Program-made: the position numbers and the translations under genes
Notes under the pieces: generated by a model
What the model was told of the DNA's origin: nothing
Seen by the model: the letters and a program-made list of their open reading frames with translations, nothing else
Database searches by the model: none
NCBI GenBank assembly: GCA_902541315.1
Contig: CACBQF010000003.1
Location: 50,483 to 114,482 of the forward strand
Direction: 5' to 3'
Length of the DNA: 64,000 bases
From: an uncultured Pelagibacteraceae bacterium
Lineage (GTDB): Bacteria; Pseudomonadota; Alphaproteobacteria; Pelagibacterales; Pelagibacteraceae
Shown here: piece by piece, positions 1-64,000 of the stretch
Numbering within the stretch: the stretch's first letter is position 1
How the letters are laid out: each line of letters begins with the position of its first letter

Positions 1-178
1 TTTGACCAGTCAAAGCACCATCTAAATCAACTATGTGTAAATTTTTAAATCCATGAACTTTATATTTTTCTGCTTGTTCGATTGGAGACATTTCATACTC
101 AGTTTTGTTGTCAAAATCTCCTTTAACCAATCTTACACACTTTTTATCTTTAATGTCTATTGCAGGAAATATCTTCAT
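1..178 (-). CDS. hisA: HisA, phosphoribosylformimino-5-aminoimidazole carboxamide ribotide isomerase (N-terminal part, truncated by window edge)
   Basis: Reverse translation MKIFPAIDIKDKKCVRLVKGDFDNKTEYEMSPIEQAEKYKVHGFKNLHIVDLDGALTGQ; adjacent to hisH/hisB. Confidence 0.93.
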   Translation of the reverse strand, partial: MKIFPAIDIKDKKCVRLVKGDFDNKTEYEMSPIEQAEKYKVHGFKNLHIVDLDGALTGQ

Positions 179-805
179 TTACAAATTAATAAAATTATCA
201 ATTATTTTTAATCCTATTTTATCACTCTTTTCCGGGTGAAACTGGGTCCCGAAAATATTTTCTTTTTCAACTGAACAAACTATATTCGAGCAATAATCTG
301 TTGTTGCTGCAATCACACTCTTATCATTCGGTATAAGTTCATAACTATGAACAAAGTACATATGAGAATTATTTTCTATTTCTTTAAATAACTTACTTTC
401 TTTTACAATATTGATTTGGTTCCAACCAATGTGAGGAAGTTTAAATTTACCATTTTGGTTATCTATTTTAGAAACTTTACCCGAAATCCATCCTAATCCG
501 TTAGTTTCGGTTTCTTCATACCCAACATCAGCAAACATTTGTAAGCCAACACAAATTCCAAGAAGAGGTTTTTTATTGTTTATTGCAAATTCGTTTAGAG
601 TTTCCGTTAAACCATCAATTTTATTTAGAGCATCTACACAACTTTTAAATGAGCCTTGGCCTGGTAAAACTAATTTATCACTTGATTTAATCTTACCTAA
701 ATCTGAAGTTACCTCGATATTTACTTTATTTTTAGCAACTTCTTTAAAAGAGTTTATCACCGAGCTAATATTGCCCGAATTATAATCAACAATTGTCACT
801 TTCAT
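179..805 (-). CDS. hisH: Imidazole glycerol phosphate synthase glutamine amidotransferase subunit
   Basis: LGICVGLQMF nucleophile motif, GTQFHPEKS; his cluster. Confidence 0.97.
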   Translation of the reverse strand: MKVTIVDYNSGNISSVINSFKEVAKNKVNIEVTSDLGKIKSSDKLVLPGQGSFKSCVDALNKIDGLTETLNEFAINNKKPLLGICVGLQMFADVGYEETETNGLGWISGKVSKIDNQNGKFKLPHIGWNQINIVKESKLFKEIENNSHMYFVHSYELIPNDKSVIAATTDYCSNIVCSVEKENIFGTQFHPEKSDKIGLKIIDNFINL

Positions 806-810
806 TAAAC

Positions 811-1401
811 TTATAAAGAACCTTTTGTAGAAGGAATTGTTTTTTTATTCCTTGGATCTATCTCTAATGCAGCTCGTAATGATCTTGCTAAACCTTTGAA
901 GCAAGACTCTATTATGTGGTGACTGTTATCACCATAAATATTCTCAACGTGCAAGGTAATTCCAGCAGCTTGTGAAAATGCCTGAAACCATTCTTTAAAA
1001 AGTTCAGTATCCATTTCACCAAGTTTCTCTACTTTAAGATTAACATTCCAAATTAAATAGGGTCTATTAGAAATATCAAGAGCTACACGCGATAAAGTTT
1101 CATCCATAGGTATCATTGCATGAGCATATCTTCTGATACCAACAGATTTTTTCAAAGCTTTCTTTAGAGCCTCACCTACCGCAATACCAGTATCTTCAGT
1201 AGTGTGGTGAAGATCTATATGAGTATCGCCTTTGGCTTTAATAGTCATGTCAATAGAAGAATGTTTAGATAACTGTTCTAGCATGTGATTTAAAAAACCT
1301 ATGCCCGTATCAATTTTATATTTACCTTTTCCATCAATATTCAAATCAACACTAATGCTGGTCTCTTTAGTTTTTCGACTAATTTTGCCTTTACGCTTCA
1401 T
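811..1401 (-). CDS. hisB: Imidazoleglycerol-phosphate dehydratase
   Basis: [31 protein letters not shown] motifs. Confidence 0.98.
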
Positions 1402-1457
1402 AATTAAAAAGAGGTATACATATATTATTCAATTATGGCAATAATACTAACCGTGGA

Positions 1458-1486
1458 CTTGAAGTATCAAAATTAGTATCCATTTA
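1458..1486 (+). promoter_or_regulatory. Candidate sigma32 (RpoH) promoter of hslVU
   Basis: CTTGAA-N14-ATCCATTTA against E. coli-type CTTGAA-N13/14-CCCCATNTA; hslV ATG at 1493. Confidence 0.55.
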
Positions 1487-1492
1487 TAAGCT

Positions 1493-2008
1493 ATGACAAC
1501 AATTGTATTAGTAAGAAAAAACAAAGAAGTCGTAGTTGCGGGTGATGGACAGGTAAGTATGGGAAATACAGTCGTAAAAAGTACTGCCTCAAAAGTAAGA
1601 AAAATTGATAAAAGAGGTGTCGTAGCAGGATTTGCTGGATCTACAGCAGATGCTTTAACTTTATTTGAAAGACTTGAAGCAAAATTAGAAAAACACGCGG
1701 GAAATTTATCAAGAGCAGCAGTAGAGTTAGCAAAAGATTGGCGAACAGACAAATATTTGAGAAGACTTGAGGCACTGATGGCAATTGGTGATAAAGAAAA
1801 CAGTTATATAATTTCTGGCACAGGAGATGTTTTAGAACCTGAAGGAGATGTTATTGGAATTGGCTCTGGTGGAAATTATGCATTAGCAGCAGGAAAAGTT
1901 TTAATTGGAACTGAAATGAATGCTGAACAGGTTGCAAAAAAAGCAATTGAGGTTGCAGCAGAAATTTGTGTTTTCACTAACAATAATGTTAAAATTGAAA
2001 AAATATAA
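1493..2008 (+). CDS. hslV: ATP-dependent protease subunit HslV
   Basis: [27 protein letters not shown], catalytic Thr after Met; followed by hslU. Confidence 0.98.
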
Positions 2009-3381
2009 TGGATAAATCAAACGTCACACAGCTACATCCAAAAGATAAAAAAGACTCAAACGAAGAGTTTTTAGCCAGCTCTCTTTCACCAAGAGAAATA
2101 GTATCCGAGTTGGATAGATTTGTTGTTGGACAGAATAAAGCAAAAAAAGCGGTTGCAGTTGCATTAAGAAATAGATGGAGAAGACAAGCGCTTAAGGGTG
2201 AAATGAAAAATGAGGTGCTACCAAAAAATATTTTAATGATTGGCCCAACTGGAGTTGGTAAAACAGAGATATCAAGAAGATTATCAAAATTAGCAGAAGC
2301 ACCCTTTGTTAAAGTTGAAGCAACAAGGTTTACAGAAGTTGGTTATGTTGGAAGAGATGTTGAACAGATTGTAAGAGATTTAGTGGAAATAGCTATTTCC
2401 ATGGAAAAAATAAAAAAAAGACAGGAAGTCAAAGCCAAAGCACAAAAGCTTGCTGAGGAGAAGGTATTAGACGCACTGGTTGGAAAAAAAGCCAGCGCTG
2501 CAACAAGAGAAAGTTTCAGACAAAGACTTAGAAATGGGGATTTAGATGATAACGAAATTGAAATTGCGGTTAGCGATACAGGAACCAACTCTACTTCTTT
2601 TGAAATTCCAGGAATGCCAGGTGCTAATGTAGGGATGATTAATATCGGTGAGATGCTTGGAAAGTCTATCGGTACTAAAGAAAAAAAGAAAAAAATGACT
2701 GTTAAAGAGTCTCATGAAATTTTAATAAATGATGAGTCTGATAAATTAATTGAACAAGATAAGATTATAAAAGCTGCAAAAATTTCTACAGAAAATAATG
2801 GTATAGTTTTTTTAGACGAGATAGATAAAATTTCTGGTAGAACGGACAGAGTTGGTGGTGATGTTTCAAGAGAAGGTGTGCAGCGAGACTTATTACCTTT
2901 AATAGAAGGAACCACTGTAAATACAAAATATGGTCCAATCAAAACAGATCATATTTTATTTATAGCCTCTGGTGCATTCCAACTTGCCAAACCATCAGAT
3001 TTATTACCAGAGTTACAAGGCCGGTTACCTATAAGAGTTGAATTAGAGGCATTAACAAGTGAGGATTTTAAAAGAATATTAAAAGAGCCGGATTATAGTC
3101 TTATTAAACAATATATTGCACTTTTAAAAACTGAGAATGTTGATCTCGAATTCTCTGAGGATGGAATAGATGCAATTGCAAATATTGCTTCGGAAGTTAA
3201 CTCAACTGTTGAAAATATTGGAGCAAGAAGACTGCATACAATTATTGAAAAAATTTTAGATGAAATTAGCTTTACAGCCACTGACCGTTCTGGTGAAAAG
3301 ATTATAATAGATAAAGATTATATTAACAAAAATCTCGACAATCTTATCAAAGATACAGATCTATCTAAATTTATTTTATAA
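2008..3381 (+). CDS. hslU: ATP-dependent protease ATPase subunit HslU
   Basis: [27 protein letters not shown] Walker A, FLDEIDKI; overlaps hslV stop. Confidence 0.98.
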
Positions 3382-3384
3382 AAT

Positions 3385-4218
3385 TTATAAATAACTTAAA
3401 TCTTGCATCTCTTGTTTAAAATTACTTTCTAGTCTATCTTTTATATTTTTATCTAGTAAATTTTGCCAAACATTACTTGGTCCTAAATAAAAAAATTTGT
3501 TATTATTTTTGGGAGCTTCTTTAAAACCCTTTGATTGCTCTTGTTTCTTCAAGTTTTCAAAGTTTGTATTTTCAACTGCCTTTAATATATTTTTTTCACT
3601 AAATTTAAGTTTTGAAATTTTATTTATAAAAAAACAAATTTTGTTAAATTCATTTACAGGATCTTTTAATAAATCTTCATATTTGATCAAAATATACCTA
3701 CTTTTTAGAGTGGTAAGATTTTTCCAGGAATTGTAATGAGTCTTCCAAGATGATATTAATGTTGGGAGGTCCATTTCTTTTGTGGATCCTTTTATGCCAA
3801 TAATATTTTTTTCATCTTCCATAAACTCAAAGGCCTTTTCATAATTTTCATAATTATAGTGGTTTTTAATTGAAGTAATCACATTTCTGGGATCTCTTAC
3901 AATATGTATGATACCCATAGTATTTTTATCATCAGTGAATGAATATATTCCTGTTCTCCAAAAAGCATTGTGAGTCTTAAAGAATTTAATTTTGTTATCT
4001 AAATTCAGTTTTGATTGAGCAATATTACAATACTGCATAAATTCTCTCATATCATCAATATCATTAGCGATACCCTTAAAATATTTTCTGCTTGGAAATT
4101 GCTCTATTTTGATATCGTTAATATTTACGTTTGAATCTGAAGTAAAAATTAATGAGTTCAAAAAGAGTCTTACCCAGGTATTTCCACTTTTGGGATATGA
4201 GGCCAACCAAATTATCAT
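3385..4218 (-). CDS. Sulfotransferase-domain protein
   Basis: N-terminal PAPS-binding-like YPKSGNTWVRLFLNSL; IHIVRDPRNVITS; KYEDLLKDP. Confidence 0.88.
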   Translation of the reverse strand: MIIWLASYPKSGNTWVRLFLNSLIFTSDSNVNINDIKIEQFPSRKYFKGIANDIDDMREFMQYCNIAQSKLNLDNKIKFFKTHNAFWRTGIYSFTDDKNTMGIIHIVRDPRNVITSIKNHYNYENYEKAFEFMEDEKNIIGIKGSTKEMDLPTLISSWKTHYNSWKNLTTLKSRYILIKYEDLLKDPVNEFNKICFFINKISKLKFSEKNILKAVENTNFENLKKQEQSKGFKEAPKNNNKFFYLGPSNVWQNLLDKNIKDRLESNFKQEMQDLSYL

Positions 4219-4227
4219 TGTTATAAA

Positions 4228-4641
4228 TTATTTTTTTTTTTTTAAAAAAATATAGAATGCGCCACTTCCTCCATCTTCAATATCAGCGTCTTTTATTTCA
4301 TTTATAAACTTCATTAAATCTAAATTACTTTTTATATACTCTGGCATAGAGTATTTCAGAATACCAAGATCTTTTGATGAATATGGATTTTTTTCATTAT
4401 CTGAATGAATTCCTTTACCTGTAACAATAACTAATTTTTTTATACCACTTTCATAAGCATCTCTAATACACTTATTTATTGTTTCATTTGCCTCTGATAA
4501 AGAAAAACCGTGAAAATCATAATGCTTTGATTTAATTCTTTTTTTTTCTGCCTTGTCTAAATCCTTATTTGGCAAAGGATTATTCTCAGACAAAAAATTT
4601 TCCCAATCTTTTTTGTCTTTATTTGAAATCTTTTCAGTCAA
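4228..4641 (-). CDS. Smr/MutS2-C domain protein
   Basis: DFHGFSLSEANETINKCI, LVIVTGKGIHS ... GSGAFYIFLK typical of Smr domains. Confidence 0.88.
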   Translation of the reverse strand: MTEKISNKDKKDWENFLSENNPLPNKDLDKAEKKRIKSKHYDFHGFSLSEANETINKCIRDAYESGIKKLVIVTGKGIHSDNEKNPYSSKDLGILKYSMPEYIKSNLDLMKFINEIKDADIEDGGSGAFYIFLKKKK

Positions 4642-5238
4642 TTAAGTAAGAGTATCGACCAATTGCCAATTTGGATTGTTCGACTTTGTGTCTCTGGAGA
4701 AAACCCAGGTGTCATAGATCTTTTTAATTTTTTCAGGATGACCTGATACTATTTTTTTTTCTTTATCTCTAATACACGTTATAACTTCTCCTACAAAGTC
4801 TACAGTTACCTTCAGGATAGTGCCCATTCTTATATGCTCCTTTATACTTGCAGAATTAATTCCAATAAATGTTATTTCAGCGAAGTGTCCTCTTTTATTT
4901 CTTTCATTTAAAGCAGATTTAAATTGAGAATATATTTTTTCACTAAGCAAAGGTTTGCTGTTAGTAATTTTATTATCTTGATCACTAAAATCAGTAATTA
5001 TAGTTTCATAAGCAATTTTTGCACCTTTTAAAAATTCCTTTTGAGCACTTTCATCAAAATTTTCATTTTTTTTGATGTTATTATCTGCTTGAGTTTTTTT
5101 TAAAATATTCTCAAATTGAGGGTTTATTTTTCCTTCAAAACCAGTTCTCTTTCCCAGTATTCCTCTCAACCTAAGAAATATAAAACCAGCTATCATGGCT
5201 AAGAGAATAATATCTATATATTCAAAACTATAATTCAT
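4642..5238 (-). CDS. Tim44/TimA-like domain protein
   Basis: N-terminal TM followed by FLKGAKIAYETII ... WVFSRDTKSNNPNWQLVDT typical of the Tim44-like family. Confidence 0.85.
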   Translation of the reverse strand: MNYSFEYIDIILLAMIAGFIFLRLRGILGKRTGFEGKINPQFENILKKTQADNNIKKNENFDESAQKEFLKGAKIAYETIITDFSDQDNKITNSKPLLSEKIYSQFKSALNERNKRGHFAEITFIGINSASIKEHIRMGTILKVTVDFVGEVITCIRDKEKKIVSGHPEKIKKIYDTWVFSRDTKSNNPNWQLVDTLT

Positions 5239-5295
5239 TAGCTAATAGTAATTACTATGTTGAATAATTTCAACTAACAATTAAATTAAAGACAA

Positions 5296-5721
5296 ATGAA
5301 CACAGTTTTAGTAGCTATAATTTTAATACCTGTTATTGAAATTTTCTTATTTATAAAAATTGGTGCCCATATTGGAGCATTTAATACAATTTCTTTAATA
5401 TTTATCACAGCAATTCTGGGTATTATTTATGCAAGATATGAAGGTTTAAATACCTTGAAATCTGGATTTACCCAATTAGTCAAAAACGAGTTGCCTGCAT
5501 ATGAAATAATATCTGGGGCTGCTATAGCATTTGCTGCTTTATTATTAATTATACCAGGTTTTGCGACAGATATAATTGGATTTACTTTAATAATACCCTT
5601 CACAAGAAAACTAATTTTTAAAAGTTTTTCATCAAAATTCAAAGTTAAGGAAAAGACCAATAGAAACTTTATTGATGGTGAATATGAAGATATAGAAAGC
5701 GAAGATGACAAAAAATTATAA
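5296..5721 (+). CDS. fxsA: FxsA family membrane protein
   Basis: PVIEIFLFIKIGAHIGAFNTI, ARYEGLNTL, LLIIPGFATDIIGF. Confidence 0.85.
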   Translation: MNTVLVAIILIPVIEIFLFIKIGAHIGAFNTISLIFITAILGIIYARYEGLNTLKSGFTQLVKNELPAYEIISGAAIAFAALLLIIPGFATDIIGFTLIIPFTRKLIFKSFSSKFKVKEKTNRNFIDGEYEDIESEDDKKL

Positions 5722-6127
5722 GATTTTAGCAAAATTCATCAAAGACATGTCAAGTGAAACACCTGATGCTGAAACATATATGTATGTTAAAGATAACATT
5801 GGTCGTTATCAATTAGGAATTGATATAAACTCAAAAGCAATAAAAAGTAGGTTAATAGAAATTAATACTTCTATAAAGTTTCACGATAAAGAACAAAACG
5901 TCAAAAAATCGATCTTTGAATTCGTTTATACATCAATAGTACAAATTGATGAAAATCTAAAAGATAAAAAAATTTTAGAAAAAATCGTTCTTGTTGATGT
6001 TCAAAAAGATATTTATGAAAATATTGAAAAAACACTAATAAATTTACTGCATAATTCAGGTTATCCTGCGATAAAAATCGAAAAAAAAATAGATTTTGAA
6101 AGTCTATATAAAAAAAATATTAAGTAA
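5705..6127 (+). CDS. secB: SecB-like protein-export chaperone
   Basis: ILAKFIKDMSSETPDAE start, size and position between fxsA/Tim44 and dnaQ as in alphaproteobacteria; divergent. Confidence 0.7.
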   Translation: MTKNYKILAKFIKDMSSETPDAETYMYVKDNIGRYQLGIDINSKAIKSRLIEINTSIKFHDKEQNVKKSIFEFVYTSIVQIDENLKDKKILEKIVLVDVQKDIYENIEKTLINLLHNSGYPAIKIEKKIDFESLYKKNIK

Positions 6128-6785
6128 AAAAATTTTTTTTTATCTGTGATTTTATAAATTCTTTATGTTTTTTTAATTCAACATTAGATGGTTTAATAAT
6201 CTTTTTAAAATAATTAATCTTCTCCTGAAAAATTGTCTCCCTTGATATTTCTTTTTTACTAAAATCTAAAGTTGGTTCTTTTTGATCAATTAAATTAATA
6301 TAAACCTTCGCTAATAATTCACAGTCTATTAAAGCTGTATGTTTTGTTCTTCTTGAATTATCAATTCTATACCTTTTACAAAGAGCATCTAAGTTTGAAG
6401 GAGAACCGGGGAATTTATCTCTTGCTAAAGTTAGCGTATCTACTATTTCGTTGTTAATTTTTTTTTTACCTAGAATCTTCAACTCGTTATTTAAATGAGA
6501 CAAATCAAAATCAGCATTGTGAATTATAATTTTTTTCCCATCAATAAACTCTAAAAACTTATCTGCGACCTCAGAAAATTTTTTTTGTTTTGCAAGAAAT
6601 TCATCTGAGTAACCATGAACTTCGAATGCTTTCTCTGAAACTTTTCTCTCAGGATTAAGATAACAATGAAATTTGTTGTTTGTAGGTATAAGATTATCAA
6701 GCTCAATACACCCAATTTCAACAATTCTGTGACCATCTTTTACTGAAATACCCGTGGTTTCGGTATCTAATACAATTTCTTTCAT
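6120..6785 (-). CDS. dnaQ: DNA polymerase III epsilon subunit
   Basis: EIVLDTETTGISVKDGHRIVEIG; HNADFDLSHLN; HTALIDCELLA. Confidence 0.95.
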   Translation of the reverse strand: MKEIVLDTETTGISVKDGHRIVEIGCIELDNLIPTNNKFHCYLNPERKVSEKAFEVHGYSDEFLAKQKKFSEVADKFLEFIDGKKIIIHNADFDLSHLNNELKILGKKKINNEIVDTLTLARDKFPGSPSNLDALCKRYRIDNSRRTKHTALIDCELLAKVYINLIDQKEPTLDFSKKEISRETIFQEKINYFKKIIKPSNVELKKHKEFIKSQIKKNFFT

Positions 6786-7354
6786 TATAAAATCTTATTT
6801 AAAATATAGTTTATATCTTTTTTTACTGGATTGTTAGTAAAATTATTTTTAATAACAAATTGAGACAAACGTTTTTTATAATTGAGTGAAAGTTGAGCCT
6901 GTTTAAATTTATTAAATAGTTTTAAGTCGAAATTTTTTCTTTTTTTTAATCTTTTCATTATATTTTTTTTTTTAGCATCAACAAAAATTAAAATATCATT
7001 TTTGTTATTAATTTTATTTTCTAACAAAAGTGGTATATCCAATATTACAATTTTTTTATTTTTATTTTTTTTTAAAAAAAGATACATTTTTTTTCTTACT
7101 TCGATGTGAATTATTTCTATAATTTTTTTTAAATTATTTCTATTACCCAAAATTGCATTTATAATTTCTCTTTTTTTAATTGGAAAAGAATTAATATACT
7201 TGGGTAAAATTTTTTTTAGTTTAAAAAAAATTTTTTTTTCTTTGTCATAAATTTTTGCAACTTCTTTATCTGCATTAAATACTGGGTAGCCAAAACATTT
7301 AGCAATATAACTTTTACCTGATCCAATATCTCCTAATATTCCTATTCTCTTCAT
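6785..7354 (-). CDS. coaE: Dephospho-CoA kinase
   Basis: GILGDIGSGKSYIAK P-loop, VFNADKEVA, DIPLLLE; next to aroE/dnaQ. Confidence 0.92.
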   Translation of the reverse strand: MKRIGILGDIGSGKSYIAKCFGYPVFNADKEVAKIYDKEKKIFFKLKKILPKYINSFPIKKREIINAILGNRNNLKKIIEIIHIEVRKKMYLFLKKNKNKKIVILDIPLLLENKINNKNDILIFVDAKKKNIMKRLKKRKNFDLKLFNKFKQAQLSLNYKKRLSQFVIKNNFTNNPVKKDINYILNKIL

Positions 7355-8178
7355 TAGTCTAAAAGCTCTATCACTTCTTCATTAATTTCTGGTTGTATGT
7401 TGTGCCAAAGTTTAAAGGCTTCTGCCGCTTGATAAATGAACATTTTTTTTCCATTTTCAGTTTGATTACCCAGGTCTTTACCAGTTTTTAAAAATTTCGT
7501 CTCCTTGGGATTGTAAATTACATCATAAAAAAACTTATTTTTGCCAATGTTTGAAAAGTCTAAATCCAATTTTTGATTATTATTTAACTCTACACTTGTA
7601 GCATTAATAACTATATCAAATTCAGGTATTACTCCCCAATTTACAACTCCAATCTCACTTTGTTTATTTTTCTTAAGCATTTTCTCATTTGAAAACTTTT
7701 GTAAGTCCTCAGCTTTTTTTTTTGTTCTATTGGATAGAGTAATACTAAATGCTCTCATTTTATTTAATGCAAAAATTATAGATGGAACAACTCCCCCAGC
7801 ACCTAAAAGGAAAACTTTTTTTTTTTTAAAATCGTATTTTGTAAACCTTATTGCATTTTCAAATCCCCCTATATCTGTATTATGACCTATAATTTTATCT
7901 TCATTATCTAATAAAATTGTATTAACTGATTGTGTGGCTTCAGCATCTGGGGTTAATTTGTCTAGATAAGGAATTACCTCTTTTTTAAATGGTACAGTGA
8001 CATTTGCTCCACGTATATTTTTATTTCTGATGTTCGAAATAAAATTTTGTAAATTTTTACTATCTAGCTTTTCTTTTTCATATATTGCATTGATATTATT
8101 TTTCTCCATCCAATAATTGTGTAATTTTGGTGATAACGAATGATCAATAGGATTTCCAATGACTAAAAATTTATTCAT
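7354..8178 (-). CDS. aroE: Shikimate dehydrogenase
   Basis: GNPIDHSLSPKLHNYW, GANVTVPFK, GHNTDIGGF. Confidence 0.97.
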   Translation of the reverse strand: MNKFLVIGNPIDHSLSPKLHNYWMEKNNINAIYEKEKLDSKNLQNFISNIRNKNIRGANVTVPFKKEVIPYLDKLTPDAEATQSVNTILLDNEDKIIGHNTDIGGFENAIRFTKYDFKKKKVFLLGAGGVVPSIIFALNKMRAFSITLSNRTKKKAEDLQKFSNEKMLKKNKQSEIGVVNWGVIPEFDIVINATSVELNNNQKLDLDFSNIGKNKFFYDVIYNPKETKFLKTGKDLGNQTENGKKMFIYQAAEAFKLWHNIQPEINEEVIELLD

Positions 8179-8758
8179 AATTTTTTAGATAATCTTTAAT
8201 TTTGTCAATAGGAAGGCCCATAATGGTATTTTCATTCCCTTCAATTTTAGAAAATAAAGCTCTGCCCTCACCCTCAATTTGATAAACATTATACGAATAA
8301 AGAGCTTCATCACTTATCTTTGACAAATAACGTTCTAATTCATTTTCAGTAAAAACTTTCATAGTAAGTTTGGCTCTATCGGTATAATTCCAGACCATAA
8401 ACCCATCTTTTGATATGCAAACCGAACTTATTAAATAATGAACTTTTCCGTTAAGTTTTTTTAATATCTTTATGGCTTCATCTCTGCTACCAGGCTTTGA
8501 AATTAATTCCCCCTCTAAATCTATTACACTATCCGCACCCAATACTAATTTATTAGGTTTTTTCATACTAACTTTATTTGCTTTTAATTCTGCTAAATTT
8601 TTTGAGATTGTTTCTGGACTTGCATTTTCATTTAAAAGGCTCATTTTAACAAGATCTTCATCAACATTTGACGGCTCTACAAAATTCTCAATATTATTTT
8701 TATCTAAAATATTTTTTCTCACTTTACTTTTGGAAGCTAAAATAATTTTTTTATCCAT
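8171..8758 (-). CDS. maf: Maf family nucleotide pyrophosphatase
   Basis: ILASKSKVRKNIL, LGADSVIDL, YQIEGEG. Confidence 0.95.
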   Translation of the reverse strand: MDKKIILASKSKVRKNILDKNNIENFVEPSNVDEDLVKMSLLNENASPETISKNLAELKANKVSMKKPNKLVLGADSVIDLEGELISKPGSRDEAIKILKKLNGKVHYLISSVCISKDGFMVWNYTDRAKLTMKVFTENELERYLSKISDEALYSYNVYQIEGEGRALFSKIEGNENTIMGLPIDKIKDYLKNYE

Positions 8759-9581
8759 TTTTTTTATTAGAGAAAATTTCGTAGATTTTTATTATCGATG
8801 CAGCAGTTTCCTCGACTGACTTTCTTGTAACATCAATTGTTGGCCATTTGTACTTTTTAAAAGTATTTTTTGCTTCTTCAACTTCTTTTTTTATTTTGTT
8901 TAAATTTGTATAATCTTGATTCTTTTTATCTTTTAATGAATTTATTCGATTCTTTCTTACATCGGCTAACCTTTCTGCTTCAGTGGTCAAACCTATTATG
9001 CAAAAATTTTGAGGATTTTCTTTTAAATTTTTTGGTATAGAATTTTTATTCACTAAAGGAATATTTGCAGTTTTAAAACCCTTGTTGGCTAGATAAATAG
9101 AGGTTGGTGTTTTACTTGTTCTACTTACACCTAGTAAAATAATATCTGATTTTTCGACATCATTAAGCAAGTTTCCATCATCATGATTCATGGTAAATTG
9201 TATTGCCTCGATCCTGTCGTAATATTCATCATTTAAGGCATGTTGTCCGCTAGGTTCATGAGAGGCCTTTTGATTAAATAATTTTGAAAAATTTAAAATT
9301 AAACTACCCAGTACTCCGAAGCATGGTATTTTTTTTTTATCACACGTGTTAGCTAAAAATTTAGCTAAATTATTATCAACAATTGTGTAGAGAATTATTG
9401 AATTTTTTTCCTTAGTCGCTAAATCCAAGATTTTATGTATTTGATTTTCTGTTCTAGTAAACGAATATGAATTTACCTTATAATCAATATTTTTGAATTG
9501 AGCTTTTAGTGACAAAAAAATTCTGTCTAAAGTTTCTCCAGTAGAGTCCGAAATCAAGAATATTTGATAAGTATTAGCCAT
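8751..9581 (-). CDS. ppsR: Pyruvate,phosphate dikinase regulatory protein (DUF299)
   Basis: IFLISDSTGETLDRI, LLGVSRTSKTPTSIYLANKG. Confidence 0.95.
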   Translation of the reverse strand: MANTYQIFLISDSTGETLDRIFLSLKAQFKNIDYKVNSYSFTRTENQIHKILDLATKEKNSIILYTIVDNNLAKFLANTCDKKKIPCFGVLGSLILNFSKLFNQKASHEPSGQHALNDEYYDRIEAIQFTMNHDDGNLLNDVEKSDIILLGVSRTSKTPTSIYLANKGFKTANIPLVNKNSIPKNLKENPQNFCIIGLTTEAERLADVRKNRINSLKDKKNQDYTNLNKIKKEVEEAKNTFKKYKWPTIDVTRKSVEETAASIIKIYEIFSNKKNG

Positions 9582-9842
9582 GTATATTTTGTTAATATCT
9601 TTGTAATATTTTAATAGATTTAAATAAATTTATTTTTTCCTTAAAATAGCATGTAAAATGCTTGTTTTATTAACATTTTTTATTAAGTGGAAAACAATTA
9701 TACAAATGATTAAGTAATTCATAAATTGCATGTAAAATTGTAAAAATTAAAGAATAAACGGTTAATAAAATGTTCATAAAAAATAGTTACCATTATTCAC
9801 ATTCCCTAATAATACTACAATCTTATAATATATATTTTATTT
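9582..9842. other. oriC: Putative chromosomal replication origin (oriC)
   Basis: AT-rich gap between ppsR (RP001-type position) and hemE; exact DnaA box TTATTCACA at 9793-9801 plus 1-mismatch boxes at 9667-9675, 9698-9706, 9771-9779(-); direct repeat GCATGTAAAAT at 9649 and 9728; AT-rich stretch next to hemE; parAB/parS nearby. Confidence 0.65.
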
Positions 9843-10844
9843 ATGACTCCAATTTATGAAGTTTTAAAAAATAATAATACAACTATAAAGCCTATATGGA
9901 TTATGAGGCAAGCTGGAAGATATTTGCCTGAATTTAGAGAAATTAGAGCTAAAAATCCTGATTTTATAAAACTTTGCTTAAATGAAAATTTATCTGCAGA
10001 AATAACTTTACAGCCATTGAAAAGATTTGATTTAGATGCTGCAATAATTTTTTCAGATATTTTAATGCTACCATATGGACTAAATCAGAAAGTTGAATTT
10101 AAAAAAGGAATTGGACCTATTTTAGGAGATTTAAATTTAGATAATATTCTTAAATTAGATGAAATCGATTTTGTTAAAAAGCTTACACCAGTTTATAAGT
10201 TGGTTAATTTAATTAAAGATAACAATCTTACAAAAAATAAAAATACAATCGGTTTTGTTGGTGCTCCGTGGACCTTACTAGTTTATATGATTAACAAGAA
10301 ATCTCCAAAATTAGGTTTAAAGAGTGATTTTTTTAAAGATGAAAAACTTATAAACAAAACTTTAAAGATTATCGAAAAATTTTTAAAAGTTCATATTAAA
10401 AATCAAGTTGATAGTGGTGCGCAAATCATTCAAATTTTTGATAGTTGGGCTGGACTATTAAGCGAAAAAGACTTTACAAACTATATTTATGAACCCACAA
10501 TTAATATAGTGGAGTATACTAAATCTTTAAATGTACCAGTAATATGTTTTCCTAAAGGTATAAAGAAATTTAAAGACTTTTGTGAAATTGTTAAGCCTAG
10601 TGCTATCTGTATTGATTACGAAGTTGATCCAAAAGAAATTTTAAAAGATATTCAAATTCCTGTTCAAGGTGGTATGGATCCAAAGGTTTTATTAACTGAT
10701 CAAGAAAACTTGAAAAAAGAGGTAAAAAAATATTTGAATATTTTTAAAGATCATCCTTATATATTTAATTTAGGGCACGGAATTTTGCCTGAAACTAATC
10801 CAAAAATGATGGATTATCTTGTAAAAATGGTGAAAGATCATTAA
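9843..10844 (+). CDS. hemE: Uroporphyrinogen decarboxylase
   Basis: PIWIMRQAGRYLPEFRE, GFVGAPWTL, FNLGHGILPET. Confidence 0.98.
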   Translation: MTPIYEVLKNNNTTIKPIWIMRQAGRYLPEFREIRAKNPDFIKLCLNENLSAEITLQPLKRFDLDAAIIFSDILMLPYGLNQKVEFKKGIGPILGDLNLDNILKLDEIDFVKKLTPVYKLVNLIKDNNLTKNKNTIGFVGAPWTLLVYMINKKSPKLGLKSDFFKDEKLINKTLKIIEKFLKVHIKNQVDSGAQIIQIFDSWAGLLSEKDFTNYIYEPTINIVEYTKSLNVPVICFPKGIKKFKDFCEIVKPSAICIDYEVDPKEILKDIQIPVQGGMDPKVLLTDQENLKKEVKKYLNIFKDHPYIFNLGHGILPETNPKMMDYLVKMVKDH

Positions 10845-11843
10845 ATGGAAAATAACAAAAATCATCCACAGGTTAATTTTGGCAAAACTGGAGTTTTAAT
10901 AATTAACCTAGGAACACCTGACTCAACAGGCTGGCTAGATATAAGAAAATATTTGAGGGAATTTTTATCTGATAGAAGAGTAATAGAAGTTAATCCTATA
11001 ATTTGGCAAATCATATTAAATGTTTTTATATTAAACTTGAGGCCTTCAAAAACTGCTAAAGCTTACAAGGAAATTTGGATGAAAAAAGAAAATATATCTC
11101 CATTACTTTACTATACTCGACAACAGGCAAATAAATTATCAAACTTGATATCTGATAAGAATGTTGTTGTGGATTTTGCCATGAGATATGGAAATCCGAG
11201 TATTAGAAGTAAAATAAAAGCTTTACATTCTATGGGTTGTGAAAATTTGGTAGTACTTCCATTATATCCTCAATATGCTGCAGCAACTACAGCCACAGTT
11301 TGTGATGAAGTTTATAGAACACTTATGAAAATGAGGTGGCAACCGTCTATTAAGATTATACCTCATTACGAATCTCACCCTCAATATATAGATGCTTTAG
11401 TAAATTCACTGAATAACAAGATAAAAGAAATAAATTGGAAACCAGATTTAATTTTGACGTCTTACCATGGCATACCACAAAAATATTTCGATAAAGGAGA
11501 TCCGTATCACTGTTATTGTCAAAAAACTACTAGATTGATCTCGGAAAAGTTTAATTCCATAGAGTTTAAAACAACGTTTCAATCAAGATTTGGTCCTCAA
11601 AAATGGCTTGAACCATACACAGACAAAACATTAGAAAAATTACCTAGCGAGGGTAAAAAGAATGTTCTTGCAATATGCCCCGGTTTCTCATCTGATTGTG
11701 TCGAAACTTTAGAGGAAATTCTGATTCAAGGCAAAGAAACCTTTTTAGAGTCAGGTGGTGAAAATTTTGACATGGTTCCATGTTTAAATGATAGTGATGA
11801 TCATATAGCCTTAATAAAATCTTTGGTTCAAAAAAGCCTATAA
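10845..11843 (+). CDS. hemH: Ferrochelatase
   Basis: GVLIINLGTPDS, YPQYAAATTATV, SYHGIPQKY, CPGFSSDCVETLEEI. Confidence 0.98.
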   Translation: MENNKNHPQVNFGKTGVLIINLGTPDSTGWLDIRKYLREFLSDRRVIEVNPIIWQIILNVFILNLRPSKTAKAYKEIWMKKENISPLLYYTRQQANKLSNLISDKNVVVDFAMRYGNPSIRSKIKALHSMGCENLVVLPLYPQYAAATTATVCDEVYRTLMKMRWQPSIKIIPHYESHPQYIDALVNSLNNKIKEINWKPDLILTSYHGIPQKYFDKGDPYHCYCQKTTRLISEKFNSIEFKTTFQSRFGPQKWLEPYTDKTLEKLPSEGKKNVLAICPGFSSDCVETLEEILIQGKETFLESGGENFDMVPCLNDSDDHIALIKSLVQKSL

Positions 11844-11846
11844 TAT

Positions 11847-12281
11847 ATGAATACTTATTTACTCTTCAAATCTTTGCATTTAATAGCGGTTATTTCTTGG
11901 ATGGCAGGACTTTTATATCTTCCAAGAATTTTTGTTTATCATTCTGAAAATAATGATAAGCCAGCAGTCACAGAAGTGTTTAAAGTCATGGAAAAGAAAC
12001 TTTTTTTTTACATAATGACCCCAGCAATGACACTTTCCTGGATATTTGGATTAATATTGATACATGAAATAGGTTTTCAGCAGCTAGCTCAAAGGTGGAT
12101 GATTTTAAAGCTTATTTTTGTGATTGCTTTAACTCTGTATCATTTTTATCTAGGGAGCGTCTTGGGTCAATTTAAATTAGATATTAACAAACATTCTTCC
12201 AAATATTATCGATACATTAACGAAATCCCTACATTATTGCTTATTTTAATCATTTTTATCGTTATTTTTAAACCTATCTAG
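11847..12281 (+). CDS. hemJ: Protoporphyrinogen oxidase HemJ
   Basis: LHLIAVISWMAGLLYLPRIFVYH, WMILKL; downstream of hemE-hemH. Confidence 0.92.
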   Translation: MNTYLLFKSLHLIAVISWMAGLLYLPRIFVYHSENNDKPAVTEVFKVMEKKLFFYIMTPAMTLSWIFGLILIHEIGFQQLAQRWMILKLIFVIALTLYHFYLGSVLGQFKLDINKHSSKYYRYINEIPTLLLILIIFIVIFKPI

Positions 12282-12317
12282 GGTTGAATAATTTAAATTA
12301 GTATATATATTCGAAAT

Positions 12318-12337
12318 ATTATTAAGTCCTTAATAAT
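12318..12337. promoter_or_regulatory. Perfect inverted repeat in rho leader
   Basis: ATTATTAAG-TC-CTTAATAAT, 8 nt upstream of rho ATG (12345). Confidence 0.45.
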
Positions 12338-12344
12338 TTAACTC

Positions 12345-13613
12345 ATGAACATACAAGAACTCAAACTTAAATCGTCTGAACAGTTAATAACTCAAGCTGA
12401 GGAACTTGGCATAGAAAATGCCAGTACTCTGAGAAAGCAAGAAATATTATTTGCTATTTTAAAAAAAGTTGCAGAAAAAGAGGAGATTACAGGAGCAGGA
12501 GTATTGCAGTTACTGCAAGATGGTTTTGGTTTTTTGAGAGCGATGGAGTCAAACTATCTACCAGGACCCGATGATATTTATGTAAGTCCAAGCCAGATTA
12601 GAAAATTTGGATTGAGAACAGGTGATACCGTGGAAGGACCAGTCAGAGCGCCAAAAGAAGGTGAAAGATATTTTGCTTTACTCCAAGTTAGTAAAATTAA
12701 TTTTGAGGAACCGGAAAAATCTCGGCATAAAATAGCATTTGATAACTTAACCCCACTTTACCCAGACAAACAATTGATTATGGAAGTAGAGATTACAAAG
12801 CCAGATAAGAAACAAGATTTAACCCCAAGATTGATTGATTTGGTTAGTCCTATTGGGAAAGGTCAAAGATCAATAATTATTTCTCCACCAAAAGCTGGTA
12901 AAACAATGATCTTACAAAGCATAGCGAATTCAATCGCAAAGAATTATCCTGAGTGTTATTTAATTGTTTTGCTTATTGATGAAAGACCAGAAGAAGTGAC
13001 TGATATGCAAAGAACTGTGAAGGGAGAAGTGATAAGCTCAACTTTTGACGAACCTGCACAGCGTCATGTTGCTGTCGCAGAAATGGTCATCGAAAAAGCA
13101 AAAAGACTAACAGAACATAAAAAAGATGTTGTAATATTATTGGACTCAATTACTAGATTAGGAAGGGCTTATAACGCAGTAATACCAAGTTCAGGAAAAG
13201 TTTTAACCGGAGGTGTTGATGCTAATGCTCTTCAAAGACCAAAAAGATTTTTTGGTGCTGCTAGAAATATTGAAGAAGGCGGATCATTAACGATAATATC
13301 CACAGCTTTAATAGATACTGGAAGCAGAATGGATGAGGTTATTTTTGAGGAGTTTAAAGGTACAGGTAACAGTGAAACAGTTCTAGATCGAAAAATCGCT
13401 GATAAAAGAATTTACCCAGCAATTGATATAACTAAGTCAGGAACAAGACGAGAAGAATTGCTTTTTGATAAAAATGATCTTCAAAAAATGAATGTTTTAA
13501 GAAGAATAATTGCTCCAATGGGAACAATGGATGCAATTGAATTCATTAGTTCAAAATTAAAAGATACAAAAAATAATTCTGAGTTCTTTAATTCTATGAA
13601 CAAACCCTCTTAA
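12345..13613 (+). CDS. rho: Transcription termination factor Rho
   Basis: [48 protein letters not shown]. Confidence 0.99.
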
Positions 13614-13706
13614 ATTAATCTATTTGAAGGATCATCTTTACCTTTAATTTAAAGTTTACATTATTAAAAGTTTACTTTGTACTAACTTGTAATATATTTT
13701 CACACT

Positions 13707-15389
13707 ATGAGTAAGCAAACAGTGAACTTCTTAGAATTATTTAAAAAGAAAAAGTATTCTACAATAATTTCTATTATCGAAGACAAACTTAATGAAAATC
13801 AAAGAACACCTGGAATGTTAAATTTAAAGGGTGTTTGTAGAATGATGTTAAGTAAATCAAATGACACGATAAAACTTGCCATTGATGATTTTAGAAATTC
13901 TTACCACAAAGAAACCAATAAGAAAAAGTCGATAGAACAGATTAAAAATTTAATTAATGCCTCAGTGATTTTTTTTGATAACGAATTTACAAAAAATGAA
14001 AATGCACTAAATGGTAATTTCTTTCAGGAAATAAATTCTATTTATGATGAAAATAAAGCATTATTTGAAAATAACTTAGATCTTATGAAAACAATTCTAA
14101 AAGTGTTTAAACGAACATCTAATGTCAAAAATATTGTAAAATATCTTGAAAAAATTATTCAATTAGACCCAGACCCAGATGCAATTGCATCTTATAACTA
14201 CTTTAACAATTATTTGTATGATTGGTCACAATCTGATTTTTTAGATAATGCAAAAAAACTTAATGGCAAGTTATCTTTATATAATTCCAATGAGTTAATT
14301 AATTTAAAAACAAAAAAAGATAATAAAATAAATCTAGGTTTTGTCTCATCAGATATTAGATCTAAACACTCGGTGACATACTTTTTGAGATCAGTCATGT
14401 CTAAATATAATAATAATTCGTTTAAAATTTTTTTATATCACAATCATAACGTAGAGGACGATACTACAAAAGAATTTGAAAATTATGCTTCAAAAACGCA
14501 ACGAATTTCTAAGTTAAAAGATCAAGAGGTTATTAATATGGTTAGAAAAGATGGGATTGATATAATTGTAGATTTAAATGGTTTTTCTTCAAACCACCGA
14601 CTTGCTTTATTTAAAAACCGATTAGCACCAATACAAATTTTATGGTGTGGATATACGAATACAATTGGATTGAAAGAAATGGATTATTTAATAGTGGATA
14701 AAAATTTGATCAAACCTACAGAAGAAAATTTATATAATGAGAAAGTAATTTATTTACCAAGTATTTGGAATTGTCACTCTGGTTATAAACATGACAGAAA
14801 GGAAAATGACACTCCCTCAAAAAAAAATAAATTTATTACATTTGGGTCATTCAATAATTTTAAAAAGATTAATGATGAAGTTATTGAGGTTTGGTCTCAA
14901 ATATTAAAAAAAGTTAAAAACTCAAGATTAATGTTAAAAACTTCTGTAGCCACATCCCAGGAACTTTATGAGGAAAAATTTAAGAAACTGGGTGTATTGA
15001 GTTCAATTACTTTTTTAAAATATAACAAAAATTTTGATGATCATCTTAATGAATATAAAAAAATTGATATTGCTTTAGATACTTTTCCTTGGAATGGAGT
15101 TACAACTTCATTTGAAGCGATTTGGATGAATGTTCCAGTAATTGTTATGGATGGATATAACTTTAATTCAAGATGTGGCTCTTCTATAAATAAAAATTTA
15201 AATCTAACAAGTTTGATTGGAAAAAATAAAGAGGATTATGTAAATAAAGCTGTGAGTTTAGCACAAAATCGACAGATGCTCTTAAATATAAGAAAAGATC
15301 TTTTTAAAAATGCTATGAAATCACCTCTTTTTGACCAGTCAAAATTTTCTAAAGACTTCTTTTCTTCGTTAGAGAAAATATATAATTAG
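13707..15389 (+). CDS. TPR/O-GlcNAc-transferase-like glycosyltransferase (GT41/SPINDLY-type C-terminus)
   Basis: INLGFVSSDIRSKHSV, IIVDLNGFSSNHRLALFKNRLAPIQILWCGYTNTIG, FGSFNNFKKI, ALDTFPWNGVTTSFEAIWMNVPVIVM. Confidence 0.88.
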   Translation: MSKQTVNFLELFKKKKYSTIISIIEDKLNENQRTPGMLNLKGVCRMMLSKSNDTIKLAIDDFRNSYHKETNKKKSIEQIKNLINASVIFFDNEFTKNENALNGNFFQEINSIYDENKALFENNLDLMKTILKVFKRTSNVKNIVKYLEKIIQLDPDPDAIASYNYFNNYLYDWSQSDFLDNAKKLNGKLSLYNSNELINLKTKKDNKINLGFVSSDIRSKHSVTYFLRSVMSKYNNNSFKIFLYHNHNVEDDTTKEFENYASKTQRISKLKDQEVINMVRKDGIDIIVDLNGFSSNHRLALFKNRLAPIQILWCGYTNTIGLKEMDYLIVDKNLIKPTEENLYNEKVIYLPSIWNCHSGYKHDRKENDTPSKKNKFITFGSFNNFKKINDEVIEVWSQILKKVKNSRLMLKTSVATSQELYEEKFKKLGVLSSITFLKYNKNFDDHLNEYKKIDIALDTFPWNGVTTSFEAIWMNVPVIVMDGYNFNSRCGSSINKNLNLTSLIGKNKEDYVNKAVSLAQNRQMLLNIRKDLFKNAMKSPLFDQSKFSKDFFSSLEKIYN

Positions 15390-15401
15390 TTAGCCACCAT
15401 T

Positions 15402-16733
15402 ATGACAATTTATGCATTATCGACAGGACCGGGTATCTCTGGGGTTGCTATAATAAGGATTTCAGGACCGCAGTCTTCCAAAGTTATTAAAAAACTTACT
15501 GATAATGAATTACCGCTGCCTAGAGTGGCAACTTTAAGGAAAATAAATAATGTCAATACTTCTGAGCTTATTGATGAAGCAATAATTTTATGGTTTCCTG
15601 GGCCTGAGAGCTACACAGGAGAGGATATGGCCGAAATCCATGTTCACGGTGGAAAGGCTGTAATCAGGGCTGTTCAAGATGAGATTTCGAAAGTAGAAAA
15701 TTGTAGATTAGCTGAGCCGGGGGAATTTACAAAACTTGCTTTTCAAAATGGAAAAATAAATTTGCTTAAAGCTGAAAGTATTGCAGATTTGATCTCCGCA
15801 GAGACAGAAATACAGAGATTACAAGCAGTAAAAATAATGAAAGGAAAATCTTCTGAAAAATTTAATAAGTTGAGAGAAAAACTTTTAAAAATCTTATCAT
15901 TTATTGAGGCAAAAATAGATTTCCCTGAGGAAGACTTACCTGAAAATAATTTGAATAAAATTAAACGAGATTCTTCCGATGTTTTAGAGAAGATAAATAA
16001 AATTTTAAATGACCAAAAAGTTGGTGAAATAATACGTGAAGGGTTTAAAATTGCGATCGTTGGGCCAACCAATGCAGGCAAATCAAGTTTATTAAATAAT
16101 TTATCTAATAGAGAAGTGGCTATAGTATCTGAGACCGCTGGCACAACACGAGATGTTATAGAAGTTCATCTAAATTTAGATGGATATCCAGTTATTATTT
16201 CAGATACTGCGGGCATTAGAGATTCAAAAGATGAAATTGAAAAAAAAGGAATTAAGTTATCACTTAAAAAAGCAGAAAATGCCGATTTAAAATTGGTCGT
16301 GGTTGATGCTAAAAGTGCTGATTTTAGTGGTTTTTTGAATGATTTATTAAAAAAAGATGCAATTCTAGTTATTAACAAATCAGATTTGTTGAAGGATAAA
16401 TTAGATCCTGAAGTTTCTAAGTTTAATCATGTTTTGATTTCACTTAAAAATAATTTAAATATAGATAAATTAATTTCTAAAATAAAAAATAACTTAGAAA
16501 AAAAATTTATATCAGAGGAAGATATTTTAATTACAAGAGAGAGGCATAGACAACATTTGTTACACTGTGTTGAGCATTTAAAAAATTTTTTAGATAAAAA
16601 TGATAAAAAAGATTTTGATAAAGGAGCTGAGGACTTGAGGTTAGCTACTAGAGAATTAGGTATGATTGTTGGTAAAGTTGATACAGAAGAGATATTAGGC
16701 AGTATTTTCAACGATTTTTGTATTGGAAAATAA
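15402..16733 (+). CDS. mnmE: tRNA modification GTPase MnmE
   Basis: TIYALSTGPGISGVAIIRISGP, VHGGKAVI, GPTNAGKSSLLN, C-terminal FNDFCIGK. Confidence 0.98.
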   Translation: MTIYALSTGPGISGVAIIRISGPQSSKVIKKLTDNELPLPRVATLRKINNVNTSELIDEAIILWFPGPESYTGEDMAEIHVHGGKAVIRAVQDEISKVENCRLAEPGEFTKLAFQNGKINLLKAESIADLISAETEIQRLQAVKIMKGKSSEKFNKLREKLLKILSFIEAKIDFPEEDLPENNLNKIKRDSSDVLEKINKILNDQKVGEIIREGFKIAIVGPTNAGKSSLLNNLSNREVAIVSETAGTTRDVIEVHLNLDGYPVIISDTAGIRDSKDEIEKKGIKLSLKKAENADLKLVVVDAKSADFSGFLNDLLKKDAILVINKSDLLKDKLDPEVSKFNHVLISLKNNLNIDKLISKIKNNLEKKFISEEDILITRERHRQHLLHCVEHLKNFLDKNDKKDFDKGAEDLRLATRELGMIVGKVDTEEILGSIFNDFCIGK

Positions 16734-16849
16734 TACTTGTTTTATGTGACTTTTAGCTAGTTTTTATTTATTTTTCGTTGATAAATAATTCTTTCTTAAG
16801 AAAAAAATAGAAATCTTGTAAATATAATAATCGCATATAAATTTAATCC

Positions 16850-18721
16850 ATGAAAAAAAATTTAAAGTTTGAAGTAATTGTTATTGGTGGTGGTCACGCA
16901 GGGTGTGAAGCTGCAGCGGCTTCAGCAAGGCTTGGTGTAGATACTGCTTTATTTACACATAACAAAAATACAATTGGAGAAATGTCCTGCAATCCGGCTA
17001 TAGGTGGTTTAGGTAAAGGTCACTTAGTCAGAGAAATTGACGCTTTAGATGGTGTCATGGGTGAAGTAGCTGACAAATCTGGAATACAATTTAGATTATT
17101 GAATAGAAGCAGAGGACCTGCAGTTAGAGGACCCCGAACTCAATCTGATAGATCATTATATCGCAAATATATGCAAGAAAAACTTGTAAACTATTGTAAT
17201 TTAAGCATTTTTTCTGACCCAGTAATAGAATTTATTTTTGAGAATAATCTAATAAGTGGATTTATAACGTTAAATGGTAACAAAGTGAGTTGTAACAAGT
17301 TAATCTTAACAACAGGCACTTTTTTGAATGGTTTGATACATATAGGGGATGAAAGAACTCCTGCTGGACGATATAATGAAAAACCGAGTACCGGCTTAAG
17401 CGAACAGTTAGAAAAGTATAATTTCAAAATCGGAAGATTAAAAACAGGAACACCCCCTAGGTTAGATTCTAGAACAATTAATTTTGAAAATTTGGAAAAA
17501 CAGTTTGCCGATGAAGACCCATATTTTTTTTCTTTTCTGACCAAAAAAAATCTTAACAAACAAGTGTCTTGTTCCATGACTTATACTAATGAGAGAGTTC
17601 ATAAAATAATCGAAAAAAATTTATCTAAAAGTGCAATGTATTCTGGAAGTATACAAGGCGTGGGTCCGAGATATTGTCCCTCTATTGAGGATAAAATAGT
17701 AAAATTCGCTGATAAAACAAGACATCAAATATTTTTAGAGCCTGAGGGTTTAAATGATCATACTATTTACCCCAATGGTATATCTACATCTCTACCTGAA
17801 GTTGTTCAATGTGAAATACTAAACAATATCAATGGTTTAGAGAATGTAAAAGTAATAAGACCTGGATACGCTATAGAATACGACTATATTGACCCAAGAG
17901 AGCTCTTTCTAACACTGGAGACAAAAAAAATAAGAAATCTTTATCTTGCTGGTCAAATCAATGGAACTACAGGTTATGAGGAAGCAGCTGCTCAGGGTCT
18001 TATAGCGGGGATAAATGCTGCTCTATCTCAAAAGAATATGGAACCTTTTATATTAGATAGATCAGATGCTTATATTGGTGTTATGATAGATGATTTAGTT
18101 ACAAAAGGTGTTGCTGAGCCTTATAGAATGTTTACATCTCGAGCAGAATATAGATTAAGTCTTAGGTCAGATAATGCGGATCTAAGGCTAACTAATAAAG
18201 GGATTAAAATTGGTTTAATTACAGATAATAGAAAAGAACTTTTTGAGGACAAATTTAATAAATTAAGCAAAATATCATTACAAATGTCTAATTTAAATAT
18301 TTCACCTTCAAAGGCAGATAAATTTGGTATAAAAATAGCTAAAGACGGTGTTTTTAGATCAGCAGAGGAAATTCTTACCCAAAAAAGTGTTGATATGAAA
18401 AAAGTAAGGAATATTTGGCCTGAAATCTTAGATTATGGGAAAGAAATTGATGAGCAGATTGAGATCAACTCTCATTACAGAGGATATTTGATGAAACAAA
18501 AGGCTGATATTTTAGCTTTTAAGCGAGATGAGAATTTATTAATACCAGAGAATATAGATTATGATCAATTTTCAGGCCTTTCTAATGAGGTAAAAGCTAA
18601 ATTTAAGGAAGTAAGGCCCAAAACTATGGGCCAGGCCTTAAGAATTGATGGAATAACTCCTGCAGCCGTATATATTTTGTTGTCACACGTCAAAAGAAAG
18701 TCTATTAAGCATATAGCTTAA
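16850..18721 (+). CDS. mnmG: tRNA uridine-5-carboxymethylaminomethyl modification enzyme MnmG
   Basis: [43 protein letters not shown]. Confidence 0.99.
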
Positions 18722-19368
18722 TGGATAACTTGATTTTAAATTCTTATTCCAAAATCTCCAATTTGAATGTTTCACGTGAAACTTGTAATGAGCTCGAGAG
18801 CTTAATTTCAATGATACAGGAGAAAAATCAAGAAATTAACATTATAAGCAAAAAAACATATGAAAAAGAGGCAATAAGAGAGCGGCATATAGTAGATTCA
18901 GCGCAAATTATTGATTTTGTTGATTTAAATAGCAATACAACCTCAGATTTAGGTTCTGGAGGAGGTATGCCTGGGTTAATTATAGCTATAGTGATGAAAA
19001 ACATAAAAAATAACATGAAAGTAAACCTTTATGAAAAAAGTTACCACAAATGTGTTTTCTTAAGGGAAGTTTCAAAAAAATTAAATTTAAATACAGAAAT
19101 AATTCAGGAAGATATTTTTTCTCTTAAAAATATTGAAACTGGAACAATAATGTCAAGGGCTTTTAAGCCAATGCCAGTGATTTTAAACTTGGTTAATGAA
19201 AATTTTAAAAAATATAAAAATATTATTTTTTTTATGGGAAGTAGTGGAAGAAAAATTCTTAATGAAACACTTCAAGAGTGGGATTTAGATTATGAAGAAA
19301 AAAAAAGTTTAACTAACAACGACTCGTTTATACTAAATATCAAAAAAATTAAAAAAAAAATTTCATGA
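18721..19368 (+). CDS. rsmG: 16S rRNA (guanine527-N7)-methyltransferase RsmG
   Basis: NVSRETCNEL, DLGSGGGMPGLIIAI; mnmG-rsmG-parA-parB synteny. Confidence 0.96.
   Translation: MDNLILNSYSKISNLNVSRETCNELESLISMIQEKNQEINIISKKTYEKEAIRERHIVDSAQIIDFVDLNSNTTSDLGSGGGMPGLIIAIVMKNIKNNMKVNLYEKSYHKCVFLREVSKKLNLNTEIIQEDIFSLKNIETGTIMSRAFKPMPVILNLVNENFKKYKNIIFFMGSSGRKILNETLQEWDLDYEEKKSLTNNDSFILNIKKIKKKIS
18768..18783. promoter_or_regulatory. parS: parS centromere site inside rsmG 5' end
   Basis: TGTTTCACGTGAAACt: 15/16 match to TGTTTCACGTGAAACA, just upstream of parAB. Confidence 0.92.
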
Positions 19369-20159
19369 AAATAATTTCGATTATAAATCAAAAGGGTGGG
19401 GTTGGAAAAACAACAACAGTTATCAATTTGGCATCGGCGTTATCTCAACTTGGTAAAAAAATTTTGGTAATTGATCTAGACCCTCAAGGGAATGCTACTA
19501 CAGGATTGGGATTATCCAATAATTCTCAATCTGATCAAACAATTTATGGAATTCTTAATGGGACAATGTCGATTTCAAACGTAATCAAAAAAACAAACTT
19601 TCAAAATCTTGATTTAATATCATCCAACGTGGATCTTTCTGGATTAGAAGTTGAGACCGCTGGTGATAGTGATAGAGCCTTTATACTTAAGGCCAAATTA
19701 ACTGCATATCTAAATGATTCTAGAGGATTATATGATTATATTCTCATAGATTGCCCTCCTTCTTTGAGTCTTCTGACTGTAATGGCTTTGGTATCATCTA
19801 ACTCACTTCTTGTACCATTACAAACAGAATTTTTTGCTTTAGAAGGACTTACACAGCTTATGAAGACTATTGAGAGGATTAAAACTAATTTGAATCCTGA
19901 ATTGGTGATTCAAGGCATACTTTTAACTATGTACGATAGAAGAAATAAACTTTCGTCACAGGTTGAACAAGAAGCGAGAGATTATTTCAAAGATAAAGTT
20001 TACCAAACAGTGATACCTCGAAATGTAAGATTATCAGAGGCACCATCTCATGGTATTCCAGTATTGATTTATGACAAGAATTGCCCAGGAAGTAAATCAT
20101 ACTATAGTTTCACAGATGAGTTCATGGCACAAGAAAATAAAGTTGGGAGTGCCGCATAA
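19365..20159 (+). CDS. parA: Chromosome partitioning ATPase ParA
   Basis: ISIINQKGGVGKTTTVINLA deviant Walker A; followed by parB. Confidence 0.98.
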   Translation: MKIISIINQKGGVGKTTTVINLASALSQLGKKILVIDLDPQGNATTGLGLSNNSQSDQTIYGILNGTMSISNVIKKTNFQNLDLISSNVDLSGLEVETAGDSDRAFILKAKLTAYLNDSRGLYDYILIDCPPSLSLLTVMALVSSNSLLVPLQTEFFALEGLTQLMKTIERIKTNLNPELVIQGILLTMYDRRNKLSSQVEQEARDYFKDKVYQTVIPRNVRLSEAPSHGIPVLIYDKNCPGSKSYYSFTDEFMAQENKVGSAA

Positions 20160-21001
20160 TGAATAAAATAAAAAAAGGGTTGGGCAGAGGTTTATCTTCT
20201 TTAATCGGCGAAACCAAAGTTGAGAAAAAAACTAATAATCTTAGTTTAGCCGAAATAGTTCCAAACAAATATCAACCAAGAAAAAACTTCGATAAGGAAA
20301 ATTTAAATGATTTAATTAATTCAATAAAAGAACGGGGTGTTATTCAGCCAATTATAGTTAGAAAATCTAATACGGATAACTCTAAATACGAAATTATAGC
20401 TGGAGAAAGAAGGTGGTTAGCAGCTCAGAAGGCCGGATTACACGATATTCCAGTAGTTGTAACAGATGCTGATGATTTAAAATCTTTGGAATTTGCGATT
20501 GTTGAAAATGTTCAGAGACATGACCTAAATCCCCTAGAGGAAGCACAAGGCTATAAAAGATTGATAGATGAATTTGCATATGATCAAGATAAAGTATCAA
20601 AATTTATAGGTAAAAGCAGAAGCTACATTTCAAATTCATTAAGATTACTTAATTTACCAAAAGAAGTTCTAGATTTTGTAGAACAAAAAAAGATTACCGC
20701 TGGTCATGCAAAGATATTAGTAGGATTAGATAATGCTGTATTTCTAGCAAATAGATTTATTGAAAAAAAATTATCTGTTAGACAAGCAGAAAATTTAGTT
20801 AAAATATTTAGAAAAACTAAAAGAAACACCTCTACTAAAGTGGATTCAAATATCCGAGATTTAGAAAATTCTATATCTGAAAAAATCGGTCTTAGTGTTT
20901 CTATTAAAAATAATAAAAAAAATAAAGGCTCAATATCATTTTATTACAAAGAGCTTGATCAACTAAACAAGATAATTGATATAATTAAATCTGGATATTA
21001 G
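20159..21001 (+). CDS. parB: Chromosome partitioning protein ParB
   Basis: GLGRGLSSLIGE, IVPNKYQPRKNF, IAGERRWLAA, ENVQRHDLNPLEEA. Confidence 0.98.
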   Translation: MNKIKKGLGRGLSSLIGETKVEKKTNNLSLAEIVPNKYQPRKNFDKENLNDLINSIKERGVIQPIIVRKSNTDNSKYEIIAGERRWLAAQKAGLHDIPVVVTDADDLKSLEFAIVENVQRHDLNPLEEAQGYKRLIDEFAYDQDKVSKFIGKSRSYISNSLRLLNLPKEVLDFVEQKKITAGHAKILVGLDNAVFLANRFIEKKLSVRQAENLVKIFRKTKRNTSTKVDSNIRDLENSISEKIGLSVSIKNNKKNKGSISFYYKELDQLNKIIDIIKSGY

Positions 21002-21983
21002 CATTTTCAACTTTATCTAAAATCATATTGTTTATGATTTGATTTGAAATCTGAGGATTTTTTTTAATTAAACTCTCAGTATTGTTTAGATCTACAATAA
21101 AATTCTCAATATCATTCAATTCCCATATTTTGATTTGTTGCTTAATTATATTTTTATCCTTCCAGAATATTGGAGGTTTAAAGGCATTAATTGTTTGATC
21201 TATATTATTGGATTTTCTTAAACTCAATCTTAATTTTCTTAGTCTTTTTAATTTATTTAGAAAAGTTCTCAAAATTAAAATATTATCTTCACTTGATGGG
21301 ATATTTTCGTTTAGAATATTTAAAGTTTTTTTTTTATTTTTACACAAGCAGTTATCAACTAATTCATTGGCACTATAATTCTCACTCAAATTAGTTAGTT
21401 TAAATACATCATTTAAATCAATCTTTTTTTCATTTTTAGATAAGAGAACTATTTTTTGTAATTCATTTTTAAGATTAATCCTATCACCTTGAGCCCTTTC
21501 AATTATCAAATTTAAATTTTCCTGCGATAAGTTAATTTTATTTTCGCTTAAAATTCTCTTAGCAATTGAGATCAATGTTTGTAAAGTATCTTCGTAAAAA
21601 GGGACTATTAGTGTAATCTTTTCTTTTTCAAAAAGATTTCTAATTTTTGACTTTTTATCTAATCTTTTTGCTAGCAAAATAATTACAATATCACTTACAT
21701 TATCAGAGATAACTTTTCCAATAAGATCAAAAATTTTATCTGTAACGTCTGATATTAAAATTAATTTTTCATTTTCAAAAAACGATCTTGAGTAAACATT
21801 TTCAAATAAAAGTTGATTATTTTCAATAACTTCTTTCTCGCCATATTTAAAAGTATTTTCTTTGGTAAATTCATTAAAGTTAGATTGAATAACATCAATC
21901 TTTTGACCTTCATTTTCACCATAAAATAAAAAAAAATTAATTTTTTTTTTAAATTTATTTATTTCATAGTATTTAGAGATCAT
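20985..21983 (-). CDS. holA: DNA polymerase III delta subunit
   Basis: FFLFYGENEGQK, AQGDRINLKNELQKIV; adjacent to lptE-leuS. Confidence 0.88.
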   Translation of the reverse strand: MISKYYEINKFKKKINFFLFYGENEGQKIDVIQSNFNEFTKENTFKYGEKEVIENNQLLFENVYSRSFFENEKLILISDVTDKIFDLIGKVISDNVSDIVIILLAKRLDKKSKIRNLFEKEKITLIVPFYEDTLQTLISIAKRILSENKINLSQENLNLIIERAQGDRINLKNELQKIVLLSKNEKKIDLNDVFKLTNLSENYSANELVDNCLCKNKKKTLNILNENIPSSEDNILILRTFLNKLKRLRKLRLSLRKSNNIDQTINAFKPPIFWKDKNIIKQQIKIWELNDIENFIVDLNNTESLIKKNPQISNQIINNMILDKVENANIQI

Positions 21984-22435
21984 TAAATACGCGAAAGTTG
22001 AATAATGAACTCATTAACCATTGAATTGACTAGACTTTCTTTTTTGGTTTTTTCTAATTTATTTTCTTCAAATTTATCAGAAAAATTTTTAATTAAAAAT
22101 TCTTCCTTTTTTATTAGTGTTTTTTGCTCATTTCCCTTTTCAATTTTAAAAATGATTTCAATAGTAATTAAATAGTCTGTTGTTTTGCCTGTTAAATTTT
22201 TAGATTGAGAAATCTTTTTATATGATGAGATAGTTGTAATAATAAATTTTTTGTTAACATTTCTATTTTGAAATCTTATCAATTTTTTTTCAACTAAATT
22301 GTTTATTTCACTATTTCCTTCAAAATTAATTTTCTCAATTGAAAAGTTGTAGTCATTTTTATTTGAATATATTGGTGTGTATTCACAGCTTAATAGAAAT
22401 AATGGGACCAGTATAATGTATATATATTTTTTCAT
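21983..22435 (-). CDS. lptE: LPS-assembly lipoprotein LptE-like
   Basis: Lipoprotein signal LFLLSCEYTPIYS; between leuS and holA. Confidence 0.8.
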   Translation of the reverse strand: MKKYIYIILVPLFLLSCEYTPIYSNKNDYNFSIEKINFEGNSEINNLVEKKLIRFQNRNVNKKFIITTISSYKKISQSKNLTGKTTDYLITIEIIFKIEKGNEQKTLIKKEEFLIKNFSDKFEENKLEKTKKESLVNSMVNEFIIQLSRI

Positions 22436-22440
22436 TTCAT

Positions 22441-24978
22441 CTATATTATGATGTTTATTAATTTATTTGGAACAAAAATCTTTTTTTTAAGTTCTTGATT
22501 CTTAATATATTTATTAATTTCATTATTTTCTTTGACTAGTTTTATTATATCATCTTCTGATATATCTCTGTTAACTTTTATCAACCCTCTTTTCTTTCCA
22601 TTTATTTGAACAACAAAATTGATATTTTCTTCAATTAGAAATTTTTCATCAATTTTAGGCCATTTTATCTCTCGTTCATCTTCTAGTAATTCTAAACACT
22701 CATTTGAAAAATGTGGTATCACAGGAATCATACAAATTAATATTTTTTTATAATTTTGAATTATTGTTTTTGATGAATATTTCTTTTTAATCAATTTTGA
22801 TAAACTTGAGTATATCTCATAAAAATTTGCAATAATTTTATTATAGGTAAATTTTGATAAATTATCGGTAACATTTTTTATAAAAATATTTGTTACTTTC
22901 TCCAATTCACTATCAATATCTTTTAAATGTTTTTTTTGAATTTCATCTAAGATTTTTTGATTTAAAATCCACAATTTTTGAATAAACTTAAAAGAAGATA
23001 TCATTCCTTGATCCGACCATTGTACGTCTTTTTCTGGTGGGCTATCAGATAAAATAAATAGCCTTACGGAGTCTGCACCATAATTATTTATAATATATTC
23101 AGGATCAATGACATTTTTTTTTGATTTTGACATCGACTCTGAAGGGCCAACTTTTACAGTTATTTTATGATCATCCTTTTTAACTAATTTATTATTAATC
23201 TTTTCTATTTCTTCTGGGCTAAGCCAATTATTGTTTTCGTCTTGGTATGTCTCGTGGCAAACCATTCCTTGAGTGAATAAGCTTTTAAAAGGCTCTGTTA
23301 TTTTAAACTCTTCATTTTCATAATTTATAGCTCTCATAAAAAATCTTGAATAAAGTAAATGTAAAATTGCATGTTCAACTCCGCCAATGTATTGATCAAC
23401 AGGCATCCAATAGCTAATATCTTCTTTGCTAAATCCATAACTTTTTTCACTAGGAGAACAAAATCTTAAGTAATACCATGAAGAACATACGAATGTGTCC
23501 AAGGTATCGGTTTCTCTAACATATTTTTTTCCATTAATGGTTATTTCTTTCCAATCTTTAATAGTATCTAAAGGATTACCCTTAACTGATAAATCAATTT
23601 TTTCAGGTAGTTTAACTGGTAACATTTTTTTCGGGACAGGTGATGCATTTCCTTTTTCGTCATAAATTATTGGAATTGGGCAACCCCAATATCTTTGACG
23701 TGACACACCCCAATCTTTTAATCTATAATTAATTTTTTTTTTTCCTAATTTTTTTTCTTCTAATATTCTGATTGCTTCATTTACAGAATTATCAGGTGCA
23801 TTTAAACCATTTAAGAAATCAGAGTTTATAATTGTACCAGGTCCAGAATAAGCTTCTTTTGTTACTTCAAAGTCATCTTTTTCGTTGTGAGGTTTAACTA
23901 CAGTGCTAATCTTCAAGTTATATTTTTTTGCAAAGTCATAATCTCTTTGATCGTGTCCAGGGCAGCCAAAAACTGCTCCAAAACCATAATCCATTAATAC
24001 AAAATTAGCGAAATAAACTGGAACCTTTTGATCTGGATTTAAAGGATTTTTAGCAAAGAGACTTGTTTTAAAGCCTATTTTATCTCCAACCGCTATAGCT
24101 TCCTCAGTAGTACCAGTTTTTGTGCATTCTTCCTTAAATTTCAAAAATTCTTTATCTTCTTTGTAAAAATTGGAAACTTCATGATCTACTGACAAAGCAA
24201 GAAAAGAAAAACCAAACAAGGTATCAGGTCTAGTTGTAAAACATTTTATTTTTTTTATTGGCAGTTCACCTTCAATTTCAAAATCAACTTCGCAGCCAAA
24301 CGATTTTCCTATCCAATTTTTTTGCATAGTTTTTACTTTATTTGGCCATGCATCTAATTTATCTAATCCATCTAATAGATCCTTTGAAAATTTTGATATA
24401 TTAAAAAACCACTGGTTTAATTTTTTTCTTTCAACTGTTGCTCCTGACCTCCATCCTTTTCCATCGATAACTTGTTCATTAGCCAACACAGTTTCATCAA
24501 CTGGGTCCCAATTAACATAGTTTTCTTTTCTATAAACAAGGCCTTTCTCTAGTAATTCTAAAAAAAAGATCTGTTGATGTTTATAATAATCCTCGTTGCA
24601 GGTTGATATCTCTCTATCCCAATCAATTGATAGGCCTAGCTTTTTTAACTGATTTTTCATCATTATAATGTTGTCATTAGTCCATTCTTTAGGATCTAAA
24701 TTATTTTGTCTGGCTGCATTTTCTGCGGGCATACCAAAAGAGTCCCAACCCATTGGATGTAGTACATTATATCCCTCTAAAATTTTATATCTGGCTAGAA
24801 CATCTCCTATTGTATAATTTCTGACGTGTCCCATATGTATTTTACCAGATGGATAAGGAAACATTTCTAAGCAATAAAATTTCTTTTTATTTTTTTGGAT
24901 TGAACTTTTAAAAAAATTCTTATCTTCCCAATAGCTCTGCCATTTTTTTTCTATTTCTTTAAAATTATATCTGTTCAC
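22441..24978 (-). CDS. leuS: Leucyl-tRNA synthetase
   Basis: [46 protein letters not shown]. Confidence 0.99.
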
Positions 24979-24989
24979 TAAAATTAAAC

Positions 24990-25571
24990 CTAATTAGCTT
25001 CTCCACCCATTTTAGGTGTAGGATAATAGGACTTATTTTTTGCTCTGGTTTGTTTTTGATAGATAGTTGCTTTTTTTAGAATTTCTCGTCTTAACTCAGA
25101 CTCAATATTTTTATTATTTTTTTGAACAACACATTTAAAATCAGCATCACATTTTTTGTAAAAAACATTAATATCTACCGCATCAGATCTTATTTCATTG
25201 CTTAAAAATCTAATTGTGATTTTTATTGTTTCGTTAGGATTATTATTATTAGAATACCAATCAGTTATGATTATGCCTCCACTATAGTTTGCAGATGTTA
25301 GCGGCATAAATTCAATAATATCTAATGAAGCTCTCCATAATTCATTTGAACTTGCAAATTCAAAGTTACCACCACTTCCAACTCCTTTTTTAATAGCATC
25401 ATTTAATCTAAATCCTTTTCCTTCCTCTAAATTTTTTTTAACTCTTTCTCTTGGATCAGGTGAAACTTTCCTTGCATCAGCACCTCTAAAAAAATTTTTT
25501 CCACAAGCACTTAAGAGGAACAAAAAAATGGAAAGTAAACTTAAAATCCTCATAAATTTATAATTTTTCAT
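24990..25571 (-). CDS. DUF3576-family lipoprotein
   Basis: Lipobox [39 protein letters not shown]. Confidence 0.85.
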
Positions 25572-25735
25572 CTAAAAAGCTCTTTAAAGTAGTGAAATTC
25601 TAACATATCCAAATAGCACAAAAAATATAATAAAATCAAAGAAAATTGTGTTGTAAAATTATCACAGTTTCTAAATTTATTTCTTATAAACACTCATATT
25701 TTGTTTAATTAACTGCCTATTTGATAAAAGAGCAA

Positions 25736-25751
25736 TGTTTAATATTAAACA
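25736..25751. promoter_or_regulatory. 16-bp perfect palindrome upstream of porin
   Basis: TGTTTAATATTAAACA, followed by AAGGAG RBS at 25755-25760 and ATG at 25769. Confidence 0.5.
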
Positions 25752-25768
25752 ATTAAGGAGTAATTAAT

Positions 25769-26755
25769 ATGAACAAATTAACAAAAATTGGTGTATCAGC
25801 ATTAGCTGGTTCACTAGCGATGACAGCTGTAAATGCAGCTGAAGGAAGTGTTTCAGTTTCAACTGGATTCGCTTTCGCATCAACAGGAGACGAGAATACA
25901 AAATCAACTGCATATCAATTTGATAGTGTTATTTTCTCTGCTTCTGGTGAAACAGATGGTGGTATCACAGTTTCAGCAAGTATGGAACTTGATAACGACA
26001 ACCCAGCTACTAATGCTGGTATGGATAACAGAAGCGTATCATTCGGTACAGATGCAATGGGAACAGTAACATTCCACGGACATGGCGGTGATTCTGTTAT
26101 GGGTCAATGGGATGACGTAACACCAAACGCTTACGAAGAAGTTTGGGATACTACAACTGGCGGTGACGTGAGAATCGATGGTAGATCAGGTAACAACCTG
26201 TTTACATATGACTCACCTTCATTCAGTGGTGTGATGTTTAAAATGGCTCACCAACAATCGTCAGAAGAAACTGATGCAACAGACAACAACTATGACTTAG
26301 GTCACTACACTGACTTCGGTATTCAAATTTCTCCAGAAATGGTTGAAGGTTTGACTATTGGTTATGGTATGGCTGAGTTAGATGATACTACATCGACTTC
26401 AATCGATCAAGAAACGATGTTTATCAAATACGCAATCGGTGGTTTAACAGTTGCTTATCAAACTCATGAAGCAGACGGAAGTACTGCAGACAAAAACGAT
26501 GAGTCTGAGAGCTTCGGTGTATCATACGCAATTAATGAGAATATGACAATCGCTTATGGTCAAAGAGACTATAACGATGATACTTCATCAGATTCTACTA
26601 CTGTAGAACAAAATGATTCAGGTATCTCAGCATCATACACAATGGGTGGTATGACAATTGCTGGTCACATGAACGAAAACGACAATGTTGGTGGAAGCAC
26701 AGATGCTACAGCTGACAAAGAGTCGTATGAGTTCGCTCTTACATTTGCATTCTAA
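25769..26755 (+). CDS. Gram-negative porin
   Basis: Signal peptide MNKLTKIGVSALAGSLAMTAVNAAE, repeated amphipathic strands, C-terminal ALTFAF ending in Phe. Confidence 0.9.
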   Translation: MNKLTKIGVSALAGSLAMTAVNAAEGSVSVSTGFAFASTGDENTKSTAYQFDSVIFSASGETDGGITVSASMELDNDNPATNAGMDNRSVSFGTDAMGTVTFHGHGGDSVMGQWDDVTPNAYEEVWDTTTGGDVRIDGRSGNNLFTYDSPSFSGVMFKMAHQQSSEETDATDNNYDLGHYTDFGIQISPEMVEGLTIGYGMAELDDTTSTSIDQETMFIKYAIGGLTVAYQTHEADGSTADKNDESESFGVSYAINENMTIAYGQRDYNDDTSSDSTTVEQNDSGISASYTMGGMTIAGHMNENDNVGGSTDATADKESYEFALTFAF

Positions 26756-26767
26756 TTTATTTAGAAT

Positions 26768-27331
26768 CTAAAATATTAAAGGGCCCCTTTCAAAGGGGCC
26801 TTTTTTTTTGAATAATGAAATCCCTGCGAAACCAGAGACATTCAGCAAATTAAGTTTTTTTAAATTTTTTTCACTAATTCCACCTAAAGCAATAATATTT
26901 TTATTTATATAACTTTTGAATAACTTAAATTTAAATGTACCCAAGTAGTTTTCGTTTTTTTTGAATAGAGATGATAAAAAGAAATATTTTACTAATTGTA
27001 ATTTTTTAATATTTAGTTCTTTAATATTGTGCACAGACCCTAAAATAATAAATTTTTTTTTAAAAGTATAAGCAAGATGATTAAAATTTCTGTTAAAAGA
27101 GGGTAAATAAGCACCATCTAAGTTAAGTTTGATAGCTAATTTGATGTTGTTTGACAAAAAAAAATTGCAGCCTTTTTTTTTACAAAAATCCCTCAAAATT
27201 ATTAATTTATGTATATCAATTTCATCTTTATAATTTCGATAAATGATATTTGTCTCTTTATCTTGGTGTTTGATTAAATTTGTATCGTATTCACTTATAA
27301 AGTAATATTTTTTAAAATTTAATTTATGCAT
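26768..27331 (-). CDS. Thiamine-phosphate synthase/TenI-like protein
   Basis: NLDGAYLPSFNRN, ILGSVHNIKEL, IIALGGISEKNLKKLNLLNVSGFAGISLF. Confidence 0.7.
   Translation of the reverse strand: MHKLNFKKYYFISEYDTNLIKHQDKETNIIYRNYKDEIDIHKLIILRDFCKKKGCNFFLSNNIKLAIKLNLDGAYLPSFNRNFNHLAYTFKKKFIILGSVHNIKELNIKKLQLVKYFFLSSLFKKNENYLGTFKFKLFKSYINKNIIALGGISEKNLKKLNLLNVSGFAGISLFKKKGPFERGPLIF
26782..26809 (+). terminator. Rho-independent terminator of porin
   Basis: GGCCCCTTT-C-AAAGGGGCC hairpin followed by nine T. Confidence 0.93.
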
Positions 27332-27985
27332 TCGTCAGTTCAAAAATTATTACATATTAAGGAAGTTGTAAAATCTAAAGAGTTAAACTCAAATATCCTA
27401 AAACCTCCCAAAATAATTGCTGTTTCAAAAACTTTTTCACTAGATAAGATTATGCCACTTATTGAGCATGGGCATTGCGATTATGGAGAGAATAAGGTTC
27501 AGGAAGCCTTAGATAAATGGGGTAAGATAAAATTAGAGAGGCCAGAGTTAGTACTGCATTTAATAGGTAAACTTCAAACTAATAAAGTAAAATTTGCGTT
27601 AAAAATTTTTGATTTTATTCATTCAGTTGATAGTAAAAAACTTGCAAATAAAATTTATGATGAACAGTTAAAACAAAACAAAAAAGTTAAAATATTTATT
27701 CAAGTAAATTTAGGCAATGAGATGCAAAAGTCTGGTGTATTGAAGAATGACTTAAACGACCTCTATCTATATTGTATGAGCTTGAAATTGAATGTTGTTG
27801 GATTAATGTGTATTCCACCAGTCAACTCTGACCCAGATCCCTTTTTTCATGAGTTAAATGAATTAAATAAAAATTTAAGTCTGAAGGATTTAAGCATAGG
27901 TATGTCTTCAGACTATATTAAAGCTGTTGAAAATCATTCAACTTATTTAAGAGTTGGGTCAGCTATTTTTGGTAATAGAACTTAA
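27326..27985 (+). CDS. yggS: YggS-family PLP homeostasis protein
   Basis: PPKIIAVSKTFSLDKI, HGHCDYGENKVQEALDKW, LHLIGKLQTNKVK, GLMCIPP, LRVGSAIFGNR. Confidence 0.96.
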   Translation: MHSSVQKLLHIKEVVKSKELNSNILKPPKIIAVSKTFSLDKIMPLIEHGHCDYGENKVQEALDKWGKIKLERPELVLHLIGKLQTNKVKFALKIFDFIHSVDSKKLANKIYDEQLKQNKKVKIFIQVNLGNEMQKSGVLKNDLNDLYLYCMSLKLNVVGLMCIPPVNSDPDPFFHELNELNKNLSLKDLSIGMSSDYIKAVENHSTYLRVGSAIFGNRT

Positions 27986-28476
27986 TAAATTTTAATTTTT
28001 GTTTTTGCATTAATCAATTTCAACATTATTAAAAAGTCTTTTAAGTTTAATGCAATACACCCTAGGGTAGGCTTATATGTTTTTGTTAAATGTAAAAAAA
28101 TGCAACTACCTTTTCCAAGAATTCTTTTATTCCAATTATATTGGATCGGTATTATTAAATTATACTTAAAATCTTTCCTAAAAAGTTTTTCATGCCGTAA
28201 TTTTTTTTTTGTATTTATTAGTTTATTATAATTTGTTTTGTCTTTAATATCATTGCACCAGCCCATATTTTTTTTTATTTCAACACACTTTAATTTTGTT
28301 TGAGGTTTGTCTAATTTATCACTTCTATAATATAATTTCTCTAAGCTAAAAGTACCCTTAGGAGTTTTTTTATCACCCTCAATTTTCTTGTTAGTAAAAC
28401 CATTTTTTCCAATACAACATTGAAATTCAAAATCATCAATTCTAAGAGAGTGTTTGTTTTTTAAAATAATTGTCAT
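27982..28476 (-). CDS. L,D-transpeptidase (YkuD) family protein
   Basis: GKNGFTNKKIEGDKKTPKGTFSL, CIFLHLTKTYKPTLGCIAL catalytic Cys motif. Confidence 0.85.
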   Translation of the reverse strand: MTIILKNKHSLRIDDFEFQCCIGKNGFTNKKIEGDKKTPKGTFSLEKLYYRSDKLDKPQTKLKCVEIKKNMGWCNDIKDKTNYNKLINTKKKLRHEKLFRKDFKYNLIIPIQYNWNKRILGKGSCIFLHLTKTYKPTLGCIALNLKDFLIMLKLINAKTKIKIY

Positions 28477-28489
28477 ATTGTGCTTATAT

Positions 28490-29062
28490 ATGAATAATCA
28501 AATTTTGTTTATTTATGAATTGCCATTTCTTTTTGATATTTTTGAGGAGATTAAGGAAAATCTTAATTTTAAGATTATAAACCTAACAAAAAAAGAAATT
28601 GCCAAAACTAATTTTAGTCAATATGAAAATTATCTTATTTTATCCAAAAAAAAGAATCTCAATTTATCAAATGTAATTTTAGTTGATGATTTTCCAATTA
28701 AATTTTCTAAGGTTTTGGAAAAAATAAATATCGGATTTTTAAAAAGAAAATTTAATGAACAATCCAATATAATAGTCGGGCAATATAATATTAATATAAA
28801 TTCGAGGGAAATAATTCTGGATGATCAAAGGTTAAAGTTGACTGAAAAAGAGATTAATACAATCATATATTTATCAAAAAAGAAAAAACCAGTCTCAGTT
28901 CAGGAATTACAAGAAAAAGTCTGGGCATACCAATCAAAATTGGAGACCCATACTGTTGAAACACATATTCATAGATTAAGAAAAAAATTTAAAGAAAAGT
29001 TCCTTGATGATAAATTAATAATTAGCAAAGATAATGGTTACCAAATTTCAGAAAAAAAATAG
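28490..29062 (+). CDS. OmpR-type winged-helix transcriptional regulator with degenerate N-terminal domain
   Basis: LKLTEKEINTIIYLSKKKKPVSVQELQEKVWAYQSKLETHTVETHIHRLRKKF; start set to internal ATG 28490 (track starts at 28454). Confidence 0.85.
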   Translation: MNNQILFIYELPFLFDIFEEIKENLNFKIINLTKKEIAKTNFSQYENYLILSKKKNLNLSNVILVDDFPIKFSKVLEKINIGFLKRKFNEQSNIIVGQYNININSREIILDDQRLKLTEKEINTIIYLSKKKKPVSVQELQEKVWAYQSKLETHTVETHIHRLRKKFKEKFLDDKLIISKDNGYQISEKK

Positions 29063-29156
29063 ATTTGCAAAAGAACTTTTTACAAAAAAATACAAACCAA
29101 GAGTAATTAAGCCAAAAAAAGGAAAAGGTAGTTTTAAAAGAATTAAAAAAGATTAA
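29034..29156 (+). CDS. arfA: ArfA-like alternative ribosome-rescue factor, 40 aa (not in supplied ORF track)
   Basis: MVTKFQKKNRFAKELFTKKYKPRVIKPKKGKGSFKRIKKD; ungapped match to E. coli ArfA [24 protein letters not shown]. Confidence 0.78.
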   Translation: MVTKFQKKNRFAKELFTKKYKPRVIKPKKGKGSFKRIKKD

Positions 29157-30082
29157 AGTCTTGCTCCTATTTGTTGAATTATTTTAGAAGACATCTCAGT
29201 TGCTTTTTCTAAACATTCTCTTTGTGAAAAATTATTAATAAATCCATGTAAATACCCTGAAGCAAATAAATCACCCGCTCCTGTTAAGTCTACAATATTA
29301 AGATCTTTTCTAGCATCAATTTCTACTATTTCATTATTATTGATCGAAACTGCACCATTACCACCTCTAGTAATGATTAGATGTTTTTTAATTTGTTTTC
29401 CAAATAAAATCACTTCATCAAATTTTTTTGCATCAATTAAAGACATTATCTCAGCCTCATTCGCAAAAACTAAATCTAACTTATTCTTTACAAGGTCCAA
29501 AAAGTTAGATTTGTGTCTATCTACACAAAATTTATCTGACAAAGACATTGCTGTTTTGTTTGATAAATTTATCGCCTTTTCAAATGCCTCTTTAGGATCT
29601 CCTTCATCCCATAAATATCCCTCTAAAAAAATTAAATCACTTTCTTTAATAGTATCAATGTCGAGGTCATTTTTGTTTATTTTTCCCGCAGTCCCTAAAA
29701 AAGTACACATTGTTCTTTCCGAGTCAGGAGTAATTAAAATTAAACACGTTCCAGTAGGAAGAAGTTCTTTTTTTTTTGAGTAAAAAAACTTTACATTCTC
29801 TTTTTTTAAACCATCCTCATATTTAATACCAAAAGTATCATCTGATATTTTACCAATAAAACCAACATTATTTCCTAATTGTGATAAGCCAACTATTGAA
29901 TTTGCAACTGAACCTCCCGAAATCGTTTTTTCAATTTTCAGATTTGATAGCAGGTTAGTAAATTCAATTTCATCAAAAAAAAGTTTCATTAGACCTTTTG
30001 TAAGATCATTTTTTTTTATAAAAGTATCTTCAACTTTACAGATTACATCAACTATTGCATTACCTATACCTAAGATTTTCAT
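29153..30082 (-). CDS. PfkB-family (adenosine/sugar) kinase
   Basis: KILGIGNAIVDVICKV, ISGGSVANSIVGLSQLG, DLTGAGDLFASGYLHG. Confidence 0.93.
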   Translation of the reverse strand: MKILGIGNAIVDVICKVEDTFIKKNDLTKGLMKLFFDEIEFTNLLSNLKIEKTISGGSVANSIVGLSQLGNNVGFIGKISDDTFGIKYEDGLKKENVKFFYSKKKELLPTGTCLILITPDSERTMCTFLGTAGKINKNDLDIDTIKESDLIFLEGYLWDEGDPKEAFEKAINLSNKTAMSLSDKFCVDRHKSNFLDLVKNKLDLVFANEAEIMSLIDAKKFDEVILFGKQIKKHLIITRGGNGAVSINNNEIVEIDARKDLNIVDLTGAGDLFASGYLHGFINNFSQRECLEKATEMSSKIIQQIGARL

Positions 30083-30736
30083 TTATGGTTTTTTAGTTAT
30101 GATTGGTTTTTTTCTATTAGGATAACAACTGGTACATATTTTACAAGTTATTCCATAACAACCTCGCGCTTTACAATATTCTCTTCCATAATAAATAATC
30201 TGTAGATGTAGTTTATTCCAATATTTTTTTGGGAATAACCTTTTTAAATCTTTTTCAGTTTGAATAACGTTTTTGCCATTTGTCAATCCCCATCTCTGAG
30301 CTAATCTATGAATGTGTGTATCAATGGGAAATGCAGGATGACCAAATCCCTGGGACATAACTACACTGGCAGTTTTATGACCTACCCCAGGCAATTGTTC
30401 TAATTCTTCAAATGTTCTTGGAACTTTTCCGTTATACCTTTCCTCTAAAATACGGGAAAGATTGTAAATACTTTTAGCTTTAATTCGAAAAATACCAATC
30501 TTTTTTATAAGTTTTTCAATTTTTTTTCTTCCTAATTTTAAAAAATGATGGGGTCTATAATATTTTGGATAAATATTTTTTGTTACATTGTTTACGTTTA
30601 CATCAGTACACTGAGCAGATAACAAAACAGAAATTAACAGTGTAAAAACATTACGACTTTTGAGGGGTACTTTTATTTTCGGATAAGTTTTGTTGAGATG
30701 TTTTAATATGATTTTAGCCCTTTGAATTTCAGTCAT
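30083..30736 (-). CDS. nth: Endonuclease III
   Basis: LISVLLSAQCTDVNVN, LEQLPGVGHKTASVVM, C-X6-C-X2-C-X5-C cluster; start set to MTEIQRAK overlapping dapB stop (TAATG). Confidence 0.96.
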   Translation of the reverse strand: MTEIQRAKIILKHLNKTYPKIKVPLKSRNVFTLLISVLLSAQCTDVNVNNVTKNIYPKYYRPHHFLKLGRKKIEKLIKKIGIFRIKAKSIYNLSRILEERYNGKVPRTFEELEQLPGVGHKTASVVMSQGFGHPAFPIDTHIHRLAQRWGLTNGKNVIQTEKDLKRLFPKKYWNKLHLQIIYYGREYCKARGCYGITCKICTSCYPNRKKPIITKKP

Positions 30737-31512
30737 TATTTGAAATTCATAAGATTTCGCATTGAGTAAAGGCCTGGTTTTTTTGTCATTAGCCATTTAC
30801 CTGCGGTTAACGCTCCCTCAGAATATAGTGCCCTATCAAAGGCCTCATGATTAAGTGTTATTATTTCTTTTCCACTTGAAAATTTTACCTCATGTTCACC
30901 AATTATTTCACCCTTTCTAATTGAATTAAAATTAATTTTTTTTCCATATGGAAAGGTCTTTCTATTCAAATATTTTCTTCCAATTATCTTATATAAGTCT
31001 TTATTTTTTCCTTTTGCTATCCCTTTACCTAACATTAAAGCGGTTCCTGACGGATAATCTTTTTTATATTTGTGGTGAATTTCAAATATTTTACTCAAAA
31101 AGGCATCGCCAAGAGATTTTGAGGTTATTTCTGTTAAGTACATAAGTAGATTAATACCTAGGCTCATGTTTCCTGCTTTTAAAATTGGTATTCTTTTGGA
31201 ATATTCCTGAATTAAATCTTCCTCTCTCTTTGTGAAACCAGTGGTTCCAATTACTACTCTCTTTTTTAATTTTTCGGCAATTTTTAGTATTTCCATAGTG
31301 CATTTCGGTATCGTAAAATCTATAATAAGATTAGTTTTTTTGAAAATTTTTAAATTATTAGTTGAAATTTTTAAACCAAAAATTTTTTTGTCAGTTTTTT
31401 TGTTTTCAGTTATAGTTACTAACTTAAATCTTTTATCTGCTCTAGCCGATTTAATTATCTGGCTTCCCATTCTTCCGAGACATCCAGTTACAGCCAAATT
31501 AATTTTTTTCAT
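30736..31512 (-). CDS. dapB: 4-hydroxy-tetrahydrodipicolinate reductase
   Basis: INLAVTGCLGRMGSQI, VVIGTTGF, EIHHKYKKDYPSGTAL; start set to MKKINLAV. Confidence 0.96.
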   Translation of the reverse strand: MKKINLAVTGCLGRMGSQIIKSARADKRFKLVTITENKKTDKKIFGLKISTNNLKIFKKTNLIIDFTIPKCTMEILKIAEKLKKRVVIGTTGFTKREEDLIQEYSKRIPILKAGNMSLGINLLMYLTEITSKSLGDAFLSKIFEIHHKYKKDYPSGTALMLGKGIAKGKNKDLYKIIGRKYLNRKTFPYGKKINFNSIRKGEIIGEHEVKFSSGKEIITLNHEAFDRALYSEGALTAGKWLMTKKPGLYSMRNLMNFK

Positions 31513-31679
31513 TAAATGATAAAATAAATAAGTATCATAAGTATTAAAACAATAATACCCCAAATAGCTAAATTTTTAAGAAAACGTTTTTTTTTTATAT
31601 TTGTGTTTAGAAATTCTGGTAGAACGAGTATTAGTATAGCAACTAAAGCGATCGCTGGGATTATTTCCTCTAAACCCAT
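31512..31679 (-). CDS. Small (55 aa) two-TM membrane protein, not in ORF track
   Basis: MGLEEIIPAIALVAILILVLPEFLNTNIKKKRFLKNLAIWGIIVLILMILIYFII; stop overlaps dapB ATG (TAATG). Confidence 0.6.
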   Translation of the reverse strand: MGLEEIIPAIALVAILILVLPEFLNTNIKKKRFLKNLAIWGIIVLILMILIYFII

Positions 31680-31682
31680 TTT

Positions 31683-32816
31683 TTAATTTTTCCAAAAGTC
31701 CTTAGCTTTTTGAAAAAATCTTTTAATATTAGGATTAGATCTTTCATTATCAATTTTTTTAAATTTTTCTAATAATTCTTTTTGTTCTTTGTTGAGAGAA
31801 ATAGGAACTTCTGTTTTAACTTGTACATAGAGATCACCATAATCTCCTCTTCGCATAAAAGGCATGCCTTTTCCTTTTAATCTAAATTGTTTACCACTTT
31901 GAGTACCATCAGGTATCTTTATTTTAGCTTTTTTTCCATCAATGGTTGGTATTTCAATCGTGGTACCAAGAGCTGCATCAACAATTGAAATAGGAAATTC
32001 AAAAAATAAATTGACATCAGATCTTTTAAATAATTCATGAGATTTAACATTTATAAATAAATATAAATCACCACTAGTACCCCCTCTTGTTCCAGCTTCA
32101 CCTTTGCCGGCAAGCCTTATTCTTGTACCATCGTCAACACCTTTTGGAATTGTTACGGATATTTTTTTGTTAGTTTGTTTATTACCTTGTCCATTACAAT
32201 CTCCGCATGGGTTGGTTATTTCTTCACCACTCCCAGCACATTGAGGACAAGTTTGTTGAACAGTAAAAAAGCCTTGATTGGATCTAACTCTTCCGTTTCC
32301 TCCACAATAGGTACATCTGTCTGGGCTAGAACCTGGTTTAGAACCACTTCCTCTACAAGTGTTACACTTTTCAGATGTAGAGAATTGGATATTTTGTTTT
32401 TTACCAGTGTACGCATCTTCTAGAGTTATAGACAAATCATATCTTAGATCTGAACCCCTATTATTAGAGCTTTTTCTTGAACTTCTTCTTCCCCCACCAA
32501 AGTCTCCAAAAAAATCCTCGAAAATATCAGAGAAATCCGCTCCACTAAAACCGCCGAAACCACTAAAACCACCTCTACCGCTGCCGCCATTTTCAAATGC
32601 GGCATGTCCAAAGTTATCATAGTTTTCTTTTTTTGATTTATCGGAGAGAACACCATAGGCTTCACTGGCTTCTTTAAATTTATCTTCTGCAGATTTATCC
32701 CCAGGATTTTTGTCAGGGTGGTATTTAACTGCTAATTTTCTGTATGCTGATTTTAGTTCGTCAGGGCTTGCGCTTTTACTTACTCCTAAGACATCATAAT
32801 AATCCCTTTTAGCCAT
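31683..32816 (-). CDS. dnaJ: Chaperone DnaJ
   Basis: J domain [16 protein letters not shown], four CxxCxGxG zinc repeats. Confidence 0.99.
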
Positions 32817-32844
32817 GTATATAACCTGGACAAATAGATGTCAG

Positions 32845-34770
32845 TTAAGCGCTTTTTTCTTTATTTTCGTCTTTTACTTCCTCAAAGTCCGCATCAACAA
32901 CATTATCGTCTTTCTTTCCCTTTTCATCTTTGCCATCATCTTTACCAGAATCTGGTTTTGTGCTTTGTTGTGACTTGTAAATGGCTTCTCCTAGTTTCAT
33001 TGAAGCCTGTACTAATGCCTCTGTTTTCTTTTTAATATCCTCAATATCTTCACTCTTTAACGACTCTTTCAATGCATTTGATCCATCTTCAATTGCTTTT
33101 TTCTCTGCATCTGAAACTTTAGATCCATGCTCTTTTAGATTTTTTTCAGTTGAATGAATTAAAGTATCTGCCTGATTTCTTACATCAACAGACTCTCTTT
33201 TTTTCTTGTCTGCTTCTTTATTAGCTTCAGCATCTTTTACCATTTTTTCAATTTCTTCATCACTTAATCCTCCTGAGGCTTGAATTTGAATTTTTTGCTC
33301 TTTACCAGTACCTTTGTCTTTTGCGGATACATTGACAATACCGTTAGCGTCTATGTCAAAAGTTACCTCAATCTGAGGAACTCCTCTTGGAGCTGGAGCA
33401 ATACCAACTAGTTCAAAATTGCCAAGTAATTTATTATCTGTTGCCATTTCTCTTTCACCCTGTAGAACTCGTATTGAAACAGCTGGCTGATTGTCCTCAG
33501 CAGTAGAAAATACCTGGCTTTTTTTTGTAGGTATAGTTGTATTTTTTTCAATAAGTTTTGTAGAGACGCCGCCTAGAGTCTCAATTCCCAATGACAATGG
33601 TGTCACATCTAATAAAAGAACATCTTTTACATCACCTTGTAAAACACCAGCTTGTATTGCAGCACCCATAGCAACAACTTCATCAGGATTAACACTTTTG
33701 TTTGGTTCTTTGCCAAAGAAATTCTTAACTTCAGAAATGACTTTTGGCATTCTAGTCATACCTCCAACCATTACTACTTCATCAACTTCGCTAGCTGAAA
33801 TTCCAGCATCTTTCAAAGCAGTTTTGCATGGTGGAATAGTTTTAGCAATTAAATCTTCAACCAAGGCTTCTAACTTAGCTCTGGTCATTTTTAAATTTAT
33901 GTGTTTAGGACCAGTTTTATCAGCTGTTATAAATGGTAAATTAATATCTGTTTGTTCAGCTGCTGAAAGTTCAATTTTTGCTTTTTCAGCTGCTTCTTTT
34001 AATCTTTGTAATGCCAACTTATCTGTTTTTAAATCAATACCACTATCTTTTTTAAATTCAGAAATTAAATATTCTACAACAGCGTTGTCAAAATCTTCTC
34101 CACCTAAAAAAGTATCACCATTTGTAGATTTTACCTCAAAAACTCCATCACCTAGTTCAAGAATTGATACATCAAAAGTTCCACCACCTAAATCGTAAAC
34201 TGCAATTTTTTTATTTTGTTTTTTATCCAAACCATAGGCTAATGAAGCTGCAGTCGGTTCGTTAATAATTCTTAAAACTTCTAATCCAGCTATTTTTCCA
34301 GCATCCTTTGTAGCTTGTCTTTGCGCATCATTAAAATATGCAGGGACTGTTATAACTGCTTTTGTTACTGCTTGCCCTAGATATTTTTCAGCAGTCTCTT
34401 TCATTTTTTGAAGAATAAAAGCAGAAATTTGTGAAGGTGAATATTTTTCTCCTTTAGCTTCAATCCATGCATCACCTTTTTCAGAATTTACAATTTTAAA
34501 AGGTGCAGCTTCGATATCTTTTTTAACAGTTGGGTCTTCAAAATTTCTACCAATCAACCTTTTAACTGCAAAAATTGTATTCTCAGGATTTGTTACTGCT
34601 TGTCTTTTAGCAGGTTGTCCTATTAATTTTTCTTTTTCTTCAGTAAAAGCAACTACTGAAGGTGTAGTTCTTGCACCCTCTGCATTTTCCAAAACTTTTG
34701 CCTGGCTTCCTTCCATTATAGCCACACAAGAGTTTGTTGTTCCTAAATCTATTCCAATTATTTTGCTCAT
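32845..34770 (-). CDS. dnaK: Chaperone DnaK
   Basis: [17 protein letters not shown], full-length Hsp70. Confidence 0.99.
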
Positions 34771-34779
34771 ATTATTCTT

Positions 34780-34810
34780 CTCATATAGGGTTGAAATTTA
34801 ATTCTACAAG
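34780..34810 (-). promoter_or_regulatory. Candidate sigma32 promoter of dnaK
   Basis: Minus strand CTTG-N17-CCTATATGAG, full match to alphaproteobacterial CTTG-N17/18-CYTATNTNNG; -10 ends 9 nt before dnaK ATG. Confidence 0.75.
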
Positions 34811-34822
34811 TTCAATAAAATA

Positions 34823-35461
34823 TTATTTATCTCTTGAATTTTCTTTATTTTCCTCATTTTTTTCTGCTTTTTTTTCACTTTTTTTCGACACACCAACTAA
34901 GGCAGGTCTCAATAATCTATCCTTAATTGTAAATCCTTTTTGTATTTCCTGAACAATTGTTCCAGGTTCTTTTTGATCATCCTCAATTTCAATCATTGCT
35001 TGATGAAAGTTTGGATCTAGTTTTCTGTTGAGACATTCAATAGGCTTAATTTTGTTTTTTGAAAAAATTGAAATTAAATCTTTATTAATAATATCGAAAT
35101 GCTCGAGTGTTTTTTTTAAAGCCTCAGTATCTTTTAAGAATTCATCGTTTAATAAAATTTGTTTTGATCTTTCAAGATTATCTATCAAATTTAGAGCTTC
35201 TCTAGCAAAAGAAAAACCACCATATTCAAAAGCATCCTCTTTTTCTTTTTCAAACCTTCTTCTTTGATTCTCCATTTCAGCAAATGATCTTGCAAGTTTA
35301 TCCTCTAATTCTAAAATTTTCTCCTCTGGTGTTTTTTCTTGTTCTTGATCTTGTTCTTTATTATTTGTCTCTAAATTTTCAGTTTTTTGATCTTGATTTA
35401 AACCTTTTTGGTCTTTCTCTGATGCTTTGTCTGTATTATCTTGGTTTTGATCTTTTTCCAT
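34823..35461 (-). CDS. grpE: Nucleotide exchange factor GrpE
   Basis: AEMENQRRRFEKEKEDAFEYG, LDPNFHQAMIEIED, GFTIKDRLLRPALVGVSK. Confidence 0.97.
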   Translation of the reverse strand: MEKDQNQDNTDKASEKDQKGLNQDQKTENLETNNKEQDQEQEKTPEEKILELEDKLARSFAEMENQRRRFEKEKEDAFEYGGFSFAREALNLIDNLERSKQILLNDEFLKDTEALKKTLEHFDIINKDLISIFSKNKIKPIECLNRKLDPNFHQAMIEIEDDQKEPGTIVQEIQKGFTIKDRLLRPALVGVSKKSEKKAEKNEENKENSRDK

Positions 35462-35497
35462 ATGAACATATATGGTAAGAAAAAATTAAATTTCCAG

Positions 35498-36100
35498 ATG
35501 CTAAAAAAAAAAATTAAACAACTCCTTATAGGTACAAATAACGAAGGAAAATTAAAGGAAATTAGAGATTTATTGCCAGCTAATATTAAAACATTTCCTA
35601 CCTCAAAGTTTAATTTAAAGAGCCCAAGAGAAACAGGAAAGACTTTTAAAGAAAATTCATTGATTAAATCTCAATACTTTTCAAAAAAAACAAATCTAAT
35701 CTGCTTAGCTGATGACTCTGGTTTAGAAATTGACATTTTAAATAAAAAACCAGGAATTTTTTCAGCACGATGGGCTGGAAAAAAATTAAATTTTAATAAG
35801 GCAATTCAAAAAGTTTATGAGGCGTTAGATAAAAAAGATAAAAATTGGAGAAATAAAAAAATTAATGCCAGGTTTGTTTGTGCTTTATCCATAAGTGATT
35901 TAAATAAAAAAATAGCTTGTGTTGTTGGAAAAGTTGAGGGATATATTTCCAAAAAACCCAAGGGTAAAAATGGGTTTGGATATGATCCAATATTTATTCC
36001 TAAAAATAAAATAAAAACTTTTGGCGAGATGAAGCCATTTCAAAAGTATAAATTAGACCACAGATCAGATGCTTTCAAAAAGCTTAGAAAATTTCTTTAA
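35498..36100 (+). CDS. rdgB: dITP/XTP pyrophosphatase (RdgB/HAM1)
   Basis: QLLIGTNNEGKLKEI, LADDSGLEIDIL, GKNGFGYDPIFIP; start set to MLKKKIKQ. Confidence 0.95.
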   Translation: MLKKKIKQLLIGTNNEGKLKEIRDLLPANIKTFPTSKFNLKSPRETGKTFKENSLIKSQYFSKKTNLICLADDSGLEIDILNKKPGIFSARWAGKKLNFNKAIQKVYEALDKKDKNWRNKKINARFVCALSISDLNKKIACVVGKVEGYISKKPKGKNGFGYDPIFIPKNKIKTFGEMKPFQKYKLDHRSDAFKKLRKFL

Positions 36101-37238
36101 TCTCTCCCTCTTCAATTTTGTAAAAGTTTAATCTATGATTTATTTTGTTATTTTTAACATCAAAAATACCAATTTTACCTTTGAATGAATTTTCTTTTTT
36201 AAAAATATTGTTTATGTCTGAAAAATCAGATTTTAAAGATAAATAATAAATCAATCCTAAAAGATCATAACTTAATAAGCTTAAATGATTTGGTTTTGAA
36301 TTGTAGGTATCTACAAATTTTTTATTAAATGTCTCTAGATTTTGTTTATTGATTGATGGATAATATAAAGGCTGGATATTTTCCTCTAAAAGTAAACTTT
36401 CATCAAACCATTGATTAAGAGTTATAAATAATTTATTTCTTGGCGATACATCAGTGTAAATAAGTGAAGTAATTACACTTTTAAGATTTTCATCAAAATC
36501 AGAAATAATAACTGAGTCAAAATTTACATTTCCAATTGTATATCGTTTTTCCAATTTCTTAATTTGTTCCTCCTTATCCACTAAATCTGAGTTTTCAACT
36601 CTTAGAATTTCATCAGCCAGATTTTGTTTTCTCACGTCATAATTTGTTATTTTTTCGATTTGCTTTGTAAGTTCAGTTGGTTCGGTTTTATAAGTGTATT
36701 GTTTAAAAATTTTGATTTTTGATTGTTTAATTGCCTCTTTAATTTCATTTTTATAATCAAGGTCAGGTGTTAAAAAAATTGTTTTTTTTACTTCGCTTAA
36801 CTCTAAAAAATCTTTGATTGCATTTAATTGGGATAAAGAATTTACGCCACTGCTTATCACGTTTTTCGGTAGATCATTTGTTTTATTTGTTAAAGATAGA
36901 AAAATAACATCTTGTATTTCATCCAAATACACTAAGCTTTTAAAAAAAATTGGACCGATAAAAATTTTTATGCCTTCATTCTTTAACTTAGTAGCTGATT
37001 GTAGAGTTTGATTAGGATCAATACCTGTGTCCATTGGATAAATTTCAATATTGTCTGTTCCAATATCGCTCAAAGCCATTCGGGTTGATTTAATTATTGA
37101 TTGTCCTAATTCTTTATATTCACCAGATAAAGGTGCAAGTAGCCCAATTTTAATTTTTTCATTTTGTGAAAATGCAAATGAGTGATTTGTTAAATAGATA
37201 ATTATTAATGTAAAAATAATTCTAAAAATTTTTTTCAT
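36084..37238 (-). CDS. Penicillin-binding protein activator-like (LppC/periplasmic-binding fold)
   Basis: Signal peptide, KIGLLAPLSGEYKELGQSI, divergent position with rsmI. Confidence 0.82.
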   Translation of the reverse strand: MKKIFRIIFTLIIIYLTNHSFAFSQNEKIKIGLLAPLSGEYKELGQSIIKSTRMALSDIGTDNIEIYPMDTGIDPNQTLQSATKLKNEGIKIFIGPIFFKSLVYLDEIQDVIFLSLTNKTNDLPKNVISSGVNSLSQLNAIKDFLELSEVKKTIFLTPDLDYKNEIKEAIKQSKIKIFKQYTYKTEPTELTKQIEKITNYDVRKQNLADEILRVENSDLVDKEEQIKKLEKRYTIGNVNFDSVIISDFDENLKSVITSLIYTDVSPRNKLFITLNQWFDESLLLEENIQPLYYPSINKQNLETFNKKFVDTYNSKPNHLSLLSYDLLGLIYYLSLKSDFSDINNIFKKENSFKGKIGIFDVKNNKINHRLNFYKIEEGEIKEIF

Positions 37239-37270
37239 TTTAGTGATACTATAATATTTTAATTATAAAT

Positions 37271-38134
37271 ATGATTGAAAATTTAAAATCTGCTAATAGA
37301 GTGTTCAAAAAAAGTCTATATTTAGTCTCAACTCCAATTGGAAATTTAAATGATATAAGTCTTAGAGCCATAGAAACTCTTAAAAAGTCAGATTACATTT
37401 TGTGTGAAGATACTAGAATCTCTAAAAATTTGTTAGAAAAATACCAAATCAAATCAAATTTAATTGCCAATCATAAATTCAATGAGAAAAGAAATGTTGT
37501 TAAAATTATAAAGTTAATTAATCAAGGATCACTTATTTCTTTAATTTCAGATGCTGGCACCCCAGGCATTTCTGATCCAGGTTCTATATTAGTTAATGAG
37601 TGTATAAAAAATAATATCAATATTATACCTATACCCGGTGCTTCAGCAGTAATATCAGCAGTATCAATATCAGGATTTTCAGGAAAGTTTTTCTTTTATG
37701 GATTTTTTCCTGAAAAGGATAAAATATTAAAAGAAGATTTGAAAACTTTATCAAAATTAAATAGTTCAATCGTTTTTTTTATTTCTCCAAAAAAAATTAA
37801 CAAGATTATACCATTAATTAAAAAAAATTTTATGAATAGAAAAATTCTGATTTGTAGAGAAATGACGAAGTTTTATGAGGAGTATAAAAGATTAAAAGTT
37901 GAAGATTTAGAACCCTTAAAAACTAATTTAAAAGGTGAATTGACTGTTGTTATTTCAGAAAAAATTCATGACAAAAAAGCTTCACAAACTTTAGATGAAT
38001 CAGATAAAAGATTGATTAAAACGATGATAAATAAACTAAGCATAAAAGAAATAACAGATTTAATAATTCGGAAAAATAATATTTCAAAAAAAATTATTTA
38101 TAATTATTGTTTGAAAATTAAAAATGAAAAATAA
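37271..38134 (+). CDS. rsmI: 16S rRNA (cytidine1402-2'-O)-methyltransferase
   Basis: LYLVSTPIGNLNDISLRAIETL, CEDTRISKNLL, SDAGTPGISDPG. Confidence 0.97.
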   Translation: MIENLKSANRVFKKSLYLVSTPIGNLNDISLRAIETLKKSDYILCEDTRISKNLLEKYQIKSNLIANHKFNEKRNVVKIIKLINQGSLISLISDAGTPGISDPGSILVNECIKNNINIIPIPGASAVISAVSISGFSGKFFFYGFFPEKDKILKEDLKTLSKLNSSIVFFISPKKINKIIPLIKKNFMNRKILICREMTKFYEEYKRLKVEDLEPLKTNLKGELTVVISEKIHDKKASQTLDESDKRLIKTMINKLSIKEITDLIIRKNNISKKIIYNYCLKIKNEK

Positions 38135-38717
38135 TATACTTATTGTACTCTTCGTTGGTTTTATTTTGAGTGGATGTGCAGGCGTATCATCCTCAGGCAT
38201 TTTTGGAACAGGTGTAAGTGTTGCTATCGATCCAAGATCTTTAGGGACACAGATAGATGATTCTTTAATGCAAAAAAATTTAACTGCTAGAATTTTACTC
38301 CTGAATAAAAATTATCTTTTATCAGTGAAATCAAAAGTTTTGGATGGCAGAATATTTCTAACTGGAAAAGTTGATGAGCCAGAAGAAAAATTAAAATTAA
38401 CAAAAATTGCGTGGGAGACTAACGGTGTGAGATCTGTAAAAAATGATATTAAGATAAAAGAGGCTTTTAACTTTAAACAATCAGCCAAAGATCTATTAAT
38501 CACCTCTCAATTAAGAACTGCATTAATTTTGAACAAAGAAATTAAGGCAACAAATTATCAAATAGATACTTATAAAAAGAAAATTTATATTTATGGAATT
38601 TCATTTACAAAAGATGAAAAAGACTTAGTTATTACAGAGGCAAAAGAAATTTTAGATGTTGAGGATGTGATTGCTAGTATTTTACTGGTTGATAATTTAA
38701 GAATAAAAACTAACTAG
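38124..38717 (+). CDS. BON-domain lipoprotein
   Basis: Lipobox ILSGCAGVSS; VLDGRIFLTGKVDEPEEKLK BON pattern. Confidence 0.87.
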   Translation: MKNNILIVLFVGFILSGCAGVSSSGIFGTGVSVAIDPRSLGTQIDDSLMQKNLTARILLLNKNYLLSVKSKVLDGRIFLTGKVDEPEEKLKLTKIAWETNGVRSVKNDIKIKEAFNFKQSAKDLLITSQLRTALILNKEIKATNYQIDTYKKKIYIYGISFTKDEKDLVITEAKEILDVEDVIASILLVDNLRIKTN

Positions 38718-40998
38718 TTTTTTTATATTCAATTACATCAGCTGAGTAAGCTGCGATGGAAGCTAAGTTTAAAATATCAGAAGTTGATGATCTTAAAGGT
38801 GCTATTTCAATAGGTAAACCCAAACCAATTAACAAAGGTCCAATTACCTTTGCTCTGCTCATTGACTTAATCATTTTATAGGCAATAGCAGCACTATGTT
38901 GGCTTGGCATAATTAAAACATTTGAGTTACCAACTATTTCTGAAAATGGATAAAGCTCTTTATACATTTCCTCTAAAGCAACATCTGGCTGCATTTCACC
39001 ATCAAATTTAAAATCAACTTTATCATTCTTTAAAATTTTAACAGCATCGCTTAGTCTTTTTGTTCTATCTGTAGCCGGTTCTCCAAAAGTAGAGTGAGAT
39101 AAAAAAGCAACCTTTGGATCAAAACCAAATAATTTTGCAACTCTAGCTGCTGATTTTGCCATTTCAGCTAATTGTTTGGCATCTGGATACTCTATAACTG
39201 ATGTGTCACAAATAAAGATTGTTTTACCTCTATTTACAACCAAGTTTAAACCAAACATAATTTCTCCTGGTCTTGGATCAACGACTTTAACAATTTTTTC
39301 TAGTGAAGATGAGTATCTTCTTGTGTTCCCAGTTATCATCGCATCTGCATCCTGACACGCAACCATACATGATGCCCAAATTACCCTATCATTTCTTATG
39401 AGCCTATCACAATCCCACTCCAACATTCCTTTTTCTCTTTGGAGTTTTTTGAATAAATATTTGACATATTTTTCTCTTTTAGTGGTGTCTTTTGAATTTA
39501 CAACTTCAATATCGAAATTTTCGCTGTAACCAATTTTTTTAATTTGATTTTTAATGAGTTCCTCTTTTCCGATTAAGATGGGTATTCCTAAGTCAGAGTT
39601 TTTGAAAGCTATTGCTGCTTTAAGTGTATTTTCATCCTCACCATCAGCAAAAACAACTTTTTTTTGTTTTTTCTTTATATAAGTGTTCACACCCTGCATA
39701 ATTGTTACAGTTGGATCTAATCTTTGTTTTAGTTGGTCTTTATAGATTTCAAAATTATTAATTTTTTTTCTTGCTACACCAGTATCAATAGCAGCTTTAG
39801 CAACTGCAGCCGGTATAACACTTATTAATCTTGGATCAAATGTTGATGGAATGATATAATCTTTTCCATAATGAGGCCTTTCACCTCCCATTGCAGCAAT
39901 GACTTCATCTGGCACATCTTCTTTAGCTAATTTTGCTATCGCATGTGCAGCTGCAATTTTCATCTCTTCATTAATTGTTTTTGATCGTACATCTAATGCA
40001 CCTCTAAAAATATATGGAAACCCTATTAAATTGTTTACTTGATTAGGATAATCTGACCTTCCAGTCGCTATAATTGCATCATCTCTAACTTCTTCGATTT
40101 CTTCAGGTGTAATTTCTGGATCAGGGTTAGCACATGCAAATATTATAGGATTTTTTGCCATTTTTTTTACCATGTCTTTCGTTAAAGCTCCTTTCGCAGA
40201 TAAACCTAAAAAAACATCTGCATTATTAATAGCATCATCTAAATTTCTGTCTTTTGTTTCAATTGCATGACTTGATTTCCATTGGTTTAAGTTATCTCGA
40301 CCTTTGTAAATGACCCCTTTTCTGTCTACCATCGTGATATTTTTTTGGGGTACACCTATTTTTTTAAATAAGTTAGCACAAGCCATAGCAGATGCTCCAG
40401 CGCCATTTACAACTATCTTAACTTTATCAATTTTTTTTTTATTTATTTCCAATGCATTAATTAATGCTGCCGTTGTGATAATTGCAGTTCCGTGTTGGTC
40501 ATCATGGAAAACAGGTATATCAAGTATTTCTTTAAGTTTCTCTTCAATAATAAAACAATCGGGAGCAGCAATATCCTCAAGATTTATACCACCAAAACTT
40601 GGAGCAAAATTTTTTATGCTATTAATGATTTCATTCGGTTCCTGACAGTCTATCTCTAAATCAATAGAATCTATATCAGCAAACCTTTTAAATAAAACAG
40701 CCTTTCCTTCCATAACTGGTTTAGATGCTAACGCACCTAAATTTCCCATACCTAAAATCGCCGACCCATTACTGATGACTGCAACAAGATTTCCTTTACT
40801 GGTATAATCAAATGCTGTTTCAGGATTTTCACTAATTGCTCTAACAGGAGCTGCCACACCAGGAGAATATGCTAAAGCGAGATCTCTCTTTGTCGTCATA
40901 TTTTTTGATGAAGATATTTCAATTTTGCCAGGCTTTTTATCTTTATGAAAATCTAAAGCTTCTTTATCTGTGTAATGATCAATTTTTGTTTTTTTCAT
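38710..40998 (-). CDS. maeB: NADP-dependent malic enzyme with C-terminal phosphotransacetylase domain
   Basis: [27 protein letters not shown]-like C-terminus; 762 aa. Confidence 0.97.
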
Positions 40999-41048
40999 TT
41001 ATGTCAATTAGGTGTACAAATGGGGTAAAATTAAGACTAATATGATTT

Positions 41049-42578
41049 ATGAATTTAGTTAAGTCAACAGGGACTTTTGGTTTTTATACTATTATCAGTA
41101 GATTACTTGGTTATTTAAGAGATGTTTTGATAGCAATTTTTCTTGGAACAAGTTTTTTAGCGGATGTATTTTTTGTAGCATTTAGAATACCTAATACTTT
41201 TAGAAGATTATTTGCAGAAGGAACTTTTAATGCTGCATTTATACCAAGTTATACTTCAGAATTAGTAAAAAAAAAATCTGGATCACAAAAATTTGCTAAT
41301 GAAATTTTTAATTTATTATTTTTAGGTCTATTGTTTTTAGTTTTAATTATAGAAATTTTCATGCCAGCTTTTGTGAGACTAATAGCGCCAGGCTTTGTTG
41401 ATAATTCAGAAAAAATTCAGCTAGCTGTCAATCTTACAAGAATAACTTTGCCATTTTTGTTATTTGTAAGTTTATCCTCTTTTTTTGCAGCAATTCTTAA
41501 TTCTCACAACAAGTTTGCTGCAGCCTCTGCAGCTCCAATAATCCTTAATATAGTTTTGATAGCAATTTTATTTTTCGGTAAATTTCTCAATGATGAATTG
41601 GTTTATTATTTATCATATGGGGTTTCAATTGCGGGACTATTACAATTTGTTTTTCTGTATCAATTTACAAAAAAGTTTTATTTCATAGAAATTAATTTTA
41701 ATTTCAAAATTAATAATAAGGTTAAATTTTTTTTCAAAAAACTTTTACCTAGTATTTTTTCATCAGGTGTCACTCAAATTAATATTCTTGTTGGCACTAT
41801 AATTGCATCTTTTCAAGCTAGCGCTGTGTCTTATCTATATTATGCTGATAGGATTTACCAAATTAACCTTGCAATAGCCGGGATCGCAATTGGGGTGGTT
41901 GTTTTACCACAACTTTCTAAACATGTTTTTTTAAAAAAAAAAAATAAAATACTTTCACTACAAAATAAAGCCCTTGAGCTTAGTATGTTTTTAAGTTTAC
42001 CAGCCTCAGTTGCTTTAATTGTAGGATCAGAACAAATAATTTCTGCATTATTTGGTTATGGTTCTTTTGATAAAGTGTCAGTATCTAACTCGGCAAACGC
42101 ACTTTACTATTTTGGATTAGGATTACCTGCTTTTGCTTTAATTAAAGTATTTTCAACGTTCTTTTTTGCAAATCAAGATACAAAAACACCATTTTATATT
42201 TCATTAATTTCAGTAATTTTGAATATATTAATAAGTGTTTATTTTTTCAGAGAAATTGGTTTTATAATAATTCCTATAGCTACGACAATTTCATCATGGT
42301 TTAATGCAATAATATTATTTGTTTATTTAAAAAATAGAGATTTATTCAATTTTAATGAATTATTTTTCACTAAATTAATAAAAATACTATTGGCATCTAT
42401 ACTGATGGGAATATTTTTTAATTACTTAATTTCATTTTTTGAAAATGAATTGATTTATGAATATAATTTTAAATCTTTTTATTTGATACTTTCAGCTTTT
42501 TTAAGCTTTATATTTTATTTGAGTTTTTCATTATTTATCAAAGCTTTCAAATATGGCGATATTAAACTAAAGTATTAA
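41049..42578 (+). CDS. murJ: Lipid II flippase MurJ
   Basis: [46 protein letters not shown]. Confidence 0.97.
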
Positions 42579-42580
42579 TT

Positions 42581-43582
42581 ATGGGAAAAAAAATTTTTTC
42601 GGGTGTTCAACCAACTGGAAATCTTCATCTTGGAAATTATTTGGGAGCAATCAAAAATTTTGTAAAACTTAATAATAAAGATAAAAATGAGTGTGTTTTC
42701 TGTGTAGTTGATCTTCACGCTATTACTGTTGCCCAAGATCCAAAAAAATTAAAAGATAATATTTATGAAACTGTAGCAACTTTTATTGCTTGCGGTATTA
42801 ATCCTGAAAAAAGTATTATCTTTAGTCAATCAAAAGTGAGCGCCCATTCAGAGACCGCTTGGATACTAAGCTGTGTGGCGAGGATGGGATGGCTTAATAG
42901 AATGACCCAATTTAAAGAGAAAGCTGGAAAAGACAAAGAAAAAGCAAGTATTGGTCTTTACACATACCCTGTTTTAATGGCAGCGGATATCCTATTATAT
43001 GACTCTACCCACGTGCCTGTTGGAAACGACCAGAAACAACATTTGGAACTATGTCGAGATATCGCACAAAAATTTAATAATGATTTTGGTGTCGATGATT
43101 TTTTTAAAATACCTGAGCCATTAATTCAAAAAAAGTTTTCTAGAATAATGAGTTTGAGAGATGGAACAAAAAAAATGAGTAAATCTGAATTATCAGATCT
43201 GAGTAGAATAAATTTAACTGATGATAAAGATCAAATAATTAATAAAATCAAAAAAGCAAAAACTGATACTTTGCCTTTACCGTCTACAAGCGCAGATTTA
43301 GAAAAAAGACTTGAAGCAAAAAATTTGATGGGTATTTACTCTAGCTTAATGGATTTAAATTTAGATGATACCATTAATAAATTTTCTGGAAAGAATTTTT
43401 CGGAATTCAAAGAAAATTTATCACAAGTTTTAGTTGATAAAATTATTCCTATTTCGAATGAAATTAAAAAACTTTTAAAAGAAAAAAGTTTTTTAGACCA
43501 AATACTAGATAGCGGATGTCAAAAAGCTGACAAAATTGCATCAAAAAAGCTTAAAAAAATTCAAGAAATCATTGGTTTTTAA
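42581..43582 (+). CDS. trpS: Tryptophanyl-tRNA synthetase
   Basis: [25 protein letters not shown]. Confidence 0.99.
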
Positions 43583-43634
43583 TTATAAAATACAAACAAG
43601 TTTCATTTTAAAAATTATTGATTATATATAAATT

Positions 43635-44174
43635 ATGTTTGTACAGTCAGAATTAACACCTAATCCAAATTCGATAAAGTTTTTGCCAGGTAAGATTGTT
43701 TCTAAAAGTGGCTCTTTTGAAGTAACAAAAAAAGACGAAACTAACAACGACTTAATTAAAAATTTATTTTCAGTTAATGGTGTAGAAAGTATTTTTTTAG
43801 GAAAAGATTTTATTTCAGTAAATAAACAAGGTAACGTTGAGTGGGAGGAAATAAAACATATTATTATATCATTAATAAATGATTTTTATTCTACTGGCAA
43901 AGAATACGTCGTGGAAAAAAAATTAAATGAGAGTTCTGAAAATCTAGAAGAGATAGAACTGAGAATTATTAAAATTCTAGATCAAAAAATTAGGCCCGCT
44001 ATTGCAAGAGATGGTGGAGACATTAAGTTCAAAGAGTTTAAAGATGGTATAGTTAAAGTTCAATTACAAGGGAGCTGCTCAGGTTGCCCAAGTTCAACAA
44101 TGACATTAAAACAAGGTGTTCAAAATCTTTTATGTCACTATATACCAGAGGTAAAACAAGTTGAGGCAATATAA
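43635..44174 (+). CDS. NifU/NfuA-family Fe-S scaffold protein
   Basis: LTPNPNSIKFLPG; RPAIARDGGDIKF, CSGCPSSTMTLKQGV. Confidence 0.95.
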   Translation: MFVQSELTPNPNSIKFLPGKIVSKSGSFEVTKKDETNNDLIKNLFSVNGVESIFLGKDFISVNKQGNVEWEEIKHIIISLINDFYSTGKEYVVEKKLNESSENLEEIELRIIKILDQKIRPAIARDGGDIKFKEFKDGIVKVQLQGSCSGCPSSTMTLKQGVQNLLCHYIPEVKQVEAI

Positions 44175-44177
44175 ATT

Positions 44178-45257
44178 ATGTATAAAAGAAATTTTACTAA
44201 AAAAGTAAAATCAATAAATTTTTTTAACACAAAAAAAAATATTGGTTCATTACCTAGAATTCTTATATCGTCCATATTGTTAATCACCTTTTTTTATGCA
44301 ATGCCAATAGTTGTAAATTTTGCCAATAATAAAAATATGGCTTTTCAAAATAAATCAAAAGCTGTTTTGGCCTATACTCTTAAAAATGGTACCAGTGGAA
44401 ATGAAATTAATGATAAGATACTAAATGAACAAGATTTATTAGTTGATATTTTTAGTTTAAATGATTTGGAAACCGATACAGTAAGATTAAACGCCTCAAC
44501 TATAAAACAATTATTTGAAGACACAAATTATACTCTTAAAGACGTTAGAAAAACCAAATTGGTAAAACCTGTTGCTTTGACATTGTTACCAAATGAAATA
44601 AAGATGATTGAGAGTACGTCTAAAAGAAAAGAATTTTTTATTCAGATTGTTCTTCCCTTAATACTCAAAGAAAATAGTAATATAAAAATAGATAGAAAAA
44701 GACTTTTTAGCATTATAAATAAAAGCAATAACACTAGTTTAGAAAAGAAATGGCTTGAAAAAAAATATAAACAATATGGAGTTCCTTCGAAAGATTTATC
44801 AACGCTTAAAATAAGAATGGATGAAATTCCAGTTTCACTTGCACTAGCACAAGCTGCAAAAGAAACTGGTTGGGGAACATCAAGATTTGCACAAGAAGGT
44901 AATGCACTGTTCGGACAATGGACTTGGTCAGGTGAGGGTTTAAAACCAAAAGATGCAGATAAGAATGAGGGACACAAGGTTATGAGGTTCAATGTTCTTC
45001 AAGCATCTGTGAGAGCTTATCAAAGAAATCTTAATACCCATTCAACTTACAAAGGATTCAGGGAAGAAAGAGCTAAACTGAGAGATGAAGGTAAACCTTT
45101 GGATAGCATGAGACTTTCTGAATTTTTGAACAAATATGCAGAAACTGGCAACCAGTATGTTGAGGTTCTTCAAAAAATTATTAAGCAAAATAATCTTCAA
45201 GATTTTGATGATGCTAAATTGCTTCCTTCAAGTATAGAATTAGAAAGTTTAATCTAA
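44178..45257 (+). CDS. Bax-like glucosaminidase-domain protein
   Basis: N-terminal TM, PVSLALAQAAKETGWGTSRFAQEGNALFGQW. Confidence 0.9.
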   Translation: MYKRNFTKKVKSINFFNTKKNIGSLPRILISSILLITFFYAMPIVVNFANNKNMAFQNKSKAVLAYTLKNGTSGNEINDKILNEQDLLVDIFSLNDLETDTVRLNASTIKQLFEDTNYTLKDVRKTKLVKPVALTLLPNEIKMIESTSKRKEFFIQIVLPLILKENSNIKIDRKRLFSIINKSNNTSLEKKWLEKKYKQYGVPSKDLSTLKIRMDEIPVSLALAQAAKETGWGTSRFAQEGNALFGQWTWSGEGLKPKDADKNEGHKVMRFNVLQASVRAYQRNLNTHSTYKGFREERAKLRDEGKPLDSMRLSEFLNKYAETGNQYVEVLQKIIKQNNLQDFDDAKLLPSSIELESLI

Positions 45258-46315
45258 TTTTCGCTTACAATAAATTGAGTTCCAAACCATCGCCACTTAC
45301 CATTATCCATCAGTGAACAATTAATTCTTCCTCTTCTTGGTATAAATGGATCTTCAAAATTTACGATAAGTTTATTGATATCAAATTTTAAATTTGGTTT
45401 TTTCCATTTTCCACCATCATTAGAATAACAATTAATATCCTTTATATTTTTTTGTTCATTAAAAAATTCAACTACCATTCGTGGAGGATTGTTCCTCTTA
45501 TTTATTTTTTTTTCCTCTGGCTCTAGAGATCTATACTCAAGTGGTAAATAATTAATTATAGATTTAAACCTTTTTAATTCACCATATTTTTCATTTATTG
45601 GAAACCTTGGTAATTCAAATTTATCTTTATTCACATCAATAATTCCTGAATGTTGCCCAAAAGCTATTTCAAAATTTTTAGCTATGTATTGTTTCATAAA
45701 AAGAGAATATTCGCCAAATGGATATGAAAATATCTCAGGAACATATCCTAATCTATTTTTGAAAATTTTTGATGAAAGCTCTATATCATTAATAAATTCT
45801 TCCTCGCTTTTATCAATTAGGTAGTCATGTGAATGAGAATGATGGCCAATATAACCAAATTCAGATTTGTCAATCTCAATTATTTCATCCCAAGTCATGT
45901 AACCATTTTTACCGACCGGTTCAGTAGATACGAATAAAATAAATGGAATTTTATTTTCCTTTAAATATGGCCAAGCATTATTGTAGAAAGACTTGAAACC
46001 ATCATCTATTGTTATCAAAATTTTCTTCTTATTTTTTGGTTTTTTAAATTCTTTTATAAAAAATTTTGGATTATAAAATTCATAATCAAGTTCTTTAATT
46101 ATTTTTATATGTTTTTGAAAAATATCCATTTTGATATTTGTTGAAGGATACTTATTTTCGTTAAATCTATGGTACATTATCGATAAAATACCATTATCTT
46201 TTGCATAATATTTGGTATTGTTTTCCTCTGAATTAGAATTGGTAAAAATAAATAATTGAATTATGACAAAACTAATAATAGATGCAGCTAGTGATAAACT
46301 TTTTTTTATGATCAT
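45254..46315 (-). CDS. Polysaccharide deacetylase (NodB-like)
   Basis: ILITIDDGFKSFYNNAWPYLKE, IGHHSHSHDYL, FSYPFGEYS. Confidence 0.93.
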   Translation of the reverse strand: MIIKKSLSLAASIISFVIIQLFIFTNSNSEENNTKYYAKDNGILSIMYHRFNENKYPSTNIKMDIFQKHIKIIKELDYEFYNPKFFIKEFKKPKNKKKILITIDDGFKSFYNNAWPYLKENKIPFILFVSTEPVGKNGYMTWDEIIEIDKSEFGYIGHHSHSHDYLIDKSEEEFINDIELSSKIFKNRLGYVPEIFSYPFGEYSLFMKQYIAKNFEIAFGQHSGIIDVNKDKFELPRFPINEKYGELKRFKSIINYLPLEYRSLEPEEKKINKRNNPPRMVVEFFNEQKNIKDINCYSNDGGKWKKPNLKFDINKLIVNFEDPFIPRRGRINCSLMDNGKWRWFGTQFIVSEN

Positions 46316-46649
46316 TGTAAATGGTAATAATTATAATGTTAGTCATGAAAATAGCAAAAAAAATTATGAGAGATTAATAATACTTTTAAACGATTTTTTA
46401 ATGTCAAAAAATTTGAATTTAAAAAAAATTTCAGATATATATATAAATAGAGGACCTGGTAGTTTTGCAGGCATCAGAAATTCATTATCAGTCGTTAAAG
46501 CTATTCATTTAGTTAATAAAATTGATTATTATTGTTTTAGTTTTAGAGATTTCAATGAAGAAAAACTCATAAAATATGAATTTATCCCAGATTTATGCAA
46601 GAAATTTAAAGTTGAAAAAAATTTGATTAATCCTATCTATTCGGGTTAA
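46263..46649 (+). CDS. tsaB: TsaB-like tRNA threonylcarbamoyladenosine biosynthesis protein, shortened
   Basis: KLIIDAASDKLFF, IYINRGPGSFAGIRNSLSVVKAI, C-terminal NPIYSG; only 128 aa. Confidence 0.82.
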   Translation: MTKLIIDAASDKLFFMIIVNGNNYNVSHENSKKNYERLIILLNDFLMSKNLNLKKISDIYINRGPGSFAGIRNSLSVVKAIHLVNKIDYYCFSFRDFNEEKLIKYEFIPDLCKKFKVEKNLINPIYSG

Positions 46650-46657
46650 AAATACGT

Positions 46658-47089
46658 ATGTCAGAAACAATTGAACAAAAATGTCAATCTCAAGGAGTAA
46701 AACTCACTGATCAAAGACGAATTATTGCTAAGGTAATTTCTGAATCAAAAAAAGCCTATGGTGAGTCTGATCATCCAGATGTTGATGAGCTTTATAATAG
46801 AGTTTCAAAAATTGATCCTAAAATTAGCATCGCAACAGTATATAGAACTGTAAAACTTTTCGAAGAAGCTGGGATTCTGACAAAACACGATTTTAAGGGT
46901 GGTAAGGCAAGATATGAAATAAATGATGATCATAATCATTTAATTGATATTAAAACTGGAGATATTATAGAGTTTGTTGATGAAGAGATAGAAGAACTCC
47001 AAAAAAAAATTGCAAACAAATATGGATATAAGTTAGTTGACCACAAGCTGGAACTTTATGGTGTTAAACTAGATAAAAAAAATGAATAA
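46658..47089 (+). CDS. fur: Fur/Mur-family metal-responsive regulator
   Basis: LTDQRRIIAKVI, PKISIATVYRTVKLFEEAGIL, DHNHLIDIKTGDIIEF. Confidence 0.94.
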   Translation: MSETIEQKCQSQGVKLTDQRRIIAKVISESKKAYGESDHPDVDELYNRVSKIDPKISIATVYRTVKLFEEAGILTKHDFKGGKARYEINDDHNHLIDIKTGDIIEFVDEEIEELQKKIANKYGYKLVDHKLELYGVKLDKKNE

Positions 47090-48410
47090 AAAAATATTCG
47101 CTAAAACATTTGGTTGCCAAATGAACGAGTATGATACTAATCGAATAATTGATACTGTAAAAAAGATAGGATTTACAAAAACCGAAAATCTCGACGATAC
47201 GAATTGTTTTTTACTAAACACTTGTCACATTAGAGATAAGGCAAAAGAAAAAGTTTATCATGAGATAGGTAGAGTAAAAAAAAGATTTAGATTAAAAAAA
47301 AAACCTTTCGTCATAGTTGCTGGATGCGTTGCTCAAGCGGAAAATGAGGAGATGTTAAAAAGAGAACCTTTTATTGATCTAGTTATTGGTCCTCAAGCAT
47401 ACCATAAAATTAATGACAAGATTGAGGAATACCTAGATAATCAGAGGAGATTGGATGAAACTGAATTTGATGCTGTTTCAAAATTCAATTATTTGGATAA
47501 AATAAAAAACTCGTCTACAAAAATATCTTCTTTTTTAACCATACAAGAAGGCTGCGATAAGTTTTGTCACTTTTGTGTTGTTCCTTATACAAGAGGTCCT
47601 GAATATTCTAGACCATTTAATGAAATAGTTAATGAGGCCAAAATCCTTGCAGGAAATGGAGTTAGAGAGATTACTTTATTAGGACAGAATGTTAACGCTT
47701 ACAATAATGAAAATTATAAGTTGTTTAATTTGATTTTAGAAATAGAAAAAATTCCTGAAATTTTAAGGATCAGATATACAACTTCACATCCAATTGACAT
47801 GACTGATGATTTAATTGACTTATATGGGACCTCGAAAAAATTAATGCCTCTTGTTCATTTACCAGTCCAAAGCGGTTCAAATAAAATTTTAAAGTTGATG
47901 AATAGAAATCACAATATTGAATATTATCTTCAAATTTACGAAAAAATAATTAAAAGAAATTCCTCTGCTAAATTTTCTAGTGACTTTATAATTGGTTACC
48001 CTGGTGAGGAAGAGAGTGATTTTAATTTGACACTTGATCTTATAAAAAAGATAAAATTTATAAATTCTTTTTCTTTTGTATTTAGTCCAAGACCAGGCAC
48101 AAAAGCCTCTCATTTACCATTAATTGATCGAAAGTTAAGCAATGAAAGACTAAAAATCGTTCAAAAAGAATTATTTAATTTTCAAAAAAAAATGAATAAA
48201 TCTTTGGAGAGTAACGTAATAGAGGTGTTAGTAGAAAATAAAGTTTCTGAAAGTGCAAAGTATTTTGGCAGAACTGGTTATATGACTTCAGTAATATTTG
48301 ATGGTAAAGATGAGGATGTGGGAAAGCTTGTAAAAGTTAAAATTAAAAGTAGTAATCAAAATACACTTTTTGGTGAAACTTTAGAAATTTCAAAATTGAG
48401 AGTTGCATAA
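47082..48410 (+). CDS. miaB: tRNA-2-methylthio-N6-dimethylallyladenosine synthase MiaB
   Basis: KTFGCQMNEYDT, QEGCDKFCHFCVVPYTRGPE. Confidence 0.98.
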   Translation: MNKKIFAKTFGCQMNEYDTNRIIDTVKKIGFTKTENLDDTNCFLLNTCHIRDKAKEKVYHEIGRVKKRFRLKKKPFVIVAGCVAQAENEEMLKREPFIDLVIGPQAYHKINDKIEEYLDNQRRLDETEFDAVSKFNYLDKIKNSSTKISSFLTIQEGCDKFCHFCVVPYTRGPEYSRPFNEIVNEAKILAGNGVREITLLGQNVNAYNNENYKLFNLILEIEKIPEILRIRYTTSHPIDMTDDLIDLYGTSKKLMPLVHLPVQSGSNKILKLMNRNHNIEYYLQIYEKIIKRNSSAKFSSDFIIGYPGEEESDFNLTLDLIKKIKFINSFSFVFSPRPGTKASHLPLIDRKLSNERLKIVQKELFNFQKKMNKSLESNVIEVLVENKVSESAKYFGRTGYMTSVIFDGKDEDVGKLVKVKIKSSNQNTLFGETLEISKLRVA

Positions 48411-48412
48411 AT

Positions 48413-49417
48413 TTGAATAATTCAATTAAAAAAGACACTCAGGCGCTTTTAAAATTTGTTTACTCAGACAATAACTCATTAAGTGTGATATTTAGTGATA
48501 ATAAACTTCTAATGGGCATTGTAGGTGAATTTAATAAAAATTTAAAAGAATTAGAAAAAATTACTGGAGCAAGCTTGTATTCCAGAGGAAATTCAATACT
48601 TATTAAGTCTAATGATGAAAAAAATGAAATTGTTAAAAATGCTATTCAATTTTTAGTAAACCAATTTTTAAATAATGGAAATATTGAAAACAAAGATATC
48701 TTATCATCTGTGGACCAATTTATGATTAATGAAAAAGTTAAAAATTCAAATATCACTGATATTATTAAAACACCTAAAAAATCTATTATTCCAAGATCTG
48801 AAAAACAAAAAAGGTATGTTAGAGCTTTAAGGGAAAGTGAAATAGTCATTTCTGCTGGTCCAGCAGGAACAGGAAAAACTTTTCTTGCTGTTGCTGTTGG
48901 CCTTACTATGCTTTTAGAAAAAAAGATTGAGAGAATAATTTTATCAAGACCAGCTGTTGAGGCCGGTGAAAGATTGGGCTTTTTACCAGGAGATATGAAA
49001 GAAAAAGTGGATCCCTATCTAAGACCTCTGTACGACTCACTTTACGATTTATTTCATTTTGAAAAAATTCAAAGAATGATTGAAATAGGAGATATTGAGA
49101 TTGCTCCTTTGGCATTTATGAGAGGTAGAACTCTCAAAAATTCATTTGCAATACTAGATGAAGCTCAGAATGCAACAGACACTCAAATTAAAATGTTCTT
49201 AACAAGAATAGGTGAAAACTCAAAAATAGTAGTTAATGGTGATCCATCACAGATAGATCTTCCAAATAAACATATGTCAGGTTTGGACAGAGCTAAAAAA
49301 TTATTATCTCATTTAGATGAAATTAAAGTTATAGATTTTGATCATTCAGATGTTGTAAGACATCCTTTAGTATCGAAAATTGTAAAAGCATATTCTAGTG
49401 ACAATGATCAAAGTTAA
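48413..49417 (+). CDS. phoH: PhoH-like ATPase (TTG start)
   Basis: ISAGPAGTGKTFLAVAVG, SRPAVEAGERLGFLPGD. Confidence 0.96.
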   Translation: MNNSIKKDTQALLKFVYSDNNSLSVIFSDNKLLMGIVGEFNKNLKELEKITGASLYSRGNSILIKSNDEKNEIVKNAIQFLVNQFLNNGNIENKDILSSVDQFMINEKVKNSNITDIIKTPKKSIIPRSEKQKRYVRALRESEIVISAGPAGTGKTFLAVAVGLTMLLEKKIERIILSRPAVEAGERLGFLPGDMKEKVDPYLRPLYDSLYDLFHFEKIQRMIEIGDIEIAPLAFMRGRTLKNSFAILDEAQNATDTQIKMFLTRIGENSKIVVNGDPSQIDLPNKHMSGLDRAKKLLSHLDEIKVIDFDHSDVVRHPLVSKIVKAYSSDNDQS

Positions 49418-49865
49418 TGTCCTCACTGAGGAAAAATCTTGGTTAAAAAAAATCAAAAAAAAAGAATTTTTTTTTAATCAATTATGCAAACATTTTCCAA
49501 AAAAATTTAAGTTTATAAATAAAAGAGCTTATTTAACTCTATTACTTTCTAACAATAGAAATATTAAAAGATTAAATAAAAAATTTAGGAAAAAAGATAA
49601 ACATACAGACGTGTTATCTTTTCCATTTCAAAAAAAACACAAAAAACACAAAGAAGTTTATTTAGGAGATGTTATTATCAGTTTTAATTATATGAACAAA
49701 CCTAAAAATATAAATAATTACGATTTTAAAGAAAAAGTTACAAAAATTTTTATTCATGGCTTCTTACATTTATTAAATTTTAAACATGTAAAAAAAAAGG
49801 AATATCAGATAATGTTTCGTGAAGAACAAAAAATATTTAGATCAGTCAAAAAACTTTTAATTTAA
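49398..49865 (+). CDS. ybeY: rRNA maturation RNase YbeY
   Basis: DKHTDVLSFPF, YLGDVIISF, IHGFLHLLNFKHVKKKEYQIM (catalytic His triad in diverged form). Confidence 0.92.
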   Translation: MTMIKVNVLTEEKSWLKKIKKKEFFFNQLCKHFPKKFKFINKRAYLTLLLSNNRNIKRLNKKFRKKDKHTDVLSFPFQKKHKKHKEVYLGDVIISFNYMNKPKNINNYDFKEKVTKIFIHGFLHLLNFKHVKKKEYQIMFREEQKIFRSVKKLLI

Positions 49866-49866
49866 G

Positions 49867-51411
49867 TTGAATAAAAAATTTATAATAGAAATATTACTTT
49901 TATTAATCTTAGGAGGGCTAACGTCTTTAAGTCTTCCGCCTTTAAATCTTTTTTTTGTAAATTTTCTCACATTGAGTACTTTCTTTATTTTTTTATTTAA
50001 AAAACTTAATGATCCGAAGAGTGGAAAATTTTTTTTTCTTTATGGTTGGCTATTTGGTTTAAGTTATTTTTTAAGTAATTTATATTGGATAACCATATCG
50101 CTTACTTTTGATCCAAACTTTAAATTTTTAATACCAGTTTCTTTAATTCTTATTCCGTCTTTTTTAGGCCTATTCTATGGGTTAGCAACATTTATTTTTT
50201 ATAAATTTAGATTAAATAAATTATTAAGCTCTTTTTTTTTATTTTCCCTTCTTTTTGGACTTGTTGAATTTTTAAGAGGAAATATTCTAACAGGTTTTCC
50301 TTGGAACTTATTTATTTACAGTCTTTCGGAGAACCTAAGTTTTATAAGTTTTGCATCTATTATCGGGACATACGCATTAAATCTTTTAATAATTAGTTTT
50401 TTTTCTGCACCTGCAATTTATATTTTAAGAAAATCAAAAGTTGAAAATTTTATTTTTATTTTAATTTTATTAATTCCAATATTATTTTTATTTTATGGAA
50501 AATCATATAAGCAAAGTTTTTTAAATGAAAAAATTGTAAAAAACCCTTATTTGATAAGGATAATTGGATCAAATATAAGTTTAGATAGATTTTACAGTGA
50601 TAATCAAGCAGAAAACATCATTAATGAGTTGATAAATTTAAGTTCACCCGAACCTTATAAAAAAACTTTTTTTTTGTGGCCAGAGGGAATCATACCAAAC
50701 ACATATTTAGATGAATTAGAGTCATATGAGAGTTTATTTATTAAAAACTTTAATGAAAATCATTTAATAGGACTTGGTATCACCAGTAGATCATTAATAA
50801 ACGAAAATTATAAGTATTTTAACTCATTCTCACTTATTGATAACAAATTAAACTTAGTTCAAAATTATAATAAAATAAATTTAGTTCCTTTTGGTGAATT
50901 TCTTCCATTTGAAAATTTGCTCAATAAAATTGGTTTAAAAACAATTACAAATAACATTGGTTCTTTTACCAAGGGAGCTGAAAGAAAAATTATCCACATA
51001 AAAAATAATTTTCAAGAGTTTAAATTTTTACCACTAATTTGTTATGAGATAATTTATAGTGGTAATCTGACAAAAAATAATGATTACGATTTTATAATAA
51101 ACATATCAGAAGATGGATGGTTTGGTAAATCTGTTGGGCCAAAGCAACACTTCTCTCACAGTATATTTAGAGCTATTGAAACTGGAAAATATGTATTGAG
51201 GTCCGCAAATAATGGTATGACAGCAATAATTAATCCACTAGGAGAGATCGAAAAAAAAATTGATTATAATAAAGATGGTTTTATTGATTTTGAAAAAAGA
51301 AGAGATTTTAATCCAACTATATTTTCTTTATATGGGAATAAAATATTTATCTTATTAATTTTGTTGTATATTTTGTTAATTTTTTCATTTAATAAAATCA
51401 AAGATGAGTGA
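49867..51411 (+). CDS. lnt: Apolipoprotein N-acyltransferase (TTG start)
   Basis: [48 protein letters not shown]. Confidence 0.95.
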
Positions 51412-52573
51412 TTTAAAAAATTTTCTTTTTACTAGTGAGTCAGTTTCTGAGGGACATCCAGATAAAGTGTCAGATAGGATATCTGATATGGTTGTAGATA
51501 CTTATTTATCTAAAGATCCATATGCAAGAGTTGCTTGTGAAACTTTAACAACTACTAATAAGGTTGTTTTAGCTGGAGAGGTGCGCGGACCAGAGATTAA
51601 TAAAGAAGATCTTATAAAAAATGTTAGAGACTGTATTAAAGATATTGGTTATGATCAAGAAGGCTTTACTTGGAAAGAAGCTACAAGAATAGAGTCTCAT
51701 CTTCACTCACAATCTTCAGATATCGCGATGGGAGTAGATTCCAAAGGAAATAAAGATGAAGGGGCTGGAGATCAAGGAATAATGTTTGGATATGCATGTG
51801 ATGAAACTGATGTTTTAATGCCAGCACCAATTCATTACTCACATAAAATTTTAAAACTGATGGCTGAGGATAGAAAATCTGGAAAATTAAAAAATATTGA
51901 ACCTGACTCTAAAAGCCAAGTCACATTTGAATATATAAATGGAAAACCAGCAAAAGTGAAGTCAGTTGTTATATCTTCTCAGCATTCAGCCAACGTTAGT
52001 CAAAAAGAGGTCAGAGAAATACTGAGGCCATATATGTTAAAAACAATCCCAAAAGAATTTATGAAAGATTTTGGAGAAGATGAGTTTTATGTAAATCCAA
52101 CTGGAAATTTTGTTATTGGAGGTCCTGATGGTGATTGTGGATTAACTGGAAGAAAAATTATTGTAGACACATATGGTGGGGCAGCACCTCATGGTGGAGG
52201 AGCGTTTTCAGGAAAGGATCCAACTAAGGTTGATAGATCAGCCGCTTATGCTGCACGGTATATTGCGAAGAATATTGTAGCTTCAAAGATTTCTGAAAAA
52301 TGTTTAATTCAATTGGCGTATGCAATTGGAGTATCAAAACCTTTGTCAATTTATGTAAATCTTTTTGATAATGATTTAGATAAAAATAAATTTGTCACAG
52401 AAAAAATAAAAGAAAATTTTGATTTAAGTCCTCGAGGTATAAGAGAAATGTTGGGTTTAAATAAAGCTATTTATGAAAAAACAGCGGCTTATGGTCATTT
52501 TGGAAGAACCCCTGAAAATGATGGAGCTTTTTCATGGGAAAACACTGATAAAATTAGTATTTTCACAAAATAG
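51404..52573 (+). CDS. metK: S-adenosylmethionine synthetase
   Basis: [50 protein letters not shown]. Confidence 0.99.
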
Positions 52574-52628
52574 TTTTATTGAATAATTAAAAAACTTTAT
52601 TATATATTGGTTACATTCTCGATTTTCT

Positions 52629-52655
52629 AAAATGGGCATTTGCCCATTTTTTTTT
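52629..52655 (+). terminator. Intrinsic terminator between metK and nusA (candidate attenuator)
   Basis: AAAATGGGCA-TT-TGCCCATTTT followed by TTTTT; abuts the nusA RBS. Confidence 0.88.
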
Positions 52656-52668
52656 GGAGACTACTAAA

Positions 52669-54222
52669 ATGTTAAATAAAAGAGCTGATAAATTAGAACT
52701 ACTAAGAATTGCTGAAGCAGTAGCTTTAGAAAAGGCCATAGACAAGGAACTGATTATCAATTCCATGGAAACTGGAATAGCTAAAGCTGCTAAATCAAAG
52801 TTCGGACAAGAAAATGAAATAAAAGTTTCTATTAACCGAGAGAATGGAGACATAGAAATTTTTAGAAAGTTAATAATTTCGGAAAATCCAGAAAATTCAA
52901 ATACAGAAATAAGACTGAAAGATGCTATTGTTTTAAATCAACAAAATAAAGACAAGAAAATTGGCGATGAAATTTTACAACCTCTTCCGGCATTTGACTT
53001 TGGAAGAATTGCTGCACAAACTGCAAAACAAGTTATAAGTTTTAATGTTCGTGAAGCAGAAAGAGAGCGGCAATTTAACGATTTCAAAGATAAAAAAGAT
53101 ACAATTTTAAGTGGAATAGTTAAAAGACTCGAATTTGGAAATGTTATTGTTGATTTAGGAAGAACTGAGGCGATAATTCAAAAAAATGAACTCATTCCTA
53201 GAGAAAATATAAAAGCTGGCGATAGAATAAAAGCTTATTGTTATGATGTTAGACGAGAAAATAAAGGACAGCAAATATTTTTATCCAGAGCTCATCCCAA
53301 ATTTATGGAGAAACTTTTTGTACAAGAAGTTCCAGAAATTTATGATGGTTTAATTGATATAAAATCATCATCAAGAGATCCAGGAAGTAGAGCGAAAATT
53401 TGTGTTAAAGGAATAGATACTTCTCTGGACCCTGTTGGTGCTTGTGTTGGAATGAGAGGTTCAAGAGTACAAGCTGTTGTTAATGAATTACAAGGTGAAA
53501 AAATAGATATTGTTAATTGGTCAGAAGATCCAGCAATTTTGGTCTCAAATGCCTTATCACCAGCTGAAGTTCAGAGAGTAAATGTTGATGTTGAAAGAAA
53601 AAAACTAGATGTAATTTTAACAGAAGATAACTTGAGTAAAGCAATAGGTCGTAGAGGTCAGAACGTTAGACTTGCCACAAAATTATTAAATTACGAGATT
53701 AATATAATGACTGATCAAGAGGACTCAGAAAGAAGACAACAAGAGTTTAAAGAAAAAACAGAAAATTTTGTGAAAAATTTGGAATTAGACGAAACACTAG
53801 GCCAATTACTTGTGGCTGAAGGTTTTTCAACTATCGATGATATTAAAGATAGTTCACTAGATAATTTTAAAAACATAGAGGGAATTGAGGAAGATACAGC
53901 TAAAGCTTTGATTGAAAGAGCAAAAGAGTTTTATAAAAAAGATCAAGAGGATATTTCACAAAGAATAAAAGATTTAGGTATTTCAGACGAGCTTGTTAAC
54001 TTAAAAGGTTTAACCCCAGGAATGTTATTAACTTTAGGTAAACAAAAGATTTTAAACTTAGAGGACTTTGCAGACCTGGCTTCCGATGAATTAACAGGTG
54101 GTTTTGATGTGGTTAAAGGTGAAAAAATAAGAATTCAAGGTTATCTTGAGGATTTTGCATTATCAAAAACTGAAGCGGATAACCTTATAATGTCTGCTAG
54201 AGATATTGTATACAAAGATTGA
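52669..54222 (+). CDS. nusA: Transcription termination/antitermination protein NusA
   Basis: S1/KH domains GACVGMRGSRVQAVVNELQGEKIDIV; start set to ATG 52669 after GGAG (track uses TTG 52654). Confidence 0.98.
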   Translation: MLNKRADKLELLRIAEAVALEKAIDKELIINSMETGIAKAAKSKFGQENEIKVSINRENGDIEIFRKLIISENPENSNTEIRLKDAIVLNQQNKDKKIGDEILQPLPAFDFGRIAAQTAKQVISFNVREAERERQFNDFKDKKDTILSGIVKRLEFGNVIVDLGRTEAIIQKNELIPRENIKAGDRIKAYCYDVRRENKGQQIFLSRAHPKFMEKLFVQEVPEIYDGLIDIKSSSRDPGSRAKICVKGIDTSLDPVGACVGMRGSRVQAVVNELQGEKIDIVNWSEDPAILVSNALSPAEVQRVNVDVERKKLDVILTEDNLSKAIGRRGQNVRLATKLLNYEINIMTDQEDSERRQQEFKEKTENFVKNLELDETLGQLLVAEGFSTIDDIKDSSLDNFKNIEGIEEDTAKALIERAKEFYKKDQEDISQRIKDLGISDELVNLKGLTPGMLLTLGKQKILNLEDFADLASDELTGGFDVVKGEKIRIQGYLEDFALSKTEADNLIMSARDIVYKD

Positions 54223-54232
54223 GAGATGAATA

Positions 54233-56449
54233 ATGGACAACAAAAAAACAAAATTAACAATTTCTGGTGGTTCAAAGAAATCATTCAAAGATATCAATGA
54301 TCAAAAAAATCAGGGAAAAAAAACAGTCATAATAAATAGACAGTCAATAAAATTTGCTGGAAAAAGTAACTACGCTAAGGCAAGTGGTTACAAAACTTCA
54401 TCAAATAATTTTAAAAAAGTAAGTAACTTTAAGACAAATTTAAAAGTTAATAATTCTAATTTAGGTATCAGTGATTTTGAAAAACGAAAGCTAGCAGAAC
54501 AAAGAGCAACAAAAAGATTTAAAAATGAAGATGATAAAGATAAAAAATCTAAGTTAGGTACCAAAAAAAGAGATATTAAATTAACAGTATCAAGGGCTTT
54601 AAGTGATGAAATAGAGACTAGAGAAAGGAGTTTAGCCTCTGTAAAAAGAGCAAGACAAAAAGAGCTTAAAAATGTCAACAAAGAAGATAACAAAGAAAAC
54701 CAAAAACCTATCAAAAGAAATATAAATATCCCTGAGGCTATAACGGTTAGGGAATTGGCTAACAAAATGGCAGAACAATCTAGTAATGTAATTAAACATT
54801 TATTTGGTATGGGGGTAACTGTAACTATTAATCAAACTTTAGCGGCGGATACTGCAGAGTATCTCGTGAGAGAATTTGGTCATAACCCAATACGTGAGGA
54901 AAAAGCCGAAGAAATAATTAAAAAAATTAAAGACTCACGGACTGAAAATTTAAAAAATAGAGCACCTATCATTACAGTAATGGGCCATGTTGATCATGGA
55001 AAAACTTCTGTTTTAGATGTTTTGAGAAGTGCTGACGTTGTCTCTGGAGAGTTTGGAGGAATAACACAACATATTGGAGCCTACCAAATTAAAAGTGGTG
55101 ATAATAAATTAACTTTTATTGATACACCTGGTCATGCTGCTTTTACTGAAATGCGTGCAAGAGGATCAAAACTAACCGATATTGTTGTTTTAGTTGTTGC
55201 TGCGGATGATGGAGTTAAACCACAAACAGTAGAGTCAATTAAACACGCTAGAGCTGCAAAAGTACCAATAGTAGTAGCAATAAATAAATGTGACTTGCCA
55301 GAAGCGGACCCGCAAAAAATAAAAAATCAATTATTAGAGCATGAATTGATATCAGAAGATTTGTCAGGTGACACTTTAATGGTTGAGATATCTGCCAAAA
55401 CAAAATTAAATTTAGATAAACTGCTTGAAGCAATAATTCTACAAGCTGAAATTTTAGATTTGAAAACTGACTTTGACACAAATGCAACAGGGGTAGTATT
55501 AGAATCTAAAATTGATACAGGAAGAGGTCCAGTCGCAAATATAATTGTTACAAGGGGCACATTAAGAAAGGGTGATTTTTTTGTAAGCGGGTTAAAGTGG
55601 GGAAAAATTAGAGCAATCATAAATGATAAAGGTGAAAATATCAATGAGGCAATGCCCTCAACCCCAGTAGAAATTTTAGGCATTAATGGTGCCGCTAAAT
55701 CAGGAGATGACTTTATTGTTCTAGATAATGAAAAAGCAGCAAAAACTCTAAGTGAGAATAGAACAGAGGAAAATAAAGATGTTAAAAATCCTCTTTCTTT
55801 TGCCACACAAGAATCTGCATTTTCAAATAAATTATCTCAAGATCTCAACTTGGTTATTAAATCAGATGTTCATGGTTCCTCAGAAGCTATCAAAAGTGCA
55901 ATTAATCAGATTAAACACGATGAGGTAAAACCTAAAATTATTTTAGCAGATATTGGTATGGTAACAGAAACCGATGTAACTTTAGCTAAAGCATCTAAAG
56001 CAGTGCTTATAGCATTCAATGTAAAACCAAGTAAGGAGGCAAAAAAACTTGCTGAGGATGAAAATATTAAAATATCATCTTACAATATAATATATGAAGT
56101 TTTAGATTTTGTTAAAAAAAGTATGTCGGGACTTCTAACACCTGATGTGAAAGAAAATATCACCGGTACTGCTCAAATTCTTGAAATTTTTAAAGTTTCT
56201 GGTGCTGGTAAAATTGCAGGCTCTAAAGTAACAGAGGGCGAAATTCTTGCTAATTCTAGCGTAAGAATTATTAGAGATGGTACGATTATTTATACTGGTA
56301 AAATAGTAACTATATTTAGAGAAAAAAACCAAGTAAAACAGGTAGATATCGGTCAGGAGTGTGGAATTGCTCTCAAGGACTACATGGATTTTCAAAAAAA
56401 TGATACAATCGAAGCTTTTAATGTTACATCTACAGAAAGATCAATATAA
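54233..56449 (+). CDS. infB: Translation initiation factor IF-2
   Basis: [33 protein letters not shown]. Confidence 0.99.
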
Positions 56450-56817
56450 TGGCTGATAGAATAGGAAAACAATCTTCTCAAAGACAATTAAGAGTAGGTG
56501 AAATGATCAAACAATCTTTGAGTATGATTTTTATAAGGAATGAAGCTAAAATCCCAAATTTAGAAACAAATAACATAACGGTGACAGAAGTTAGAATGAG
56601 TCAAGATTTAAAAATAGCTAAAGCATATGTATTGCCATTAGGTGGTAAAGATGCTGATAAGACGATCCAAAAATTAAAAGAATATTCTTTTTTAATAAGA
56701 AAAATTTTGTCTCAAAAAATTATTGCAAAGTTTTTACCAAAAATTCTTTTTCGTAAAGACGAGTCTTTTGAATATGCAGAAAAAATTGAAAATTTAATTA
56801 AACAAACAAATAAGTAG
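56449..56817 (+). CDS. rbfA: Ribosome-binding factor A
   Basis: SQRQLRVGEMIKQSLSMI, VTEVRMSQDLKIAKAYV. Confidence 0.95.
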   Translation: MADRIGKQSSQRQLRVGEMIKQSLSMIFIRNEAKIPNLETNNITVTEVRMSQDLKIAKAYVLPLGGKDADKTIQKLKEYSFLIRKILSQKIIAKFLPKILFRKDESFEYAEKIENLIKQTNK

Positions 56818-56827
56818 GAAAATAAAT

Positions 56828-57076
56828 ATGAGCAAAAAATCAGCAGAATTAGCTATTCATGATAAGGATACAGGATCATCTGAGATTCAAATAGCTTTAT
56901 TAACAGAAAAAATTGAGAATTTATCTAAACACATTAAGCAGTTTAAAAAAGATAAACATTCCTCAGTTGGCTTACTAAAAGCAGTAAATAGAAGAAAAAA
57001 ATTGTTAGATTACCTTAAAAGGAATAAGGTTGATTCTTACAAAAATGTACTGTCGAAATTGAAATTGAGAAAGTAA
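56828..57076 (+). CDS. rpsO: 30S ribosomal protein S15
   Basis: DTGSSEIQIALLTEKIENLSKHIKQFKKDKHSSVGLLKAVNRRKKLLDYLK. Confidence 0.99.
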   Translation: MSKKSAELAIHDKDTGSSEIQIALLTEKIENLSKHIKQFKKDKHSSVGLLKAVNRRKKLLDYLKRNKVDSYKNVLSKLKLRK

Positions 57077-57096
57077 AAATCAAAATAGATAGAACT

Positions 57097-57136
57097 GAAT
57101 GAAACGAAACGAACGAAATGAAATGGAAATGAAATG
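57097..57136 (+). repeat. Purine-rich GAAAYG-type low-complexity repeat with several ATGs in pnp leader
   Basis: GAATGAAACGAAACGAACGAAATGAAATGGAAATGAAATG read directly; pnp ATG is the last one (57134). Confidence 0.8.
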
Positions 57137-59206
57137 TTTAAAGTATATAAGAAGGAAATTGAAGTAGCAGGAAAGAAGATAAGTTTAGAAACAGGAAAAA
57201 TAGCAAGACAAGCAGACGGTGCAATAATCGCAACATGTGGAGAAACAGTCGTTTTAGCAACAGTAGTTGGAGCAAAAAAAGTTAATCCTGATATTGACTA
57301 TTTCCCATTGTCTGTAAATTATCAGGAAAAATATTATGCCGCTGGAAAAATACCAGGTGGGTATTTTAAAAGAGAAGCAAGACCAACTGAGAGTGAAACA
57401 TTAATCTCTAGATTAATTGATAGACCAATCAGACCGTTATTTCCTGATGAATTTAAAAATGAAGTACAGCTGTTACCAACAGTAATTTCTTATGATAAAG
57501 AAAATGAAGCAGATATTTTATCGATCACAGCTTCATCAGCAGCTTTAGCTATATCAGGTATGCCATTCATGGGTCCCGTTGGAGCTTCCAGGGTTGGTTT
57601 TATTGAAGGAAAATATGTTTTAAATCCATCAAAAGCTGAGCTTGAAAAATCAAAATTAGACTTAGTTGTAGCAGGCACAAAAGATGCAGTGCTTATGGTT
57701 GAGTCTGAAGCGAGCGGTTTAACAGAGGATGAAATGTTAAATGCAGTCAAATTTGGTCATGAGGGTTTTGTTCCGGTTATAGAAATGATTGAGGAACTTG
57801 CGAAAGAATGTAGAAAACCAGAATGGACTATTGAAAAGAAAGACCTATCAGAGGTTAAGAAAAAACTTGAGGGGACTTTTACTGAGGATCTTAAAAAAGC
57901 TTTTGCAACAAGAGATAAGCAAGACAGATCAAATCAAATTTCTGAAATCACAGATAAAGCTAAAAAACTTTATGAAGAAAATGATAATTACACAGATCTT
58001 GATGTTAATTCTGAACTAAAAAAAATAGAAAAATCCATAGTTAGAACGGACATTCTAAAAAATAAAAATAGAATTGATGGTAGAGGATTATCTGATGTAA
58101 GGCCTATATCTTGTGAGGTTGGTATTCTACCAAGAACTCATGGTTCTGCACTATTTACTAGAGGTGAAACGCAGGCAATTGTGACAGCTACTTTAGGTAC
58201 ATCAGATGATGAACAAAGAATTGAAAGTTTAGATGGATTACAAAGAGAAAGATTCATGCTTCACTATAACTTTCCACCTTTTTCAGTTGGAGAAACAGGA
58301 AGAATTGGAACTGGTAGAAGAGAAATAGGTCATGGTAAATTAGCATGGAGAGCGATACATTCCTCATTGCCATCAAAAGATGCATTTCCATATACTTTTA
58401 GAGTAGTTTCTGAAATTACAGAATCTAACGGTTCATCTTCAATGGCTACTGTCTGTGGAACTTCATTAGCATTAATGGATGCGGGTGTGCCGATTAAAGA
58501 ACCTGTTGCAGGTATAGCAATGGGTTTAATCAAAGAGGGTAATGATTTTAGTGTTTTATCAGATATTTTAGGTGATGAAGATCATTTAGGTGACATGGAC
58601 TTTAAAGTCGCTGGAACTAAAGATGGAATTACTTCTCTTCAAATGGATATCAAAATTACAGGTATCACATTTGAAATTATGGAACAGGCATTAAGCCAAG
58701 CTAAAGATGGAAGAGTTCATATCTTGGGAGAAATGAATAAAGCGTTGTCAGCTTCAAGAGCAGATGTCGGAAAACACACTCCAAAAATGGAAAAAATTAA
58801 TGTTGATAAAAAAGACATTGCTGCAGTAATAGGAAAAGGTGGAGCAACTATTAGAGAGATTGTTGAAAAATCAGGTGCCAAAGTTGATGTAAATGATGAA
58901 GGTACAGTAACGGTTGCTGCTCCTGATGAAGATTCTAGAAACGTTGCTATGCAAATGATCAAAGACATCACTGCTAAAGCCGAATTAAATAAAATTTATT
59001 CAGGTAAAGTAATGAAGATTATGGAATTTGGTGCATTTGTTAATTTTTTAGGTAAACAAGATGGCCTTGTTCATATTTCTGAACTAGCAGACAAAAGAGT
59101 GGCTAAAGTAACTGACGTTGTAAAAGAGGGGGACGAAGTAAAAGTTAAAGTGATCGGTTTTGATAGAGGTAAAGTTAAACTTTCTATGAAACAAGTTACT
59201 GAATAA
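57134..59206 (+). CDS. pnp: Polyribonucleotide nucleotidyltransferase
   Basis: RNase PH repeats, KH ([12 protein letters not shown]) and S1 domains. Confidence 0.99.
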
Positions 59207-59210
59207 AACA

Positions 59211-59363
59211 ATGTTTTATCTAACCAAGATTAAAGAAAGTTTACTTAAAAAAAAATATGGAAAGTATATTATGATAGGTGGATTCACTTTTTTTTTGCTC
59301 AAAGGTTTAATTTGGCTGGGTATTTTTACAGTTGTAGGTTTGGGACTTTTTAATTCTTTTTAG
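59211..59363 (+). CDS. Small (50 aa) membrane protein, not in ORF track
   Basis: MFYLTKIKESLLKKKYGKYIMIGGFTFFLLKGLIWLGIFTVVGLGLFNSF; 4 nt after pnp stop; stop overlaps convergent stop. Confidence 0.55.
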   Translation: MFYLTKIKESLLKKKYGKYIMIGGFTFFLLKGLIWLGIFTVVGLGLFNSF

Positions 59364-59749
59364 ATTAAAATAATCACTAAGAATATTATTTGTATAAAAT
59401 TAATCATAACAGAAATAAAATGTGAATATTTGAATTTGTTATCTTGGTTTTTATCTCTATACTTATTTATTAATGGCATCAATATATAATTTAATAAAGC
59501 AAATAGAAATGTTACCGCCAATATTAGATAGAAATTTAAAGAAAAAGTTTCTTGAACTATGAAAAATATTAAAATAAAAAAACTAATAATTAAGTTTACA
59601 GTATAGTAATAAGGAAATATTTTTCTGATAAATTTTCTAGCATTCTCCTCATATAAAACAGTAAAAGTTATTGGTGCAACAACAAAAGAAAAGAAGAGCA
59701 TAATACCTAATATTATACTTGTAAGATAATTACTTAGTTGACTTAACAT
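59360..59749 (-). CDS. DUF4149/TMEM205-like membrane protein
   Basis: Four-TM layout, FFSFVVAPITFTVL, LINKYRDKNQD..KFKYSHFISVMINFIQII. Confidence 0.72.
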   Translation of the reverse strand: MLSQLSNYLTSIILGIMLFFSFVVAPITFTVLYEENARKFIRKIFPYYYTVNLIISFFILIFFIVQETFSLNFYLILAVTFLFALLNYILMPLINKYRDKNQDNKFKYSHFISVMINFIQIIFLVIILI

Positions 59750-59777
59750 TTTAAATGACTACCTCAAAAATCTTAAA

Positions 59778-60470
59778 CTAATTAATTTTTTTTTGAAATA
59801 ATTTGAAAATTATTAAAACGACAATTTTCAAAATAATTTTAAAGTTTAGTTTACTTTTATTGAACTTTCTTTGTCCAAAATTGATTTTGTAATCTAAAAC
59901 TTTAATGTTATTGTAAGAAAAAATTATATCAAATAAAATTTTAAAACCTGAATTGTAAAGTTTATTCTTAGATCGTAAAAATATTTCTTTTTTTAAAATA
60001 AAAAAACCACTCATAGGATCATTAGTTTTTTTAACAAAAAAAATACGGTTTATAAGAAAAATAATCAATTTTGATAAAAGTTTGCGTGTAAAACTTAAGC
60101 TATTATCCTCAGAAAATTCTCTTATACCAACAAGAACATCTGGTTTTTCTTTTTTATAAATACTAATCATTTTTTTTAAACAACTAGGTTTGTGTTGTAG
60201 ATCTCCATCCATAATAATAATATTATTATTTTTACTTTTTTTAATTCCTTCAACACAAGATTTGCTTAAATCTTTTTCTTTTTTTCTTATAATAAAATTT
60301 ACATTTTTAGATTTTATTGATTTTAAAATATTTAAAGTATTATCTGAGGAGTTATCATCAACAAATATTATTTCATACACAACTTTTTTTAAATTTTTTT
60401 TTAGCAAATAGGTTAATTTAAGGATACTCTCTGACTCATTTAATATAGGAATGATTATTGAAAATTTCAT
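59778..60470 (-). CDS. Family 2 glycosyltransferase, polyprenol-phosphate mannosyltransferase-like
   Basis: FSIIIPILNESESI, EIIFVDDNSSDNT, IIMDGDLQHKP, NDPMSGFFILKK. Confidence 0.92.
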   Translation of the reverse strand: MKFSIIIPILNESESILKLTYLLKKNLKKVVYEIIFVDDNSSDNTLNILKSIKSKNVNFIIRKKEKDLSKSCVEGIKKSKNNNIIIMDGDLQHKPSCLKKMISIYKKEKPDVLVGIREFSEDNSLSFTRKLLSKLIIFLINRIFFVKKTNDPMSGFFILKKEIFLRSKNKLYNSGFKILFDIIFSYNNIKVLDYKINFGQRKFNKSKLNFKIILKIVVLIIFKLFQKKIN

Positions 60471-60533
60471 TAATAAATTATTATAAAAAATTTTTAATTG
60501 TAATTACAATATTATATTTTTGTGATTAAACTT

Positions 60534-62054
60534 ATGATAAGAAAAATCGAAATTACTCTATTATTCTTAATAATAATTTTTTTCTCTATTTTTATTTTTT
60601 TACATCTAAACCCTTTAACCAACTGGTATGAGGGAAACATAGAAAATTTATATTTTATATATAATAGTATTTTATCTAGTCTTAAAATTAAGCCTGTTGT
60701 AATAGATTATCCGGGTACACCGTCATTCATAATCAATGGCTTTGCGTACAATATCTTTCTAGGAGAATTTTCTAGTATTTCTGAGATTAGTGATCAGTAT
60801 CAAATTGACAATTATTTAAATTATACTTTAAAAATTAATAAATACATACAACTGATATATTTATCCCTATATTTTGTTTTTATTTTTAAAATTTTAAATG
60901 AATTTAATACAAACAACATATACTCCAACTTTTTACTAACCGTTGCTTTAATATTTTCCCCTCCTATGATTGAAAATTTCCAATTATCAAGGATAGAAAA
61001 TGATGCATTGTTCTTTTTGTCGATTGGAATTTATTTTTTTATAAGATTTATTAAAACAAATAGTTCAATAAATTTTTTTTTATTTAATATTTTTTTCATT
61101 TTAATGCTTTTAACTAAAGTTTTATATGTTTTTACTATTTATTTATTAATTATAATATTATTTTTTTTTAAAAAAGAAAAAATACTGAATTATTTTAATA
61201 AACTAAATTTTTTTTCTATACTAATATTAATAAATATTTTTTTGTTTTTTTCTTTGTATGGAATTCAAATTTTTCTTAATAAGTTTTACTTTATTAGTAT
61301 TATCTTCAGTTTAGTAACCTATGGATTGGTTGTATCTTCTCTTATCTACTCTTTTTTCATATTGAAAATAGACTTAAAAAAATTATTTCTTTGCTCATTG
61401 TGTTCATCAATAGCGATTATTTTTTTATTTTATTTAACTAATTCAAATTTTTCCCATTTATATTATGTAATATTTCCTTTTGATTTGTTAAAACAACATT
61501 TAAGGGGTGCTTATTCTCTAGATGCAAATTTTATTGAACAAATAATTCTTATAATTAAGAAAATTTATTTAAATTTCTCAGAGTTTAAAATATATTTATA
61601 TGAGGTATTTATTTTAATTTCATTCCTCATAACTTTTTTGATTAATTTTAAATTAAATTTAATTAATTTTTTTTTGGTTTCTTTGTATTTTTTATTTAAA
61701 ATTATTTTTAATATTAAGTATTACCTTTACTATGATAGTATTACTTTCCTATTGTTAACAATACTATTTTCTAATTTATTTATTAATAATATCAAATTAA
61801 AACATTTCTTAACATTTTGTATTTTAATAATCTCTATATATTCGACTCACAAAATAATAATATATGATGATTTACAAATTAATAACAAAGTAAAATCGAA
61901 TGAGATAATAAAAAATTTCTGTAGATATTCTTTAATTACAGAGGAAGAGTTTAATAAACTAGATGTTGATGATCCTGAAAATTATGCGTTATATCACACA
62001 AAAAATTTAATGACTTATAAAAGTGTTAAACAGATTTGTTTTAACAAAATATAA
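60534..62054 (+). CDS. Multi-TM membrane protein, possible GT-C glycosyltransferase
   Basis: About 10+ hydrophobic segments; luminal loop with VIDYPGTPSFIINGF; start set to ATG 60534 (track uses GTG 60522). Confidence 0.55.
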   Translation: MIRKIEITLLFLIIIFFSIFIFLHLNPLTNWYEGNIENLYFIYNSILSSLKIKPVVIDYPGTPSFIINGFAYNIFLGEFSSISEISDQYQIDNYLNYTLKINKYIQLIYLSLYFVFIFKILNEFNTNNIYSNFLLTVALIFSPPMIENFQLSRIENDALFFLSIGIYFFIRFIKTNSSINFFLFNIFFILMLLTKVLYVFTIYLLIIILFFFKKEKILNYFNKLNFFSILILINIFLFFSLYGIQIFLNKFYFISIIFSLVTYGLVVSSLIYSFFILKIDLKKLFLCSLCSSIAIIFLFYLTNSNFSHLYYVIFPFDLLKQHLRGAYSLDANFIEQIILIIKKIYLNFSEFKIYLYEVFILISFLITFLINFKLNLINFFLVSLYFLFKIIFNIKYYLYYDSITFLLLTILFSNLFINNIKLKHFLTFCILIISIYSTHKIIIYDDLQINNKVKSNEIIKNFCRYSLITEEEFNKLDVDDPENYALYHTKNLMTYKSVKQICFNKI

Positions 62055-62069
62055 GTTTAATTTATAAAA

Positions 62070-62858
62070 TTATTTTGAAATGTTTTTAGGATCAGGCATC
62101 CCAACTTTATTATAACCAGCATCTACGTAGTGAATTTCGCCAGTAACACCATTTGCAAGATCACTTAGAAGATATAATGCTGAATTTCCAACATCATTTA
62201 TATCTACATTTCTTTTGAGAAATGAATGATCTTCATTCCACTTATATAAAAATTTTGCATCCCCAATAGCAGAAGCAGCTAATGTTTTAATAGGTCCAGC
62301 ACTTATCGCATTAACTCTCATGCCTTTAGCACCCAAATCTCTTGCTAAATATTTAACACTAGATTCTAATGCTGATTTGCAAACACCCATTACATTATAA
62401 TTTGGAATAGCTTTAGTAGATTCGTAAGTTAAAGTAAGAAGACTTCCACTTTTTTTCATCACCTTTGATGCTTCTTTTGCAACTTCAGTAAATGAAAAAC
62501 ATGAAATTAACATACTTCTTAAGAAGTTTTCTCTACTTGTATTTAAATATTCACCTGATAATTCTGATTTGTCTGAAAATGCAACCGCATGAACTACAAA
62601 ATCAATTTCACCCCATTTAGATTTAATATCCTCAAATAATTTTACTACCTCTTCTTTTTTTTCAACATCACAGCTAAAAGTTACTTTTGAATTCAATTTT
62701 TCAGCTAAAGGGAGCACTCTTTTTTTAAGAGCATCACCTAAATACGTGAATGCTAATTCAGCTCCAGCCTCTGAAAGTTTTTGAGAGATACCCCAAGCAA
62801 TAGATCTTTCGTTAGCAACTCCCATAATTAATCCTTTTTTACCTTTCATTAAGCCCAT
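62070..62858 (-). CDS. fabI: Enoyl-ACP reductase (NADH)
   Basis: MKGKKGLIMGVANERSIAWGI, TYESTKAIPNYNVMGVCKSALE. Confidence 0.97.
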   Translation of the reverse strand: MGLMKGKKGLIMGVANERSIAWGISQKLSEAGAELAFTYLGDALKKRVLPLAEKLNSKVTFSCDVEKKEEVVKLFEDIKSKWGEIDFVVHAVAFSDKSELSGEYLNTSRENFLRSMLISCFSFTEVAKEASKVMKKSGSLLTLTYESTKAIPNYNVMGVCKSALESSVKYLARDLGAKGMRVNAISAGPIKTLAASAIGDAKFLYKWNEDHSFLKRNVDINDVGNSALYLLSDLANGVTGEIHYVDAGYNKVGMPDPKNISK

Positions 62859-62860
62859 GA

Positions 62861-64000
62861 TTAAACCTTTTCAAAAATAAGTGCAGCATTGGTTCCACCA
62901 AAACCAAAACTGTTTGACATGACCGCATTTAAAGAAACATTTTTCTCTGATTTTGCAACAATTGGAAATTTTTTAGCTTCCTCGTCTATTTCTTTGATAT
63001 TAGCTGAACCAGCAATAAAATCATTTTTCATCATAATTAGACAATATATCGCCTCGTGCACCGACGCCGCTCCTAAAGGATGACCTGATAAAGATTTTGT
63101 TGAGCTTATTTTCGGAATTTGTTCACCAAAAGTCTCTTTTACAGCGTTTAATTCTGTTATGTCTCCAACTGGAGTAGATGTTCCATGGGTATTAATATAA
63201 TCAATTTTATTTTTTGCTGTTGCCATTGCCATCTTCATACACCTTACAGCTCCTTCGCCAGATGGTGCTACCATATCATAACCATCTGAGGTTGCTCCAT
63301 ACCCAGTAAGTTCAGCATATATTTTAGCACCTCTTGCTTTAGCATGTTCATATTCTTCGAGCACCAATACTCCACCCCCACCAGCAATAACGAAACCATC
63401 TCTTGTTTTATCATAGGCTCTTGAAGCAGTTTCAGGTGTATCATTATATTTTGAGGACAAAGCAGTCATCGCATCAAACATAGCTGTCATGGCCCAATGA
63501 ATTTCCTCGCTCCCACCAGCGAAGACAATATTTTGTTTACCCATTTGAATTAACTCCATGGAGTTTCCTATACAATGCCCACTAGTTGCACATGCTGAAC
63601 TCATTGTATAATTAGTACCCTTTATCTTAAATGGAACAGCCAAGGTTGCTGAAGCAGTGCTTGCCATTGTTCTTGGAACAATAAATGGTCCCATAAGTTT
63701 TGGAGTTTTAGCTCTAGTTTTATCTGCAGCTAAAATCACATTTTCAATCGATGGGCCACCTGAGCCCATTACTATCCCTGTCATAAAATTACTTACCTCT
63801 TTCTCCTCAAGCCCAGAGTCTTCGATAGCTTCTTTCATTGCAATATAATTATATGCTGAGCCTGATCCCATAAATCTTATTGTTTTTCTATCAATAAAAT
63901 TCTCAAGTTTTATATTTGGTTTACCGTGAATATGACTTTTTAGATTATGTTCTTTATACTCTGGACTAAAAGATATTCCAGACTTTGAGTTTAAGAGAGA
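62861..64000 (-). CDS. fabB: 3-oxoacyl-ACP synthase (FabB-like), N-terminus cut by window edge
   Basis: Active-site [38 protein letters not shown]; frame remains open from 63871 to window end (...[34 protein letters not shown]). Confidence 0.95.

Follow-up and report, generated by a model that had tools for sequence, protein, structure and literature searches.

The ppsR-hemE gap as the putative chromosomal replication origin of a SAR11 bacterium

The window analysed here is a stretch of 64,000 nucleotides (G000:C3:50483-114482) from a SAR11 (Pelagibacterales) draft genome of 1.03 Mb in 35 contigs. Compared by hemE, the nearest relatives bearing a name were SAR11 (Pelagibacteraceae) genomes obtained from single cells and metagenomes. 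Within it, a 261-bp intergenic gap with an AT content of 83.5% (71.2% for the window) separates two divergently oriented genes:

8751-9581, minus strand: ppsR (COG1806/DUF299, kinase-PPPase), the left boundary (NCBIfam PRK05339, 1.6e-91; Pfam PF03618, 5.6e-91)
9582-9842, no strand: putative oriC, the AT-rich intergenic region between ppsR and hemE (divergent gap, on the skew plateau in relatives)
9843-10844, plus strand: hemE, the right boundary (NCBIfam TIGR01464, 8.5e-96)

The plus strand encodes all genes from hemE to parB (ending at 21001), and the minus strand carries ppsR-maf-aroE-coaE-dnaQ. A preliminary description of this DNA had given the coordinates of the gap, its divergent flanks, the orientation of the hemE-to-parB genes away from it and a TATAATATATATTTTATTT stretch at its hemE side. 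The open reading frames (ORFs) and NCBIfam matches agreed with the first two claims and the ORF strands with the third, and the stretch is present at 9824-9842. In a synteny comparison, a divergent gap of 260-285 bp was kept in nearly all SAR11 loci examined, and ppsR still adjoined hemE in 28 of 30 loci of other alphaproteobacterial families. The next gene, hemH (10845-11843 in the window), shared approximately 70%-90% identity with the window's copy in some SAR11, and just 26%-34% at the same place in others (L184, L196 and L198 were noted). These sequences suggest that hemH was replaced by a distant version in some SAR11.

An alignment of 55 less redundant SAR11 gaps was used to rank conservation within the gap. 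The three highest-ranking features were the following:

9667-9675, plus strand: DnaA box TTATTAACA, joint highest in conservation among the gap's 9-mers (mean 0.92)
9761-9779, minus strand: tandem DnaA-box-like block, consisting of TTATGAACA at 9771-9779 and, 10 bp on, a weaker TTTATTAAC at 9761-9769
9793-9801, plus strand: DnaA box TTATTCACA, sharing first place in conservation with the 9667 box, and anchor of the proposed unwinding module

The tandem block (0.86-0.91) ranked third after the boxes at 9793 and 9667. At the place of the 9667 box, TTATNNACA was found in 73% of the 55 non-redundant gaps, and the equivalent of the 9793 box started 50 bp upstream of the hemE ATG in most loci. The exact box TTATTCACA and the one-mismatch boxes TTATTAACA and TGTTCATAA (9771-9779, minus strand) had been predicted beforehand; they are present, and the comparison with close relatives, which had been suggested as a check, revealed their conservation across SAR11. 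Another predicted box, TTATACAAA at 9698-9706, and an 11-bp direct repeat, GCATGTAAAAT at 9649 and 9728, are likewise present but were dropped as functional features, because neither was conserved in the 55-gap alignment.

It had also been cautioned that box-like words arise by chance, and rightly so: TTATNCACA occurs three times in the window against 3.7 expected, and a single exact box is not significant. The clustering of boxes is a different matter. The three TTATNMACA words in the gap, a number reached in none of 5,000 dinucleotide shuffles of its sequence, are packed more densely than any other such cluster in the window. Across 150 SAR11 gaps, many of them related, the mean was 3.07 versus 0.18 in shuffles, and across 84 less redundant gaps it was 2.88 versus 0.19. 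In the stretches sampled from the closed relatives G012 (780 kb), G182 (400 kb) and G065 (400 kb), TTATNMACA words were again most densely clustered in the gap. By this strict motif, some gaps of family f2 contained no or one canonical box, and the motif was mostly missing from the ppsR-hemE gap in other alphaproteobacterial families. A second box-like cluster in G012 at approximately 1,324.4 kb (L183) was rejected; it lay mostly in coding sequence (transporter/regulator genes) and was lost under the stricter TTATNMACA.

The 9793 box is followed, up to the hemE start, by two further elements:

9806-9817, minus strand: DnaA-trio-like repeat with phased TA, top strand CTA-ATA-ATA-CTA (bottom strand 3'-GAT TAT TAT GAT-5')
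9818-9842, no strand: AT-rich tract that may be the first to melt (G makes up 1.8% of its top strand across relatives)

The module thus reads TTATTCACA-TTCC-CTA-ATA-ATA-CTA, with a 4-bp spacer between the box and the four trio-like triplets, and the pattern of a box plus three NTA had its single match in the 64-kb window at this module (9793-9817). When 135 gaps were aligned on the terminal box, TA occurred at positions 14, 17, 20 and 23 in 85%, 72%, 57% and 87% of them, and seldom between. Of 72 non-redundant gaps, 24 had four consecutive NTA, where shuffling of the same 33 bases predicted 2.9, and 34 had three (11.4 expected); approximately half lacked an uninterrupted run of three. In an f2 gap (L187), the repeat takes the form CTACTACTACTA. 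Search rules published for the basal unwinding system (BUS) call for a box with at most two mismatches to TTATCCACA, a spacer of 0-16 bp and at least three central-A triplets (PMC8287927). TTATTCACA has one mismatch to TTATCCACA, the 4-bp spacer leads to four triplets with a central A on the trio strand, and conservation of the repeat in relatives exceeded chance, as counted above for four NTA. We infer from this sequence pattern that SAR11 DnaA uses the trio-like repeat for unwinding. The trio pattern, as well as the strict box, was mostly missing from the ppsR-hemE gap in other alphaproteobacterial families, and the trio module is therefore claimed for SAR11 only. Conserved intergenic DNA might also represent an undescribed non-coding RNA or riboswitch. 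Conservation, however, was focused in the 9-bp DnaA-box words and the 3-bp phased repeat, and a search of the gap against Rfam had no match; an RNA at this place is scarcely credible.

A -10-like TACAAT overlaps the end of the trio-like repeat. The hemE promoter probably overlaps the right end of the gap and may explain part of the conservation there. Taken further, the gap might be only a divergent promoter region, from which ppsR and hemE both start and in which the box words could be regulatory sites where DnaA or some other factor controls transcription. Against this explanation, promoter-like matches were at chance level (6 versus 5.4), and natural rearrangements have altered the surroundings of the element without removing it. 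In family f2, for which the search gave no ppsR match, maf occupies the place of ppsR, and a gap of similar size (275-307 bp) still lies upstream of hemE. In genus g9, rho has replaced hemE beside ppsR, and the gap between them still carries boxes (in G068, it holds the string TTATAAACATTCCCTAATAATA). In L090, an island of approximately 3.4 kb of genes splits ppsR from the element, which, with TTATTCACA, is still beside hemE. The retention of the element through these three changes argues against a mere promoter region, as does the finding that the element lies on the skew minimum plateau even where hemE has left, and we consider this explanation very unlikely. The island itself (L090:1397-4726) contains ORFs that, named by eye, are methyltransferase-like, LicD-like and PQQ-dehydrogenase-like. 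The hemE of g9 (L189 and L190; G068 and G069) is very divergent, sharing 29% identity with that of the window, and the g9 haem genes may have been replaced or relocated.

The position of the element in the genome was assessed from cumulative GC skew, computed from stretches of the closed relatives G012, G182, G065 and G069. Each curve had a single minimum region and a single maximum region, with the maximum roughly opposite the minimum. The gap fell inside the minimum plateau in G012 (gap at approximately 1,262 kb, plateau 1,220-1,315 kb) and G182 (335.5 kb, 284-416 kb) and on it in G065 (1,090 kb, approximately 1,060-1,090 kb). In G069, in whose lineage hemE has moved away, the element (141.3 kb) was inside the plateau at approximately 135-175 kb, with ppsR at the skew minimum and hemE near the maximum. 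With the gap as origin, the replichores of G012 would measure approximately 592 and 751 kb. The GC-skew check proposed in the preliminary description thus gave a broad plateau containing the gap in all four closed relatives, at coarse resolution: the minimum is a plateau of approximately 100 kb that mostly tracks gene orientation and does not single out the gap, the exact minima lay 17-29 kb from the element, and skew at fourfold and intergenic sites was too weak for fine placement of the origin. Within the window, cumulative skew was lowest near 40.9 kb. A single V-shaped origin-terminus pattern is described for SAR11 in a coverage study (PMC9589681).

The element and dnaA are 63-73 kb apart in the closed relatives. 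An origin near dnaA might be implied by SAR11 maps that start at this gene, as one study begins its genome alignments at DnaA (PMC12421898), and in G012 and G182 the broad skew minimum includes dnaA or comes close to it. In G069, by contrast, cumulative skew was still falling well past dnaA and reached its minimum near the element, and in eight genomes the surroundings of dnaA, out to approximately 1.5 kb, held no TTATNMACA cluster. An origin at dnaA is therefore extremely improbable.

Further support came from a segregation site downstream of hemE:

18769-18782, no strand: parS GTTTCACGTGAAAC, inside rsmG and just upstream of parAB, the sole exact match in the window
19365-21001, plus strand: parA and parB (ORFs, translations; ParA-family profile matches)

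This parS, a perfect 14-bp palindrome, falls within the coding sequence of rsmG. Where the four closed relatives were sampled, it was the only such site with at most one mismatch (the G182 form has one), and its distances to the element were 7.2, 9.3, 17 and 19.5 kb. Three features are new relative to the preliminary description: the tandem block at 9761-9779, the trio-like repeat by the 9793 box and the perfect parS at 18769.

The conserved box array, the skew plateau, the retention of the element when its neighbours change and the nearby parS all support the earlier reading of the gap as oriC, and on this genomic evidence the gap is very probably the chromosomal replication origin of this SAR11 bacterium. 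Initiation might proceed as follows. DnaA would bind the array at 9667 (plus), at 9771 and its weaker neighbour (minus) and at 9793 (plus), and a DnaA filament would extend from the 9793 box onto the trio-like repeat at 9806-9817 and open the AT-rich tract at 9818-9842. Helicases would then load at the opened tract and forks depart both ways, with the flanking genes transcribed in the direction of the forks, and segregation of the new origin would fall to ParB bound at the 18769 parS.

Searches of the window gap for regulatory consensus sites found no CtrA site (TTAA-N7-TTAA), no IHF site (WATCAANNNNTTR, consensus search) and no GANTC. Among non-redundant gaps of relatives, 46% contained at least one CtrA consensus (mean 0.56 versus 0.26 expected) and 19% an IHF consensus, and GANTC was rarer than expected in relatives' gaps (0.04 versus 0.15). 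CtrA sites are a regulatory feature of Cori and are not required for an origin as such. Despite the gap being without GANTC, a CcrM-like protein (RAMA domain) is encoded at G000:C2:31781-32059. For Pelagibacter, a methylation study describes a gradient of GANTC methylation from origin to terminus (PMC9516812). Tentatively, the SAR11 origin could be reduced and self-contained, with the box array and trio module in less than 300 bp, many lineages without CtrA, IHF or GANTC consensus sites, and initiation perhaps controlled by DnaA alone, although we regard this proposal as somewhat less probable than its opposite.

SAR11 bacteria rank with the most abundant cells of the ocean, and estimates of their in situ growth rely on origin-to-terminus coverage. 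For this purpose, a precise origin, placed 63-73 kb from dnaA in closed relatives, would serve as a fixed reference point, and the gap offers a small DNA for experiments with DnaA. A literature search found no report naming the ppsR-hemE gap as the SAR11 origin; predicted-origin databases (e.g., DoriC) were outside its scope and may list the gap. The placement is the expected one for alphaproteobacteria, yet far from dnaA, and the value of the present analysis lies in the precise SAR11-wide anatomy and this distance rather than in a new mechanism.

The Caulobacter origin was mapped experimentally, and its boundary genes are hemE and COG1806, as in Rickettsia (PMC1914354). This precedent of an origin beside hemE, invoked in the preliminary description, holds for the SAR11 gap, which has the same boundary genes as Caulobacter crescentus Cori and Rickettsia prowazekii oriC, is likewise AT-rich and contains several DnaA boxes. 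In contrast to those origins, both > 400 bp (PMC1914354), the window gap spans 261 bp, and it lacks CtrA, IHF and GANTC consensus sites. The predicted module resembles the BUS of Bacillus subtilis and others (PMC8287927) in its order of box, short spacer, at least three NAN triplets and AT-rich tract, and in its box-proximal triplet 3'-GAT-5', whereas its spacer is 4 bp instead of the usual 10-13 bp and its inner triplets are 3'-TAT-5'. In the Wolbachia, Ehrlichia and Anaplasma origins (hemE and COG1253; PMC1914354), the hemE side was kept and the other neighbour changed, as also seen in SAR11; unlike in those genera, either neighbour of the SAR11 element is changeable, ppsR being missing in f2 and hemE having moved away in g9.
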